The translations under genes were made by a program, and so were the position numbers. Below are positions 1 through 64,000 of a stretch of DNA of 64,000 nucleotides, one piece after another (position 1 is the first letter of the stretch; every line of letters begins with the position of its first letter). Source of the DNA: Chryseobacterium sp. W4I1 (GTDB taxonomy: Bacteria; Bacteroidota; Bacteroidia; Flavobacteriales; Weeksellaceae); the NCBI RefSeq assembly GCF_030816115.1, contig NZ_JAUSXQ010000001.1, positions 2,852,001 through 2,916,000 on the forward strand, read 5' to 3'. Below the pieces are notes generated by a model. The model was not told the origin of the DNA and searched no databases. It saw only the letters and a list, made by a program, of their open reading frames with translations.

Positions 1-1136
1 GATATTGGAATGCTGTGGAATATTTCTTCCCCTATAAATATCAGACCGATCAGGCCTGGAACGACGTTTTATCAGAAATGATTCCAAAGTTCTTAAACGT
101 CAATAATGATGAAAGCTATCATCTGACCCTTGCTGAACTGGTGGCCAAAGTTGATGATTCCCATGCTTTTCTGTATTCCCCATTAATCAATGCCAGTCAA
201 TATGGAAGAAGAAAAGTTCCTGTGGAATATATTTATGCAGAAGGAAAGTTGGTTATCACTAAAGTCATTAGAAATAAGTTTAACGAAGAGATACTCTTAA
301 AAACCGGTGATGTCATTTATGATATCAGTGGCCGAACAATTCCACAAATGGTTAACAGTTTTGGAAAATATATTCCAGCCTCCAATTCGTGGGGAAAGAT
401 CAATAAAGTGAGGAATCTTTTTCTGTTCAGCAATCATGAGGCTATCACTATCAAAGTTGAACGGGACGGAGAAAATCTGGAAATTGAAGCTAAAACTTAT
501 CTCCTCAAAGATATTATCCAGGAGAAATCTGTTCCTGAGCAGAAATGGAAGTTTCTGGATACAGACCAAAAGACAGGCTATGTGAATATGGGGAATATTG
601 AAAAAAGTGATCTGGATGACATGTATCAAGATTTTAAGTCTACAACATCTATTATTTTTGACCTCAGAAATTATCCTCAACAGACTATTTTTCCTCTAAG
701 CAGAATGATTTTGCCAGAAAAATCAATTTATTATCAATTTAATTTTCCTGAGACAGATTATTTGAGTAAATTTTATAGCGCAAAAAACAGTATCGGAAGA
801 AAGAACCCGGATTATTATAAAGGCAATGTCATCATTTTAGTAGATGAGCGCACGCAAAGCCAGGCAGAGACTACGACAATGATGCTTAAACAACATCCAA
901 AAGCAAAAGTGATAGGAAGCCATACATCCGGAGCCAACGGTGACATCATCCGGTTTAAAATTGCGGATCTTGATACTGCCTTTACCGGGCTTGGAGCTTA
1001 TTATCCTGACGGAAGGGAAACCCAGAGGATCGGAATTATTCCCGATATGATCATAAAACCTACCGTAAAAGGTGTGCTGGCAGGAAAAGATGAAGTTCTG
1101 GAAAGGGCTTTAGAATATATAAGGACCGGTTTTTAA
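1..1136 (+). CDS. S41 family peptidase, 3' part (5' end outside window)
   Basis: The reading frame is already open at base 3 and reads YWNAVEYFFPY before the first possible start (GTG at 15), so this is the C-terminal part of a longer protein. About 373 residues remain after that GTG. A PDZ-like stretch (roughly residues 75-160, counting from the GTG) is followed by a tail-specific-protease domain with the nucleophile motif TQSQAE (Ser about 282) and a TSGANGD loop, both typical of S41 peptidases. These cut exported proteins near the C-terminus in the periplasm. Substrate unknown. Its stop is 132 bp upstream of porX and no strong terminator lies between. Confidence 0.85.
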   Translation, partial: YWNAVEYFFPYKYQTDQAWNDVLSEMIPKFLNVNNDESYHLTLAELVAKVDDSHAFLYSPLINASQYGRRKVPVEYIYAEGKLVITKVIRNKFNEEILLKTGDVIYDISGRTIPQMVNSFGKYIPASNSWGKINKVRNLFLFSNHEAITIKVERDGENLEIEAKTYLLKDIIQEKSVPEQKWKFLDTDQKTGYVNMGNIEKSDLDDMYQDFKSTTSIIFDLRNYPQQTIFPLSRMILPEKSIYYQFNFPETDYLSKFYSAKNSIGRKNPDYYKGNVIILVDERTQSQAETTTMMLKQHPKAKVIGSHTSGANGDIIRFKIADLDTAFTGLGAYYPDGRETQRIGIIPDMIIKPTVKGVLAGKDEVLERALEYIRTGF

Positions 1137-1268
1137 ATGAATTGATATCAGCAATTATGCAGTAGAATTTTCATTTAACTAAGATTTAACTTTTGTTGTC
1201 TCTAATTTGTGAGAATTTAAAAGGAATTGGTCGGCAATTTGATGCAATAACCATGTAAAAAATAAATT

Positions 1269-2814
1269 ATGTCGGAAAAAATATTATGGATAGATGATGA
1301 AATAGATTTACTCAAACCCCATATTGTATTCTTAGAAAAAAAAGGTTATCAGGTAACCCCTGTTAACAACGTGAACGAGGCTCTGGAACTCATGGACTCG
1401 GAAAAATTCGCACTTACCTTAATTGATGAAAATATGCCCGGTATTTCGGGACTGGAGGCCATTCCTATGATTAAAGAAAAAGATAATTCTTTAAAGATTG
1501 TAATGGTGACCAAAAGTGAGGAGGAACATATTATGGAAGAAGCCATCGGATCACAGATCGCTGACTACATTCTTAAACCGGTAAATCCTAACCAGATTTT
1601 ATTATCGTTGAAAAAAAATCTGCAGGAGGATAATCTTGTGGAGCAGAAAACCATTCTTCAGTATCAGCAGGAGTTCAGAAACCTCTCTATGGAGCTTTCT
1701 TATCTCAGAACTTACCAGGAATGGGCAGAATATTATAAAAAAATCCTAAGCTGGGAAATCAAATTCGATAAGGTTGCTGATAATGAATTTGCGGATCTGT
1801 TGCAGTCTCAGAAAGAAGAAGCGAATATTCAGTTTTCAAAATTTATTGAAAAAAATTATGAAGACTGGCTGACGGATTCCGAGAAACCTCTGATGAGTCA
1901 TACTCTTTTCAAAGAAAAAATAAAGCCAGAGGTGGAGAAAGAAAAAGTCCTGCTTCTGATGATAGACAATTTGCGTTTTGACCAGTGGAAGGTGATTGAG
2001 CCGTTATTTACAAAATACTACAATAAAATTTCTGAAGATTATTACTACAGTATTCTTCCCACAGCCACTCAATATGCAAGAAACTCTTTCTTTGCGGGAT
2101 TGATGCCATCTGAGATCGAAAAACGTTTCCCGGATAAATGGTTCAATGATAACGAGGAAGGAAATAAGAATGAATTTGAGCGTGATTTCCTGGAAGATCA
2201 GATGAAAAGAATTGGTTTGGGATCTAAGTCTATGAAGTATCTTAAGGTTTTGAATGCAGATTTTGAACGAAAAATCTACGATGATTTTAACCAGCATAAG
2301 AACAATGATCTTTTGGTAATTGTTTACAACTTCATCGATATCCTTTCGCATGCCAAAACAGACAACCATATTGTAGATCAGTTGATCCGTGATGACAAAA
2401 CTTTCAGATCGCTTACCTATAACTGGTTTGAAAACTCATCATTAATTAAGATCATAAAAGCAGCAGCAGAAAGTGGCTATAAAACTTGTGATCACAACCG
2501 ATCACGGAACGATATACGTTAAAAAGCCAAGCAAAGTAGTTGGTGACCGTGAAACATCAACAAACATCCGTTATAAAACAGGAAAGAGTTTAACGTATGA
2601 TGATAGCGATGTATGGGCAGTTACGAATCCAGAAAAGCTTTTCCTTCCTAAAGGAAATTTAAGCTCGAAATATATCTTTGCTAAAAATAATATTTTCCTG
2701 GCCTATCCTAAAAATTACAATCATTTTGTAAATTATTATAAAGAAACATACCAACATGGGGGAATTTCACTTGAAGAGTGTATCATTCCTATCAGTATTT
2801 TAGAACCCAAATAG
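1269..2814 (+). pseudogene. porX: PorX-type T9SS response regulator with PglZ domain, frameshifted
   Basis: The N-terminus is a CheY-like receiver (acid pocket DDE at 9-11, phospho-acceptor Asp53 in LIDEN, Thr81, Lys103 in ILKP). A helical linker follows, then an alkaline-phosphatase-like PglZ domain beginning about residue 228 (MIDNLRFDQW, then PTAT at 264-267). This is the architecture of PorX, which works with the kinase PorY in controlling the type IX secretion system. The first frame stops at 2522 after 417 residues. The rest of the domain, including the metal-binding TTDHG motif, continues in another frame to 2814. Removing one A from the run at 2481-2484 joins the frames (GYKLVITTDHG) into a 514-residue protein, about the usual PorX length. 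As written, the gene loses part of its catalytic metal site. It may be a real mutation or a sequencing error. Confidence 0.9.
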
Positions 2815-2848
2815 TTTTTTTCATAGTTTATTTAAAATTTCGGGTTCA

Positions 2849-2888
2849 GAAGCGGCAAAAATCGAATGATTTTTGCCGCTTCTTTTTT
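2849..2888 (+). terminator. Rho-independent terminator after porX
   Basis: A perfect 14-bp stem (GAAGCGGCAAAAAT at 2849-2862 pairing with 2869-2882) with a 6-base loop is followed by a run of six T. It lies 35 bp after the second-frame stop of porX and separates it from the YciI-like gene. Confidence 0.9.
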
Positions 2889-2938
2889 CCGGTCGCTTTT
2901 AATAGTCTGGAACAGTTCCTATCTTAGCAAAAAAAACA

Positions 2939-3232
2939 ATGTTTATTATTTCACTCAGTTACAAAACCTCTCTGGAGAATGTTGAGCATTTCATTCCGGA
3001 ACACAATGATTTTCTTGAAAAGCATTACCATTCAGGAAACTTTATTGCTTCGGGCAGAAAGGAACCGAGAACAGGCGGGATCATTCTTGCTAATGAAAGC
3101 TCTAAAGATGAAATTGAAAAGATCATTAAAGAAGATCCTTTTTATATTCATCAGATCGCAGATTATAATATCATAGAATTTATTCCTACAAAATATAACG
3201 AACACTTTAAATTTTTTATAAAAAACGCATGA
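2939..3232 (+). CDS. YciI-like protein
   Basis: This 97-residue protein has the size and pattern of the YciI family, a ferredoxin-like fold related to the antibiotic-biosynthesis-monooxygenase fold. Family hallmarks are the N-terminal strand (MFIISLSYK), a conserved HxxFLEKHYHSGNFIASGRK segment with a His, and a final DPF motif (residues about 66-68). The molecular function of most YciI proteins is unknown. Its stop overlaps the start of exonuclease III (ATGA at 3229-3232), so the two are probably translated together. Confidence 0.8.
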   Translation: MFIISLSYKTSLENVEHFIPEHNDFLEKHYHSGNFIASGRKEPRTGGIILANESSKDEIEKIIKEDPFYIHQIADYNIIEFIPTKYNEHFKFFIKNA

Positions 3233-3993
3233 AGTTAATTACTTATAATGTCAACGGAATCAGGGCTGCCTTTACAAAAGATTTTTTAGGCTGGCTAAAA
3301 ACTGCTGACCCGGATATCGTATGCATTCAGGAAAGCAAAGCGGGAAATGATCAGATCGACATCGAAAGCCTTGAGAAAATAGGTTATCACAGTTATTGGC
3401 ATTCTGCAGTAAGAAAAGGCTACAGTGGCGTAGGAATTGCGTCTAAAATCAAACCTATCCATGTAGAATATGGATGTGGTATAGAAAGCTATGATAATGA
3501 AGGCAGGATCATCCGTGCGGACTTTGACGGATATTCTGTGATTTCTGTCTATGTGCCGTCTGCTAGCAATATTGAAAGGCTTGGATTTAAAATGCAGTTC
3601 TGTCATGATTTCCTTGCTTATATCAAGGAATTAAGAAAAACGATTCCTAACCTTATTATTTCGGGGGATTTCAATATTTGCCACCAAGCGATAGATATCC
3701 ATGATCCAGTGCGTTTAAAGAACGTTTCCGGCTTTCTACCGATGGAAAGGGAATGGATGACTAGTTTTATCGAAGAATGTGAATTGATTGACAGTTTCCG
3801 TTTTTTCAACAATGAACCGGATAATTATACCTGGTGGAGCTACCGCCAGAATTCCAGAGCTAAAAACAAAGGCTGGAGACTGGATTATAATTTTGCAACC
3901 TATACGCTAAAAGATAGGCTTTCAAGAGCCGTAATTCTCAAAGAAGCTGTTCATTCTGACCATTGTCCTGCATTATTGGAATTAAACGTCTAG
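3229..3993 (+). CDS. xth: Exodeoxyribonuclease III
   Basis: This 254-residue protein is a full-length member of the ExoIII/AP-endonuclease (EEP) family. Visible family motifs are NVNGIRA at the N-terminus, the metal-binding Glu in CIQESKA, ISGDFN in the middle, RLDY and the terminal catalytic SDHCP. Known members cut DNA at abasic sites and have 3'-5' exonuclease and 3'-phosphatase activity in base excision repair. It overlaps the upstream YciI-like gene by 4 bases and is closed by a strong hairpin 14 bp downstream. Confidence 0.93.
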   Translation: MKLITYNVNGIRAAFTKDFLGWLKTADPDIVCIQESKAGNDQIDIESLEKIGYHSYWHSAVRKGYSGVGIASKIKPIHVEYGCGIESYDNEGRIIRADFDGYSVISVYVPSASNIERLGFKMQFCHDFLAYIKELRKTIPNLIISGDFNICHQAIDIHDPVRLKNVSGFLPMEREWMTSFIEECELIDSFRFFNNEPDNYTWWSYRQNSRAKNKGWRLDYNFATYTLKDRLSRAVILKEAVHSDHCPALLELNV

Positions 3994-4006
3994 AGCGACA
4001 AAAATA

Positions 4007-4035
4007 AAAGCCAGCTGAGTCAGCTGGCTTTTTAA
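4007..4035. terminator. Bidirectional terminator between xth and rlpA-like gene
   Basis: A 13-bp inverted repeat (AAAAGCCAGCTGA at 4007-4019 against 4021-4033) has A-runs and T-runs on either side. It stands between two convergent genes and can serve both. Confidence 0.88.
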
Positions 4036-4050
4036 ACTTAAATCATAAAT

Positions 4051-4422
4051 TTAGTCGACAATTTCATATTCAACCGGAATAGTACCGCGATTGGTATCCC
4101 CGATTTCATCGAACGCAGCTTTAGAAATATCTAATGCTCTTGATGCATGGAAAGGTCCTCTATCATTAATCTTCACTATCACCTGTTTTCCATTGTTCAG
4201 ATTGGTAACTTTAATATTAGTTCCAAACGGAAGCGTTCTGTTTGCAGCGGTGAACTTTGAATTACTAAAGATCTCTCCGCTTGCTGTTTTTCTACCATTA
4301 AACTTATCGTGGTAGAACGATGCATAACTTGTTTTCTTCGCCTCTGAAGTATTATTTGTAAAAGAATAAACACCTAAGGTTGAAATCATCATTATGATTA
4401 CGAGAATGAATCTTTTCATCAT
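4051..4422 (-). CDS. RlpA-like septal ring/double-psi beta-barrel protein
   Basis: This 123-residue protein has an N-terminal signal sequence (hydrophobic residues about 4-20) and then one RlpA-like double-psi beta-barrel domain. The diagnostic segments ASFYHDKFNGRKTASGE, LPFGTNIKVTN, VKINDRGP and RALDISKAAF are all present. RlpA proteins are periplasmic or outer-membrane peptidoglycan enzymes; some are lytic transglycosylases acting on denuded glycan strands. There is no SPOR domain and no lipobox Cys, so this is a minimal secreted form. It has no close neighbour on its strand, and a long AT-rich leader lies upstream. Confidence 0.85.
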   Translation of the reverse strand: MMKRFILVIIMMISTLGVYSFTNNTSEAKKTSYASFYHDKFNGRKTASGEIFSNSKFTAANRTLPFGTNIKVTNLNNGKQVIVKINDRGPFHASRALDISKAAFDEIGDTNRGTIPVEYEIVD

Positions 4423-5001
4423 CTTGAATTTTATTGGTTTTGACGGAGCAAAAGTATAAGGAATGTTGTAAAGTCCCTACTCCATCTGTTAACAACTGTT
4501 AATTAAAACTAAATTATATGTTAATATTGCTTGTAAGTTCCTATTAACAGGGGTTTTAAAAGACAGTGTTAAAAAGTGTTAAAAAAACAGACAATAAGTT
4601 AACATAATTAACTTATTGTCTAAAAAATTCAAAATGAAAAATACGTAATATTCTAATAATCAAATATTTATATATTTAGGATAATTTCAATATATTGAAA
4701 ATATCTATTGTAAAAAAATAAAAAATTTAAGATGCGGAACAAGTGAAACAGTTGTAATAGAAGTCTTTTAAAGACATTCGGTATAATCAACCACACTTAT
4801 TTTAACATAGAGTATTAACAATAAAATTAAATCTGATACTAATTTCCATAGATTTAAATCAAAATTTATTAGCCGCTTTTAAAATTCTCTTTTAATAATA
4901 TTATCAATTTAAATACCAAATGATTTTTTTAAATAGACTTTATCTTTATTCATCTCTTAAACTCTCTCGCTTAAACTCCGTTCATAAACATTATAATACA
5001 A
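4423..5001. other. Long AT-rich intergenic region
   Basis: About 580 bases upstream of the rlpA-like gene contain no credible coding frame. The notable element is a perfect hairpin at 4589-4621, listed separately. There is also a short palindrome GTCTTT-T-AAAGAC near 4763 and the direct repeat GTGTTAAAAA near 4566-4585. The rest looks like featureless AT-rich sequence. Confidence 0.6.
4581..4621 (-). terminator. Terminator-like hairpin in the rlpA upstream region
   Basis: A perfect 14-bp stem (AGACAATAAGTTAA at 4589-4602 with 4608-4621) has a 5-base loop. Read on the minus strand it is followed by GTTTTTTT, the layout of an intrinsic terminator. The stem is AT-rich. The nearest upstream minus-strand gene already has its own terminator at 5002-5030. 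This hairpin may therefore end an unannotated transcript or act in the leader of the rlpA-like gene. Confidence 0.5.
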
Positions 5002-5030
5002 AAAAAACCAATGATTGCTCATTGGTTTTT
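5002..5030 (-). terminator. Terminator of the secreted-protein gene pair
   Basis: AAAAACCAATGA pairs with TCATTGGTTTTT around a TTGC loop, 24 bp beyond the stop of the minus-strand gene ending at 5054. The minus-strand transcript ends in a T-run. Confidence 0.82.
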
Positions 5031-5053
5031 AAATATATAAATAAGTTTTAATC

Positions 5054-5806
5054 TTATTTCAAGTATTCTATTACATAGTCATATGTTCCGGAAGGATATA
5101 CAACTGACATACTAGGAGAACCAGTAATTGCATTACCTGCACTGGTAGCCACTGTGTAAGAATACAAGCTTCTGTCATAAACAGTGTTTGTACCTGCTTT
5201 ATAGATAGTGATACCATATAGAGTGGTCATACCTGTTGGAGCTGGTATATTTACTGCTGTAGAAGTCCCACTCGCTGTAAAGCTTCCTTTTAAAGCAAAC
5301 AGCTGCTTATCACCAGTTGTAGTATTGATCAAAGTATTGGTAGTTGTTTCAGCAGTACCGATGGTTACTTTAGGAGAAGCACCACCTACCGGAAGCCATC
5401 TACCTGCAGTAACGCTACCATTGGAAGCACCGTTTGGATTAGAGAAATAATACCAACCAGCCTGTAAACCGGTAGTTTGAGTAGTTAATAACGGATCCGC
5501 AGTAGAGCCTGATGCGGCAGTATTATATACTAACATCCCATCAAAATAAGAAGGAAACGTAATACCGTCAGCTGCTGCTGTATCAAATCTGAAAAGAGTT
5601 AAATCTGTATTTGGGAACACTAAACCTTTTCCTATGCTATTTGACGAAGATGCGGATGTATTAAAGTTTGTACTTGCATCTAAGAATGCATTAGAATCTC
5701 CAACATTATTTTGGATAACCTGGTTTGAATTAACTTGACCATAAACCTTAGTTAGAGATAAAGATGCAAAAAGAACTATGTAAAGACTAAATTTTTTCAT
5801 TTTCAT
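5054..5806 (-). CDS. Secreted protein of unknown function
   Basis: I do not recognise a named family. The 250-residue protein starts MKMKKFSLYIVLFASLSL with a clear signal peptide, probably cut after VYGQ. It continues as a low-complexity, Thr/Ser/Ala/Gly-rich sequence with no Cys in the mature part. A longer frame reaches 5839, but its extra 11 residues overlap the upstream gene and precede the signal peptide, so the ATG at 5806 (or 5800) is preferred. It shares the style of the upstream gene (AGWYYFSNPNG and GRWLPVGG resemble FYYYDGTTG and VWKPVGGG), and the two are 8 bp apart and so cotranscribed. A surface or matrix protein is plausible but unproven. Confidence 0.75.
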   Translation of the reverse strand: MKMKKFSLYIVLFASLSLTKVYGQVNSNQVIQNNVGDSNAFLDASTNFNTSASSSNSIGKGLVFPNTDLTLFRFDTAAADGITFPSYFDGMLVYNTAASGSTADPLLTTQTTGLQAGWYYFSNPNGASNGSVTAGRWLPVGGASPKVTIGTAETTTNTLINTTTGDKQLFALKGSFTASGTSTAVNIPAPTGMTTLYGITIYKAGTNTVYDRSLYSYTVATSAGNAITGSPSMSVVYPSGTYDYVIEYLK

Positions 5807-5814
5807 TTTTGTTT

Positions 5815-6498
5815 TTAGTTTAACGAAATTGCAACCCATGATGTACCGTCACTAATATAAGCCTTCGCTCTATTTTGTGCTAAAGCACCATTTAAAAGAG
5901 TTGTTGAACCTGCAGAGTTTACATTTACTGTTCCTGTGCCAGAATTACTATTAGCAACGTAAATCATTCTTCCAATATTTCCTGCTGGATTTGGAAGATC
6001 AATCGTTAATCCCGAACCAGCTTTTGTAATAATAAAAAAGTCAGTTGCGGTTGCAGTATATGCAGCAGTCGTTGTCAAGATTGTAACACCACCTCTGGTT
6101 CCTTCATATCTCTGAGGAGTAGCAGAACCACCACCACCTACAGGTTTCCAAACATTGTTACCAGTAGTTCCATCATAATAATAGAATCCTGTTGCAGTAA
6201 CATTCACTGTTTTACCTGTTCCTGTTCCACCTAAACCGTCAACAAATACAAGGGCTCCATTTTGAGCACTTGGTGTAGCAGCACCATCAGCATATGCTGT
6301 GTTTTTAGCTTCTAACTGAGCTCTTGACATACGAGGGACTAGCAAGGCATCAGGTCTGGCATTGTCAGTAGTATTAGCTACTACATCTAACGTTGCGGCC
6401 GGTGTAGTCGTGTTAATACCTACACGTCCCGTTGTCTGAGCCTTGGAAACTGCCGAAAAGGCAACGAGCATCGTCGCTGTTAATAAAAATTTTTTCAT
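5815..6498 (-). CDS. Secreted protein with N-terminal VGINTTTP motif
   Basis: This 227-residue protein begins with a signal peptide (MKKFLLTATMLVAFSAVSKAQ) followed by GRVGINTTTPAATLDV. That motif is common at the start of secreted proteins in Flavobacteria and resembles the start of phage tail-fibre or adhesin-like repeats. A Gly/Thr-rich body contains FYYYDGTTGNNVWKPVGGGG, then a C-terminal beta-rich segment (residues about 130-227) with GLTIDLPNP and AKAYISDGTSWVAI. Function is unknown; a surface-exposed or fibre-like protein is likely. It is the first gene of a two-gene operon with the one ending at 5054. Confidence 0.78.
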   Translation of the reverse strand: MKKFLLTATMLVAFSAVSKAQTTGRVGINTTTPAATLDVVANTTDNARPDALLVPRMSRAQLEAKNTAYADGAATPSAQNGALVFVDGLGGTGTGKTVNVTATGFYYYDGTTGNNVWKPVGGGGSATPQRYEGTRGGVTILTTTAAYTATATDFFIITKAGSGLTIDLPNPAGNIGRMIYVANSNSGTGTVNVNSAGSTTLLNGALAQNRAKAYISDGTSWVAISLN

Positions 6499-6850
6499 AA
6501 GTTTTTAAAGATTTTAAATTACATTATTTTTTCATCAATATTTCCAAAAGGAAGATGCATCCCAACTTGTGCTTATCGTCAAGGCTACATTATCAGCCTT
6601 ATTAAATCGGCAACTGCTTGAAGCATTTGATTTTAAAACATTGCTTATTGCGCAAATTTAAGATATAATTTTCAAATTTATACATTAATATATATAAAAA
6701 ATACAGAACACTTACAACATAATAAAGTAAAGCATTGAAAATCAGAAAAATAAATAATTTAACGTTTGTATTAATCGTGTTAAATTTTATTAATATTTTA
6801 ATTATTCAAAAAACTTCGCCATTAATCTGGTGCTCGTAAAGTACAGATTT
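6499..6850. other. Intergenic region, leader of the secreted-protein operon
   Basis: About 350 bases lie between the VGINTTTP gene and the end of rimO, both on the minus strand. The stretch holds candidate promoter elements near 6653 and 6673, and otherwise AT-rich sequence. No RNA gene or coding frame is evident. Confidence 0.6.
6653..6660 (-). promoter_or_regulatory. Candidate -7 element for the secreted-protein operon
   Basis: TAAATTTG on the minus strand fits the Bacteroidota -7 consensus TAnnTTTG. It would give a leader of about 150 bases. A second copy of the same octamer is at 6673-6680. No well-spaced -33 TTG was found for either. Confidence 0.35.
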
Positions 6851-8152
6851 TCAGACCAATTCTCCATATAGATCAAACTCTTCTGCTGAAGTTATTTTGA
6901 CTTCTGCAAATTCACCTATTGAAATGTAGGTTTCTTCAGCAGAAACAAGGACAGTGTTATCTACATCCGGCGAATCATACTCTGTTCTTCCGATGAAATA
7001 ATTGCCTTCTTTTCTGTCGAATACACATCTGAATACTTTACCGATCTTCTCCTGGTTCTTTTCCCAAGAAATCTGTGATTGCAGCTCCATAATCTCTTCC
7101 ACTCTGGCTTCTTTCACTTCCTGAGGAATATCATCTTCCAGTACATATGCACCAGTATTTTCTTCATGAGAATAGGTAAAACATCCCAATCTGTCAAATT
7201 TTTGTTCTCTTACCCAATCTTTTAACTCCTGGAATATTTCTTCAGTTTCTCCGGGATAACCAACGATCAGAGTCGTTCTAATAGCCATATCCGGAACTTT
7301 TTCTCTAAACTTAGCTAATAATGCATTAGTTTTTTCATGAGTTGTTCCACGCTTCATAGATTTCAACAGATCAGAACTGATATGCTGAAGAGGGATATCT
7401 ATATAGTTGCAGACTTTTGGTTCTTCACGGATAATATCAAGAACATCTTCCGGAAAACCGCTTGGAAAAGCATAATGAAGTCGGATCCATTCTATACCTT
7501 CTACTTTTACGAGCTCTTTTAAAAGTTCCCCAAGTGCCCGTTTTTTATAAATATCAAGACCATAATAAGTAAGGTCTTGTGCAATAAGGATAATTTCTTT
7601 AGTTCCTTTTTTTGCCAATTTTTGTGTTTCTAAAACCAGTTTTTCAATAGGTGTAGAAACGTGCCCACCTCTCATTAAAGGGATAGCACAGAAAGAACAC
7701 GGACGGTCACAGCCTTCCGATATTTTAAGATATGCGTAATGTTTAGGGGTTGTAGTAAGTCTTTCACCTACCAGTTCGTGCTTATAATCTGCACCAAGAT
7801 GTTTTAACAGAATAGGAAGATCTCTTGTTCCAAAATACTGATCTACATCAGGAATTTCTCTAATTAGATCTGGCTTATATCTTTCGGAAAGGCAACCTGT
7901 AACAAAGACTTTTTCAACTTCACCTCTGTTTTTAGCCTCTACATAATCAAGGATGGTATTGATGGATTCTTCTTTAGCATTATCTATAAACCCACATGTG
8001 TTGATCACTACAATATCACCACGGTCTTCATGAACCACCTCTTTGCCATTGGCTTTTAGTTGGCTCATTAATACTTCAGAATCGTATACATTCTTGGAAC
8101 ATCCAAGAGTAACCACATTGATTTTCTTCTTCCCTACAGATTTAGTACGCAT
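6851..8152 (-). CDS. rimO: Ribosomal protein S12 methylthiotransferase RimO
   Basis: This 433-residue radical-SAM methylthiotransferase adds a methylthio group to an aspartate of ribosomal protein S12. It has the N-terminal UPF0004 domain with VVTLGCSKN and VINTCGF, the radical-SAM motif CDRPCSFC near the middle, and a C-terminal TRAM domain. The GCSKN variant and full length favour RimO over MiaB. A longer frame reaches 8239, but the 29 extra residues do not resemble the family and cover the promoter, so the ATG at 8152 is chosen. Confidence 0.93.
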   Translation of the reverse strand: MRTKSVGKKKINVVTLGCSKNVYDSEVLMSQLKANGKEVVHEDRGDIVVINTCGFIDNAKEESINTILDYVEAKNRGEVEKVFVTGCLSERYKPDLIREIPDVDQYFGTRDLPILLKHLGADYKHELVGERLTTTPKHYAYLKISEGCDRPCSFCAIPLMRGGHVSTPIEKLVLETQKLAKKGTKEIILIAQDLTYYGLDIYKKRALGELLKELVKVEGIEWIRLHYAFPSGFPEDVLDIIREEPKVCNYIDIPLQHISSDLLKSMKRGTTHEKTNALLAKFREKVPDMAIRTTLIVGYPGETEEIFQELKDWVREQKFDRLGCFTYSHEENTGAYVLEDDIPQEVKEARVEEIMELQSQISWEKNQEKIGKVFRCVFDRKEGNYFIGRTEYDSPDVDNTVLVSAEETYISIGEFAEVKITSAEEFDLYGELV

Positions 8153-8171
8153 CGTTTTGATTTTGAGTGTG

Positions 8172-8205
8172 CAAAGATACAAAATATTAAAAGAGAAAGG
8201 ATCAA
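8172..8205 (-). promoter_or_regulatory. Predicted promoter of rimO
   Basis: On the minus strand, TTG (8203-8205) and TATCTTTG (8172-8179) are separated by 23 bases, close to the Bacteroidota consensus. The leader to the ATG at 8152 would be very short. Confidence 0.5.
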
Positions 8206-8237
8206 AAAATGAAAACCACTTTAGAAAAGTGGTTTTC
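8205..8237 (-). terminator. Terminator of the polysaccharide locus
   Basis: GAAAACCACTT (8211-8221) pairs with the arm ending at 8237 around a short loop. A T-rich tail follows on the minus strand, 11 bp beyond the rfbC stop. It marks the end of the large minus-strand locus. Confidence 0.85.
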
Positions 8238-8247
8238 AAGGTTTTAT

Positions 8248-8793
8248 TTAAAAATTTTTATCTTTAAAACTTGGAGCATTCAGATCCTTTTCAGAAAGTA
8301 TCATATCTTTTTCATCGATCTTCCAATCTATCATAAGATCCGGATCATTAAATTTCACACTTCCTTCTGATTCTTTATTGTAAAAATTATCACATTTATA
8401 AGAGAAAACAGCTGTTTCACTTAATACTGAAAATCCATGTCCGAATCCTCGAGGGATATACATCTGGGTTTTATTTTCTGCTGTGAGTTCTATCCCAAAA
8501 CACTTTCCAAAAGTGGGAGAATCTTCTCTAAGATCAACAGCAACATCCCATACTTTTCCTTCCAAACATGAAACTAATTTTGCCTGGGAGTATTCTCCTT
8601 TTTGCAGGTGAAGTCCCCTGAGTACACCATAAGAAGATTTTGAAATATTGTCCTGAACAAAATGACCGTTCATCCCAGTCAGTTCTTCAAATTTCTTTTC
8701 GTTATACTTCTCAAAGAAGTAACCTCTATCATCTTCAAAAACGGTAGGTTCAATAATATAACAATCTTTTAAAGGTGTTTCTTTTATTTCCAT
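8248..8793 (-). CDS. rfbC: dTDP-4-dehydrorhamnose 3,5-epimerase
   Basis: The 181-residue protein is a full-length RmlC-type cupin. It has the N-terminal DDRGYFFEKYNEKKF, the catalytic-His region GVLRGLHLQKG, the segment VWDVAVDLREDSPTFG, and the PRGFGHGFSVLSE and FSYKCDNFYN motifs. The known reaction epimerises C3 and C5 of dTDP-4-keto-6-deoxyglucose on the way to dTDP-L-rhamnose. It is the last gene of the polysaccharide locus. RfbA, RfbB and RfbD are absent from the window, so they lie elsewhere or this enzyme acts on a different nucleotide sugar. Confidence 0.9.
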   Translation of the reverse strand: MEIKETPLKDCYIIEPTVFEDDRGYFFEKYNEKKFEELTGMNGHFVQDNISKSSYGVLRGLHLQKGEYSQAKLVSCLEGKVWDVAVDLREDSPTFGKCFGIELTAENKTQMYIPRGFGHGFSVLSETAVFSYKCDNFYNKESEGSVKFNDPDLMIDWKIDEKDMILSEKDLNAPSFKDKNF

Positions 8794-8802
8794 TTTATAT
8801 CC

Positions 8803-9765
8803 CTATAAATTATATTTCTTTTTTAGTTTCCACTTTAGTATTAAATAAGCTCCACCAGCAGGAATAAATATAATAAAAATAATAGCCCAAACAGGAAGTT
8901 GTGAGTGAATTAAAAATATGTTAACAAATAATTGACTAACAGCATATACCGAACTTATCATTAAATGAGACACTCTCTTCTCATTTGCAAAAAGCTGGTA
9001 GAGATGTCTTCTGTGCGCTTCAAATATATTTTCTTTTAAAACGATCCTTTCAATGATTGTAAGGACCACCTCCATTCCATATATTGATAGTAACATAATG
9101 TATTTGTATTCCCCAGTCCTCATGATGAGGAGCGTGATGAGACCAATCACCCAAAAACCAATACCCATACTTCCTACATCACCAGCGAAACATTTTGCTT
9201 TTTTTCTAAAATTAAAAAAAAGAAAAACAACACATGCCATTATAGGATATAATATAAAATTCTGGTCTATAAACTGAATAATATCTTTATTAATATAAGC
9301 TAAAGAACCCAGAGTCACCAGGCTATAAAGTCCTGTCATACCGTTTATTCCATCCATAAAGTTATAGGCATTTAGCGTACCGATTATGATTATAAACAAA
9401 ATAGGCCATACCCAGAAAGGCATTAAAGTAAAAGCCCCTGTAAAATATAAAAGCAATACTACAGAAATCAAATGAATGGTAAGCCTAATCCTGTTTGATA
9501 AAGTTTTTACATCGTCTATAAAACTAATAGCACATATTGCCAAAAGTCCTAACCCAAAAGACCAATAATTTTGTATCGATTCATTCAGGTTGAAGATACA
9601 GAACACAATAAATGCAACGGGGAAAATTATTCCCCCACCTCTTAGTGTAAGCTGTGTATGGGCACTTCTGTGATTCGGCTTATCTATGATATTGTACTTA
9701 TCAGCAATTCTGAAATATATCAATATTGAGACAAACAGTATGGCTATGATTAGAATATATTCCAT
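8803..9765 (-). CDS. WbpL/WecA-like polyprenyl-phosphate sugar-1-phosphate transferase
   Basis: The 320-residue integral membrane protein has about ten hydrophobic segments and the motifs of the MraY/WecA/WbpL family. These are FIDDVKTLSNRIRL (Asp pair for metal binding), NAYNFMDGINGMTG, FAGDVGSMGIGFW and the cytoplasmic HRRHLYQLF. Such enzymes start lipid-linked repeat-unit synthesis by moving a sugar-1-phosphate from UDP-sugar to undecaprenyl phosphate. The upstream WbpV-like reductase, which it overlaps by one base, suggests a first sugar of the QuiNAc or FucNAc type, as with WbpL of Pseudomonas aeruginosa. Confidence 0.88.
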   Translation of the reverse strand: MEYILIIAILFVSILIYFRIADKYNIIDKPNHRSAHTQLTLRGGGIIFPVAFIVFCIFNLNESIQNYWSFGLGLLAICAISFIDDVKTLSNRIRLTIHLISVVLLLYFTGAFTLMPFWVWPILFIIIIGTLNAYNFMDGINGMTGLYSLVTLGSLAYINKDIIQFIDQNFILYPIMACVVFLFFNFRKKAKCFAGDVGSMGIGFWVIGLITLLIMRTGEYKYIMLLSIYGMEVVLTIIERIVLKENIFEAHRRHLYQLFANEKRVSHLMISSVYAVSQLFVNIFLIHSQLPVWAIIFIIFIPAGGAYLILKWKLKKKYNL

Positions 9766-10661
9766 TATTTTACCTGAAAACTTTTTATTGTCTTTGCTAA
9801 TCCTCCTTCTGCAGATATAGGAAGTCTATTAATCCCCAAAGCTTTTTTAATTTTTTTATTAGAAACTGAATAGCTTTCCGTTAATTTTTTTAATCTCTCT
9901 GAGTTCAAGGGAAGCTTCATTTTATCTCCTATTTTTGCTACCAAGTCAATAAACCTTGTAGGAACATACCACAATCTACTTTTCTTTTTGGAAACACTGC
10001 TTATAATCTGGATTAGCTGATTTGTGGAAATAAAATCATCGTCTGCGAAATTATAAATTCCTGATTGAATTTTTTTATCTTTAAGTACATGTAATATCAA
10101 AAAATTGAGATTATCAATACTTAAAAAAGAGCGTTTATTTTCGAATGCTGCCAGTGGCCATGGAATTCCTTTTTTAACTATTTTATACAAAAGATTCAAA
10201 TTACCTTTATTTCCTGTGCCATGAATCATACAAGGTCGAATTATAAAAAGTCTTTTACTTTTCGGCAAATCCTTAGATACTAAATATTGTTCTGCTAAAA
10301 GTTTTGATTTTCCGTAAGGGGTTTTAGGGTTCGGAACATGTTCTTCATCCAGAATACCCTCAACAGAATCTGCAGTAGCTTTTACACTACTGAAATATAT
10401 GAAATCTTTAATATCTGATCGCAAAAATTCATCAAAGAGTTTCTTTGTTAATTCTGTATTCACTTTAAAATACTCATCATCCGCAGATATATTTTCTGTA
10501 TCATGAGCTTTTCCGGCAAGATGAATGATTGTATCTGCATTGTTATCCATATTCCATTCTTTTCTTAATGAAAGAGATTGAATACTAATATCATTTCTTA
10601 CTAAATACTCTGATAGATTTTGCCCTACAAAGCCTGATGCTCCCGTAATTATAACTTTCAT
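9765..10661 (-). CDS. WbpV-like NAD-dependent epimerase/reductase
   Basis: This 298-residue extended SDR has the nucleotide-binding GASGFVGQ at its N-terminus, the DTIIHLAGKAHD segment, SSVKA as the catalytic-Ser region, and YGKSK with the YxxxK pair. The pattern RPCMIHGTGNKGNL...GIPWPL matches the WbpV group, which reduces UDP-4-keto-6-deoxy-GlcNAc to UDP-QuiNAc or UDP-FucNAc. It overlaps the genes on both sides (ATGA with the WbuB-like gene, one base with the WbpL-like gene). The WbpM-like dehydratase at 32.4-34.3 kb would supply its substrate. Confidence 0.8.
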   Translation of the reverse strand: MKVIITGASGFVGQNLSEYLVRNDISIQSLSLRKEWNMDNNADTIIHLAGKAHDTENISADDEYFKVNTELTKKLFDEFLRSDIKDFIYFSSVKATADSVEGILDEEHVPNPKTPYGKSKLLAEQYLVSKDLPKSKRLFIIRPCMIHGTGNKGNLNLLYKIVKKGIPWPLAAFENKRSFLSIDNLNFLILHVLKDKKIQSGIYNFADDDFISTNQLIQIISSVSKKKSRLWYVPTRFIDLVAKIGDKMKLPLNSERLKKLTESYSVSNKKIKKALGINRLPISAEGGLAKTIKSFQVK

Positions 10662-11869
10662 TCTTTCGAAATTATTTTTTCAAGATTTGAGATGCATTTT
10701 TCCATTTTGTAGTTCTTTTCATAAAATAGCTGTCCGTTTAATCCCATTCTGTTCAATTCCTCCGCATCTTTTTCGGCTGCATCTTTTAATGCCTGAGCAA
10801 GTTTCTCACTGTCTCCGGCAGGAACAGCAAATCCACAATCTGCTTCTTTTATATTTTCTGATCCCTCTCCGTTTAACATGGCCATGATAGGTTTTCCAGA
10901 ACTCATATATGCCTGAACTTTAGCAGGCACGGTAAGATTAAAAATTGGATCATCTTTAAGACTTACCAATAATATATTTGCAATATTAAAAAAAGATGCC
11001 ATGGCTTCAACAGGAAATCTCCCTAATGTAAATACTGTTTCCTTAAGATTATTTTCTTTAATAAATTCCTGAACAAATGGCATTTTACGCCCATCTCCTA
11101 CTAATATAAACTTAATATTGGAATGACTATCTCTAAGCTTCAAGGCAGCATCCATTATGCTTTCCATATCCTGAGCTTCCCCAATATTTCCAGCAAACAT
11201 AACTTTAAAACCAGCTGGAAGGGCTGGTATTGGATAATCGACATTCCCAGAGGATATCGTATCTTCAGCCCAATTGGGAAAGTATTCTATTTTGTTTTCA
11301 TAATTTCCTTTTTCTAGTATTGATTTTTTAAAACCTTTGGAAGTAATCAATATCTTTTCAGATTCGTTATAGAATTTCTGAACCATTTTTCTGAAAAAGT
11401 TTAATACAAACTTATTCTTTACTCCTCCTGCAATTTCCAAACTTTCAGGCCAAAGATCCATCACCCAAAAATAAACAGGTGTTTTTTGAATTCTTTTAAC
11501 CATTAGAGCTGGATAAAATTGAGTAATTGGAGAAGGTTCATGGACAATAACAGCATCGAATTTTTTGGAATACGAAAGTCTTATTGATTTTAAAGAAGCA
11601 AAAAATGCCCAACTGAAGTAATTAAGAAAAAGCCTTATCCCACCCCCATTTCCCCTAGGTAACAATAATGTCCGAATAATTTCAACTTCACCTATTTTCT
11701 GCTTCCTATTTTTGAAAAAACCATATCCTTCATAAATCTTACCCTCAGGATAGTTGGGTATTCCGGTCAAAACAGTAACATCATGTCCTTTTTTCTGAAG
11801 CTCAAAGGCCAGATCGTTACTTTTAAAATTTTCCGGATAAAAATACTGGGTTACAATTAATATCTTCAT
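10658..11869 (-). CDS. wbuB: WbuB-like glycosyltransferase (GT4), probable L-FucNAc transferase
   Basis: This 403-residue GT-B enzyme has an N-terminal acceptor domain (MKILIVTQYFYPENF, TGIPNYPEGKIYEGY, RTLLLPRGNGGG) typical of WbuB, an L-fucosamine transferase. The C-terminal donor domain holds MFAGNIGEAQ, LVGDGRK and the segment PAKVQAYMSSGKPI, though the first acidic residue of the usual E-x7-E motif is replaced. The ATG at 11869 shares one base with the stop of the CapG-like gene, which favours it over the ATG at 11884. Its position next to the UDP-L-FucNAc genes supports the assignment. Confidence 0.82.
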   Translation of the reverse strand: MKILIVTQYFYPENFKSNDLAFELQKKGHDVTVLTGIPNYPEGKIYEGYGFFKNRKQKIGEVEIIRTLLLPRGNGGGIRLFLNYFSWAFFASLKSIRLSYSKKFDAVIVHEPSPITQFYPALMVKRIQKTPVYFWVMDLWPESLEIAGGVKNKFVLNFFRKMVQKFYNESEKILITSKGFKKSILEKGNYENKIEYFPNWAEDTISSGNVDYPIPALPAGFKVMFAGNIGEAQDMESIMDAALKLRDSHSNIKFILVGDGRKMPFVQEFIKENNLKETVFTLGRFPVEAMASFFNIANILLVSLKDDPIFNLTVPAKVQAYMSSGKPIMAMLNGEGSENIKEADCGFAVPAGDSEKLAQALKDAAEKDAEELNRMGLNGQLFYEKNYKMEKCISNLEKIISKE

Positions 11870-13014
11870 TATCTTTTGCTCCAAACTACTCTGTTAACGT
11901 AATCGGTATAACTTAAGATAATTCGTACCATTTTCTCAGACACATTTGGCATTGAATAATCAGACACAGTTCTGTAGTTTCTTTCTTTTCCTGTTTTCTG
12001 CTGCTGAAGCTGTGTAAGTCCTTGAAGAATTCTTTCGGGGGAAAGGCCAACCATCATTACCGATGCTTCTTCCATAGCTTCAGGTCTTTCGTGAGCATCT
12101 CTGATATTAAGAGCTCTGAAATTAAGGATAGATGATTCTTCAGAAATTGTTCCGGAATCAGACAGTACAGCATAACTTCTCATCTGCAATGCATTATAGT
12201 CGTGGAAGCCCAATGGTTTTAAAAACTGAATTTCAGGTCTTACTGCAATTTTCTTTTTATCTATCATATTCCTAGTTCTGGGATGTGTAGAAACAATAAT
12301 AGGATAATTAAATTTTTCGGCAATAGCATTAAGACTTTCCATTAATCCGTTAAAATTCTTTTCCGAATTAATATTTTCTTCTCTATGAGATGATACAACA
12401 AAATATTTTCCTTCTTCAAGATTTAATCTATTCAAAACATCGGAACTTTCTATCTCCGGCAGATAATGATTCAGTACCTCAAACATGGGAGATCCTGTTT
12501 TGATAATTCTATCCGCAGGAAGACCTTCTCTCAATAAATATTCACGAGCAATATCTGAATAAGTAAGATTGACATCAGCGGTATGATCCACAATTTTACG
12601 GTTGGTTTCTTCCGGAACTCTCTGATCAAAACATCTGTTTCCTGCTTCCATATGAAAAATAGGGATCTGTCTTTTCTTTGCCGGAATTGCACAAAGACAA
12701 GAGTTGGTATCTCCTAAAACAAGAAAAGCATCAGGCCGAAGTGCTTCAAGAAGCGGATCAATTTTGATCAAGATATTTCCAACGGTTTCGGTGGCAGTCT
12801 TCCCTGCTGCTTCCAAGAAATAGTCCGGCTTACGTAAGCCCAGGTCTTCAAAAAAGATCTGATTCAGTTCATAATCGTAGTTTTGTCCTGTATGGACGAT
12901 AATATGGTCTATGGCTTCGGAAGCATCCAAAGCAGATAATACTCTTGATAATCTGATAATCTCAGGCCGTGTACCTACGACCGTCATCATTTTTAGTTTC
13001 TTCATTTTTTTCAT
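11869..13014 (-). CDS. capG: UDP-HexNAc 2-epimerase, CapG/FnlC type
   Basis: The 381-residue protein is a non-hydrolysing UDP-N-acetylglucosamine 2-epimerase family member. Visible motifs are TVVGTRPEIIRLS, HTGQNYD, LVLGDTNSCL, FHMEAGNRCFDQRVPEE and SDSGTISEES. The wording of the family (RPEIIRLS, MEAGNRCFDQRVPEE) matches the CapG/FnlC/WbjD group, which epimerises C2 in the last step of UDP-L-FucNAc synthesis. With CapE- and CapF-like enzymes immediately upstream, this role is more likely than ManNAc synthesis. Confidence 0.88.
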   Translation of the reverse strand: MKKMKKLKMMTVVGTRPEIIRLSRVLSALDASEAIDHIIVHTGQNYDYELNQIFFEDLGLRKPDYFLEAAGKTATETVGNILIKIDPLLEALRPDAFLVLGDTNSCLCAIPAKKRQIPIFHMEAGNRCFDQRVPEETNRKIVDHTADVNLTYSDIAREYLLREGLPADRIIKTGSPMFEVLNHYLPEIESSDVLNRLNLEEGKYFVVSSHREENINSEKNFNGLMESLNAIAEKFNYPIIVSTHPRTRNMIDKKKIAVRPEIQFLKPLGFHDYNALQMRSYAVLSDSGTISEESSILNFRALNIRDAHERPEAMEEASVMMVGLSPERILQGLTQLQQQKTGKERNYRTVSDYSMPNVSEKMVRIILSYTDYVNRVVWSKR

Positions 13015-13092
13015 TGTGTTTAGCCATTGCTAACGCTTTAGCTATTACTTCTACTTTTTTTATTTCTGAATTGAATTTATTCTAATAAAATA

Positions 13093-14211
13093 CTATACCT
13101 CTAAAAAGTATGTATCAGAATCTTCCGGATTGAAAGGTTCATCAATCCAGAAAATGGTATACAGCTCCTCTTCTCCAATATTTTTGATATTATGAGTATA
13201 CCAAATCGGCATATCTACATAAGCGGGCTCTGTTCCATCTAAATAAAAATCCAAAACTTCATTAGTATTAATTTTTCTTAACTGAATTAATGCTTTTCCT
13301 TTTATTACTGCAAAACGTTCTATTTTTCGGGTATGGTAGTGATTACCTCTGGTAATACCAGGCACAGTAGTTGAAAATGAACACTGCCCACCAATTCCTA
13401 AACGGATTACTTCCACAAAAGCTCCTCTTGGATCAGTATTTTGTACAAATTTTACTGGATAACGCTCTTTATGGTTAATATAAGAACGATAGGTATTAAA
13501 TAAATTATGTTCAAATTGATCTTTTAAAACAGGTATTTCTCCTCCGTCAAAATATTTAATTTTAAAATCGTTCAGTAAAGCTAAAACTTCTGAAACCTTT
13601 TTCGTAAAGGTTGCTTCAACTACTAGTTCCTCCTGACTTTGTTCTGAACGGATCTCTGCAATTATTTTCATAACCAATTCCTGAACATAAATCAATTTCA
13701 CCTCTCCATCATTATCAATTTTCGGAGTATCTCCATTGGTTAACTGATAGCAAAACGTTGCAATAAATGAATTATAAAATGGTTTCCCAAATGCACCAAA
13801 AACATTAGGAATGATTAATCCTGTTACTTTGCCTGCATTTTCATTCGCCCAATTCACAATGGCCTTGCGACCCTCAAGTTTGGATCTTCCATAAAGGTTA
13901 TCACGTACTTCCTGAGTAGATGATGAAATCAAAACATGTGCTTTAGACTTCGCTCTTTTTAAAGAACTCAATAATTTCTCAACTAAATCAAGATTAGTTT
14001 TATAAATAACCTCTTGATTTTCATGACGATTCATTGCAGCCAAATGCACAATAACATCACATTTTGAGACAAAAGCATCTAATTGGATTTCGTCTTCAAA
14101 GTATTCTTTTTGGAAATCAATACGTTCAAATTCTTCAGAAAATAAGCCTAAAGTATTGTATAAATGTTGGCCAACAAAACCATTTTGGCCAGTGATTCCT
14201 ATTTTTTTCAT
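13093..14211 (-). CDS. capF: CapF/FnlB-type bifunctional epimerase/reductase
   Basis: The 372-residue protein joins an N-terminal SDR domain (GITGQNGFVGQHL, IVHLAAMNRH, SSSTQEV and YGRSKLEGRK) to a C-terminal cupin domain (residues about 250-372). The cupin carries the RGNHYHTRKIERF metal-binding segment expected of CapF. The known enzyme uses the cupin for C3 epimerisation and the SDR part for NADPH-dependent C4 reduction. Together they yield UDP-6-deoxy-L-talose-NAc, the substrate of CapG. It overlaps the small cupin gene upstream by ATGA. An 80-bp gap separates it from capG. Confidence 0.92.
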   Translation of the reverse strand: MKKIGITGQNGFVGQHLYNTLGLFSEEFERIDFQKEYFEDEIQLDAFVSKCDVIVHLAAMNRHENQEVIYKTNLDLVEKLLSSLKRAKSKAHVLISSSTQEVRDNLYGRSKLEGRKAIVNWANENAGKVTGLIIPNVFGAFGKPFYNSFIATFCYQLTNGDTPKIDNDGEVKLIYVQELVMKIIAEIRSEQSQEELVVEATFTKKVSEVLALLNDFKIKYFDGGEIPVLKDQFEHNLFNTYRSYINHKERYPVKFVQNTDPRGAFVEVIRLGIGGQCSFSTTVPGITRGNHYHTRKIERFAVIKGKALIQLRKINTNEVLDFYLDGTEPAYVDMPIWYTHNIKNIGEEELYTIFWIDEPFNPEDSDTYFLEV

Positions 14212-14621
14212 AGTTTAATATTAAAGTGATTTAGGGGGAAACGATATTCATCCTTTATTTCTCCTAATCCATAATCAGCAAGCACTAACAACTTACTGTC
14301 TTTTTCTGCTGCTTTGATAGCTGTTATACAACCGGCCTTTATATAAAGAAAATCTAATGTATCTTCCTTAAGGTCATAATATTCGGCTATTAAATCTAAA
14401 GATGGATGATCAAAATCATCAACCTGAATAACAGCAATTCTGAAACTTCCTTTGATACAGGAGAACCAGCGCTGTTCTATAGCATGCCCTTGCCATCCTC
14501 TTACAAAATCAATCTGTGAGTTCTCTATCATATAGATTCTCTTAACTGCAGAGGCATCAAAATCATTATTGAACCGGATAATTCCTCTTTCGTCTTCAAA
14601 TTTATTTCCTTTATTAAGCAT
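14208..14621 (-). CDS. Small WxcM/FdtA-like cupin
   Basis: The 137-residue single-domain cupin begins with FEDERGIIRFNNDF and contains RIYMIENSQIDFVRGWQGH followed by EQRWFSCIKGSFRIAVI. The pattern is like sugar-nucleotide ketoisomerases of the WxcM/FdtA group (usually RGxHAHK..Q), but the second metal-ligand positions differ. It lies between the CapE and CapF genes and overlaps capF by 4 bases, so it should be made with them. Its function is unknown. A sugar-nucleotide isomerase or an accessory to the CapE/CapF step is possible. Confidence 0.75.
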   Translation of the reverse strand: MLNKGNKFEDERGIIRFNNDFDASAVKRIYMIENSQIDFVRGWQGHAIEQRWFSCIKGSFRIAVIQVDDFDHPSLDLIAEYYDLKEDTLDFLYIKAGCITAIKAAEKDSKLLVLADYGLGEIKDEYRFPLNHFNIKL

Positions 14622-14660
14622 AATCTCTTTTTATAATTTTTACACTAAAGAGATTAAATC

Positions 14661-15695
14661 TTAATAAGGATATTGCATCACATCCTCTCCAAAAACTTCT
14701 TTACGTATTAAGGGTAAAGAAGAAACGAGCTTCTTGAGCCCTTCCACATCCTGTTGTTCAGTATTATGTGAATGATAATCTTCTACTCTTGAGATATCTT
14801 TTTCACCTTCTGAAAAATATTTAGCATAATTAAGATCACGGTTATCTGCTGGAATTCTATAGAATTCTCCCATATTCTCCGCTTTTATCATCTCTTCGCG
14901 TGTACACAGCGTTTCATACAATTTTTCACCATGTCTTGTTCCGATGATCTTAATCGGAACCTCCTTTCCTGTTAATTCAATTAACGCTTTTGCAAGATCG
15001 CCAATACTCCCTGCTGGTGCTTTATTCACAAATAAGTCTCCAGAATTTCCATTTTCAAAAGCAAATAATACCAAATCTACGGCATCTTCTAGAGACATAA
15101 AAAAACGAGACATATTTGGATCTGTGATCGTAATAGGTTCTCCTTTCTGAATTTGATTCAAAAATAATGGAATAACAGAGCCTCTTGATGCCATTACATT
15201 ACCATATCGTGTAAGGCATACGACAGTATCTGTAAGGTTCCTTGCTTCAGCAACCGCTACTTTTTCCATCATTGCTTTGGAAATCCCCATAGCATTGATA
15301 GGATAAGCAGCTTTGTCTGTCGAAAGACAAATTACTTTTTTCACTCCGTTTGCCGCTGCAGCGCGAATGACATTCTGAGTTCCCTCTACATTGGTTTTTA
15401 CAGCCTGCATGGGAAAAAATTCACAGGAAGGAACCTGCTTTAATGCCGCTGCATGAAAAATATAATCTACACCACGCATTGCTGGTTCTACAGAATTGTA
15501 ATCACGAACATCACCAATATAGTATTTTATTTTTTCATTTTTATAAAGGTTTCGCATATCATCTTGTTTCTTTTCGTCACGGGAAAATATACGGATCTCT
15601 TTAAAATGATCAGTTGCTAAAAAACGGTTAAGCACAGCTGTTCCAAAAGAGCCAGTGCCACCAGTAATCAAAAGTGTTTTATTTTCAATTTGCAT
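14661..15695 (-). CDS. capE: UDP-GlcNAc 4,6-dehydratase (inverting), CapE/FnlA type
   Basis: This 344-residue soluble SDR has the cofactor motif GGTGSFGTAVL, the RIFSRDEKKQDDMR segment, HAAALKQVPSCEF, and the catalytic STDKAAYPINAMGISK. In the last, Met replaces the usual SDR Tyr, as in CapE, FlaA1 and WbpM. CapE removes water and inverts C5, turning UDP-GlcNAc into UDP-2-acetamido-2,6-dideoxy-L-arabino-4-hexulose, the first step to UDP-L-FucNAc. The length without membrane segments distinguishes it from the WbpM-like protein in the same locus. Confidence 0.9.
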   Translation of the reverse strand: MQIENKTLLITGGTGSFGTAVLNRFLATDHFKEIRIFSRDEKKQDDMRNLYKNEKIKYYIGDVRDYNSVEPAMRGVDYIFHAAALKQVPSCEFFPMQAVKTNVEGTQNVIRAAAANGVKKVICLSTDKAAYPINAMGISKAMMEKVAVAEARNLTDTVVCLTRYGNVMASRGSVIPLFLNQIQKGEPITITDPNMSRFFMSLEDAVDLVLFAFENGNSGDLFVNKAPAGSIGDLAKALIELTGKEVPIKIIGTRHGEKLYETLCTREEMIKAENMGEFYRIPADNRDLNYAKYFSEGEKDISRVEDYHSHNTEQQDVEGLKKLVSSLPLIRKEVFGEDVMQYPY

Positions 15696-15697
15696 AA

Positions 15698-16462
15698 TTA
15701 TTTGCTTAATAAATTTTCTTTTTCTTCTTTAATAGGATAGTTAATCAGAACTGCCTTGTATTTTCCTTTAAAAACGAATAAGCTTCCTGCCGCAACTCCT
15801 ATTATTTTGTGTTTATCAATAACTTTTTTAATATCATCCAGACTTCCTGCGCCTCCTAATACAGTCATTGGAAGTGATGTTTTTTCCCTGGCTTTTTCAA
15901 TTAGTGACATATCATAGCCTTTCATCACCCCATCTTGATCTATAGAGTTAATTACAATTTCTCCGGCTCCTAATCTTTGTGCCTTTTCAATAAAATCGAA
16001 AGGATTAATTCCGGTTCCTTTTTTACCGTTATGAGTATAAACCTCATAACCTCCAAACAGTTTTTTCTTGACATCCAAAACTACAATCACACTCTGAGCT
16101 CCAACTCTATCAGCAATTTGGGTAATAAGATCTGGGTGCTCCAATACCGCTGAAGACAGAGCAATTTTTTCAATTCCCAAACCAAAAATCCGTTGAGCCT
16201 GTTCTACTGTTTTAACTCCTCCTCCATAACACAACGGCATTCTAGACTGATTAGCAATTCTCTCGATAAGACTATAGTTTGGCTCTAAGCCTTTAGTAGT
16301 TGCATCAATATCAAAAATAGCTAATTCATCTACTTCTTTTTCATTAAAAATTTTAACGGCATTGATAGGATCTCCAACATATTTCGGATTTTTAAAATTA
16401 ACAGTTTTTACCAGTCCATTATCTTGTATCAGTAAACTTGGTATAATTCTCGGTCTAAGCAT
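15698..16462 (-). CDS. HisF2/WbuZ-like acetamidino modification protein
   Basis: The 254-residue TIM-barrel protein resembles HisF (RIIPSLLIQDNGLVKTVNF, FDIDATTKGL, LCYGGGVKT, INSIDQDGVMKGYD). It differs from true histidine-pathway HisF and fits the HisF2/AglZ/WbuZ group. It lies beside a HisH-like amidotransferase and an N-acetyl sugar amidotransferase. HisF/HisH are thought to supply ammonia for turning an acetamido group into an acetamidino group. The open frame reaches 16582, but 40 extra residues overlap hisH2; the ATG at 16462, just after the HisH stop, fits the family start. Confidence 0.85.
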   Translation of the reverse strand: MLRPRIIPSLLIQDNGLVKTVNFKNPKYVGDPINAVKIFNEKEVDELAIFDIDATTKGLEPNYSLIERIANQSRMPLCYGGGVKTVEQAQRIFGLGIEKIALSSAVLEHPDLITQIADRVGAQSVIVVLDVKKKLFGGYEVYTHNGKKGTGINPFDFIEKAQRLGAGEIVINSIDQDGVMKGYDMSLIEKAREKTSLPMTVLGGAGSLDDIKKVIDKHKIIGVAAGSLFVFKGKYKAVLINYPIKEEKENLLSK

Positions 16463-16466
16463 CTTA

Positions 16467-17081
16467 TTAGAGTTTAGCAAAATTGTGAAGTAATATTTCT
16501 CCGTAAGAATGGCTTTTCTCCGGATGGAACTGTATACCATATTTGTTTTCATGATGAGCAGCTGACGCAAATTCACCGCCATAATCAGTTATAGCCATAA
16601 TATCTTCCCGGTTGTTGCATTCAAAATAATAGGTATGGAGAAAATAAAAGATAGCATCCTTTTCTAAACCTCTGAAAAGATCAAGGTCTTTAACCGGTTT
16701 CACATCATTCCACCCCATATGAGGAAGACGCGTAACCTGTTTGATTTTGCTTTCATCAAATTTCTTAACAGTGGCATCAATCCATTTTAACCCCTCCATA
16801 TTTCCTTCATCACTATTATTAGCCATCATCTGCATACCTACACAAATTCCTATTACCGGAACTTTCTTACCTAAGACTAATTCATCAAGCGTTTCTCTCA
16901 TACCGGAATTATTAAGCTGAGACATGGCATGATCAAAATGCCCCACCCCCGGAAGGATTAGCTTTTGTGCATCTAACAAATCTTCTTTTGTTTTTGCAAT
17001 TTTTACGGGAATATCTACCCTTTTATATACATTGACAAAGGCGTTGATATTACCAACACCATAATCTATAAGTGTTATCAT
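16467..17081 (-). CDS. HisH2/WbuY-like glutamine amidotransferase
   Basis: The 204-residue class I glutaminase domain has DYGVGNI at the start, LPGVGHFDHAM, the nucleophile elbow GICVGMQMM with its Cys, and the C-terminal FHPEKS with the catalytic His and Glu. It would release ammonia from glutamine for its HisF-like partner. The stop lies only 4 bp before the HisF2 start, and its start overlaps the amidotransferase by ATGA. No other his genes are nearby, so a sugar-amidination role is more likely than histidine biosynthesis. Confidence 0.88.
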   Translation of the reverse strand: MITLIDYGVGNINAFVNVYKRVDIPVKIAKTKEDLLDAQKLILPGVGHFDHAMSQLNNSGMRETLDELVLGKKVPVIGICVGMQMMANNSDEGNMEGLKWIDATVKKFDESKIKQVTRLPHMGWNDVKPVKDLDLFRGLEKDAIFYFLHTYYFECNNREDIMAITDYGGEFASAAHHENKYGIQFHPEKSHSYGEILLHNFAKL

Positions 17082-18223
17082 CTGAATAATCTTTTTTCTA
17101 ATCCAAGCTTTTGCATAGCCTGTGCTCCAAGCTTGATGATGCCCATTTTATTTTTATAATTCTTATAGGTCTTATTTTCACCTTCAAAAATCTGTTGTAG
17201 TTCCTCTTTCGTTAAATCCAACTTATTAGCTACATATTCAAATTCTTTTTGTAAGAACTCTTCAGAAAGTTCAGGTCTTGAAACTCTATCTAATGCTTCT
17301 TCTCTTGTCATTTGTCCAGTTAGAATTAAAGAAGAGAAATGAGCCTTTCTTTTTTGGTATCCAAATTTTCTAGGCAACCAATAATCTTCATAAAATCTTG
17401 TAAACCTCGACTCGTGATGTTTATGTTGAAAAGGTTCCCAGCCGAATTTAGTTTCCAAAAGGTTTTCTGCGTCTTTTTTGATGTATGGAATTAAATTAAG
17501 TGGTTTAAAAACTTCCATACCATAGACGTATTTATAATAAATCTTATAAGAAAGAATATCAACTAGTGGAAATGTTTTTAAAGGTCTCTTACCAAATTTA
17601 GAGTGAATATCTTTTACTAATGTTGTATCAATACCTGGAAAACCTCCCCATTCCTCTGGTTCACGACAACATTCTGTGGAAAAGTTTCCACCTGTCAGCA
17701 CATAATTGATCTTATGTTTTTTTGCAAATTTGTAAAGTCCTGAGAAAAATGCATAATCCTGGGGAAGATCCTGATCTGATATTTGAGATTTCAGGAATGC
17801 TACCTGAAGATCTTTCATTTCCTCCCAATTAATTACTTCTGTATATAAATCGAGATTAAGACCATTAATCAGCTTCTCAATATTTCCTACCGCTTTATCT
17901 GTATTCCAACCGGCATCTACATGGAATATCAATGGACGAATGCCCATAATTTCCTTAGCAATATATGCTGCATACGAGCTATCCAAACCACCACTAAGAC
18001 CAATAATACAATCGAAATCTTTATTTTTACTGGTTTTTTTAATCTTGTCTGCAATTTTCATTAGCTCGTCATAGCCCTGCTGATCTGTATGCCAATTAGG
18101 TTCAATATTTTGTTTGAAATTTGTATAATAATCACTTTCTCCTTTTTCATTGAAAATGATATTAGGATCGGTAGTATCCATTATTGTCTTAGTACAAATT
18201 TGATATAGTCTGTTATTCACCAT
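17078..18223 (-). CDS. N-acetyl sugar amidotransferase (WbpG/WbuX family)
   Basis: The 381-residue protein is an ATP-pyrophosphatase-like enzyme (PP-loop CIIGLSGGLDSSYAAYIA near residue 70) of the WbpG/PseA/LegS group. The family-typical YQICTKTIMDTTDPNI stands at the N-terminus, with GGNFSTECCREPEEWGG in the middle. Known members adenylate an N-acetyl sugar and add ammonia to give an acetamidino sugar. The frame can start at a TTG (18229), but the ATG at 18223 is preferred. It precedes HisH2 and HisF2 as one translationally coupled module. L-FucNAc is the likely substrate here, by inference from the next genes. Confidence 0.88.
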   Translation of the reverse strand: MVNNRLYQICTKTIMDTTDPNIIFNEKGESDYYTNFKQNIEPNWHTDQQGYDELMKIADKIKKTSKNKDFDCIIGLSGGLDSSYAAYIAKEIMGIRPLIFHVDAGWNTDKAVGNIEKLINGLNLDLYTEVINWEEMKDLQVAFLKSQISDQDLPQDYAFFSGLYKFAKKHKINYVLTGGNFSTECCREPEEWGGFPGIDTTLVKDIHSKFGKRPLKTFPLVDILSYKIYYKYVYGMEVFKPLNLIPYIKKDAENLLETKFGWEPFQHKHHESRFTRFYEDYWLPRKFGYQKRKAHFSSLILTGQMTREEALDRVSRPELSEEFLQKEFEYVANKLDLTKEELQQIFEGENKTYKNYKNKMGIIKLGAQAMQKLGLEKRLFR

Positions 18224-18246
18224 TTTCAATATTCTATTTGAGTTTT

Positions 18247-19242
18247 TTAATATTCAACTTTTTCAATTTGTTTATTAGAATTGAATCCTTCTATGATCCA
18301 TGCCATTGTGACATATCTATATATTATATCGGTATAAAAAATTTTGTTCCCATCTGTTGCAAAAACAAATTTCTCCGCCGGTATACGAAAAAAAGCAGAG
18401 CACAATATTTTTATCATTAATTTAGATAAAGTTTTTTTCAAGCTTTCTTTTTTTGTGTCCACAGGCATTAATAAATCATATAAAGAATTTTGAATTAATT
18501 CGGGTTCTTTTTCTTTTAGTGTTTTTAGGCTATATCTTCCTAACTCTTTGTACTTAATTCTCCAATAATGAGGAAGAATATTACTGTCATAATGAATTAA
18601 CTTAGCCTCTGGACAAAATACTATTTTAAATCCTGCTTTTCTCAGCCTATATCCGAAAAGCTCATCTTCGGATCCATACTTTTTTAATCCTTCTTCAAAA
18701 AGGCCAATTTTAAAAGCGTCTTTCTTTTTACAGGAAGAGCCTCCTCCTGCAAAAAAATTACTTGGTAAATCTGATACATCAATTCCCTGCATATACTTTT
18801 CGGAACGATATCCTATTGCTCTGCTTTGAATAAAACGTCCGAAATTTGTTTTATCTAGATCTTTAGGTTGATAAGTTACATTACTAACAATCGCTATATT
18901 TTCGTTTTGTTTTACTTTATAAAGCCTTAAATGCGCTTCTAGAAGTGTATTTGAAATTAATAAGTCATTGTCCAAAAACATTACTATATCCCCCTTTGCA
19001 ACTCTAGTTCCAACATTTCTGGCTGTTGCTTGACCCAGATTTTTATCATTACGAATATATCTTACATTTTTAGATTTTGAGGTATAGTTTTTGCAAAATT
19101 CCTGGGTATTATCAGTGGAACAATCATCCACAATAATCACCTCATAATTTTCAGTCCCAATACTTTGGTTTTCAAGATGCTGAAGGCATTTAAAAAGTGT
19201 ATCAACTCTATTATATGTTGGAATGATAACTGATATGAACAT
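18247..19242 (-). CDS. Family 2 glycosyltransferase
   Basis: This 331-residue GT-A protein opens with FISVIIPTYNRVDTLFKCL, followed by IVDDCSTDNT, the metal-binding MFLDNDLL and the acceptor-side GSEDELFGYRLRKAGFK. These are standard for GT2 inverting transferases working on the cytoplasmic face. Donor and acceptor cannot be read from sequence. It lies 23 bp upstream of the amidotransferase. Confidence 0.88.
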   Translation of the reverse strand: MFISVIIPTYNRVDTLFKCLQHLENQSIGTENYEVIIVDDCSTDNTQEFCKNYTSKSKNVRYIRNDKNLGQATARNVGTRVAKGDIVMFLDNDLLISNTLLEAHLRLYKVKQNENIAIVSNVTYQPKDLDKTNFGRFIQSRAIGYRSEKYMQGIDVSDLPSNFFAGGGSSCKKKDAFKIGLFEEGLKKYGSEDELFGYRLRKAGFKIVFCPEAKLIHYDSNILPHYWRIKYKELGRYSLKTLKEKEPELIQNSLYDLLMPVDTKKESLKKTLSKLMIKILCSAFFRIPAEKFVFATDGNKIFYTDIIYRYVTMAWIIEGFNSNKQIEKVEY

Positions 19243-19299
19243 AAATATATATAATTTTTAATCTCAATTTAGTGTTTTTATTCTCTCTCTTTAAAGGAG

Positions 19300-20439
19300 T
19301 TATTTTATTATCTGTTCTTCCCCAGCTTTAATTTTTTTCACAAAAATATCCAAATTATTGGTATTTATCTTTTTGTTATTAATTTTTAGATTTTTAAAAT
19401 TTATCTGAATATTAGATTTTGAACTGTACCCATTTCTCATCGCATATTTATTATTAAACAACTTAATATTATTAATGTTAATTGTTCCTTTTAAAGGTTC
19501 TAAAAATTTATTATATCCTCTGTCCACATAAAATTCAATCCCTTTACTTGAAAAATAATCTACAAAGTTATTAACATCTATTTTTATACGATCCAATCGA
19601 CTTCCTTGTAAATTATCTAATGCAAAAATAAGCCCGCTTTCCGCATTATTATAAGTAACAATATTTTCTAAAAGAATATTATTAATATAATCAGCCGGCT
19701 TATTAGGTTCAATATCAATCCCAGACTGCGGAATTGCACCATAAGTATTAGCAATTAAGCTGTTTTTTATTTTCACATTCTCTCCTGCCACAATAGATAT
19801 TCCATTTCTCCTGTTATCATCAATCACTGCATAATTTATTTCAATTTTCTCGGAAGGTTTATCTAAATTTCCTATATAAATACCATCGCCCCACATTTTT
19901 TTAATAGTAGGATTGTATATTTTTACATTTTTACTATTCCGGATAAAGAATCCCATTCCCCATTCCCCTTTATTTCCCTTATGCTGATCTCTGTCTCCGA
20001 CTAAGTTTGCAAAATACACCTCGACATTTTCTACTCCTTCAATATAAAGCAAACCGTACAATTCTTCACTATTGGGCTCCAGCAATAACTTCGAATTTTC
20101 CTGAAACAAAACTGAAGAATTAGACTGTAATCTTAATCCTTCGAAATCAATCAGTACCGGAAAGTCAGGAAGAATAACTTTCTTATTATCGTTAATCCCA
20201 ACCTGTAAATATTTTGTATAATTTACATCCCCTTTTTTAGAAAAATTCTTAGGCAGATAATCCGTAAGATTTCTGGCTTTTGAAAATAATTCCAATTTGG
20301 TCTTTTTTATTTCTGCTTTTCTGTCAAATGCTGAAATAAGTGAATTATCAATTTTCCTATATTGAAACTGAGGTGAAACATCGGATGAAGATAAAATGAA
20401 AAGGAAGAAAATAATTCTATAAATTTTGTTGCTTTGCAT
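19300..20439 (-). CDS. Secreted right-handed beta-helix protein
   Basis: The 379-residue protein has a signal peptide (hydrophobic residues about 7-23, ending near SSSDVSPQ). The body has short Asn-rich repeats such as VKIYNPTIKKMWGDGIYIGN, IEINYAVIDDNRRNGISIV and VKIKNSLIANTYGA that form a parallel beta-helix in pectate-lyase-like proteins. It is most like proteins that bind or cut polysaccharide outside the cytoplasm. No catalytic residues can be assigned. It is encoded among the glycosyltransferases, 9 bp after one stops, so it probably acts on the exported polysaccharide. Confidence 0.72.
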   Translation of the reverse strand: MQSNKIYRIIFFLFILSSSDVSPQFQYRKIDNSLISAFDRKAEIKKTKLELFSKARNLTDYLPKNFSKKGDVNYTKYLQVGINDNKKVILPDFPVLIDFEGLRLQSNSSVLFQENSKLLLEPNSEELYGLLYIEGVENVEVYFANLVGDRDQHKGNKGEWGMGFFIRNSKNVKIYNPTIKKMWGDGIYIGNLDKPSEKIEINYAVIDDNRRNGISIVAGENVKIKNSLIANTYGAIPQSGIDIEPNKPADYINNILLENIVTYNNAESGLIFALDNLQGSRLDRIKIDVNNFVDYFSSKGIEFYVDRGYNKFLEPLKGTININNIKLFNNKYAMRNGYSSKSNIQINFKNLKINNKKINTNNLDIFVKKIKAGEEQIIK

Positions 20440-20448
20440 ATTATTCTT

Positions 20449-21555
20449 TTAGAGTTTATTTAAATATCGGTGTACATCCATTGCATGTGAATACTTTCTT
20501 GTTTCTAGCAAACTGCTAACCGTTTTGGTTGCTTGACGAGCTAATAATCCAAATTTATTATAATTTTCAAAGGTAAGAGTTAAGGATGAAACAATATCTT
20601 TGATAGATTTAGGTTCAATTTTCATACAGTTTACCCCATCTTTCATCAGTGAAGGTATCCCTCCCACAAACGTAGTAATAATGGGCGTTCCATATATCAT
20701 AGCCTCATATAACGTTCTCGGAAAACCTTCATGATAAGAGGGCAAAATATATATATCTGAATTTAAAAAGTATTGGCGGATTTCAGATGAATCAAAAATC
20801 GCCCCTTTAAAAGATACAACATCATTTATATCTAATTGATTCGCCAATTCTATTAATTTTTCAAAATACTCTCCATCACCAATCAAGCTCAATCGGAATT
20901 TATAATTCATTTTCTTTAGCTCTGATGTCCCATGAAGCAATTCTATAATCCCTTTATCATTAGTCATACGACCCAAATAAAGAATTTCATAAGAATCTTT
21001 ATTCTCATATGTCCTATTTTCAACAATATCATTTTCAGTAAGGGTAATCATTGGTCTCATGGTATAAGCAATTTTCTTTCCAACAATCTTATTAATATTA
21101 TCTGTAAAAAAATCTGCCACACAAAATCCAACAGCAGCTTGTTTATATATCAATGACGGAATCTTTCCTTGCATATCATCCATTCCTCTGACATAAAGCC
21201 CATATTTTTTCTGTAATATACTACAAATAAATGCTGTATATTTAAAAGCTGTAGGATAAAAAATGTAAACAAAATCAGATTTCAATATTTCAGGTATAAC
21301 TCTCAAATACAGCAATATATAATTCAGAACTTTGTTAGATTTTCTATATAACCCTCTAACGTTCAGACTATTTTCATTAAGTTTATAGACATGAATATTG
21401 TTCGGTTCATCAATGATTTGTCCATATATTGTAACTTTTGAGCCTAACCTTTGTAATTCTGCTGCAAATTCCCCAGTGTTTTTTTCAACAGCAAAATCAT
21501 TTTTTACTTTCGTAATTTCTGCATTTGGGATAATTAATATTTTGTGTGCTTTCAT
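20449..21555 (-). CDS. Family 4 glycosyltransferase
   Basis: The 368-residue GT-B protein has KILIIPNAEITKVKNDF at its N-terminus, LYLGRMTNDKGI at the start of the donor domain, SLIGDGEYFEKL, and the E-x7-E motif in HEGFPRTLYEAMIYGTPII. It is a retaining GT4 transferase by family. Its donor sugar is unknown. It overlaps the upstream glycosyltransferase by ATGA. Confidence 0.87.
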   Translation of the reverse strand: MKAHKILIIPNAEITKVKNDFAVEKNTGEFAAELQRLGSKVTIYGQIIDEPNNIHVYKLNENSLNVRGLYRKSNKVLNYILLYLRVIPEILKSDFVYIFYPTAFKYTAFICSILQKKYGLYVRGMDDMQGKIPSLIYKQAAVGFCVADFFTDNINKIVGKKIAYTMRPMITLTENDIVENRTYENKDSYEILYLGRMTNDKGIIELLHGTSELKKMNYKFRLSLIGDGEYFEKLIELANQLDINDVVSFKGAIFDSSEIRQYFLNSDIYILPSYHEGFPRTLYEAMIYGTPIITTFVGGIPSLMKDGVNCMKIEPKSIKDIVSSLTLTFENYNKFGLLARQATKTVSSLLETRKYSHAMDVHRYLNKL

Positions 21556-22706
21556 TTCTTGATTGAATTTAAAAATTCCAGCATCCCTTTGACATATGTA
21601 TTGGCATTAAATTTAAACTTAGCCGTGTTCATAGCATTTTGCCCTACAATCATTGCTTTTTCAGGATGGTTTTCAATAAAAATAATTTTATCTGCCATAC
21701 AGTCCAGATCTCCCACATTACATAAAAAGACATCATATTTATCCGTAACATAATCTGATATTTCACCGGCTTTGGTAGCTACTATTGGAACCCCGGAAAG
21801 CATATATTCTCCTAATTTCGTGGGAAAACCACCTGAAACATATTTTGTAGGTGTGGTAATTAAACATTGAGCACCAGCCAAAATTACCGGAACTTCCTCA
21901 ATTGGTTTTCTACCCAAGAAAAGAACACTATCTTCCAGGGCATTCTCCTGAACATATATTTTAATAGCATTGCATTCAGGGAAATTTTCGCACAGTGTAC
22001 TATAATCACCTATTAAGTAGAGCTTAAAGGATTTTTTTTGTGATTTGTTCAGGTATTTATGAAAAGTAATTATGCTGTCAAACAATCCATCCCGATTGTG
22101 TACACCAAAAGTCAAGCTAATATATTTCTCCCTATCTTCTCCTCCAGAGACTCCATCAAATCTATTGGGATCAATCGTCATAGGCAAGAGAAAAACATTC
22201 TTTGATATTTTGGAATAAAAATCTTTCAGCGTATTTGAAATTACTATAAAACCATCAAACAAAGATAAATTTAAGCGTTCTATGAATTGTCTCATTTTAG
22301 ACATCTGGAAATATCCATAAGGATATTCTGTCTTATCAATAACAAAGGGTATGGAAGTTAATACAGTAAATAGTTTTACAAAAAAATTAGTCAGAAAGCT
22401 ATCATGATAAGATAAAACTGCATCAACTTTATCAGTAAAAATAAATTTTCGGATATTATTCAAGCCAGAGAATCTAAAATACAATTTATTAAAAAAGTTT
22501 CCATTATAATACTTTTTGTCTGAAAGAAAAGTATATTTTACCCCTTCAAAAACTCCATGGTCAGGACATTCTGTTAGAGCCGGATAAACCATTAAGACAT
22601 GTATATTTATTCCCTTTTTTGCCATTGCTTTACAGTAGCTATGGATTCTTAAAGATGAAACATCCTGTATTGGAAAATAATATGATGCAATCAATATAAT
22701 TTTCAT
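21552..22706 (-). CDS. GT-B glycosyltransferase (GT4-like)
   Basis: The 384-residue protein begins KIILIASYYFPIQDVSSLRI, a GT4-type acceptor domain. The donor domain has ISLTFGVHNRDGL, LIGDYSTL and FPTKLGEYMLSGVPIVATKAGE. The family is clear but no donor can be named. It overlaps both neighbours by four bases, the polymerase gene upstream and the GT4 gene downstream, giving tight translational coupling. Confidence 0.82.
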   Translation of the reverse strand: MKIILIASYYFPIQDVSSLRIHSYCKAMAKKGINIHVLMVYPALTECPDHGVFEGVKYTFLSDKKYYNGNFFNKLYFRFSGLNNIRKFIFTDKVDAVLSYHDSFLTNFFVKLFTVLTSIPFVIDKTEYPYGYFQMSKMRQFIERLNLSLFDGFIVISNTLKDFYSKISKNVFLLPMTIDPNRFDGVSGGEDREKYISLTFGVHNRDGLFDSIITFHKYLNKSQKKSFKLYLIGDYSTLCENFPECNAIKIYVQENALEDSVLFLGRKPIEEVPVILAGAQCLITTPTKYVSGGFPTKLGEYMLSGVPIVATKAGEISDYVTDKYDVFLCNVGDLDCMADKIIFIENHPEKAMIVGQNAMNTAKFKFNANTYVKGMLEFLNSIKK

Positions 22707-23758
22707 GGAGAGCTATAAATAAGGTTAGATTCAAACAATGGATAATAGGTCCATTTCAACGTACTGGATGAAAACTGGTATAAAATAATAGAGTACATGC
22801 CTATTAAAATCAATCCTAAAATAACACGTAAATTGATTTTTTTATAGCAATAAAACAAATAGAGTATAAAAAATAACTCTATGGGAAATAACACTCTAAA
22901 AAATCTACCAAAATCAGGAATGAAGAAATATAAGGGAACATATATAAGTGTTATTATATTTACTTTTTGAAATAAGGTGATAATCCGTTGTTTTTCCAAG
23001 GAAAGAACAAGTTGTTTTTCTTTGGTATAATAAATAAATAATAACAATACAAACACAATCACCGCATGACTTGCAGCAGGGCCTATCGGACTATCCCCAG
23101 TTGCGTAATAAAGTATTTTTCCAGCAATTAGCTTGCTCCCAATAAACGAAATAAATACTGTCATAGAGGTCGCGAGCAATATAATTATTCCTAAAATAAT
23201 AAGAGAAAGTTTTTTAATACTCATCTTAGTTCTTAAAACGAGTAAGAATGTAAAATAAAATACTCCAGTATTATGAAATGTAAAGGCCAGAAATAATAAA
23301 ATCACCGACTTCAATATCAAATATTTAGAGTTTTTAAAAACAAGTGTTAAGAAGAGAAAGAACAATGCATTGGTCATATAATTACGCATAAAAACGTAAT
23401 CCATAATGAAAATAATAAAATATAAAATGGCAAATACCGCAGGATATGGTGATATGGTCGTAAAATATAGTATTATTCCTAAAATAAGAAAAGAATAAAC
23501 AATCATAAAACCTTGAAAATCGAGACCAAAACTATAAATAAAACTATTAAATATTGAATACCCTTTTTCAACATTAATAGCATCTAAACCAAATTTTCCA
23601 ATTGTATTATAAAAATATTCATATTGCTCATAATCTCCATTCCAGCTATTCCAGCCCCATAGTTGCCAAATGAACAAAAAAACACATCCCGCTATAATCT
23701 TGGATTTAGGGAAAATAATACACAATAGTAAAAGAAAAACAAAAATTGCAAAAATCAT
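22703..23758 (-). CDS. EpsG-like repeat-unit polymerase (Wzy)
   Basis: The 351-residue protein has about ten membrane segments and the EpsG-family layout: an N-terminal pair of helices, then an external loop with WNGDYEQYEYFY, FGLDFQGFMIVYSF, the RNYMTNALFF helix and a FTFHNTGVFY segment. EpsG proteins are thought to polymerise the lipid-linked repeat units after they are flipped. It overlaps the flippase gene by ATGA, a usual pairing. Confidence 0.82.
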   Translation of the reverse strand: MIFAIFVFLLLLCIIFPKSKIIAGCVFLFIWQLWGWNSWNGDYEQYEYFYNTIGKFGLDAINVEKGYSIFNSFIYSFGLDFQGFMIVYSFLILGIILYFTTISPYPAVFAILYFIIFIMDYVFMRNYMTNALFFLFLTLVFKNSKYLILKSVILLFLAFTFHNTGVFYFTFLLVLRTKMSIKKLSLIILGIIILLATSMTVFISFIGSKLIAGKILYYATGDSPIGPAASHAVIVFVLLLFIYYTKEKQLVLSLEKQRIITLFQKVNIITLIYVPLYFFIPDFGRFFRVLFPIELFFILYLFYCYKKINLRVILGLILIGMYSIILYQFSSSTLKWTYYPLFESNLIYSSP

Positions 23759-25013
23759 AATCCTTTAATTTCTTTTCTATAATAATATAAAATTACCAAT
23801 GCATACATTAAGCCTGATAAAATACGTGCAAATGCAGCTCCTCCGCCTCCATATAAATAAATAAATATAACATTTCCTATTAGTAGAGTAAAACCAACAA
23901 GAAATGATGCATTCCTAAGTTGTTTCCCTTTTCCTTTTGCCAACAAAAATCTATTAAAGAAATCCCCAATTCCATAAAGAACAAATCCAATAGATAAATA
24001 TTGCAACATTACCACAGATTCAAGATACTCTTTCCCAAAAAAAACAGAAACTATAAGATTAGAAGTAAATATAATAAATAACATAAGAAAAATGCTTAAT
24101 CCAAATGTCATGAATATCAATTTTCGTGGTATAAATTGGCTTTGCGCAAAATTTTTAAATTGTGTTGTTGCAATAATATTGGGAATCATAGACAAAGGTG
24201 AAGCCAGCAGGGTAGCTAATGTGTAATATCCTACTTCTATATTGTTGACTCCAAAATGACTGATTAATATTCCAGATAAGCTTCCACTACCAGAAGCTAT
24301 CAGAGCTCCAAAATAAATATCAAAACCAAATTGCTTATTTCCAACCAATATTTCAGAAAGCCTTCTTTTAAACTGCTTAAATGTAGGTTTAATTTTCACA
24401 AAAACGTATAGATAAGCAATTATAAAGGTAAGGTAGTTAAGTAAAACGATAGTTACGAGACTTACATTTTTGAAATAGAAGAAAATAATAACCAGTATTC
24501 CTGCTAGAAAAATTTTAGGAAGCAGGCGTGACCAAGACAAAAGGTTGATCTTATTATCACCAGGAAGATAATTTTCATTTAATGTTGTAAGCAAATAAAT
24601 CCATGAAAGTGGTATAGAAATTAATAATACTTTAAAAAAACTGCTTTTATCCATATTTTCAGAAAAGAACGCATAGACTGTAACTGATACAGCCATTAGG
24701 ATAAAAAGTATTATAACAAAGAAAAATCCCACAAGATAATACCCTCTTACTTTATTTTTATCATTACTAATTGCAACTAATCTTGAAATAGTATAAAATA
24801 TCCCGAAATTAAAAATTATCTGGCAAAAACTATAGATGTTAAATAACAGTGCGTAATCTCCATAAAGCTCTTTTCCTAAGATACGGGTTAAAAGAGAATT
24901 TGTTGCAAACCCCAAAACAAGTCCTACTATTGTAGAAACTAGTAACCCAAAAGCTTGAGTAACATTTTCATTTTTATATCCCTCTCTCGAAGAAAGTTAG
25001 TTAATTTTACCAT
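23755..25013 (-). pseudogene. Wzx-type oligosaccharide flippase with a 5' frameshift
   Basis: Most of the protein (386 residues from 24915) is a multi-helix MATE/MVF-superfamily flippase with FATNSLLTRILGKELYGDYAL near its start. The only in-frame start is a TTG at 24915, inside what should be the first helix. The same frame is open further upstream without any start and reads KNENVTQAFGLLVST. A second frame beginning ATG at 25013 reads MVKLTNFLRERDIK just before it. One extra base in the run of five T at 24971-24975 (plus strand) would join them into a 419-residue flippase. Known members move lipid-linked repeat units across the inner membrane. Either a real mutation or a sequencing error. 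Confidence 0.82.
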
Positions 25014-25043
25014 TATACAACTGGCTACATTACCCGTAAATTA

Positions 25044-26333
25044 TTATAATCTTGTGACATTATCATGTTCAATAAAGCCTTTAATGTCATAGATTATTCC
25101 GCCATCAATCAGATATTTGTTAAAATCAAAATCTGCAAATTCTTTATGAGATACAGTTAATACAATAACACTAAATTTTTCATTTGGAATTTCATTATAA
25201 ATAGGCAGTCCATACTCATGTGCTACCTCCAAAGGATTTGCCCAAGGATCATAGGTCATAACCTCTAAGGAATAATCTTTGAGACCTTTTATTACATCTA
25301 CAGCCTTTGTATTTCGAACATCTGGACAATTTTCTTTAAAAGTAATTCCTAAATTTAAAACTTTACTTCCATTAATTTTAATATTTTTCTTGATCATTGT
25401 TTTTATAATCTGTGAAGCAACATATTCACCCATAGAATCATTTAATCGACGACCAGCTAAGATAATTTCAGGATGATAACCATGTTCCTGAGCCTTTTGT
25501 GCTAAATAGTACGGGTCAACTCCAATGCAATGACCACCAACTAGTCCTGGTTTAAACGGTAAAAAGTTCCACTTTGTAGATGCAGCTGCTAAAACGGCAT
25601 GGGTATCAATACCTAGAATATTAAAAATTTTTGCCAGCTCGTTAACAAATGCAATATTAATATCTCTCTGAGAATTTTCAATAACCTTTGCAGCTTCCGC
25701 AACCTTAATGGTTGGCGCAAGGTGAGTACCAGCAGTGATAATAGACTGGTATAATTCATTCACAATTTTTCCGATTTCCGGTGTAGAACCTGAAGTCACT
25801 TTCAGTATGTTCTCCACTGTATGTTCCTTATCTCCAGGGTTAATTCTTTCGGGGGAATACCCTGCATGAAAATCTTTGTTGAACACTAATCCTGAAACTT
25901 TTTCTAGTACGGGAATACATTCTTCTTCTGTAACACCAGGATATACCGTCGATTCATAAATCACAATATCTCCTTCTGAAAGAACTGTCCCTACTGTTTC
26001 AGATGATTTATATAAAGGAGTTAAATCCGGGCGTTTATTCTTATCTACAGGCGTAGGAACAGTAACTATATAAATATTTGCACTTTGGATATCAGTAATA
26101 TTGTTTGAACAAAACAATCCATTTTCAATTTCTTCAAAAGGATTTTCTTTTATTAGTACAGATTGTAAAATCTCATCTTCAACTTCTAGCGTTATATCTT
26201 TTCCTTGATTGAGTTCTTTAACTCTTTGTTGATTGATATCGAAACCAACCACCGGAAATTTGGTGGCAAATAATCGGGCTAAGGGTAATCCTACATATCC
26301 TAACCCTATAACCGCAATTTTAAAATCTTTCAT
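25044..26333 (-). CDS. wbpO: UDP-HexNAc C6-dehydrogenase, WbpO/TviB type
   Basis: The 429-residue protein belongs to the UDP-glucose/GDP-mannose dehydrogenase family. The NAD-binding site is [15 protein letters not shown], followed by [30 protein letters not shown], the lysine region [18 protein letters not shown], and the catalytic Cys in [14 protein letters not shown]. The fit is best to the WbpO/TviB group that oxidises C6 of UDP-GalNAc or UDP-GlcNAc to the uronic acid. The WbpP-like epimerase in the same operon supports UDP-GalNAcA as the product. Confidence 0.88.
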
Positions 26334-28174
26334 TGTTTATGTTTTTGTAAAGCTTTATTAATACCATTCATAAATTCTTCATCAAATTCTTTAGATACCA
26401 CTTCGGTTCCATATAAATTTAAATGTCCTTTATCATAGTACATTAATGTGTCTCTATTGAATGGTATATCTTTTAATTTACTTCTAAAATCAATATTGAT
26501 CACGTGTACATTCTTGTATCGTTCCAAAACTTTTTTGATTCTAGCAGGCAAACGCTTATCTTCAATTTTATATTTATAATCTGAATCAGGATTTTTAATA
26601 AAATCTCTATTAATCCTTATTGGATTATTATTAGGAGTTGGATAGTCTGGCAAGATTATAACTTTTTGAGAGCTGTCTAGGCTTTCAAGAAATTGATTCA
26701 CCGCGCTTGGTAATGTAGGCAAATCATCAAACCATACTGAACAAATAAAGATCACTTTAGCTTTCTTTATTTCTTCATTAGTGGCTTTCATTATCTTAGA
26801 ATACTGTGTAAACGATTCTTTATTAAAAAAATCAGATTCACTAAAACCAGGAATATTAAGGTACCTGTCATTTGTCACTGTTCTGAAGTTAAAAGCATGT
26901 GATTTTCCCAGATTATTTAAAATATTCTTGTACACTAAAGCATGACTGTCTCCAATTAACAAAATTGAATCTCTTTTTCTAGTTAAATCCCCGAAACTTT
27001 CAACTTCTTTAAAATCATAGGAATGTGATTTAAGGCCAAAAACCGGTCGAGAATACTTATCTGGTATTTTATAAAAATGGGTGTTGATTCGTGGTAATAA
27101 CACGGCGAATACCCCCAAAATAATTACAGGAATGCTGAAAAGAGTAAAAAACTTAACGTTATTGGTTTTCCTAAAATAGTTTTCTACTGTATAATAGGTG
27201 AGTAATGATAACAAATAAGTAGAGACTGTAATTAAAGCAATTTCTCCAAAATTAAATTCATTGCTGCTTTTATAATATCGATATAATGCCATTACAGGCC
27301 AATGCCATAAGTAGATAGAATATGACAATTCTCCGATATGAACCGCTATTTTATTACTGAAAATCTTCTTGTTAATAAAACTAACTTTATTGACAAGTAA
27401 AAATGCCGTCGAAATGCAAGGAAAAATAACTAGATACCCAGGATAATCAGATTTTTCGGAAAACAGAAAAGAACAAATAATGATTATAATTAAACTAACT
27501 GCTGATATACAATTGAGTGTTGTATTTCCAAGCTTCTTCAAATAATCTTGTTTAACTGCAAATAAAGCTCCTATACAAAACTCAGGAATTCTTGCAGGTA
27601 AAGAAAAGTACATCTGGCTTTTAAGATCAAACAAATAGGTTCCACACAATGAATAACCTAAAAGACCAATTATTAGAAACATCAATAGAACTGGCAGCCA
27701 TTTTTTATTGACAAAGAAAAGTAACAGTGGTAACAAAAAATAAAACTGCATTTCAATAGCTAACGTCCAAGTATGAAGAAAAGGATTCTCTATACTTGAT
27801 GCTCCAAAATAAGTATCTAAGGTAGAAAAATATAAATTTGAAGCAAAAATTGAAGACCAGAATGCATTCATTCTAAGTTGCAAGATATCACTTGGTAAAT
27901 AGATAATAACTGCTGCAATGAGCACAGCTATTAAAACAATATAGTACACTGGAACTATACGTTTAAGCCTTCCAATATAAAAATTTATAAATGTAAAGTT
28001 TCCTTTTTCTTTTTTGCTTAAAATAATACCAGAAATTAAATAACCAGAAATGACAAAAAAAATGTCTACTCCTAGAAATCCTCCAGGTAAAGTGGAAGAA
28101 GAAATATGGAAAATAAATACTAAAAAAACCGCTAAAGCTCTTAATCCCTGGATATCTGCCCTAAAATCTTTCAT
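26330..28174 (-). CDS. OafA/YrhL-type O-acyltransferase with SGNH domain
   Basis: The 614-residue protein has an N-terminal acyltransferase-3 domain of about ten helices ([17 protein letters not shown] with the catalytic His, [15 protein letters not shown], and [14 protein letters not shown]). A C-terminal SGNH-like hydrolase domain starts near residue 400 ([13 protein letters not shown]) and ends with [10 protein letters not shown]. This is the plan of OafA-like proteins that O-acetylate surface polysaccharides in the periplasm. It is placed between the two genes of the WbpO/WbpP pair and overlaps the dehydrogenase by ATGA. Confidence 0.88.
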
Positions 28175-28180
28175 ATAAAT

Positions 28181-29149
28181 TTATCTTAGGTTATCCCAGT
28201 ACCATTTAACTGCCTCTTTTAGTCCTTCTTCAAGAGTATGGCTAGGTGAATAGTCTAATAATTTTTTTGCTTTCTCTATTGATGCTAATGAATGAGGAAT
28301 ATCACCTTGTCGCTGAGGTCCATATACTATTTCAATATTAGCTATTTTTTCATCATAATTGCTTAACAATTTTTTTAGACATAGTACCAAATCATTTAAA
28401 GTAGTTCGTTCTCCTACCGCAGTATTGTAAACAGTATTAATTCCCTCTTGATTTTCTGTTAACATTGCTAATTCATTCATCTGAATAACATTATCAATAT
28501 AAGTAAAATCTCTGGAATAATCTCCTACCCCATTAATTTTTGGTGATTGCCCACTAATAAATTGTTTTACGAATAAAGGAATAACTGCTGCATAAACTCC
28601 ATTGGGATCCTGACGTCGTCCAAAAACATTAAAGTAACGTAAACCAATACACTCCATTCCATAAGTTTTACTAAAGACATCTGCGTATAGCTCGTTGACA
28701 TATTTTGTAATTGCATATGGAGATAATGGGCGACCAATTACGTCTTCCACTTTCGGCAAAGCTTGAGAATCCCCATATGTTGAAGAAGAAGCAGCATAAA
28801 CAAATCTTTTAACATTTGCATCTTTTGCTGCCACTAACATATTCAAAAAGCCAGAAACATTAACTTCATTAGATGTTTGAGGATCTTTTATTGATCTGGG
28901 AACTGATCCTAATGCTGCTTCATGCAGTACATAATCCACTCCTTGTGCTGCCATTAGACAAGTTTTAAAATCACGAATATCTCCTTCAATAAGTCTATAT
29001 TTCGGATTCGCTAAAAAAGGTTCAATGTTACGTCGATGCCCAGTAGCAAAATTATCTAAACAAATAACTTCATATCTTTTTTCCAAAAAGTATTCTGTAA
29101 GATTTGAGCCTATAAACCCCGCACCTCCTGTAATTAAAATCTTTTTCAT
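28181..29149 (-). CDS. wbpP: UDP-GlcNAc C4-epimerase, WbpP/TviC type
   Basis: The 322-residue extended SDR has [10 protein letters not shown] at its N-terminus, [12 protein letters not shown], the [13 protein letters not shown] segment typical of WbpP/TviC, catalytic SSSTYGDS and [10 protein letters not shown], and [14 protein letters not shown]. Known members interconvert UDP-GlcNAc and UDP-GalNAc. Combined with the WbpO-like dehydrogenase two genes downstream it should give UDP-GalNAcA. It overlaps wzc by ATGA. Confidence 0.9.
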
Positions 29150-31530
29150 TTAAACTTATCTTTTATTTTTTCAAACCAGGTTTTCTTTTCAAAAGTATAA
29201 CCGTAGCCATATTTATTATTATAACCTAAGTTTTCATGACTAACATCATTCAACACAAATCCAACATTTTTAATTTTACTTTGGTCTATATTGGTATTAG
29301 CAAATTCAAGTAAAGATTTCTCAGTATAATTTGACCTTGTCACGTAAATAGTGACATCCGCCATATCTGCAATTAGGAAAGTATCCGTCACTAAAAGTAA
29401 TGGAGCGGTATCTAAAATTACATAATCATATTTTAATTTAAGCTGGTCTACCAACACTTCGTATCTACCGTTCGATAGTAATTCTGTAGGATTAGGCGGA
29501 ATCATTCCAGAGTAGATCACATCTAAGTTTGGATTAAAAGATGAAACATGAATAATATCCTCAAGCTGTATTTGGTCGGAGTATAAATATTCAGTAAGTC
29601 CTTCTAAACCTTTTCTTGAAGGATTATATCTCTGTAGTTGGGGGTTTCTAATATCTGAACCAATTATAATTGCTTTTTTCTTCGGGTTTGCTAGTGTTAA
29701 CGCTAAATTTACAGAGGTGAAAGTTTTCCCTTCTCCTTTAACCGTTGAAGTAACAAATACAACCTTTCCTTTAGTTTTGCCCTTAGGAAGCATAAAATTC
29801 ATATTAGTAATTAGGATTCTAAAAGCCTCAGCCATAGGAGTAATATCATTCATTTGAACAATATCCGAACCTCCTTTTTCCAAACTTGGTAATTCTGCGA
29901 TTACTGGAGCATGTATTAAATGCTCAAGGTCATGTTTAGAAACCACCTTATTATTCAGTAACTCCAACAAATAAATAATTGCAAAAGGGATTAAAAGCCC
30001 TATAACTACGGCTGCAAATAGTATAATGTTTTTTTTAGGTGATACAGGAGAATTTGAAGCATAAGCAGCATCTATAACCCTGGCCTTTGGTGCCATAATA
30101 GATAATCCAATGGCTGTTTCTTCTCTTTTTTGAAGAAGAAGAAGATATAAATTTTCTTTAATTTGTTGCTGCCTTTCAATTCCTCTAAATAATCTTTCTA
30201 TTGAAGGAAGCTTAGATATTTTATCTGAAACCTTATTTTGTTCACCCAGATATTCATTCCTAGCCAATTCCAAACCTTCTCTATTTCTTTGCAAACTCTG
30301 TGATATAGTCGTACGCATTGAGTTAATCTGTTTGGTTATATCGACCACAGTTGGATTTTCAATAGTAGCAGATTCTAACAACCTGTTTCTCTGCATTATC
30401 AACTGATTATAAATAGAAATTCCGTTTGTAGCTTCACTATTATTTAGTCCCACATTGACAGGAAGAACGTTAAACTGTCCCTGTTTTGAAACAAAACCGA
30501 TTAAAGAATTCGTTAATTCTAATTGGGCATCAACCTCTAACTGTTTACTCCTTGCAGAAGCAGAGCTTTCTAAATTTATTTTCGCTTCCGTTTCAAGATC
30601 TGTAAGATTATTTTTTGTCTTGAAATTTTCTTTTTGGCTTTCCACTTCCCCGAGTTCGTTTGAAAGCCTTTTAATTCTATCTTCAATAAAATCTAAAGTT
30701 TTTTTAGATTCTAAATTTTTGTCTGCAATAGCATCATTATTATAAGCAACAACTAATGCATTTAGTATGTCAATAGCTTTTTCACGTTGAGGGTAAACCA
30801 TTGATAATCCCAAAACAGTAGCATCTTTACTAACAGTACCAACTTTAGAAATATTTTGGAAATATGAAACTTTCTTTTCTACAGGTAATATCTTAATTTG
30901 TAATACATTAGTATTTATATCCTTTGTGATTAAAGGATTGAATTTATTATTTTTAACAATAATAATTGTTATATACGGTAAATTTATAGTTTTACCAAAT
31001 CTTGAAACAATTTCTTTCCCTAATTCATCTGAACTAAGATATAGTTCATCACCATTTATTCTTAGGTTTACTGGCTTTTCTGGAAACTCAGACAATGGTT
31101 TTTCTAAAACGACTTTAACCAGAATAGGAGAAGATTCTTTGTATAGCTCAATATTTCCAACCTTCTCTTTTGCAAAGATATCAACTTGTAAGTCTTGAGA
31201 TTTCACAACATCTCTCATGAGTTTCTTAGATTTAAAAAGCTCAATCTCATTGTCTATGCTATTGGTCTTCATTCCTCCAAATCCTGACAAATCTTGAAGG
31301 ATTCCTATATCACTTCCAGCACCAGGAGAATTTTTAGAATCCTTTACAAGTACTGTTGTTTCAATATTATAAACAGGAGTTACAAATTTCAAAGCAAAAT
31401 AAGTTGTAAGAATACATAAAAACACTGAAAGAATAAACCATTTCCAATTTCTTAAATAGGGTTTAATAATTTCATTGATATTATTTAAATTTTCTCCTTC
31501 CGAAGAATGCAGAGTTTTTTGGTTATCCAT
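29146..31530 (-). CDS. wzc: Wzc-like polysaccharide co-polymerase and tyrosine autokinase
   Basis: The 794-residue protein has an N-terminal Wzz domain with a helix near residues 32-50, a long periplasmic coiled coil, a second helix near 505-525, and a BY-kinase domain at the C-terminus. The kinase holds the Walker A motif [18 protein letters not shown], the Walker A' [11 protein letters not shown] and Walker [16 protein letters not shown]. The tail is tyrosine-rich (NKYGYGYTF), as in autophosphorylating Wzc. It controls chain length and export together with Wza, whose gene lies 7 bp upstream. Confidence 0.92.
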
Positions 31531-31537
31531 TAATTTT

Positions 31538-32356
31538 TTACTTCTTGATTAAACTTACAATAACTGCCGCTGCCGTAATAGCAATTGAAGCAGCTGTTAA
31601 ATATAATCCTGTATTTGGGTTTTGCTTAGATGCTAAATCTTTCGTGTTAGTAGATGCTACAATGATAGCATCACCTTGCTTCAAATTATAATAAGGTGAA
31701 TTAATTAAATTTGCATCCTGCAAATTTATTTTACCGTGAGAAATTTGTCCATTTTCAGTTCTTATCACCAATACATTATCTCTTTTACCATACGCTGTTA
31801 AATCCCCAGCCATACCAAGTGCATTTAAAATTGTCGCTTGTCCGTTAGAGACTACATAATCCCCTTGTCTAGCCACTTCTCCTAATACAGTAATTTTGAA
31901 ATTTGCTAGTCTAATACTTACAGTTGGATTAATTACATAACGAGTCATTTCTGATCTAATCATATCTTTGAAATCCAGCAATGTTTTCCCAGTCGTATTA
32001 AGTTTTCCTATTATTGGAAAATCTATATTTCCTTCAGAATCCACGATATAGGTTGGGCCACTAATGGCTGTTAAACCTTGATTAGGTGTATTTCCTCCGG
32101 CAAGGGAATTGGTTTGAATAAGCTCAGAAGATGAATAATTTTGATTAAATGGCTTTACAACATCCATATCTTTTGCAGTAATCAGAATGACTAATTGATC
32201 ACCAGTCTGTATTGTATTATTGGAATTTCTGGAAGAAGATTCAACAGCCACCTTCTCAATATTTTGCATATAGTTTAGGTCATTCTTAGCATTCTCTTTA
32301 ACCTTACAAGAAACTAATAAGAATATAACAAATATTCCAAATATTTTACTCTTCAT
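31538..32356 (-). CDS. wza: Wza-like polysaccharide export lipoprotein
   Basis: The 272-residue protein has a lipoprotein signal (hydrophobic segment ending LLVSC, Cys17), an N-terminal polysaccharide-export (PES) domain ([27 protein letters not shown], then [19 protein letters not shown]) and an SLBB segment ([24 protein letters not shown]). A hydrophobic C-terminal helix (residues about 250-270) could span the outer membrane, as in other Bacteroidota Wza proteins. It would form the outer-membrane exit for the polysaccharide with Wzc. Confidence 0.9.
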
Positions 32357-32370
32357 ATTTTTAAATTGTA

Positions 32371-32378
32371 CAAATATA
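32371..32378 (-). promoter_or_regulatory. Candidate -7 element upstream of wza
   Basis: TATATTTG on the minus strand fits TAnnTTTG and lies 15 bp before the wza start, in the 36-bp gap after the WbpM-like gene. No -33 TTG was found at a suitable distance. A weak internal promoter is possible. Confidence 0.3.
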
Positions 32379-32392
32379 CATTTATAATTTAT

Positions 32393-34321
32393 CTATTTAT
32401 CCAGCAGTTCGTAGATTGAATTATTGCTCTTAAATTCCGGAACAATTGTTTTCAGAATCTTAACTACATCTACTTTATCTTTCATTACAGAAGCTTCTGT
32501 AATCAAGTTAATCAGACTTTCTATTTCCAGGAATTCCATAGTTGGGTCCTTAGAAATCATGATCTTTTCATTATGAGTAGTAAGTGTTTTTGCATTATCA
32601 CTTAACAGCTCTTCATATAATTTCTCTCCCGGTCTCAGCCCCGTATAGATGATTTTTATATCAATATTGGGCTCAAAACCTGAAAGCTTAATCATTCTTC
32701 TCGCCAGATCCAGAATTTTCACTGGTTCTCCCATATCAAAGACAAATATTTCTCCCCCTTGTCCCATGGTTCCGGCCTGTAAAACAAGCTCACAGGCTTC
32801 TGGGATAGTCATAAAATACCTTACAATATCGGGATGGGTAATAGTAACCGGGCCCCCTGCTTCAATTTGTCTTTTGAAATGAGGAATAACAGAGCCATTT
32901 GATCCTAATACATTTCCAAATCTTGTCGTGATAAATTTTGTGGTGTTTCCTTCAACATGTTGTAAGGACTGTACGAATAACTCAGCCGCTCTTTTAGAAG
33001 CCCCCATTACATTAGTAGGGTTTACGGCTTTATCTGTAGAGATCATTACAAATCTGTTCACTTTATATCGGCTTGATAAAAGAGCAATATTTTTTGATCC
33101 TAAGACATTGACACGAATGGCTTCATTAGGATTTTCCTCAACTAAAGGCACATGCTTATAAGCTGCAGCATGATAAACCATTGAAAAATTATAAGCCTGA
33201 AATACAGGTTCAACTCTGTGAATATTAGAAACATCTGCCAAAACAAACTTAAACTTGATATGAGGGAATTTTTCATTCATTTCCAGTTCAATGTCATACA
33301 GCGGTGTTTCTGCCTGATCTAAAACGACAATCAGAGCAGGATTGAACTGTGCAACCTGTCTTACAATTTCGCTTCCGATAGATCCGGCGCCACCTGTTAC
33401 AAGTATATTTTTATTGAAGTGCCTGCTCTTAACCTCTTCGCTTTCTATTTTTATTGGTTTTCTATTTAAAAGATCTTCGATCTGAAGGTTTCTTATTGAT
33501 CCTCCTAAATCACTGTCTCTTAATTTCTGTACAGAAGGAGCCTTAAATACATTCAGGTCTTTTTCTAAAAATAGATTTACCCAGGAATTCATTTCATCTT
33601 TAGACATCATTTCTTTAACGATAATGACTCCATCAATGATAAGATCTTCTTTTGTAGCTTCTTCTATCTTACTTTTTTCATAAATAGGCTTTCCTAATAG
33701 GGAAGCTCTTTTTGAATCCGTTCTTTGAGTAAGAAAACCCACTACCTGATAAGGCAGGCTCGGATTATCCAAAATAGCACGCGCAATAGCAATAGACTGT
33801 TCATCGATCCCTAATACTAAAATCCTTTTTTTCAAGGTACTTCTTCTGTATTCTCTTACAATGTGGAAAAATTCTTTTACATAAAGCCTGAAGAGGAATA
33901 ACCCCATAAATGAAATGATAAAGTATAAGATCAGAAAGGCTGTATGAATAAATTTCCCTCCGGAAACCCAGAAATAGACCAGATTGACTACTCCTACTAC
34001 ACTCATTGTACAGAAACATGAGATGAGTAGCTTAAAAAGATCAATAAACGTGGAATGTCTTATAATCCCTGCATAGGTCTTGAAAAAATACATGAACAGA
34101 GTATTGATCAGAATAATAAAAGCAAATACAATGCTTTTTTCTTCATGATAAATAAATTCTTTCTGAGTGATTTTCTCAATAGTATAAATTGAAAGGAATA
34201 GAGACATAACCAGAATGATTATATCTATTACAAGTATAATCCATCTGGGAAGATATCTTACATCTGAGAGATTGACAACATTATCACCTCCGAATATTTT
34301 TTTTCTAAGAGAGTTGTACAT
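32393..34321 (-). CDS. WbpM/CapD-like UDP-GlcNAc 4,6-dehydratase
   Basis: The 642-residue protein has four N-terminal membrane helices (residues about 25-160), a linker with a Rossmann-like region (ILVLGIDEQSIAIARAIL), and a C-terminal SDR domain from residue about 310 (VTGGAGSIGSEIVRQ, HAAAYKHVPLVEENP, STDKAVNPTNVMGASK with Met for the usual Tyr). This is the WbpM/PglF/CapD layout. These enzymes convert UDP-GlcNAc to UDP-4-keto-6-deoxy-GlcNAc. It could feed both the WbpV-like reductase (QuiNAc/FucNAc) and the aminotransferase upstream (4-amino sugar). Confidence 0.9.
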   Translation of the reverse strand: MYNSLRKKIFGGDNVVNLSDVRYLPRWIILVIDIIILVMSLFLSIYTIEKITQKEFIYHEEKSIVFAFIILINTLFMYFFKTYAGIIRHSTFIDLFKLLISCFCTMSVVGVVNLVYFWVSGGKFIHTAFLILYFIISFMGLFLFRLYVKEFFHIVREYRRSTLKKRILVLGIDEQSIAIARAILDNPSLPYQVVGFLTQRTDSKRASLLGKPIYEKSKIEEATKEDLIIDGVIIVKEMMSKDEMNSWVNLFLEKDLNVFKAPSVQKLRDSDLGGSIRNLQIEDLLNRKPIKIESEEVKSRHFNKNILVTGGAGSIGSEIVRQVAQFNPALIVVLDQAETPLYDIELEMNEKFPHIKFKFVLADVSNIHRVEPVFQAYNFSMVYHAAAYKHVPLVEENPNEAIRVNVLGSKNIALLSSRYKVNRFVMISTDKAVNPTNVMGASKRAAELFVQSLQHVEGNTTKFITTRFGNVLGSNGSVIPHFKRQIEAGGPVTITHPDIVRYFMTIPEACELVLQAGTMGQGGEIFVFDMGEPVKILDLARRMIKLSGFEPNIDIKIIYTGLRPGEKLYEELLSDNAKTLTTHNEKIMISKDPTMEFLEIESLINLITEASVMKDKVDVVKILKTIVPEFKSNNSIYELLDK

Positions 34322-34391
34322 TGTCTGTATTTATGTGCATGTTCAATGGGCCAAAACCCGTTTTTAATTAATTAATCTTCAAATAAGGATA

Positions 34392-34399
34392 CAAAAATA
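34392..34399 (-). promoter_or_regulatory. Candidate -7 element for the WbpM-wza-wzc operon
   Basis: TATTTTTG on the minus strand matches TAnnTTTG and lies about 70 bases before the WbpM-like start in a 115-bp gap. The nearest TTG upstream is about 28 bases away, longer than usual, so this is tentative. Confidence 0.35.
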
Positions 34400-34436
34400 A
34401 AATAAAATTTCATCCCTACTTAAATTTCAAACAAAT

Positions 34437-35564
34437 TTAGTGAATTTCATCTTCTAAAATTTCAGAAATTCGACCTCTAGATTCATCTGTTAAATTAGTT
34501 CCCGACGGCAGGCATAGTCCTGTGTCAAAAAGCATACCACATAAATTATTTCCAAAAAACTTATATTGTTCATATAATGGCTGAAGGTGCATAGGTTTCC
34601 ATAGGTACCTGGTTTCTATATTATTCTGTAAGAATTTATCCTTAAGTTTTTCTTTTGAAAAATCATTTTTTAGAATAATTGTATTGAGCCAGTAATTAGA
34701 AAAAAAGTCACTATTGGGTGCAGAAAAAAGATCAATACTTTCATGATTTTTCAATGTTTCTTGATAAAAGTCATGATTTTTCCTTCGCAGCTGTATTTTT
34801 TCTTCTAAAGTTTCCAATTGTCCTCTTCCTATTCCGGCAGCAATGTTATCCATTCTGTAATTATATCCTATTTCAGAATGGCTGTAATACACTTCATTGT
34901 CTTTTGCCTGTGTAGCAAGGAAAAGTGCTCTGTTTTTAACTTCAATATTTCTCGAGATCAAAATTCCACCCCCTGATGTGGTAATAATTTTGTTCCCGTT
35001 AAAACTTATAATAGAAAGGTCTCCAAAGGTCCCGCAAAGTTGGTCTTTATATCTACTGCCTAATGCTTCTGCGCTATCTTCAATAAGGGGAATGTCATAT
35101 TTTTTGGAGATTTGAAGTATTTCATCCACTTTAAAAGGCATTCCATATAAAGAAACGGCAATGATCGCTTTTGGTTTTTTCCCTTGCTGGACACAATATT
35201 TCACAGCTTCTTCCAATGCATCAGGACACATATTCCATGTTTCGCTTTCACTGTCTACAAATACGGGAATAGCTTTCTGATAAAGAATAGGGTTGGCTGT
35301 GGCAACAAAAGTAAAAGATTGACATAATACAAAATCATCTTTTTCAACATTCAGTAGCCTCAGGGCCATATGAATGGCTGCAGTTCCGGAAGATAGAGCC
35401 GTCACATAGGAATTGTTTCCGAAATAACGTTCAAGACTGTTTTCAAATTCGTCTATATTGGAACCGTATTGTGAAATCCAGTTGGCATCAAATGCGTTCC
35501 GTATATAATCAAGCTCATTCCCTCCCATATGGGGAGGAGAAAGCCAAATCTTATCTTTTTTCAA
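34437..35564 (-). CDS. DegT/DnrJ/EryC1-type sugar aminotransferase (PglE/EpsN-like)
   Basis: The 375-residue PLP enzyme has the family start WLSPPHMGGNELDYIRNAF, SSGTAAIHMAL for phosphate binding, EDSAEALGS, and SFNGNKIITTSGGG with the Schiff-base Lys. PglE/EpsN-type members aminate UDP-4-keto-6-deoxy-GlcNAc. The WbpM-like dehydratase downstream makes that substrate. The N-acetyltransferase that usually completes bacillosamine is not in the window. It starts 7 bp after recX ends and is probably cotranscribed with it. Confidence 0.88.
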   Translation of the reverse strand: MKKDKIWLSPPHMGGNELDYIRNAFDANWISQYGSNIDEFENSLERYFGNNSYVTALSSGTAAIHMALRLLNVEKDDFVLCQSFTFVATANPILYQKAIPVFVDSESETWNMCPDALEEAVKYCVQQGKKPKAIIAVSLYGMPFKVDEILQISKKYDIPLIEDSAEALGSRYKDQLCGTFGDLSIISFNGNKIITTSGGGILISRNIEVKNRALFLATQAKDNEVYYSHSEIGYNYRMDNIAAGIGRGQLETLEEKIQLRRKNHDFYQETLKNHESIDLFSAPNSDFFSNYWLNTIILKNDFSKEKLKDKFLQNNIETRYLWKPMHLQPLYEQYKFFGNNLCGMLFDTGLCLPSGTNLTDESRGRISEILEDEIH

Positions 35565-35571
35565 TTCTTAT

Positions 35572-36036
35572 TTATGTTTCGTCAAAAGTATTAATTATTT
35601 TCTCATATTCAAAACCTCTGCTCATTAAATATTTTATTGTCTTCGTTTTTTTTTGATATTCCTGCAATCCTTTCTGTTTGGAATAGTAGCTTTCAAAGAT
35701 CTTTCGGATCATTTTATTATAATCATCTTCATCTATTTCATCAAAACATTTGTTGATAAGTTTTTCAGAAATCTGTTTTTGCTTCAGATGCATTTTGATC
35801 TTATTGCGGCCCCAGTGCTTGATATAGAATTTGCCTCTGATGTAGCTGCGTGTAAATCTTTCTTCATTAAGATAGTTTTCTTTAAGAAGATAAAGGATAA
35901 TTTCATCTTTTGCCTCATCAATCAGCAGGAATTCCCGCATCTTTTGTTCAACCTCTGCATGACAACGATCCTGATACACACAATAGTTCACCAGTTTCAG
36001 TTTAATTTCATCAAAAGTAAAGGATTTTTTCTCCAT
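35572..36036 (-). CDS. recX: RecX family regulatory protein
   Basis: The 154-residue, Lys/Glu/Tyr-rich all-helical protein has the three-helix repeats of RecX (ALxxL-like LLKENYLNEERFTRSYIRGK, then KHWGRNKIKMHLKQKQIS and YLMSRGFEYEKIINTF). RecX binds RecA filaments and limits recombinase activity. The frame extends upstream to 36069, but those residues run through the glyA terminator, so the ATG at 36036 (MEKKSFTF) is chosen. recA is not in the window. Confidence 0.82.
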   Translation of the reverse strand: MEKKSFTFDEIKLKLVNYCVYQDRCHAEVEQKMREFLLIDEAKDEIILYLLKENYLNEERFTRSYIRGKFYIKHWGRNKIKMHLKQKQISEKLINKCFDEIDEDDYNKMIRKIFESYYSKQKGLQEYQKKTKTIKYLMSRGFEYEKIINTFDET

Positions 36037-36046
36037 AACAGATATG

Positions 36047-36077
36047 AAAAAGAATGGACAGATGCCCATTCTTTTTT
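36047..36077 (-). terminator. Terminator of glyA
   Basis: AAAGAATGG pairs with CCATTCTTT around an 8-base loop, 22 bp beyond the glyA stop, with A/T-runs on both sides. On the minus strand it ends the glyA transcript just before recX. Confidence 0.8.
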
Positions 36078-36098
36078 ATTATAATTTATTAGGTCAAA

Positions 36099-37364
36099 TT
36101 AATAGTTAAAAAGCGCTTTACCCTCCATCAGTTCATTTACCTTCTTTCTTACTGAAGAGATAACTTCTTCATTTTTGATATTATCAACCACTTCAGAAAT
36201 AAATCCTGCAATGGTATCCATATCGTTTTCTTTAAGACCTCTTGTTGTGATCGCTGCAGTACCCAGTCTGATACCGGAAGTAGTGAACGGCGATTTATCA
36301 TCAAAAGGAACCATATTTTTGTTACAAGTAATATCTGCAAGCACTAACGCCTTTTCTGTTTCTTTTCCATTGACATTCTTATTCCTAAGATCTACCAACA
36401 TCAGGTGGTTGTCTGTACCTCCACTTACAATGTCAAAACCTCTGTCGATCATCGCTTTGGATAATGCCTGAGCATTGGCTTTAACCTGTTTTGCATAGGT
36501 TTCAAATTTACTATCAATTGCTTCAGCAAAAGCGACAGCTTTACCGGCAATAACATGTTCCAACGGTCCGCCCTGAATTCCAGGGAACACAGCTCCATCC
36601 AATACCTGACTCATCATTTTGGTTTCCCCTTTTGGTGTTTTGTGACCATAGGTATTTTCAAAATCTTTACCCATCATGATCATTCCTCCTCTTGGACCTC
36701 TTAACGTCTTGTGGGTGGTGGTAGTCACTACATGACAGTGTTCAAATGGAGAGTTTAGCAGTCCTTTTGCCACTAAACCAGCCGGGTGAGCAATATCTGC
36801 CCAAAGTGTAGCTCCTATCTCATCCGCAACCTCTCTGAATTTAGCATAATCAAGATCTCTTGAGTAAGCTGAGAAACCTGCAATAAGCATTTTGGGTCTT
36901 TCTCTTAAAGCAACTTCTCTCATCTGATCATAATCAATAAGTCCGGTTTCTTTCTGAACACCATAAGAGACTACCTGATACTGAATTCCTGAGAAATTAA
37001 CTCCTGAGCCATGAGTAAGGTGCCCTCCCATTGAAAGGTCCATTCCCATAATTTTGTCTCCCGCTTTCAAAACTGCAAGATAAACAGCAGCATTAGCCTG
37101 AGATCCTGAATGTGGCTGTACGTTAACATAGTCTACACCGAAAAGTTCTTTTGCTCTGTTGATGGCTAATGTTTCAACCTCATCTACTACTTCACAGCCT
37201 CCGTAATATCTTTTTCCGGGATATCCTTCAGCATATTTGTTGGTCAGTACACTTCCCATTGCTTTCATCACATTCTCAGAAACAAAGTTTTCTGATGCAA
37301 TAAGCTCTAATCCATGGGATTGTCTTTGTCTCTCTTTTTCAATCAGGTCGAAAATAATGTCCAT
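36099..37364 (-). CDS. glyA: Serine hydroxymethyltransferase
   Basis: The 421-residue protein has the full SHMT layout: [42 protein letters not shown], and [14 protein letters not shown] with the PLP Lys. It interconverts serine and glycine while charging tetrahydrofolate with a one-carbon unit in the cytoplasm. Starts and ends match the family. It is followed by a strong terminator, so it is a single-gene unit. Confidence 0.96.
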
Positions 37365-37394
37365 TTTACTTTTAGTTTTTGAAATTTTTCACCC

Positions 37395-37402
37395 CAAATG
37401 TA
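37395..37402 (-). promoter_or_regulatory. Candidate -7 element of glyA
   Basis: TACATTTG on the minus strand fits TAnnTTTG about 31 bases before the glyA start. No TTG at the usual -33 spacing is present. Confidence 0.4.
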
Positions 37403-37496
37403 CGGAATTTCCTGTAAGATTTCTTTATCCTAAAATCCGATTTTGGAATAAAATTTCAGGCATTAGGCAACAATTTACCATCAATGGTGACTTTTT

Positions 37497-38531
37497 TTAC
37501 TTCAGTTTATAGCTTCTTTTTAAATACAAACTTGCTTTCACCAATAAGATCAATACGGGAACTTCTACCAAAGGGCCGATAACTCCTACAAAAGCCTGGG
37601 ATGAATGAATTCCAAAAACAGCAATACTTACAGCAATAGCCAATTCAAAATTATTTCCTGTCGCTGTAAAAGCAATAGAAACATTTTTATCATAAGGGAC
37701 CCTGAGCCATTTGTTTATTAAAAAACTGATAAAAAACATCAATACAAAATAAATGATCAGTGGAATTGCAATTTTTACAACATCCATAGGCAGTTCCAAC
37801 ATTTTACCTCCTTTTAAACTAAACATTAAGACAATCGTAAATAATAAGGCATATAAAGTAACCGGTGAGATGGCGGGAATGAATTTTTGACTGTACCATT
37901 CTTTTCCTTTGAACTTCGTGAGAAAATAACGGCTTAGAAAACCTGCTAAAAAAGGAATTCCCAGATAAATTAAAACGCTTTCCGTTACATCGCTGATGGG
38001 TACTGAAACATTAAAATTACCCAGTCCTAATTTTTGAGGAAGAATATTGATAAACAGCCATACCAGAAAACTATAGGATATGATTTGAAAAATACTATTT
38101 AAGGCGATCAGCAAGGCTGCATATTCCCGGTTTCCTTTTGCCAGATCATTCCAGACAATAACCATGGCAATACACCTTGCCAGGCCAATCAGGATAAGCC
38201 CTGTCATGAAATCGGGTTCATTTTTAAGAAAAATAACGGCTAAAACAAACATTAAGACAGGACCTACAATCCAATTTAATATTAATGAAACGGATATCAC
38301 TTTTTTATCCCGCACCACCTGTGGCAATAAGCTGTAATCTACTTTCGCCAAAGGTGGATACATCATCAGGATTAATCCTATAGCTAAGGGGATATTGGTG
38401 GTCCCTGAAGAAAATGAATTGGTGATTACAGAGATGCCAGGAAAAAAATATCCCAAACCGACTCCAATGATCATGGCCAGAAAAATCCAAAGTGTTAAAT
38501 ACCGATCCAGAAATTTTAATTTGGTCTTCAT
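37497..38531 (-). CDS. acr3: ACR3-type arsenite efflux transporter
   Basis: The 344-residue protein has ten hydrophobic segments and the ACR3 marks: FLDRYLTLWIFLAMIIGVGLG at the start, IGLILMMYPPLAKVDY, LIGLARCIAMVIVWNDLAKGN with the conserved Cys, and FTATGNNFELAIAVSIAVFG near the end. It exports arsenite across the inner membrane. It is the last gene of the ars operon, 1 bp after arsC. Confidence 0.92.
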   Translation of the reverse strand: MKTKLKFLDRYLTLWIFLAMIIGVGLGYFFPGISVITNSFSSGTTNIPLAIGLILMMYPPLAKVDYSLLPQVVRDKKVISVSLILNWIVGPVLMFVLAVIFLKNEPDFMTGLILIGLARCIAMVIVWNDLAKGNREYAALLIALNSIFQIISYSFLVWLFINILPQKLGLGNFNVSVPISDVTESVLIYLGIPFLAGFLSRYFLTKFKGKEWYSQKFIPAISPVTLYALLFTIVLMFSLKGGKMLELPMDVVKIAIPLIIYFVLMFFISFLINKWLRVPYDKNVSIAFTATGNNFELAIAVSIAVFGIHSSQAFVGVIGPLVEVPVLILLVKASLYLKRSYKLK

Positions 38532-38532
38532 T

Positions 38533-39153
38533 TTAATGATTTATTTGGGAAAAAACATAAAACATTTCGGCACCAATCTGCAGACTTCTTTCTCTGTATA
38601 TCCTGGTTTGTTCAGGTGTGGCATTTGAAATTTTCGGATCTTCAAAGGTAACGGGAATACGTTTTTCTGCTCCTAAAATGAAGGGGCAATCTCCGTCGGC
38701 CTGTGAGCAGGTCATAATTGCAGCAAAGCCTGTACTTGGGTTGAAAATATTATCATATTTTTTAGAAAATGCAATGAGAGGTAAAGCATTTTCAGAGTAC
38801 TTAACAGCATATACAGGGTTTTCACTGTTATTTAATTTCCAGATATGAAAACCGGCTTCCATTAATGTTTCAACAACTTTAGGAAATAAAGCCGTTGTTT
38901 CCGTACCTCCGGAATAACAGTGTATATCAGGAATTTTAAAATAGGCAGATGCAGTTTGTGCCCAGATTTGAGCAAGATGACTTCTCCTTGAATTATGGGT
39001 ACAGATAAAATTAACAGATGCTGATTCCTGATTTCTTTTTTTCTGCTTTATAAAATCTATTAAGGGCTGCAGCATAGCTTTTCTTTCATCACTGATCTTC
39101 TGCAAAAGAATTTCTTCTATATGTTTTGTCAATTTAGGATACATTCCAGTCAT
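38533..39153 (-). CDS. arsC: Arsenate reductase, low-molecular-weight phosphatase type
   Basis: The 206-residue protein has an N-terminal helical extension (about 45 residues) and an LMW-phosphatase fold with the P-loop CTHNSRRS (CX5R). A further Cys pair in MTCSQADGDCPF fits the disulfide relay of thioredoxin-coupled ArsC. It should reduce arsenate to arsenite for ACR3. It follows the DUF6428 gene by 14 bp. Confidence 0.88.
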   Translation of the reverse strand: MTGMYPKLTKHIEEILLQKISDERKAMLQPLIDFIKQKKRNQESASVNFICTHNSRRSHLAQIWAQTASAYFKIPDIHCYSGGTETTALFPKVVETLMEAGFHIWKLNNSENPVYAVKYSENALPLIAFSKKYDNIFNPSTGFAAIMTCSQADGDCPFILGAEKRIPVTFEDPKISNATPEQTRIYRERSLQIGAEMFYVFSQINH

Positions 39154-39167
39154 TATAAAAGTTAATA

Positions 39168-39641
39168 TTAGCAGCAGCCAGAACCTGGTGTACAGCCAGA
39201 ACTCTGATTAGCTTTCAGCCCACTCAGGTTTATTTTTTGCTTTTCCGGAGGAATTCCACAGGCATCTGCCGCTAAACAGGCTGTCAGTTTGTTTTTTAAG
39301 ACAAAGTTTTTACCGTTAAATTCCAGATCATATTTCCCAATGGTCTGATCCTGATATTCTACTTCAATTTCAAAATCCCCGATTCCCAGCTTCTCTTCTG
39401 ACAGGTTGATGATATGCAACAATTTTCCGGGTTTAAGGCGGTGTTCATGATCATCAGCATTCCATAGCTGAAAATTTACACGCTCTTCTTTTCTGATAGT
39501 TCCTCCACAGTCGATGAAGTTTTTGATAACCATTCCTATTTCAGTAACATGGAAATGTTCCGGTACAAATTTTCCGTCTTCCAGCTGAAATTCCACATTC
39601 TCCAATCCTGGTAAAATGTTTTTAATGTCTGATAGTTTCAT
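39168..39641 (-). CDS. DUF6428 family protein of ars operons
   Basis: The 157-residue protein matches, from memory of the family, DUF6428 proteins encoded in Flavobacterial ars operons (KFVPEHFHVTEIGMVIKNFIDCGG, NFQLWNADDHEHRLKPGKLL, EVEYQDQTIGKYDLEF). No reaction is known. His and Cys residues are clustered (EHFHVTE, CLAADACG), and the C-terminus ends CTPGSGCC, a good site for a soft metal such as arsenite. It is the first gene of the arsC-acr3 operon, with an ArsR-like operator in the 56-bp gap before it. Confidence 0.72.
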   Translation of the reverse strand: MKLSDIKNILPGLENVEFQLEDGKFVPEHFHVTEIGMVIKNFIDCGGTIRKEERVNFQLWNADDHEHRLKPGKLLHIINLSEEKLGIGDFEIEVEYQDQTIGKYDLEFNGKNFVLKNKLTACLAADACGIPPEKQKINLSGLKANQSSGCTPGSGCC

Positions 39642-39662
39642 AGTTCAATATTTTAATTGTTA

Positions 39663-39680
39663 TAATGCAATATTACGATG
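39663..39680. promoter_or_regulatory. Candidate ArsR operator 2 (DUF6428-arsC-acr3)
   Basis: TAATGCAATATTACGATG differs from the site upstream of arsR at 4 of 18 positions and shares GCAATATTACGAT exactly. It lies in the 56-bp gap between arsR and the DUF6428 gene, a good place for repression. Confidence 0.6.
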
Positions 39681-39697
39681 ATTCAATTCAAAAAAAT

Positions 39698-40024
39698 TTA
39701 GCAGCAATTCTGCTTTTTAACGGTGGAAATAATATTTAGGAAGAAAGCATTTAAAATTTCAAACGCTTTTTCATCGATACAGTAGCACACAGAATTGCCT
39801 TCAATATTTCCTTTGATCAGGCCTGCATTCTTTAATTCTTTCAGATGTTGTGAAACCGTGGGCTGCGCAAGGGGAAGTTCATTAACGATATCCCCGCATA
39901 TGCATTCATTAACTTTCAGAAGATATTCAATGATGGCAATTCTTGCCGGATGCCCTAAAGCTTTAGCAATGACCGCAATTTTATTCTGCTCATCTGTAAA
40001 GAAATCTGTTTTTGTAGCGCCCAT
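39698..40024 (-). CDS. arsR: ArsR-family arsenic-responsive repressor
   Basis: The 108-residue winged-helix protein has the ArsR layout: ALGHPARIAIIEYLL, then NECICGDIV (Cys41 and Cys43 in the usual metal-sensing helix), LPLAQPTVSQHLKEL as the recognition helix, and GNSVCYCIDEKAF. It ends NCC (Cys107/108), an extra vicinal thiol pair. It should release the ars promoters on binding arsenite or antimonite. Operator-like repeats flank it on both sides. Confidence 0.9.
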   Translation of the reverse strand: MGATKTDFFTDEQNKIAVIAKALGHPARIAIIEYLLKVNECICGDIVNELPLAQPTVSQHLKELKNAGLIKGNIEGNSVCYCIDEKAFEILNAFFLNIISTVKKQNCC

Positions 40025-40036
40025 GACATTTATTTA

Positions 40037-40054
40037 TATCGCAATATTACGATA
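40037..40054. promoter_or_regulatory. Candidate ArsR operator 1 (arsR)
   Basis: TATCGCAATATTACGATA is an 18-bp palindrome broken only at positions 6 and 13. It lies 13 bp before the arsR start. Confidence 0.65.
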
Positions 40055-40082
40055 ATATATTTTAGCAACAAAATTTTTAACT

Positions 40083-40111
40083 AAAAATCCCCGCAGAAAT
40101 TTCCGCAGGGA
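40083..40111 (-). terminator. Terminator between the flavoprotein gene and arsR
   Basis: TCCCCGCAGAAATTTCCGCAGGGA (40088-40111) forms a stem with one mismatch and is followed on the minus strand by a short T-run. It lies 24 bp after the end of the flavoprotein gene. Confidence 0.7.
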
Positions 40112-40134
40112 CCGCACCAATTTATAATATATAA

Positions 40135-41034
40135 TTAAAAACTTTCTTCTGCAAGCTCTTTATTGACAATAGCCCCGGTGAAATTTCCCTGGGCAACAGC
40201 ATTGGCTACAGACCTCATCATGGTGACATTGTCACCGCAGGCAAAGACACCGGAAATATTGGTTTTATGCATAGGATCAATTTTGATAAAACCATGTTCG
40301 GTAAGCTCACAGCCGAGATCTCTGGAAGGGTTGACGTTCTGTTCAAATGGTATTTTAGCATACAGTACTTTTAAAGAGATTTCTTTTCCGTTTTTAAAGA
40401 TGACTTTCCGGATATTCCCGTTTTCGTGCGTTATTTTTTCGATTTCATCTTCAACCAGAATGATATTATTTTGAGCCAGTTTGCTTTTCTGATCTTCTGA
40501 AAGAGTGGACACGCCGTTACTGAATATAAAAAGATCTTTCGTCAGGTTATACACCAGTTTTGAAAACTCAAAGGCCATATCACCATCTGAAAAAATTCCG
40601 GTCACTTCATTTTTCACTTCATAGCCATGGCAATATGGGCAATGCAGGACTGAAATCCCCCAGCATTCTGCAAACCCGGGAATATCCGGCATCATGTCTT
40701 TCACTCCTGATGCAAGAATCAGCTTTTTAGCGTAAAATTTTTCGCCGCCAGAGGTTTCTGTTTCAAATCCTTCATCTGTTTTTTTCAATTTTATGACGGT
40801 GCCTTCATGAAACTTCACGGTGTCATATGCTTCGACCTGTTTGCGGGCCAGATCAGCAATTTCTTTTGGTGCTTTTCCATCATGGGTAATAAAGTTATGT
40901 GAATGGGGTGTCTGCCAGTTGCATGGCTTCCCACTGTCGATGATCAGAATATTTCTTAATGATCTGCCTAATGCCATTCCTGCTGATAGTCCGGCATAGC
41001 TTCCGCCTATGATAATAACGTCAAAATTTTTCAT
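40135..41034 (-). CDS. Thioredoxin-reductase-like NAD(P)/FAD oxidoreductase
   Basis: The 299-residue flavoprotein has the FAD-binding FDVIIIGGSYAGLSAGMALG, the redox Cys pair in LHCPYCHGYE, and a C-terminal FAD site (GVFACGDNVTMMRSVANAVAQGN). The CPYC differs from the CATC of housekeeping TrxB, so it fits the broader TrxR-like group. The NADPH-binding GxGxxA motif is poor. A 19-residue longer frame (start 41091) lacks family support. It lies just upstream of arsR, with an operator-like repeat before it, so it may serve arsenic reduction. Confidence 0.8.
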   Translation of the reverse strand: MKNFDVIIIGGSYAGLSAGMALGRSLRNILIIDSGKPCNWQTPHSHNFITHDGKAPKEIADLARKQVEAYDTVKFHEGTVIKLKKTDEGFETETSGGEKFYAKKLILASGVKDMMPDIPGFAECWGISVLHCPYCHGYEVKNEVTGIFSDGDMAFEFSKLVYNLTKDLFIFSNGVSTLSEDQKSKLAQNNIILVEDEIEKITHENGNIRKVIFKNGKEISLKVLYAKIPFEQNVNPSRDLGCELTEHGFIKIDPMHKTNISGVFACGDNVTMMRSVANAVAQGNFTGAIVNKELAEESF

Positions 41035-41110
41035 TTTACTAAAATATTGGCTGTTAGTCTGTTTTCCTTTTAACTGTTCGCTTTCATACAAAGTTAAAAT
41101 AAAATCTCAT

Positions 41111-41131
41111 TAATGCAATAATGTTGCGTTA
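41111..41131. promoter_or_regulatory. Candidate ArsR-like operator 3 (flavoprotein gene)
   Basis: TAATGCAA and TTGCGTTA form an inverted repeat with one mismatch around a 5-base spacer. The 10 bases TAATGCAATA also occur in operator 2. It lies 77 bp before the flavoprotein start. Confidence 0.45.
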
Positions 41132-41241
41132 ATATTTATCATGATAATGAAAAAATATAAAAAAACAGCTGATTTTAAACTTATTAGATTTAGAATCAGC
41201 TGTCAGCTATTATTTATTGTCGGATATGATCTGCGGATCAA

Positions 41242-41808
41242 TTATTTTCGAAAAGTTTTATGGTGTAGTATTATTTCTGCTTTAATGTTGTCAATCTTTT
41301 CTGACCAAAAATTAATATATTCTCTTCTTTCAGGAAATTCTTTTTCTGTTTTACGTTGGCTATTGACTATATAGCTTTCATACTCGTTCAAAATATTTTT
41401 TAAATACTGCTCATAATCTGCAGGCTTTTGAGGAATATACCCAATTCCATCACAACCGCAGCTATGAAAACATCTTCCTATTCTAAAGAGTCCTTCTACA
41501 ATTTTCCATTCTTTAACAGCTGTTTTCTTAGGTGCTTTAAAATCTTTTCCTAAGTCTGCCATTAGGTTTCCACATTCGGGACATTTGATCTGCCTTGATT
41601 TGATCTTTTTTGTGAGTTCATCCAGTTCTTCTTTTTTAGCTTTTGTAAAAACATCTCCCACATTCCTTATCGTTCCATCCGGTTGGTGATAGACTTTTTC
41701 TTTTTTTATTCTTGAAAGAATGTCATCCATATCGGCCTGTTTAAATGATTTTTTACATTTAAAACAAGTGTAATGGGATTTATATGTTTTTCGGGCATAC
41801 CTGCACAT
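41242..41808 (-). CDS. Zinc-ribbon protein of unknown function
   Basis: I do not recognise a named family. The 188-residue protein has an N-terminal CFKCKK (Cys pair about 15-18) and a second pair CPECGN about 75-78, which could bind zinc together. An HSCGCDGIGY segment follows near 115. The rest is charged and helical, with no signal peptide or membrane helix, so it is probably cytoplasmic. It has no operon partner. Confidence 0.65.
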   Translation of the reverse strand: MCRYARKTYKSHYTCFKCKKSFKQADMDDILSRIKKEKVYHQPDGTIRNVGDVFTKAKKEELDELTKKIKSRQIKCPECGNLMADLGKDFKAPKKTAVKEWKIVEGLFRIGRCFHSCGCDGIGYIPQKPADYEQYLKNILNEYESYIVNSQRKTEKEFPERREYINFWSEKIDNIKAEIILHHKTFRK

Positions 41809-41869
41809 GTCTTTATTTTAATACCAAATTTACCAATTCCATTTCAGAGATGAACAGCTCTTATTAATA

Positions 41870-41900
41870 AAAAATCCTGAGAAAAAATTCCCAGGATCTT
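41870..41900 (-). terminator. Terminator of the MacAB-like operon
   Basis: AAATCCTG pairs with CAGGATCTT around GAGAAAAAATTCC, and a T-run follows on the minus strand. It lies 29 bp after the adaptor gene stop. Confidence 0.8.
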
Positions 41901-41928
41901 ACAGTTTAAATATAATAGTGATCGTTTA

Positions 41929-43122
41929 CTATTTTTTCTTTTCTTTAAGCTCTTCTTTGTCTTTATCAGAAGGGTTCCATACTTTCACTTCAGAGTCTTT
42001 GGTTATTCCGGAAAGGATCTGCACATTGATTCCATCGCTGGCCCCTAGTTTTACATATACTTTCTTGAACTTCCCATCCGGCTGTTTCACTTCTACGAAA
42101 GGCGTGTCTTTACCATTTTTCTTTTCATACTGAACAAGCGATTCATCCAACAGCAGTGCATTTTTTTCAGACTTCAATACAATTTCACCGTTAGCTGAGA
42201 ATCCTGCTCTGATGTATTCATTGTTAGGATTGGTTACATCCCCTTCTACCGGGAATTTGATGGTTCCTAAATTATCTTTCCCTTTTGGAGCAATCATTGT
42301 AAGTTTTCCGGGGAATGTTTTGTTTTGAAGGGCACCGATTACGATTTTCATATCCATTCCCTGCTTTAGTTTTCCTGCCTGAGCCTCATCTATTTCTCCC
42401 TGGAAGATCAGGGAATTAAGATCTGCAATAGAACAGATGGTTGTTCCAGCATTGAAAGAGTTAGCCTCAATTACCTGGCTTCCTACTTTTACGGGAACTT
42501 CAAGAACGGTACCTGCTGCTTTGGAGCGGATCTGCGTTGTTGCCAAGCCCTGAAGTTCAGGCGTAGCACCGGTTTTTACAATCTGTAATCTTTTTTGAGC
42601 CGTTGCCAATTGCTGATTGGCATTTCTGAGAGTCTGCTGCTGTGAAAAAAGCTGCTGCTGTGAGTTCAGATAATCCTGCTTAGAAATGACACCCTGATTA
42701 TACAGTTTCTCCTGCATAGCAAACTGTTTCTGCATATTATCAACGTTCATTTTAGCATTATTGATCTGCAACTGTGAGTTTACCACTTCCTGCTGAGCAT
42801 TGTTGACGTCAGCAATATTAGGAATGATTCTCACGGTAGCAATCAGCTGTCCCGCTGTTACCCTATCGCCTTCATCCACTAAAATTTTATCAATGATTCC
42901 CGCAATGTTCGGTTTGATCTCAATTTCTTCCTTGGGAACAATTTTTCCTGTGGCCATTACCTTGTCTTCCATGTTCTGGTAGCTTGGTTTTCTGGTCAGG
43001 AAAGCTTCACTTTCTTTAGAATTTGATTTCACGAGATACCCGATCCCGGAGAACAATGCCACTGCAAATAAAAGCCCCAGTACAATATAAATGGCTTTTT
43101 TCCAAGTGAATTTCTTTTTCAT
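41929..43122 (-). CDS. MacA-like periplasmic adaptor (HlyD family)
   Basis: The 397-residue protein has an N-terminal anchor helix (residues about 9-30), a barrel-sandwich half (GIIDKILVDEGDRVTAGQLIATV), a long coiled coil (residues about 105-180) and the second half with AAGTVLEVPVKVGSQV. It would bridge the inner-membrane permeases and an outer-membrane channel. It is the last gene of the ABC operon. No TolC-like gene is found in the window. Confidence 0.88.
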   Translation of the reverse strand: MKKKFTWKKAIYIVLGLLFAVALFSGIGYLVKSNSKESEAFLTRKPSYQNMEDKVMATGKIVPKEEIEIKPNIAGIIDKILVDEGDRVTAGQLIATVRIIPNIADVNNAQQEVVNSQLQINNAKMNVDNMQKQFAMQEKLYNQGVISKQDYLNSQQQLFSQQQTLRNANQQLATAQKRLQIVKTGATPELQGLATTQIRSKAAGTVLEVPVKVGSQVIEANSFNAGTTICSIADLNSLIFQGEIDEAQAGKLKQGMDMKIVIGALQNKTFPGKLTMIAPKGKDNLGTIKFPVEGDVTNPNNEYIRAGFSANGEIVLKSEKNALLLDESLVQYEKKNGKDTPFVEVKQPDGKFKKVYVKLGASDGINVQILSGITKDSEVKVWNPSDKDKEELKEKKK

Positions 43123-43235
43123 ATATCTAGTTTATTTTTTACTATTAAAAGAAGAAAATTAATTAAAGGATTTAAATATTTCAAACTTTAAAATCCAGTC
43201 ATTTTCAAATTATGTTGTTATTAATTATCACGTTA

Positions 43236-44507
43236 TTACTCTGATCTCAGCGCTTCAATTGGTCTGATTTTTACGGCTCGCTGTGCCGGGATCATCCCGA
43301 TAATCAGGCCGAGGATAACCATTACAGCCATGGCTCCAAATACGTTTCCGTAATTTACCGTCGGATTATAGAATGGGAAATCATCCTGACCTTGGGTTAC
43401 TATATTTAAAATGATCAGAACAAAGATCCCACACATGAAACCGAGAATCCCCGAGGACAGTGTAATGACAACACTTTCCAACAGAATTTGATTTCTTACT
43501 TCTGCAGGCTTTGCTCCTAGCGCTCTTCTGATTCCAATTTCTTTTGTTCTTTCTTTTACAGTGATCAGAAGGATATTCGAGATGGCAATTACTCCGGCCA
43601 GAATAGTCAGCGTTCCTACAATAATAGTCAGAAGCTGCATCCCGGTAAGGAAGCCTGTGAGCTTTTTAAATTCTTTTCCCAGATTGAAGCTTCCAAAAGC
43701 ATTGGTATCTTCGGGAGATACTTTATTTTTCGTTTTCAGCACCTGTTTTACATCTTCCTCTACTCCGTTCACATTAGCATTGGGCTTACTTACAATCGCA
43801 AACATGTCGATCTGTTCTCCGGCATTATACATTTTGGTATACGTTGAAAGCGGAATAAAAGCAGTCTGGTCATTTTCAAACCCCCCACCTTTTTTTACTC
43901 TGAAAACACCTATGACATTAAAAAATATCCCTTTTATATTGACCTGCTTTCCAACGGGATTTTCTTTTTTCTTGGCATCGAAAAAGTTTTTATAGATTTC
44001 TTCACCAATCACAACTACATTTTTATTTCCCTGGACATCAGCATCATTGATATAACGCCCGAAAATAAGTTTCTTTTCAGAGATTTTGTTACCCACAGAA
44101 TAATCTCCTGTAAGAGAATAGGTGCCATTCTTACCGTTCCTTGACATGGATTCACCGGGGGTTCCGGTAAAGCTTCCTCTGGCATTTTGTGGCGAGATAT
44201 AATCTATGGCAATCACTTTTCTTTTCAGCATATCCATATCAGATAACTGAAGATGAACTTCTCTTCCTTTAGGAAATCCTTCATAGGGAATAGAGGTTTT
44301 CTGAGCCCAAAGAAAAATAGAGTTGGTTGCAAATCCAGAAAATAGCTTATCAAAACCATTTTCCATCCCTTTTGCCGCTCCAAGAAGACTCACATACAAA
44401 AACATTCCCCAGCCTACACCAATCATGGTAAGGAACGTACGAAGCTTATTATTCCTCAGTGAATAATAAATTTCCTGCCAAGTATCTTTTTTAAATAAAA
44501 TGTTCAC
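43236..44507 (-). CDS. MacB-type ABC transporter permease
   Basis: The 423-residue protein has an N-terminal helix (LRTFLTMIGVGWGMFLYVSLLG), a large periplasmic MacB core domain (about 60-280) and three C-terminal helices with the FtsX-like motif KERTKEIGIRRALGA. The end PIEALRSE is standard. It is the second permease of the operon, similar to the one at 44599. Confidence 0.9.
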   Translation of the reverse strand: MNILFKKDTWQEIYYSLRNNKLRTFLTMIGVGWGMFLYVSLLGAAKGMENGFDKLFSGFATNSIFLWAQKTSIPYEGFPKGREVHLQLSDMDMLKRKVIAIDYISPQNARGSFTGTPGESMSRNGKNGTYSLTGDYSVGNKISEKKLIFGRYINDADVQGNKNVVVIGEEIYKNFFDAKKKENPVGKQVNIKGIFFNVIGVFRVKKGGGFENDQTAFIPLSTYTKMYNAGEQIDMFAIVSKPNANVNGVEEDVKQVLKTKNKVSPEDTNAFGSFNLGKEFKKLTGFLTGMQLLTIIVGTLTILAGVIAISNILLITVKERTKEIGIRRALGAKPAEVRNQILLESVVITLSSGILGFMCGIFVLIILNIVTQGQDDFPFYNPTVNYGNVFGAMAVMVILGLIIGMIPAQRAVKIRPIEALRSE

Positions 44508-44598
44508 TTCTTTGAGTTATAAGTTTATAATATATATAATGATGACTGATAATTGATCAATGATACTGTTCTAAGAATCAACATCTATTATCAAATCA

Positions 44599-45828
44599 TT
44601 ATTCTGTTCTTAACGCTTCTATCGGTTTAATTCTCGAAGCTCTATATGCCGGAACAAATCCTGCAATGAGCCCTGAAAATACGAGGGCAATAAATGCCAT
44701 AAAAATGGTCACCCACCCCACACTCGGGCTTTTGATGAAATATTCTTCAAGACTGTCTCCTATTAAACTGAGCGCCAGAACTCCTACACCAACTCCTACA
44801 ATACCTGAAACTACTGTTATCACAACACTTTCCTGCACAATTAGTGCTACAATACTTCTTGGTTTGGCACCGATAGCCTTACGGACACCGATCTCTTTGG
44901 TTCTTTCTTTAACGATATACACCATGATATTGCTGATCCCGATGATCCCCGCCAGTAATGTTCCCAGTCCGATAAACCCTACAATAATGGTTAATACAGC
45001 CATAAACTGGAAGGTTTCGTTCATGTTCTTGGCATTATTCCAGACGCGGACCCCGTTTTCATCGTCGGGAGCTACATTCTTCCTTGATTTTAACCTGTCT
45101 TTAAGTTCATCACCATATTTAATGGCTTCTTCCGGGGTTAGCTTTTCATTATAGGCAATATAAGCAGTGGATACTGTATCCGAGCCTTTTTTCATCTGCT
45201 GAAGTGTAGTAATGGGAACAGTAATGTGCCTCTCGTCCCAGTCCCCGCCATCATCAGAAAAAACACCTACTACTTTGAACATGGTTCCGTTGATATTCAG
45301 ATCTTTCCCTACGGGGCTTCCGTTCTTGATCAGGTCACGCTGAACCATTCTTCCTATGACCGCTACATTTTGCTTTCTCTGGAGATCCATAGACGTCAGA
45401 TAGCGTCCGTCCAGCATCTTTCTGTTTTCGATAATCTTCTCTCCCGGCTCTGCACCATTGATCTGGTAAGTGCCGCTTTCTTTACCATACTTCACCATTA
45501 AACTTGTAGTATATCTCGGGCTGGCATCACCTACTTTTCCTTTATCTGTATTGATCAGAAAATCGTAGTCGTCATTATTCATCGTGACTGTTCTGTCAGA
45601 CTGAAGCCCTTTATAAGCCATGGTCGTTTTGCCGGTATAGATCGTGATAAGATTCTGTGCATCTCTTGCAAAGCCTGCTGTAAATGCATTCTGCAACCCC
45701 TTTCCTATTCCGAAAAGAACCACAAAAATAAACAGCCCCAAAGCCACCGTAAACCCCGAAAGCACTGTCCGCAATACATTACTGCGAATAGAACTGAATA
45801 TTTCCTGCCAACGATCTAGGTCAAACAT
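44599..45828 (-). CDS. MacB-type ABC transporter permease
   Basis: The 409-residue protein shares the plan of the neighbour at 43236: N-terminal RWQEIFSSIRSNVLRTVLSGFTV, periplasmic core, then KERTKEIGVRKAIGAKPRS and the end PIEALRTE. The two are probably an old duplication and may form a heterodimer. The ATPase gene is upstream. Confidence 0.9.
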   Translation of the reverse strand: MFDLDRWQEIFSSIRSNVLRTVLSGFTVALGLFIFVVLFGIGKGLQNAFTAGFARDAQNLITIYTGKTTMAYKGLQSDRTVTMNNDDYDFLINTDKGKVGDASPRYTTSLMVKYGKESGTYQINGAEPGEKIIENRKMLDGRYLTSMDLQRKQNVAVIGRMVQRDLIKNGSPVGKDLNINGTMFKVVGVFSDDGGDWDERHITVPITTLQQMKKGSDTVSTAYIAYNEKLTPEEAIKYGDELKDRLKSRKNVAPDDENGVRVWNNAKNMNETFQFMAVLTIIVGFIGLGTLLAGIIGISNIMVYIVKERTKEIGVRKAIGAKPRSIVALIVQESVVITVVSGIVGVGVGVLALSLIGDSLEEYFIKSPSVGWVTIFMAFIALVFSGLIAGFVPAYRASRIKPIEALRTE

Positions 45829-45919
45829 TTTTTATTGGTATTTAAAGATTGAAAAATTTAAAGATTAAGCTCTAAATTTTTCAAATTATCTCATTATCAA
45901 ATTTTCAAATCAGCACATT

Positions 45920-46609
45920 CTACAAAACAATCTGCTTAATAAACTCATCACTTTCGATGATACCATCTTTCAGGATTACATTTCTTTTGGTTTGTGCAGC
46001 TACATCCGGCTCGTGGGTTACAACAATGATCGTTCTCCCTTCGTTATTGATGTCCTGAAGAAGTTTCATAATATCATGCGTTGTTTTGGAATCCAGAGCC
46101 CCGGTAGGCTCATCTGCCAGAACCACTTTAGGATCCGTAATCAGTGCTCGTGCGATAGCAACCCTTTGTTTCTGTCCTCCTGACAGTTCATTGGGTAAGT
46201 GACCTGCCCACTGTGCAAGACCAACTTTTTCCAGATATTCCAATGCCTTCTGGTTACGCTCTTTTCTCGGAACATTCTGATAGTATAAAGGAAGCGCTAC
46301 ATTTTCCAAAGCCGTTTTATAGCTGATCAGGTTGAAAGACTGAAATATAAAGCCCAGAAATTTACTTCTGTACTCTGCAGCTTTCACTTCAGAAAGGTGT
46401 TCGATAGGAACGTTATCCAGCTCATAAGTCCCTGAATCTTTTTCATCCAGAATACCGATGATATTAAGAAGGGTAGATTTTCCGGAACCGGAACTTCCCA
46501 TAATAGAAACAAACTCGCCCTCGGAAATATTAAGATTAATTCCCTTAAGAACGTGAAGCTTGCTTTTGCCCGTATCGTATGACTTATGTAAATCCTGAAT
46601 TACTAACAT
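45920..46609 (-). CDS. ABC transporter ATP-binding protein (MacB/LolD type)
   Basis: The 229-residue ATPase has Walker [10 protein letters not shown], the Q-loop FQSFNLI, the signature [15 protein letters not shown], Walker [14 protein letters not shown] and the H-loop VVTHEPD. It belongs to the MacB/LolD group that uses FtsX-like permeases for mechanotransmission. It is the first gene of the four-gene operon. Confidence 0.94.
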
Positions 46610-46818
46610 GAAGTGATGCTTGTTTTATACCCCAATAAGTAGATGATATTTTCAATTTGTTACAAGAACCATAATTTATTCTAAAATTTTATTGTTTAAT
46701 AAATTTATCCTTTATTAAAAGCATATTACAAAACACTGTTTAACTGTAAGTCTGGTTTTCTATTTATTTTTTATCCTTAACCCTCTCTAAGCCATTATCA
46801 GTGCTGGTTTCATGTAAA

Positions 46819-46827
46819 TGTGGAAAA
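46819..46827 (-). promoter_or_regulatory. DnaA-box-like site
   Basis: TGTGGAAAA differs by one base from the complement of the consensus box TTATCCACA. It lies about 215 bp before nrdB. Confidence 0.4.
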
Positions 46828-46990
46828 CTTTTCCAGTTAAAACTCAGCCAATTAGTATTTACCCCTTTCAAAATCAGTTCTTTTTTTCGAACTTTGTCAT
46901 TAGTTCTTTACAAGAAACCTCCATTCACCAATGTGAATATGTTTTACATGTAAATACCAAACATACAATAAGTTAAGCATTGCTTGCAAG

Positions 46991-46999
46991 TTATCCACA
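46991..46999 (+). promoter_or_regulatory. Perfect DnaA box upstream of nrdB
   Basis: TTATCCACA matches the DnaA box consensus exactly and lies 36 bp before the nrdB start. In Escherichia coli DnaA binds upstream of nrdAB, so a similar link of dNTP supply to replication is possible here. Confidence 0.5.
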
Positions 47000-47035
47000 G
47001 TGATGCAGATTATTTAATTTTAAAGCTATTTTAAT

Positions 47036-48010
47036 ATGGGAATTTTCGATAAGAGAGTAAGTTACAAGCCATTTGAATACCCTGAGGTTCTTCAGTTTGT
47101 AGAGGCGATCAACAAATCGTTCTGGGTGCATTCGGAAGTGGATTTTACTGCAGATGTTCAGGATTTTCATTCGCAGTTAGAGCCGCACGAAAAACACGCT
47201 GTGAAAAATGCACTGTTAGCCATTGCACAGATCGAGGTGTCTGTAAAGACATTCTGGGGAAACCTATACAACCACTTGCCAAAACCTGAATTAAACGGGC
47301 TTGGAGCTACTTTTGCAGAATGTGAGTTCCGCCACTCTGAAGCCTATTCCCGTTTGGTAGAGGTATTAGGATATAACGAAGAATTTGCCAATGTTATAGA
47401 AATTCCTGCCGTGAAAAAGAGAATTGATTTCCTTTCAAATGTCTTGAAACACGCCAATTCTACAACACCGAAAGAATATGTATCTTCTCTTTTATTATTC
47501 AGTATCCTGATTGAAAACGTATCCCTTTTCTCACAGTTTGCGATCATCCTTTCGTTCACAAGATTCAAAGGATTTATGAAGAATGTTTCCAATATCATTG
47601 CATGGACTTCTATTGATGAACAGATCCACGCCAATGCAGGAATCTACCTGATCAACAAAATCCGTGAGGAACAACCAGATCTATTAACAGATTCCGACAT
47701 CGAAGACATCTATACATTGGTAGATCAGTCTATCGAACTGGAAGGGGAAATCTTAGACTGGATCTTTGAATTGGGAGAATTAAGTGTTTTCTCAAAAGAA
47801 GACCTACTGAACTTCATGAAATACCGTGTAGACGACAGTTTGAAGAAGATCAATATGGAAACCCGTTACAACATTACTCCTGAGCAGTACCGTCCAATGA
47901 AATGGTTTGAAGAAGAAGTGTTTGCTAATTCTATGGATGATTTCTTCGCCAAGAGACCAGTAGATTATACGAAGCACGATAAGAGTATTACAGCGAACGA
48001 CTTGTTTTAA
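47036..48010 (+). CDS. nrdB: Class I ribonucleotide reductase small subunit (class Id-like)
   Basis: The 324-residue ferritin-like subunit has first-site metal ligands Glu67 (QIEV), Glu97 and His100 (ECEFRH) with Tyr104 next to it, and later E-x-x-H in IDEQIHAN. Those positions coincide with what I recall for the Flavobacterium johnsoniae class Id subunit, which uses a Mn2 cofactor activated by superoxide. There is no N-terminal ATP-cone. It pairs with the alpha subunit two genes downstream. A palindrome and a DnaA box precede it. Confidence 0.93.
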   Translation: MGIFDKRVSYKPFEYPEVLQFVEAINKSFWVHSEVDFTADVQDFHSQLEPHEKHAVKNALLAIAQIEVSVKTFWGNLYNHLPKPELNGLGATFAECEFRHSEAYSRLVEVLGYNEEFANVIEIPAVKKRIDFLSNVLKHANSTTPKEYVSSLLLFSILIENVSLFSQFAIILSFTRFKGFMKNVSNIIAWTSIDEQIHANAGIYLINKIREEQPDLLTDSDIEDIYTLVDQSIELEGEILDWIFELGELSVFSKEDLLNFMKYRVDDSLKKINMETRYNITPEQYRPMKWFEEEVFANSMDDFFAKRPVDYTKHDKSITANDLF

Positions 48011-48139
48011 TATAAGGAATGATGTGGCGCGAGCGAAGCGAGCGTCAAAACAGATAGTATTAGCAATATCATACTAAACATATCACAAGTAAAGAAAACT
48101 TCTTCATTCCTCGGAGTGCCAAAATTTCAAAGTACAACA
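48011..48139. repeat. Short GC-rich direct repeat after nrdB
   Basis: GCGAGCGAAGCGAGCG (about 48029-48044) consists of two near-identical GCGAGCG units and stands out in an AT-rich gap of 129 bases. No terminator was found between nrdB and the next gene. Confidence 0.4.
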
Positions 48140-48427
48140 ATGATCAATGTAATCGTAACCTACACCGTAAAGCCTGAATATGTTTCAGAAAACAAAACCC
48201 ATATTCAAAAGTTTCTGGATGATTTTAAAAATCTGGATCAGGAGACATTTGAGTATAAGGTGTATGTAAAAGAAGACGGAGTTACCTTTTTACATTATTC
48301 AAACTACATCAATGAAGAGGTTCAGCATGAGGTTTTAAATGTACCGTCTTTTAAGGAGTTTCAACGGTTAAGAGACGAAAGCGGACTGAACGGTACGCAC
48401 AAAGTGGAAATATTACAATCAATATAA
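48140..48427 (+). CDS. Small ABM-fold (antibiotic-biosynthesis-monooxygenase-like) protein
   Basis: The 95-residue protein (MINVIVTYTVKPEYVSENK, then a hydrophilic middle and FKEFQRLRDESGL) has the size and ferredoxin-like pattern of ABM domains (dimeric alpha/beta barrels). A frame to 48116 adds 8 unlikely residues, so the ATG at 48140 is used. It lies between the two ribonucleotide reductase genes. Its role is unknown; ABM members include quinol and heme monooxygenases. Confidence 0.72.
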   Translation: MINVIVTYTVKPEYVSENKTHIQKFLDDFKNLDQETFEYKVYVKEDGVTFLHYSNYINEEVQHEVLNVPSFKEFQRLRDESGLNGTHKVEILQSI

Positions 48428-48438
48428 AAAACAACAAA

Positions 48439-48468
48439 ATTCCGGAGCTTAAACACGGCTCCGGAATT
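48439..48468 (+). other. Stem-loop between the ABM gene and nrdA
   Basis: AATTCCGGAGC at 48439-48449 pairs exactly with 48458-48468 around an 8-base loop. No T-run follows on the plus strand, so it is not a normal terminator for this strand; it ends 16 bp before nrdA. It could be an mRNA-processing or stabilising element, or affect nrdA translation. Confidence 0.6.
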
Positions 48469-48484
48469 CGAAAATATAACATCT

Positions 48485-50143
48485 ATGGACGAACAAAATT
48501 CAAATATATGGTGGCTCAATGAAGAGTCTGAGCAAATGCTGAACAGAGGCTACCTGCTAAAAGGGGAAACTGTGGACGGAGCCATCGACAGAATTACTAC
48601 TGCAGCTGCCAAAAAATTATACAAGCCGGAATTACAACCCGCTTTCAAAGAAATGATCACCAAAGGATGGATCAGTTTCTCTTCGCCGGTTTGGGCCAAT
48701 ATGGGAACCCAGAGAGGTCTTCCTATTTCTTGTTTCAATGTTCACATTCCGGACAGTATTGAAGGAATTACCCACAAAATGGGTGAAGTGATCATGCAGA
48801 CGAAGATCGGAGGCGGAACTTCAGGATATTTTGGAGAGCTTAGAAACAGAGGAACTGCCGTGACGGATAACGGAAAATCTTCAGGAGCGGTTTCGTTCAT
48901 GAAATTATTCGATACCGCGATGGATGTGGTTTCTCAGGGAGGCGTAAGAAGAGGTGCATTTGCTGCTTATCTGGATATCGACCATGGTGATATTGAAGAG
49001 TTCTTGTCCATCAAAGATATCGGAAGCCCAATCCAGAATTTGTTTACTGGAATTTGTGTTCCTGATTACTGGATGCAGGATATGATCGATGGGGATATGG
49101 ATAAGCGTAAAATCTGGGCAAGAGTTCTTGAAAGCCGCCAGCAAAAAGGTCTTCCCTATATTTTCTTTACAGACAATGTTAACAGAAACAAGCCACAGGT
49201 TTATAAAGACTTGGGAATGCCTGTCAATGCAAGTAACCTTTGCTCTGAGATCATGCTTCCTTCTACCAGAGAAGAATCTTTCATCTGCTGTCTGTCTTCC
49301 ATGAACCTGGAACTGTATGACGAATGGAAAGATACAGATGCCGTAAAACTGGCTGTGTATTTCCTGGATGCTGTTTTAACTGAATTTATCGAAAAAACAG
49401 AAGGAAACTACTACCTGCAGGGAGCGAGAAACTTCGCATTGCGTCACAGAGCGCTTGGATTGGGAGTTTTAGGATACCATTCTTATTTACAGAAAAATAT
49501 GATCCCGTTTGAAAGTTTTGAAGCGACTCAGTTCAACGCAAGAGCTTTCAGACACATCAAGGAGCAGGCAGAAACTGCTTCAAGAGAATTAGCAAACATA
49601 TATGGTGAACCGGAATTACTGAAAGGATACGGATTGAGAAATACCACGACCATGGCTATTGCCCCTACCACTTCAAGTTCTGCGATCCTGGGACAGACTT
49701 CTCCTGGTATTGAGCCGTTTGCTTCCAACTATTATAAAGCTGGTCTTGCCAAAGGAAACTTTATGCGTAAGAACAAGTATTTAGCCAAGTTATTAGAGGA
49801 AAAAGGTCTTGATAACGAGGAAACGTGGAGAACCATCATGCTGAATCACGGTTCTGTACAGCATTTAAAAGAACTTACAGAAGAAGAAAAGGCAGTATTC
49901 AAAACGTTTAAAGAGATCTCTCCAATGGAAATTATCTCTCAAGCTGCCCAAAGACAGCAATATATCGACCAGGCTCAGTCCCTGAACTTACAGATCCCTT
50001 CTACAATGCCTGTAAAAGACGTTAATTACCTTTATATCGAGGCATGGAAAAAAGGAGTAAAAACACTCTACTATCAAAGAAGTTCTTCTGTTTCTAAAGA
50101 GATGATGGTTAACTTTGTTAGCTGTTCTGCTTGTGAAGCATAA
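48485..50143 (+). CDS. nrdA: Class I ribonucleotide reductase large subunit without ATP-cone
   Basis: The 552-residue protein reduces ribonucleoside diphosphates. The active-site Cys is in RGLPISCFN (paired with a Cys in FICCLSSMNLELY), the radical-relay Cys lies in NLCSEIM, and the C-terminal CSACEA relays electrons from thioredoxin. At 552 residues it is far shorter than the about 750 of E. coli NrdA; the N-terminal ATP-cone is absent, so overall activity regulation by ATP/dATP should differ. It pairs with the class Id-like NrdB. The closing hairpin is strong. Confidence 0.94.
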   Translation: MDEQNSNIWWLNEESEQMLNRGYLLKGETVDGAIDRITTAAAKKLYKPELQPAFKEMITKGWISFSSPVWANMGTQRGLPISCFNVHIPDSIEGITHKMGEVIMQTKIGGGTSGYFGELRNRGTAVTDNGKSSGAVSFMKLFDTAMDVVSQGGVRRGAFAAYLDIDHGDIEEFLSIKDIGSPIQNLFTGICVPDYWMQDMIDGDMDKRKIWARVLESRQQKGLPYIFFTDNVNRNKPQVYKDLGMPVNASNLCSEIMLPSTREESFICCLSSMNLELYDEWKDTDAVKLAVYFLDAVLTEFIEKTEGNYYLQGARNFALRHRALGLGVLGYHSYLQKNMIPFESFEATQFNARAFRHIKEQAETASRELANIYGEPELLKGYGLRNTTTMAIAPTTSSSAILGQTSPGIEPFASNYYKAGLAKGNFMRKNKYLAKLLEEKGLDNEETWRTIMLNHGSVQHLKELTEEEKAVFKTFKEISPMEIISQAAQRQQYIDQAQSLNLQIPSTMPVKDVNYLYIEAWKKGVKTLYYQRSSSVSKEMMVNFVSCSACEA

Positions 50144-50172
50144 TATTTTAAATAATAAACTTCAGTATATCA

Positions 50173-50202
50173 GTAAAGCACGCTTTTTAGCGTGCTTTTT
50201 TA
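50173..50202 (+). terminator. Terminator of the nrd operon
   Basis: AAAGCACGCT (50175-50184) pairs with AGCGTGCTTT (50189-50198) around TTTT and is followed by a T-run, 30 bp after the nrdA stop. Confidence 0.9.
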
Positions 50203-50736
50203 TTGTATTTTAAATTTAACAAAAATTTAACATTTAAGTTTCAAAAATGTTATTTCCCGTTAATCACTTATTAATACTCAAAATATTCAACACCTACTCT
50301 CCAAGTAGTGAATCAAGCCTTTCTATCCTGGCATTTTATTTGTAAAAAATAAATCAATTTATATACATTTGCTCAAAATTCACTAAATAAAGCCATTTTT
50401 GGTGAAAATATAAAACACAAAAATTTTGCAAATAATAAAAAAATAATGTTTTATTTTTTTATTTAAAGGAATTGATATTTGCAATTAAAAACACAATAAA
50501 ACACAAAGAAACCATAGATGAAAAAAATAAGAAAAACACACTAAACACAGCCAAAAACACACAAGAAAAACATCAAATATTGAATTTAAAATTTATTTTT
50601 TATTCAAGATTATTTATGATCGAAAATATTTATAATATAAAATAAATAAAAAAATATTTAGATTATATAATTAATTCGCTATTGGCAAGAAATTGGTTAA
50701 TAGAATAAACACACAAACAAAAAAAATTATTTCGAA
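50203..50736. other. AT-rich gap with an ACACA-rich stretch
   Basis: The 534 bases before the next gene have no credible ORF. They include at least seven AAACACA motifs between about 50413 and 50713. The remainder is AT-rich with no clear -33/-7 pair and no RNA gene. Confidence 0.55.
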
Positions 50737-51309
50737 ATGTACAAAATTATCACTTTAGTTTTGGTAATGTCTTATTGCGCCATTACCGCACAGGTGGGTA
50801 TTAATACTTCCACCCCTGATCAAAGCTCCGTTCTGGATGTTACAAGCACAACAAAAGGAGTTCTGCTGCCAAGAATCACAAACGTTTCATCAGTTACAAA
50901 TCCTGCTACAGGACTGGTTATTTATGATACCAACAAAAAATGTATCAGCCAGAATGTAGGTACTCCGGCTACTCCAGACTGGGTTTGTCTTTCTCCCTAT
51001 GTAGCTAAGTTTTTCTATATGCCGAGCGTAGTTTTTGATACGACCACAACTGCAGCGGGACAGACAAAAGATCTATACACTCTGTATAAGAATCAATTTT
51101 CAAATGTTCCTGTTAATGCCAGAAGTGCATCTGCACCTGCCACGATACCGTTTTTTCCAAACGCGACTGATTTATACTACTATGTGACGGGCTATGATAC
51201 AAGTGTTTTCAAAATAAACAGCATCAGCAGTACGGGCGTATTAAATTACGATGTTTTATCCAATGCTACTTCAGCATCATTCATCAACATTGTATTTGTT
51301 GTAAAATAA
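50737..51309 (+). CDS. Secreted protein with VGINTSTP motif
   Basis: The 190-residue protein starts with a signal peptide (MYKIITLVLVMSYCAITAQ) and then VGINTSTPDQSSVLDVTSTTKGVLLPRIT, the same kind of N-terminal motif as the gene at 5815. It has two Cys (KKCISQ and WVCLS) that may form a disulfide. The C-terminal half is Asn/Ser/Thr-rich with YYYVTGYD. Function is unknown; secretion or surface location is likely. It is 6 bp upstream of the lectin-like gene. Confidence 0.75.
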   Translation: MYKIITLVLVMSYCAITAQVGINTSTPDQSSVLDVTSTTKGVLLPRITNVSSVTNPATGLVIYDTNKKCISQNVGTPATPDWVCLSPYVAKFFYMPSVVFDTTTTAAGQTKDLYTLYKNQFSNVPVNARSASAPATIPFFPNATDLYYYVTGYDTSVFKINSISSTGVLNYDVLSNATSASFINIVFVVK

Positions 51310-51315
51310 GACGCC

Positions 51316-52887
51316 ATGAAAAATAATTTTAAAGGGCTGTCTTTGATGAGCCTGGTCTTCGTGATGCTTACCAACTTGGTATATGCACAAACAGACAGTA
51401 CAGAAGTAGCAAGTATTTACGGATTTTATTCCTATTCGAGTTCACTGATGAATGCTTCGGGAGCATCCGAACTTACAACACAGGGAAATGCATCCCATAC
51501 TTCCACAGGAGTACAGCTTACTCCCGCAAATTCCGGGCAGTTTGGCGGATTGTTCATCAACGGGAGAACTTTTACATCCGTAAACGGACTTCACGTAGAA
51601 TTTGAATATGATATGAAAAACGGAACTCCATTCAATGGAACTTACGGTGACGGATTATCTTTTTTCCTTTATGACGGAGCTGTAACCAATCCTACTATCG
51701 GAGCGCCCGGAGCGGGGATCGGATATTCATATAACAGAACAAAAGACCAGTTTGCCCCTCAAAGAAAAGCAGGTTTATCAGGAGCTTATCTTGGCATTGC
51801 TCTGGATGAGTTCGGTAATTTTAAATCGAAACGTTTTCAGGGTGATTCCAGAGTAAACGGTATACAAGGAGTAACATGGAGCCAGGGAACAAGTCATGTC
51901 ACCTTAAGAGGAGCTATAGGCGCCAATATAAGCAGTTCAACAGGATTAGGTCTTGGGTATACCGGATATCCTGTTCTGGCTACCCGCTCTACACTAAGTA
52001 ATTCTGGAACGGTAGGCAGAATTCTACAGGCAGACAGAAGTTATCTGGCTACCTCCAATTCACTTACCTCGGTATTTGATCTCAGAAATAATGCCGGAGA
52101 GTTCAGAAAAGTATATCTTGACCTGATTCCGCATTTTACAAGTCCAACTACAACGGATGGGTTTGACATAAAAGTAGATATTCAGACAACGCAGGCCGGA
52201 ACACCTGTGAACGTCATTAATTATTACCATTATAAAACTTCGGTACCTTATACTGAAAATGCCAATCCACAGATTTCTGATTTCAATAATTCAGATATTG
52301 AAGGAACTGCAACCAATCAAACGCTGAATGCAACCGTTCCGGCAGTTTTAAAGCTAGGTTTTGCAGCATCTACCGGAGCTGCATTTCAGCAGCATATCAT
52401 CCGAAATGTGAAGCTTACCCTTCCCTATGCAGCTGTGGCTAATAATGATGTGACTTCTACGTGTAAATTTCAGCCGGTCACTATTCCGGTTTTCAATAAT
52501 GATATAGCCTACAATGGTCCTATCAGTATTACGACTCCACCTACTGCAAGTAATACTAATATTGACTATTCAACTTTCAGTTTTACAAAAAGCAGTGATA
52601 CAGATCTTACCCTGTACCGTAAAAAAGTAACTCCTCAAGGAACATGGACCTATAATAAATCTACCGGCATTGTTACCTTTAATCCTTCAAGCGGATTTAC
52701 AGGAACTGCAACAATGACGTATACGATCAAAGGAAAAACGGTAAAGGATTCAAGCGGAAAGATTATTGAACCTTATGGTGATACTGCTTACCGATCTACT
52801 CCGGCGACAATTACTGTTAATCTAAAGACTTCAGGTTGTATCTATTCTGTTGTTTCCAACAAAATGGTAACACAAGGTGTAAAATAA
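51316..52887 (+). CDS. Secreted protein with L-type lectin-like domain
   Basis: The 523-residue protein has a signal peptide (to about residue 25, YAQ). An L-type lectin-like domain follows (about 60-370) with FEYDMKNGTPFNGTYGDGLSFFLYDG and GLSGAYLGIALDEFGNF, typical metal/sugar-binding strands. A C-terminal Ig-like beta domain (about 375-505) has the VFNNDI, GTWTYNKSTGIVTF and GFTGTATMTYTI pattern. No standard T9SS C-terminal signal was recognised. A surface or secreted carbohydrate-binding protein is likely. It follows the VGINTSTP gene by 6 bp. Confidence 0.8.
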   Translation: MKNNFKGLSLMSLVFVMLTNLVYAQTDSTEVASIYGFYSYSSSLMNASGASELTTQGNASHTSTGVQLTPANSGQFGGLFINGRTFTSVNGLHVEFEYDMKNGTPFNGTYGDGLSFFLYDGAVTNPTIGAPGAGIGYSYNRTKDQFAPQRKAGLSGAYLGIALDEFGNFKSKRFQGDSRVNGIQGVTWSQGTSHVTLRGAIGANISSSTGLGLGYTGYPVLATRSTLSNSGTVGRILQADRSYLATSNSLTSVFDLRNNAGEFRKVYLDLIPHFTSPTTTDGFDIKVDIQTTQAGTPVNVINYYHYKTSVPYTENANPQISDFNNSDIEGTATNQTLNATVPAVLKLGFAASTGAAFQQHIIRNVKLTLPYAAVANNDVTSTCKFQPVTIPVFNNDIAYNGPISITTPPTASNTNIDYSTFSFTKSSDTDLTLYRKKVTPQGTWTYNKSTGIVTFNPSSGFTGTATMTYTIKGKTVKDSSGKIIEPYGDTAYRSTPATITVNLKTSGCIYSVVSNKMVTQGVK

Positions 52888-52917
52888 AAGATTTTATTGG
52901 CCATAAAGAAGCATCAT

Positions 52918-52950
52918 AAAAACCATAGAAATTCTATGGTTTTTGTTTTT
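52918..52950 (+). terminator. Terminator of the lectin-like operon
   Basis: AAAAACCATAGAA (52918-52930) pairs with TTCTATGGTTTTT (52932-52944) and T-rich sequence follows. Confidence 0.83.
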
Positions 52951-52979
52951 TAAATAGGTAAAATCCCATAAGGTTGTTA

Positions 52980-53009
52980 TTGCTGTAACTTCAGTTTATT
53001 TTATATTTG
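52980..53009 (+). promoter_or_regulatory. Predicted promoter of the DUF72 gene
   Basis: TTG (52980-52982) and TATATTTG (53002-53009) are 19 bases apart, a near-ideal Bacteroidota promoter, about 28 bases before the start codon. Confidence 0.6.
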
Positions 53010-53037
53010 TTATTATAATTCCTAAAAATCTCAAAAT

Positions 53038-53928
53038 ATGAAATTCGGACAAGTAGAAGACCCGTCAAAAATAGATTTTACCCTTCCTAAAGATCATTCC
53101 AGAACGAAAGAAATTTTAAATCAAAATAAAAAAGGATTGGAAAATATTTCCATAGGATGTGCTAAATGGAACAAAACTGATCTTAAAGGATTTTATCCCA
53201 AAGGGACAAAAGACGAATTGACATATTATGCCACCCAGTTTAACTCTATTGAACTGAACGCTACTTTTTACGGAATGCCTACCCCTGAGCAAGTAGAAAT
53301 CTGGAAAGAGAAAACACCGGCAAATTTTAAATTCTTTCCAAAGATTACCAATACTGTCTCCCACTTCAGAAGACTGATTGACGTTACCGAACCTGTGACT
53401 CATTTCGCATCAGCAGTTATGAATTTCGACCAAAAGCTGGGAATGGCATTTCTGCAGCTTCACGATAATTTTAAGCCTAAAGATTATGACAGACTGGAAA
53501 AATTTGTAAAAGACTGGCCTAAAGAAGTTCCTCTGGCTATTGAACTCCGCAATACTGAATGGTTCACTGATGAGAACATTTTCAATACAACATGCGAGCT
53601 CTTTGAATCTAACAATATCACCAATATCATCGTAGATACTGCAGGAAGAAGAGATATGCTTCATATGCGTCTTACCACTCCCAATGCATTTATCCGCTAT
53701 GTTGGTGCTAATGCAGAAAGCGATTATGAAAGACTTGACGATTGGATGAAGCACCTTACAAAATGGAAAAAAGAGGGTCTTCAGAATGTTTATTTCTTTG
53801 TGCATCAAAATATTGAAAAAGCATCTCCTCTACTTTCCGCCTATTTTATCAAGAAAATGAATGAGGACTGGAAAACTGATCTTCACATTCCACAGATGGC
53901 TACTGACAATAACGGAACCCTGTTCTAA
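53038..53928 (+). CDS. DUF72 domain protein
   Basis: The 296-residue protein has the TIM-barrel-like DUF72 (YecE-like) pattern: NISIGCAKWNKTDLKGFYPKG, the YATQFNSIELNATFYGMPTPEQ segment, FKFFPKITNTVSHFRRL, LAIELRNTEWF and YFFVHQN. Its biochemical role is unknown; the fold resembles xylose isomerase-like barrels. It has its own promoter and lies alone. Confidence 0.87.
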   Translation: MKFGQVEDPSKIDFTLPKDHSRTKEILNQNKKGLENISIGCAKWNKTDLKGFYPKGTKDELTYYATQFNSIELNATFYGMPTPEQVEIWKEKTPANFKFFPKITNTVSHFRRLIDVTEPVTHFASAVMNFDQKLGMAFLQLHDNFKPKDYDRLEKFVKDWPKEVPLAIELRNTEWFTDENIFNTTCELFESNNITNIIVDTAGRRDMLHMRLTTPNAFIRYVGANAESDYERLDDWMKHLTKWKKEGLQNVYFFVHQNIEKASPLLSAYFIKKMNEDWKTDLHIPQMATDNNGTLF

Positions 53929-54057
53929 TCCATTAAAAAAGTATTTCTTTTTCCAAGATGATAAAAGCCGCTAAAAGCTGTTTTTATTGAAAAAAAATTA
54001 GTAACTTAGAGTGTAATGTCGTTCATACAGAGCACACTACATAAAAATACAAATATC

Positions 54058-54288
54058 ATGGAAAAAGAAATCTGCACAATAAAGATTGCCAGTACATGGC
54101 TGGGCGACGAGTATACGTTCTATGAAGATCAAAAAATAAAGCGGGTTTATGATAATCACAGCTTGAGTGCAAACCGTACAGAATGGCTACAGCCAAACGA
54201 AATCAGTAAACAGAATAAAGATAAACTGATCAAAAATTGTCCTGAAGAATTTAAGGAACAGGTCATGCATATCCTGGATTACCCTTAA
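54058..54288 (+). CDS. Small hypothetical protein
   Basis: I do not recognise a family. The 76-residue protein (MEKEICTIKIASTWLGDEYTFY, then charged helices) has no signal peptide or membrane segment. The frame extends back to 54016, but the ATG at 54058 gives the more plausible start. It converges on the next gene, with a shared terminator. Confidence 0.55.
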   Translation: MEKEICTIKIASTWLGDEYTFYEDQKIKRVYDNHSLSANRTEWLQPNEISKQNKDKLIKNCPEEFKEQVMHILDYP

Positions 54289-54302
54289 ATATGAGTAATA
54301 GT

Positions 54303-54362
54303 AATGAGCGATAAATAATAAATAGTGAACAATCTAAATTATTATTTATTGCTCATTTTTTT
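54303..54362. terminator. Bidirectional terminator between convergent genes
   Basis: AATGAGCGATAAATAATAA (54303-54321) pairs with 54339-54357 with one mismatch and is followed by T-runs. The right arm overlaps the end of the minus-strand gene. Confidence 0.75.
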
Positions 54363-54954
54363 GATGTTTATTTTTTCTTAGCAACAATACCAGATTCAGA
54401 AAAAGAAGAAGGAAATCCAGTGAAACCCAGATTCCCAATTTTGTATTTTCGTAATTATAGGTATCGAGTTGTTTTTTTGCAGCATCGGACAGTTTTACAC
54501 TCTGGTTGATATAGTTCTGCACTTCTACAATCTGATCAATATTTTTATTGGGAACGGCATGCTGTGAAAAGTATACCATATTCTTTTTACCAAGATATCC
54601 TATAATCCAGTATTCATTGGATTTATCCATCTTAAGATATTCTATCCTGTAGTATTCCGGACGGATTTTCCCGATATGCTTAGGCTCCAGATTACCGTTT
54701 TTCGCACTATCAACTTTGATCAGGTAAAAATCCAGTGTCTGGGGAAGCTTATTGATGACCTGAAGTCCTACGGAATTATCCACAAAGCCTACTGCACTTT
54801 TTTTGATGAACCAATAGGTAAAAATTGATATTGAAAAAACAACCGTAAGGATACGGAAGAGTTTTGCCCATTTTGCTACCCTTCCCGATTTTACTTTATA
54901 TAAAATCAGAGAAAGCACACAAGCCCAGAAGATAACAAAAATGATGAATTCCAT
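54346..54954 (-). CDS. Hypothetical membrane protein
   Basis: The 202-residue protein has two N-terminal helices (about 2-20 and 32-52), a hydrophilic domain of about 120 residues and a C-terminal helix (about 170-193) with a basic end (RKNKHQKNEQ). No family recognised. It lies alone and the terminator overlaps its last codons. Confidence 0.7.
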   Translation of the reverse strand: MEFIIFVIFWACVLSLILYKVKSGRVAKWAKLFRILTVVFSISIFTYWFIKKSAVGFVDNSVGLQVINKLPQTLDFYLIKVDSAKNGNLEPKHIGKIRPEYYRIEYLKMDKSNEYWIIGYLGKKNMVYFSQHAVPNKNIDQIVEVQNYINQSVKLSDAAKKQLDTYNYENTKLGIWVSLDFLLLFLNLVLLLRKNKHQKNEQ

Positions 54955-54992
54955 ACTGCAAAGATACTGATTTAAGATTTTTCAGGGGAATC

Positions 54993-55637
54993 TTAATCTA
55001 CATTCCATTCTTTGAAGAACTGATCAAGGAATCCAAGCATATAATCATGTCTTTGCTGAGCAATTTCCTTTCCTTTGTCAGTGTTCATCAGGTCTTTTAG
55101 TAGCAGAAGTTTTTCGTAGAAATGGTTGATGGTCGTTCCGTTGGATTTTTTATACTCATCTTTAGACATATTCAGACTTGGCTGAACTTCCGGATCATAC
55201 ATCGGATTGTTTTTAAAACCTCCGAAATTGAATGTTCTTCCGATCCCAATGGCACCAATAGCATCGATACGGTCTGCATCCTGTACGATTTGAAGCTCAA
55301 TAGGCAGTTCAGCGGGAGCTTCAGCTCTGTTTTTAAATGAAATATTTTTAATGATAAATAAAACCTTTTCTATCACATCTTCCGGCACCTGCTGATCTTC
55401 AAGGAATTCTCTTGCTATTTTCGGGGCAATGGTCTCATCTCCGTTATGAAACTTCGGATCAGCAATATCATGCAACAATGCTGAAAGTTCTACAACATCA
55501 TGGTTGCAGTCTTCTGTTTCAGCAATCTTTTTCGACAGCTTCCATACTCTTTCAATGTGGTACCAGTCATGCCCTGCTTCAGCGCCTTCTAATTTTTCCT
55601 TTACAAATTCTACGGTGTTTTCAATCGTACTTTTCAT
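54993..55637 (-). CDS. HD-domain phosphohydrolase
   Basis: The 214-residue protein has the metal-dependent HD fold: HDWYHIERVW, then LSALLHDIADPKFHNGDE with the HD pair, and IVQDADRIDAIGAIGIGRTF, close to YedJ-like uncharacterised HD hydrolases. A nucleotide or phosphate ester is a plausible substrate but none can be named. It overlaps the alpha/beta hydrolase gene by ATGA. Confidence 0.86.
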   Translation of the reverse strand: MKSTIENTVEFVKEKLEGAEAGHDWYHIERVWKLSKKIAETEDCNHDVVELSALLHDIADPKFHNGDETIAPKIAREFLEDQQVPEDVIEKVLFIIKNISFKNRAEAPAELPIELQIVQDADRIDAIGAIGIGRTFNFGGFKNNPMYDPEVQPSLNMSKDEYKKSNGTTINHFYEKLLLLKDLMNTDKGKEIAQQRHDYMLGFLDQFFKEWNVD

Positions 55638-56479
55638 TTATCTGTCAATTCGTTTAAAATAATGTTCCAGAGTTTCTTATTATAACTTCTAAAAAAATTA
55701 ACATGTCCAATTTCTTTTTTATCAGATTCCGAAGTTTTTACGAGTCTGTAGGAAGGCTTAAGGTTAGGATATGTATCATTCAAAAGACTTAATACCCCTT
55801 TTTCAGTTAGCCAGACATCGTCTTCCGCACGGATCACAAACACATTCTGTGTCAAATTTTTAGAATAGTCATCAATTTTTTCCAACAGCCTGTTGGTTGA
55901 TTTCCTGTTTAAAATTAAGGTTCTCCAGTCATATGCACAATTTTTTGGAAGACTTTCTCCAAGCCCGAACCAATGAGCCGGAAAATAGCCTAATAATCCG
56001 GTAGTTAAAGGCTGAACAATTCCAAATCCAAGATAAGCTTCAATTTTGGTTCTTAATTTTAAGTGCCCAACAAATGCATTCTGGGTTCCTACAAAAATAA
56101 ACTCATCAAACATGGCAGAATCCTCATTCATTCCCAGGATAAGGGCGCCTACCGAATGTCCCAGACAGTATTTCTTATAGTCTGAAAATTCAGTTTTAAT
56201 ATATTGGGTCAGGGTTTTATAATCTTCAGAACCCCAGATCCTCATTGAGGCCTTAAAACCTTTCATATGTTTGGGTTTTGAAAGCCCAATACCCCGGTAA
56301 TCATAAGTGATGACTGTAAATCCCTGTTGTGAAAAAAATTGGGCAAAGGAAAAATAGACCTGTTGTTTCACTCCCGTTGCCGAGTTAATGAGAAGCAGTT
56401 TCCCATTGCTCTTTTCGGGTTTGAAAAGGTGAATAGCCAACGATATATGGTCTTTTGTAATGAGTTGCAGTTTTTCCAT
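55634..56479 (-). CDS. Alpha/beta hydrolase
   Basis: The 281-residue protein has the fold's signature: VITYDYRGIGLSKP, the nucleophile elbow GHSVGALI, and a late Asp/His stretch (VIRAEDDVWLTEKG, then GHVNFF). The substrate is unknown. It lies upstream of the HD gene and overlaps it by 4 bases. Confidence 0.84.
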   Translation of the reverse strand: MEKLQLITKDHISLAIHLFKPEKSNGKLLLINSATGVKQQVYFSFAQFFSQQGFTVITYDYRGIGLSKPKHMKGFKASMRIWGSEDYKTLTQYIKTEFSDYKKYCLGHSVGALILGMNEDSAMFDEFIFVGTQNAFVGHLKLRTKIEAYLGFGIVQPLTTGLLGYFPAHWFGLGESLPKNCAYDWRTLILNRKSTNRLLEKIDDYSKNLTQNVFVIRAEDDVWLTEKGVLSLLNDTYPNLKPSYRLVKTSESDKKEIGHVNFFRSYNKKLWNIILNELTDK

Positions 56480-56487
56480 AGGATAAA

Positions 56488-56517
56488 AAGAAAAAATCCA
56501 CTATAAAAGTGGAGATT
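56488..56517 (-). terminator. Terminator of the ribokinase-like gene
   Basis: TCCACT and AGTGGA pair around ATAAA, and a T-run follows on the minus strand, 53 bp after the kinase stop. Confidence 0.75.
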
Positions 56518-56569
56518 TTACTGATATTTATATGTTAAGTTTCTGACTTTCTATATGTGGCAAATAGCT

Positions 56570-57460
56570 TTAGGAAAAGAAATCGGACATTCTTGGAAGT
56601 CCTGTCTGTGAACCTTTGCCTCCGGAAACCCTTGAGGAAACTTCATTTCCGAATTTCACACACTGTTCAATAGAATTCCCGTGACAGAGTGCAACGGCAA
56701 ATCCTGAAATAAAAGCATCACCCATTCCCATTTTGTAAACGGTTTCGTCTTTATCATTTCTGAAGTATTTCATTTCCGTACCATCAAAATAGATTGTCGA
56801 ATTGGTATCATCTCTTACAAAAACTTTATTGAAGTATTTTTTAAGAATTTCTTCTCTTTTCTCTTCTCCGAAAACAGTATGCAGTTCACTGCTCTTTGCA
56901 ACAATAAAATCTACGTTGTCTATAATTCCTTCATTTATTTTCATGGCTGGAGAAGCATAAAGCCCTACTTTTTTACCATATTTTTTTGCTTTCCGTATGG
57001 TATATTCTACCACTTCCATGGCTACTTCAAGCTGAACCAAAATAAGGTCTACACTCTGGAAATAACGGTCTGCATCTTCCACATGCTGTATACTCAGGCG
57101 CTTATTGGCTGCAGGTACTACTACAATAGCTGCATTTCCGTGACTGGTGGTTACATAGGCTGTTCCTGTGGATTCTGTATCTGTTTCATGAACAAAACCT
57201 ACATTGACACCTTCGCTCACCAGATTTCTCATGATCTGCTGGCCCAAAGGATCCATTCCTACACAACCTATAAAATAAACACTGGCTCCAAGTCTTGCAG
57301 TTCCCACCGCCTGATTGGCTCCTTTTCCTCCAAAATAACTGTCTGAATGAACAGCTAAAACGGTTTCATTAGGCTGGGGTATTTTTTCGGTTTCTAAAAC
57401 CAGATCTATTGAAGAGCTGCCTACAACAATAATTTTGGGTTGTTCTGACGAGAATTTCAT
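56570..57460 (-). CDS. rbsK: PfkB-family carbohydrate kinase, ribokinase-like
   Basis: The 296-residue kinase has the N-terminal substrate site GGKGANQAVGTARLGA, the mid-domain GTAYVTTSHGNAAIVVVP, and the C-terminal ATP/anion-hole motif YKMGMGDAFISGFAVAL, where the catalytic Asp sits in GMGD. The pattern is closest to ribokinase, which phosphorylates D-ribose, but other PfkB sugars are possible. No ribose transporter is nearby. Confidence 0.85.
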   Translation of the reverse strand: MKFSSEQPKIIVVGSSSIDLVLETEKIPQPNETVLAVHSDSYFGGKGANQAVGTARLGASVYFIGCVGMDPLGQQIMRNLVSEGVNVGFVHETDTESTGTAYVTTSHGNAAIVVVPAANKRLSIQHVEDADRYFQSVDLILVQLEVAMEVVEYTIRKAKKYGKKVGLYASPAMKINEGIIDNVDFIVAKSSELHTVFGEEKREEILKKYFNKVFVRDDTNSTIYFDGTEMKYFRNDKDETVYKMGMGDAFISGFAVALCHGNSIEQCVKFGNEVSSRVSGGKGSQTGLPRMSDFFS

Positions 57461-57525
57461 TGGTGCTTTTATGTAAGTTTAATATAATGTACTCTGAAAA
57501 CTAAGTTTAAAAATAACTAATTTAA

Positions 57526-58161
57526 TTAACTTATTTCAATAAATTCAGTAATTATCTTCACGGGTTGCTGATCTTTATCATAGGCGATATAGCTGGCATA
57601 AAAGCCTTCACCATATCCTGTTTCAAAGGCAAAAATAGTACCGGGATGTTCATCAGCAGGCTTCAGAAATGCATACTGATCTATGGCACCTTTCTCATCA
57701 AAGAAATACTCATGGAAAAATTCTTCATAGATTCCCATAAAGTCTGCCCCTTTGCTATGATAAAGTCTTTTTTCAAGCTCATTCAGACTGTTTTGGGTGT
57801 CTACATCCATCAGGCATCCCATCCCGCTTTCTACCGGGTATCCGAAGATTTCCTCTTCACCAAGATCCTTGATATCTTGACCTGCAGTAACCGCCATTTC
57901 CCAGTTGGTGATTGCCTCACTGCTGAAAATAATTTCTGCATAAGCGACACAGTTGCTTTCTTTCTCTTTGTGGAGCAAAACAGAAAAATTCCCTTTCGGA
58001 AATTCTGTAGTAAAAGGCTGCATATCATTGGTGATCAAAGGATCACAGGCAACCAGCTTTCCACTTGAAAGATAGATTTTCCCCACTTCAAAGCTTTCCA
58101 ACAACGGGCTTTCCACGAAGTTTTTTGAAAATAGTTTTTTTATGTTTTCTATGTGTGTCAT
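57526..58161 (-). CDS. DUF4241 domain protein
   Basis: The 211-residue protein fits DUF4241 (GKLVACDPLI at the start, VAYAEIIFS, the GYPVESGMGCLMDV segment, and a late GYGEGFYASYIAYDKDQQPVKIITEF). Function is unknown; DUF4241 proteins are often small soluble proteins of unclear role. Starts with ATG at 58161, no signal peptide. It is 94 bp downstream of valS. Confidence 0.82.
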   Translation of the reverse strand: MTHIENIKKLFSKNFVESPLLESFEVGKIYLSSGKLVACDPLITNDMQPFTTEFPKGNFSVLLHKEKESNCVAYAEIIFSSEAITNWEMAVTAGQDIKDLGEEEIFGYPVESGMGCLMDVDTQNSLNELEKRLYHSKGADFMGIYEEFFHEYFFDEKGAIDQYAFLKPADEHPGTIFAFETGYGEGFYASYIAYDKDQQPVKIITEFIEIS

Positions 58162-58183
58162 TTAACTTTTATTGTTTAAGATA

Positions 58184-58222
58184 TCAGGCTGAGTATAAAT
58201 TTGCATCTTATGCTCAGCCTGA
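58184..58222. other. Stem-loop between valS and the DUF4241 gene
   Basis: TCAGGCTGAG (58184-58193) pairs with CTCAGCCTGA (58213-58222); the stem can be extended by TATAA/TTATG with one G-U pair. There is no T-run on the minus strand, so it may be a weak terminator or an RNA-stability element. Confidence 0.45.
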
Positions 58223-58255
58223 CATTCCGACAAACTTATGGTCTGTCTTTTAAAT

Positions 58256-60871
58256 TTACAAGCTCTTCAGTTTCTCTTCTAATATAGCAATTTTATCCTG
58301 AGCATCTTTCTGTTTCTGACGTTCTACTTCAACGATCTCAGGTTTAGCATTGGCTACGAATCTTTCATTGGAAAGCTTTTTTTCAACAGAGATCAGGAAA
58401 CCTTTTAAATAGCTTACCTCTTCTTCTGTTTTCTTTTTTTCTTCAGTTAAATCTAAATTATCGCTTAGAGGAATAGAAACTTCAGTCGCCCCTACTAAAA
58501 ACGTAAAACTTGGCTTATCTGTTTTTTCACCAAAATGAATTTCGGCAACATTACCCAATTTTTTAATTACTGATCCATTCGCAAATTCTGAAGCGTTTGT
58601 ATAAATTTCTACAACTTCTTTTGGAGAGATACCTTTTGTCTGGCGATAATTTCTAATTCCTGAAATAACTTCTGATGCAGTTTCAAAGTTTTTAATAATA
58701 TCTTCGTTAAATGCTGCTGCTTTTTTCTGCTGAGCAATAACCAAAGCTTCATCTGTACTTCTTTCAGAAATTAGCTGCCAGATTTCTTCTGACAGGAAAG
58801 GCATAAATGGATGAACCAATTTCATTAATTCTTCAAAAAGTGAAACCGTCTTATAGTAAACTTCTTTAGAAATACCTTCCCCATAATTAGGTTTAATCGC
58901 TTCCAAATACCAACCACAGAAATCGTCTTTAATTAATTTTTGAATTAAATGTAAAGCATCTGAAATTCTAAATTTCTCAAATTGATCATTAATTTCAACA
59001 ATTGATTTATTTAATTGATTTTCAAACCATTCTATTGTCTGAATTTCTGTAGAGTTAGCTGGTTTATCTTCATGATTCCACATATTGATTAGTCGAAAAG
59101 CACTCCAGATTTTGGTCATGAAATTTCTTCCCTGAAGCATCAGATCTTCATCGAAAAGAAGGTCATTTCCTGCTGCAGAACTCAATAAAATCCCTACACG
59201 AACGCCATCTGCACCATATTTATCCATTAATTCAAGTGGATCCGGTGAGTTTCCTAAAGATTTTGACATCTTTCTTCGCTCCTTATCTCTTACAATTCCT
59301 GTAAAATATACATTTTTGAATGGAACTTCTTTTCTGTACTCCAATCCGGCCATGATCATTCTGGCAACCCAAAAGAAAATAATATCCGGACCTGTTACCA
59401 GATCAGAAGTTGGATAATAATAGTTGATATCTTTATTTTCCGGATCAAGCAGACCATCAAATACAGACATTGGCCATAACCATGATGAGAACCACGTATC
59501 AAGAGCGTCTTCGTCTTGTTTCAGATTTGATGTTTCGAGATTCGGGTTTCCGGTTTTTTCTTTAGCTAAAATTAAAGCTTCTTCGATGCTTTCTGCAACG
59601 ACGAAATCATTTTCACCGTCTCCATAATAGAATGCAGGAATCTGTTGTCCCCACCAAAGCTGACGGGAAATATTCCAGTCACGGATGTTTTCCATCCAGT
59701 GTTTGTAGGTGTTCTTAAATTTCTCCGGATAGAATTTAACCTCATCATCCATTACTACGTCCAAAGCAGGTTTAGACATTTCAGACATTTTCAGGAACCA
59801 CTGAACGGAAACTTTAGGCTCGATAACGGCACCTGTTCTTTCGGAAGTTCCTACTTTATTTATGTAATCTTCTGCTTTCAGTAAAAGATCTTTTTCCTGC
59901 AATTCTTTTGCGATCTGCTTTCTTACGTCAAACCTATTTTTACCGGCATAATGTAAACCATACTCATTAAGATTTCCGTCATCATCTAAAGCATCAATCA
60001 TTTTCAGTTGGTGCTTCTTTCCGATTTCGTAGTCATTGGTATCATGGGCCGGTGTAATTTTCAACGCTCCCGTTCCGAATTCAATATCTACATATTCGTC
60101 CTCAATGATCGGAATCACTCTGTTTACGATTGGTACAATTACATTTTTACCTTTCAGATGCGCATATCTTTCGTCAGCAGGGTTAATACATACGGCAGTA
60201 TCCCCGAAAATAGTTTCGGGACGTGTGGTAGCTACGGAAAGAAATTCTTCCGAACCTTCAATTTTATATTTCAGGAAATATAATTTTCCGTTTTGTTCTT
60301 TAAATATTACTTCTTCATCAGAAATATTGGTCTTTGCTTCCGGATCCCAGTTGACCATTCTGTAGCCTCTGTAGATCAATCCTTTGTTATAAAGGTCTAC
60401 GAAACTCTTGATTACCTGCTGAGAAAGTTTTTCCTCCATGGTAAAACGGGTTCTGTCCCAGTCACATGAGCACCCAAGTTTTTTCAGCTGCTCAAGAATG
60501 GTTCCTCCGTATTTATCGGTCCAGTCCCAGGCATGTTTTAAGAATTCTTCACGGGTAATATCTGATTTACTGACCCCTTCAGACTTCAGCTTAGCAACAA
60601 CTTTAGCTTCAGTGGCAATTGAAGCGTGATCTGTGCCGGGAATCCAGCAGGCATTGAAGCCCTGCATTCTTGCACGGCGGACGAGAACATCTTGAATGGT
60701 ATTGTTCAGCATATGTCCCATGTGTAATATCCCCGTTACGTTTGGCGGAGGAATTACCACAGTATATGGTGGTTTCTCATTAGGTTCTGAATGGAAATAT
60801 TTGTTTTCCATCCAGAAGTTGTACCATTTCTGTTCAGTTTCCTGTGGATTGTACTTTTCTGAAATCTGCAT
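58256..60871 (-). CDS. valS: Valine--tRNA ligase
   Basis: The 871-residue class I synthetase has the PPPNVTGILHMGHMLNN (HIGH-type) motif near residue 40, the editing domain (about 180-370) and RKMSKSLGNSPDPLELM (KMSKS). The C-terminal coiled coil (about 800-871) typical of ValRS is present. It charges tRNA-Val in the cytoplasm and edits mischarged Thr. The start matches the family (MQISEKYNPQ). Confidence 0.97.
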   Translation of the reverse strand: MQISEKYNPQETEQKWYNFWMENKYFHSEPNEKPPYTVVIPPPNVTGILHMGHMLNNTIQDVLVRRARMQGFNACWIPGTDHASIATEAKVVAKLKSEGVSKSDITREEFLKHAWDWTDKYGGTILEQLKKLGCSCDWDRTRFTMEEKLSQQVIKSFVDLYNKGLIYRGYRMVNWDPEAKTNISDEEVIFKEQNGKLYFLKYKIEGSEEFLSVATTRPETIFGDTAVCINPADERYAHLKGKNVIVPIVNRVIPIIEDEYVDIEFGTGALKITPAHDTNDYEIGKKHQLKMIDALDDDGNLNEYGLHYAGKNRFDVRKQIAKELQEKDLLLKAEDYINKVGTSERTGAVIEPKVSVQWFLKMSEMSKPALDVVMDDEVKFYPEKFKNTYKHWMENIRDWNISRQLWWGQQIPAFYYGDGENDFVVAESIEEALILAKEKTGNPNLETSNLKQDEDALDTWFSSWLWPMSVFDGLLDPENKDINYYYPTSDLVTGPDIIFFWVARMIMAGLEYRKEVPFKNVYFTGIVRDKERRKMSKSLGNSPDPLELMDKYGADGVRVGILLSSAAGNDLLFDEDLMLQGRNFMTKIWSAFRLINMWNHEDKPANSTEIQTIEWFENQLNKSIVEINDQFEKFRISDALHLIQKLIKDDFCGWYLEAIKPNYGEGISKEVYYKTVSLFEELMKLVHPFMPFLSEEIWQLISERSTDEALVIAQQKKAAAFNEDIIKNFETASEVISGIRNYRQTKGISPKEVVEIYTNASEFANGSVIKKLGNVAEIHFGEKTDKPSFTFLVGATEVSIPLSDNLDLTEEKKKTEEEVSYLKGFLISVEKKLSNERFVANAKPEIVEVERQKQKDAQDKIAILEEKLKSL

Positions 60872-60900
60872 AAAATTCTATTTCTTTTGCTTACAATTTG

Positions 60901-60908
60901 CAAAAATA
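60901..60908 (-). promoter_or_regulatory. Candidate -7 element of valS
   Basis: TATTTTTG on the minus strand fits TAnnTTTG and lies 30 bases before the valS start. No TTG at the usual spacing. Confidence 0.4.
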
Positions 60909-60950
60909 GTCTAAAGAAAAAAAATTTTAAGTATGAATTAAAATAATTTT

Positions 60951-60958
60951 TAACTTTG
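60951..60958 (+). promoter_or_regulatory. Candidate -7 element of the DUF1573 gene
   Basis: TAACTTTG fits TAnnTTTG and lies 43 bases before the DUF1573 start. No TTG at the usual spacing. Confidence 0.42.
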
Positions 60959-61000
60959 TTTCTCAAAATTTATCTAACAAACATATTAACATTCAAGAAT

Positions 61001-61465
61001 ATGAAAAAATTAATTGCAGGAATTGCATTATTTGGAACATTTGCATTAGCATCTGCACAGACTATTACATTTGATAAAACCACTTTTGACTATGGTACTA
61101 TCAAACCTAATGCTGACGGTACAAGATTTTTTACTGTAACGAACACAGGTGATAAGCCTTTGATCCTTTCTAATGTAAAACCTTCTTGTGGATGTACGAC
61201 TCCTGAGTTTAGCCAGGATCCAATTATGCCTGGAAAATCTGCTAAGATTAAAGTGGGATACAATACTGCTCTTAATGGTCCTTTCAACAAAATGATCGAG
61301 GTATTCTCTAACGACCCTGCCAACAGCAGAAGTGTAATCTACATCAAAGGTAATGTAGACGCCAGCGCTCCTGAACCGAAGCCATTGACAGCTGAAGAGC
61401 AGAAAGCAGCCGCTAAAGCTGAAAAGAAAGCAGCTAAGCTTGCTAAAAAAGCAGCAGCAAAGTAA
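61001..61465 (+). CDS. Secreted DUF1573 protein
   Basis: The 154-residue protein has a signal peptide (MKKLIAGIALFGTFALASAQ) and a DUF1573 beta domain (FDYGTIKPNADGTRFFTVTNTGDKPLILSNVKPSCGCTTPE, with a conserved Cys pair CGC). The C-terminus is an Ala/Lys-rich tail. Function is unknown; Bacteroidota carry many such proteins. A longer frame to 60956 covers the promoter, so the ATG at 61001 is used. Confidence 0.87.
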   Translation: MKKLIAGIALFGTFALASAQTITFDKTTFDYGTIKPNADGTRFFTVTNTGDKPLILSNVKPSCGCTTPEFSQDPIMPGKSAKIKVGYNTALNGPFNKMIEVFSNDPANSRSVIYIKGNVDASAPEPKPLTAEEQKAAAKAEKKAAKLAKKAAAK

Positions 61466-61482
61466 ATCTTTACTAAGAAATA

Positions 61483-61517
61483 AAAAAACCGTCTTCATTG
61501 GAGACGGTTTTTTTATT
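61483..61517 (+). terminator. Terminator of the DUF1573 gene
   Basis: CCGTCT pairs with AGACGG around TCATTGG with A/T-runs on both sides, about 18 bp after the stop. Confidence 0.87.
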
Positions 61518-61630
61518 ACATTTATTTAAATAAGATTTTAGAAGTTAGATTAGCTAAAAAAAACTTTTAATTCTCTAATCTATCAGTATTTAAATTTTTA
61601 AATTCTTCAATCATTAAATATTAAAAACAT

Positions 61631-62500
61631 ATGGACACTAATTTCTCAGATGATTTCCTGGTAAAAGGAAAATTTTCGATAAAAAAAGCTGCGACAGAAT
61701 ATAAAGGAAAGCTAACCAAAGAAGAAGGCGGACAGCTTTTAATACAAGAAAAAGAAAAACTCCGGGAGCTGCAGGAAAAACTGTATGCAGACGGTAGCCA
61801 GTCTCTGCTTGTGATTCTTCAGGCAATGGATGCAGCAGGAAAGGACAGCCTGATAGAACATGTTTTCGGAGGGGTAAATCCACAGGGATGTAATGTGACC
61901 AGCTTCAAAACACCAAGTTCTAAGGAATATGCTCATGATTTTCTGTGGAGGCATTATCTGGCTCTTCCGCAGAAAGGAATGATCGGAATTTTCAACCGTT
62001 CCCATTATGAAAGTGTCCTGGTATGTAAGGTTCATCCTGAATATAATCTCAGTGAGAAAACCTGGTCTTCTGTAAAAGATTTTGATGATACATTCTGGAA
62101 AAACAGGTATGAAAGCATCCGGAATTTTGAAAAACATCTTGCGCAGAACGGAACAACTGTTGTAAAAATATTTTTGAATGTTTCTAAGAACGAGCAGAAG
62201 AAAAGGCTGCTGGACAGGATCAATGAACAGGAGAAAAACTGGAAATTCTCTGCGGCAGATCTTCCTGAAAGAGCATTATTCCCTCAATATATGGAGGCCT
62301 ACGAAGCGGCTATCAATGAGACTTCAAAAGATCATGCCCCGTGGTATGTACTTCCTGCAGACAATAAATGGTTTGCAAGAGTAGCAGCTATACAGATCAT
62401 CATCGACACTCTGGAAAGAATGAATCTTAAGTATCCTCAGCTGAACGAAAAGGATAAAGCAGAGCTTACTGAAGCTAAAAAAACACTTGAAAGTGAATAA
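61631..62500 (+). CDS. ppk2: Polyphosphate kinase 2 family protein
   Basis: The 289-residue protein fits PPK2 (about 280-300 residues). The Walker A is QAMDAAGKDSLIEHVFGGVNPQG, the lid has FKTPSSKEYAHDFLWR, and Walker B is IGIFNRSHYESVLV; RYESIRNFEKHL and WYVLPADNKWFAR are also present. PPK2 enzymes use polyphosphate to phosphorylate AMP, ADP or GDP; the exact class is not fixed from sequence, though the resemblance is to class III. The terminator follows. Confidence 0.9.
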   Translation: MDTNFSDDFLVKGKFSIKKAATEYKGKLTKEEGGQLLIQEKEKLRELQEKLYADGSQSLLVILQAMDAAGKDSLIEHVFGGVNPQGCNVTSFKTPSSKEYAHDFLWRHYLALPQKGMIGIFNRSHYESVLVCKVHPEYNLSEKTWSSVKDFDDTFWKNRYESIRNFEKHLAQNGTTVVKIFLNVSKNEQKKRLLDRINEQEKNWKFSAADLPERALFPQYMEAYEAAINETSKDHAPWYVLPADNKWFARVAAIQIIIDTLERMNLKYPQLNEKDKAELTEAKKTLESE

Positions 62501-62566
62501 CATAGAAGTGTAATTTATTACTCATTAGACAATTAACGATAAATAAATTTAACTGAAATAACACTA

Positions 62567-62603
62567 AAACGTGAATAATTTATTGTTCACGTTATTTTTT
62601 TTT
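62567..62603 (+). terminator. Terminator of ppk2
   Basis: AACGTGAA (62569-62576) pairs with TTCACGTT (62586-62593) and a run of T follows. Confidence 0.83.
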
Positions 62604-62653
62604 ATACATTTATGAAAAATTAATTTTTTAACACCAATCATTAAACTTTAACC

Positions 62654-63031
62654 ATGAAAAAACATTTATTATTATCAGCAATCGCTGTAATAAGTCTCAT
62701 TTCCTGTAATAATGAGGCAACAACTGTAAATACTTTAGAAAGCATGAAGACTCCGCAAATGGAGAATTTTAATAAAGCTTTTAAAAGTTTGGGTGATCCT
62801 CAAAACAGACCTACTGAAGAGGAAAAGCAGAGAAACACCTCTGAGCTCAGCGACAGAAGAAAGGCTCTTCTGGTTCCTGCCTCTAAAGAACTTATCCTCT
62901 CTACAGGAGTTACAGAAGCTGAACTTACGAGAAAAACGGGCGGAGATATGAGCCAGACAATTGTTTGGGCCACGCAGATCTATATGCAGAAAAGTGATGA
63001 GATCCGTAAGAACTTAAAATCAGAGAAATAG
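62654..63031 (+). CDS. Small lipoprotein of unknown function
   Basis: The 125-residue protein has a lipoprotein signal ending LISC (Cys18), followed by Asn-rich NNEATT. The rest is charged and helical. No family is recognised. It would be anchored in the outer or inner membrane. It ends 1 bp before the next gene, so the pair is probably cotranscribed. Confidence 0.75.
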   Translation: MKKHLLLSAIAVISLISCNNEATTVNTLESMKTPQMENFNKAFKSLGDPQNRPTEEEKQRNTSELSDRRKALLVPASKELILSTGVTEAELTRKTGGDMSQTIVWATQIYMQKSDEIRKNLKSEK

Positions 63032-63032
63032 T

Positions 63033-63578
63033 ATGAAAAAGTTTTTACTGCTGCTCGGCATATGCGCTGTTTCTTCGGCGTATGCTCAGGGAGGAACGCT
63101 GATCATTCAGAATCTCACTACTAATTATGATTTCCACGGAAATATTTATGCTAATAATAATACCGGAGGTGGATGTTATCCGATAGTCACCTCCAAAGAT
63201 CCTGATCCTATCATAGTGCCGGCGGGAGCTACTGCAAAATATGAAAACTACAGGGATCAGTATTCTTCTTCGGGGTTTCCGGTTTCTAGCTGGAACGTTT
63301 ATTTGGGAGCAGGATCTCCTGTGTCACCAAGACCATGGAACCATGGCAGCCTTGTTCCGGGCGGGATTATTTCCAATAACACCAAGTGGTCGATGTCTAA
63401 ATTCCAAATGTATCACGCAGGCACTTCGGTCCCGGAGACCTATTTTAACGGAGATATAGGAGGTACAGCGGCACCCTGCAATACAGCTCCTGATGTTGTC
63501 ACAACGGCATGGGGAAGTGCGAAGTGGTTCACTATTACTTCCGGTACAGATGTATACACTTACCTAATCATTCAATAA
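63033..63578 (+). CDS. Secreted protein of unknown function
   Basis: The 181-residue protein starts with a signal peptide (MKKFLLLLGICAVSSAYAQ). The mature part is Gly/Pro/Tyr-rich beta sequence with GGTLIIQNLTTNYDFHG and the segment VPAGATAKYENY, which recurs in the next gene. It has two Cys (GGGCYP and APCNT) that could form a disulfide. No family is recognised. It lies in an operon with the lipoprotein and the next gene. Confidence 0.72.
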   Translation: MKKFLLLLGICAVSSAYAQGGTLIIQNLTTNYDFHGNIYANNNTGGGCYPIVTSKDPDPIIVPAGATAKYENYRDQYSSSGFPVSSWNVYLGAGSPVSPRPWNHGSLVPGGIISNNTKWSMSKFQMYHAGTSVPETYFNGDIGGTAAPCNTAPDVVTTAWGSAKWFTITSGTDVYTYLIIQ

Positions 63579-63598
63579 ACCATTCACCTTATATTATT

Positions 63599-64000
63599 AT
63601 GAAAAAGATATCCTTACTTTTATCTGCTTTGGCAGGAGTACTTTCTTTTGCACAGAGCTCTGCTTTATTTGTAGAAAACTACAGTATTTATAATGCTGTT
63701 GGAAGACTGCGTACGGGAATGCCGGGCGGCGCAGCAGGTCCTTATATGTTTGCAGCCCCCAACCCTCCGTTTGGAAGCTACACTGTTCCTGCGGGAAATT
63801 CCACTCAATACAACACATTTGATACGAGCGGGACAGTAGCTCTCCCTATAGTCAAGTGGTATGTTGGAGATGCCACAAATCCTGCCAACAATGGAACATT
63901 TGCCTATAACGACCCTTTTATCACGTCTGTGATGAATCCTTCCAATGAATGGGGCGGATTTCATTTCTGGCTTGTAGATCCTTCCACCAATAATACTGTT
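63599..64000 (+). CDS. Secreted protein related to the upstream gene, 3' end outside window
   Basis: An ATG at 63599 opens a frame that runs off the window without a stop (134 residues seen). It begins with a signal peptide (MKKISLLLSALAGVLSFAQ) and continues SSALFVENYSIYNAV. The segment YTVPAGNSTQYNTF resembles IIVPAGATAKYENY of the upstream gene, and both are followed by a Trp/Val strand, so the two are probably paralogues. Function is unknown. Confidence 0.78.
   Translation, partial: MKKISLLLSALAGVLSFAQSSALFVENYSIYNAVGRLRTGMPGGAAGPYMFAAPNPPFGSYTVPAGNSTQYNTFDTSGTVALPIVKWYVGDATNPANNGTFAYNDPFITSVMNPSNEWGGFHFWLVDPSTNNTV

Follow-up and report, generated by a model that had tools for sequence, protein, structure and literature searches.

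The proteins of the PorX family (NF052313) consist of a CheY-like receiver domain followed by a PglZ-type domain, the PglZ domain being alkaline-phosphatase-like. In PMC10951265, the zinc ligands of F. johnsoniae PorX are given as T271, D237, D414, H415, H364, H499 and D360. As described in PMC11320123, loss of either PorX domain in P. gingivalis reduces gingipain secretion to below 10%, and deletion of porX in F. johnsoniae leaves gliding unaffected and lowers growth on chitin by about 40%. Unlike known PorX, the PorX of Chryseobacterium sp. W4I1 is read in two frames in the genome assembly. The features of the gene, which lies in a 64-kb window (the whole stretch of DNA analysed, 64,000 nucleotides), are as follows, in window positions:

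1269 to 2522, plus strand: first frame of porX, with the receiver domain, the linker and most of the PglZ domain (NF052313 positions 2-410 of 513)
2473 to 2814, plus strand: second frame of porX, with the remainder of the PglZ domain (NF052313 positions 403-513 of 513)
2481 to 2484, plus strand: A run, AAAA, where porX changes frame, placed by reading the sequence and by alignment with relatives
2500 to 2505, plus strand: Asp-His of the TTDHG motif in the second frame, equivalent to F. johnsoniae D414 and H415
2755 to 2757, plus strand: His in the second frame, equivalent to F. johnsoniae zinc ligand H499

The gene name porX, proposed in a sequence-only reading of this DNA, is confirmed by the match of both pieces to NF052313, the first scoring 578 bits against a cut-off of 300 and the second continuing the model at 185 bits, with receiver and PglZ-type domains in the order expected of the family. 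The two pieces also match the PorX structures PDB 8ted, 8p6f and 7pv7 end to end and in order. There is no one continuous reading frame in the assembly sequence, as the frame changes at 2481-2484: the first frame encodes 417 residues, of which the last 13, ending ESGYKTCDHNRSRNDIR, are off-frame before the stop at 2520-2522, while the second, which has a GTG start codon at 2473, is conserved from about 2485, reads KLVITTDHG and is open to 2814. All seven F. johnsoniae zinc ligands are found across the two pieces, four in the first frame (residues 233, 267, 357 and 361) and three in the second; we infer an offset of three between the numbering of the paper and that of the chain, and each residue so mapped is the expected amino acid. 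The same reading was therefore right that the TTDHG metal motif is absent from the first frame. Judged from its sequence, the two-frame structure is beyond chance, since both frames hold conserved PorX sequence and since the frame is open in the genomes listed in a survey of the genus. In that survey a porX match was present in 173/173 genomes, the source genome included, and the frame is open over 515-542 residues in each other genome among the matches listed. Weaker survey rows lie outside those matches, G148 (75% complete) and G179 (two matches) among them. The W4I1 genome yielded no second porX: all 19 remaining matches there are weak and confined to query residues 1-174, on the receiver-domain side.

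Comparison with relatives places the change precisely. The stretch 2475-2493 around the A run is one base longer in W4I1 than in 80/80 aligned relatives, in agreement with the one-base lengthening of the run that had been read from the sequence. The gene could be extracted from 20 of 26 relatives' loci tried, and in all 20 it has 514 codons in one frame. Both pieces share one frame in 105 of the 106 relatives' loci tested (80 from protein matches and 26 from DNA matches), the sole exception being that of Chryseobacterium sp. E1 (L082, CP078104.1). The closest relatives place the strain in Chryseobacterium: C. rhizosphaerae, C. panacisoli and C. endalhagicum are among the best protein matches, at 98% identity, and at the DNA level the nearest of 38 other genomes matches at 87%. 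A database search with the 417-residue piece gave a 514-residue cluster as its top match, at 96% identity, and no strain identical to W4I1 is named among the best 120 of its 7999 matches. Programmed frameshifting, or a separate C-terminal protein starting from the GTG at 2473, would account for the start codon and for the conservation of the second frame, but no shift is needed in 80/80 relatives and the shift site is not shared, and we consider such an explanation extremely improbable; the second frame is no gene of its own.

Similar lesions occur in unrelated genes of this assembly. When 464 kb of the W4I1 assembly was compared with the relative G022, 10 multi-frame cases were seen among 298 covered genes, and six of these, after a sorting into six and four that was our own judgement, are frame breaks in coding sequence, with exactly one base more in W4I1 in each. 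The reverse comparison gave none in 309 genes (6/298 versus 0/309, Fisher p 0.014), and there is thus an excess of such lesions in W4I1 of the kind expected from assembly indel error. An A or T run is lengthened in five of the six genes, these five gains sitting in short runs and the sixth change in no run, and no one-base losses were seen in the interiors of the six genes. Each gene carries one lesion, with no spread of ages, and its two pieces differ by 0.2 to 10.8 points in identity to the relative, so that none of the six is an old, many-times-broken gene, although strongly decayed genes may have escaped the filter. The six include the sole NF004863 (malate dehydrogenase) match in the genome. 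This gene (L140:2890-3814) changes frame about 30 residues short of its end, where an A run has one base more than in G022.

The remaining four cases were dropped from the count. In case 2923364, which shares its position with RNase P RNA of the opposite strand, the extra base is not in a protein gene; the RNase P RNA itself (L144:7370-7694) has one extra base relative to G022, which is real in the comparison. From the alignments we judged cases 2817934 and 2996804 to represent a leader or sequence of weak similarity, the former having one base fewer in W4I1 upstream of a likely start codon. Case 2701536 is an N-terminus that diverges from the relative, its alignment containing 26 gap columns. 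An ab initio scan of coding potential over 664 kb, made up of the 464 kb and a further 200 kb and amounting to about 14% of the genome, ranked porX first among 152 candidate pairs, many of which resemble ordinary gene overlaps, and included the other five known cases. Eight further candidates were inspected, and trpB alone (L183:9499-10693) was confirmed by family models and relatives. Its two pieces cover model positions 1-218 and 207-383, and one of its A runs exceeds that of 5/5 aligned relatives by four bases; its halves are in one frame in 4/5 relatives, and in L193 the motif test found none. No match in the W4I1 genome passes the trpB family cut-off, the sole good match being the split gene. 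Two further genes appear split and are candidates, one for a T9SS-tail protein (about 2804478) and one of efflux type (about 2009521).

Comparison of the window with five relatives, covering 30 to 46 genes in each, showed porX as the sole frame break in coding sequence. The window ORFs gave no multi-frame case in any of the five, and the relatives compared among themselves gave 0 to 2 multi-frame cases per comparison (20 comparisons, cases not individually inspected). A multi-frame signal at 46783-47046, seen with one of five references, was rejected as the leader upstream of the nrdB start; the leader query is likewise divided between two frames in G022, G004 and G012, but keeps to one frame in G020. 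The leader (46790-47035) is strongly conserved in the five relatives, with 78-92% identity over about 435 bases, and gave no match to Rfam at E up to 1. The elements TTATCCACA (46991-46999) and TGTGGAAAAC (46819-46828) within it resemble DnaA boxes, a putative assignment.

It is highly probable that the organism carries an intact porX and that the extra base, at a short A run, is an insertion error left in the assembly. We infer the insertion error itself from this pattern of extra bases of the same kind in unrelated genes, which makes sequencing error the most likely origin, and the single contig of 4,621,265 bases suggests that long reads would have been its source. Such error is the best explanation in that it accounts for the frame breaks with one cause, and it is supported by the presence among the broken genes of the only malate dehydrogenase match and by the splitting of the only good trpB match. 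The claim that porX is broken in the organism is, as such, probably wrong, the imbalance between W4I1 and G022 being the pattern of residual assembly error. Against this, the completeness of 99.98% (contamination 0.64%) indicates an assembly that is not riddled with errors, porX is the sole coding frame break in the window and the rate of breaks is modest, and trpB differs by four bases rather than one. A mutator strain truly gaining bases in homopolymers, with porX as one of many sites, would be consistent with several run-length gains in one genome and with the four-base gain in trpB. However, mutS and mutL are open and over their family cut-offs, which also supports assembly error, and of the six changes, all of them gains, five fall in short runs and the sixth outside any run; we regard a mutator as very improbable.

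A true and very recent frameshift, fixed for example in culture and producing a receiver-linker protein whose PglZ domain is incomplete, is unlikely, but deserves more weight than a mutator. The base is present in an assembly of high completeness, and porX deletion is tolerated in F. johnsoniae according to PMC11320123. Against a true frameshift are the similar lesions in unrelated genes, the single lesion and lack of spread of ages in all six broken genes, and the intact porX at nearly all of the relatives' loci, which equally favours assembly error. Nor is there decay after the lesion: median dN of the W4I1 gene to 20 relatives is 0.022 before the lesion and 0.020 after it, compared with 0.019 and 0.016 for the relatives among themselves. 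Constraint is thus not relaxed as in a pseudogene, which supports assembly error, although a very recent lesion would look alike. If the lesion were nevertheless real, this Chryseobacterium would have just lost the end of the PglZ domain but still possess the receiver and linker. Signalling by PorX would then have been parted in nature from its phosphodiesterase, and the strain would offer a natural experiment on which of the two domains is required for type IX secretion. W4I1 appears to have the type IX machinery, judging by SprA, which is open over 2344 residues, and by T9SS-tail proteins, with 81 of 83 matches over the cut-off. The gliding defect that had been predicted from the lesion would not be the expected outcome, given that gliding survives porX deletion in F. 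johnsoniae in the account cited above. No phenotypes should be drawn from the gene losses in this assembly, including those of porX, malate dehydrogenase and trpB, before the reads are checked.

The W4I1 lesions can be compared with the gene-fragmenting indels of long-read assemblies. According to PMC12007338, deletions are more frequent than insertions among long-read errors, and insertions occur mostly after A or T. Unlike the errors described there, all six changes in W4I1 are insertions, and the lack of deletions in gene interiors counts to that extent against assembly error. Like the indels of PMC12007338, the W4I1 changes are of single bases, many at A or T, in genes that are intact in relatives. 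The porX of Chryseobacterium sp. E1 (L082:3001-4539) is likewise frame-broken, with two frame changes at other places of which the second restores the first frame, and the conserved sequence between them suggests that this, too, is assembly error.
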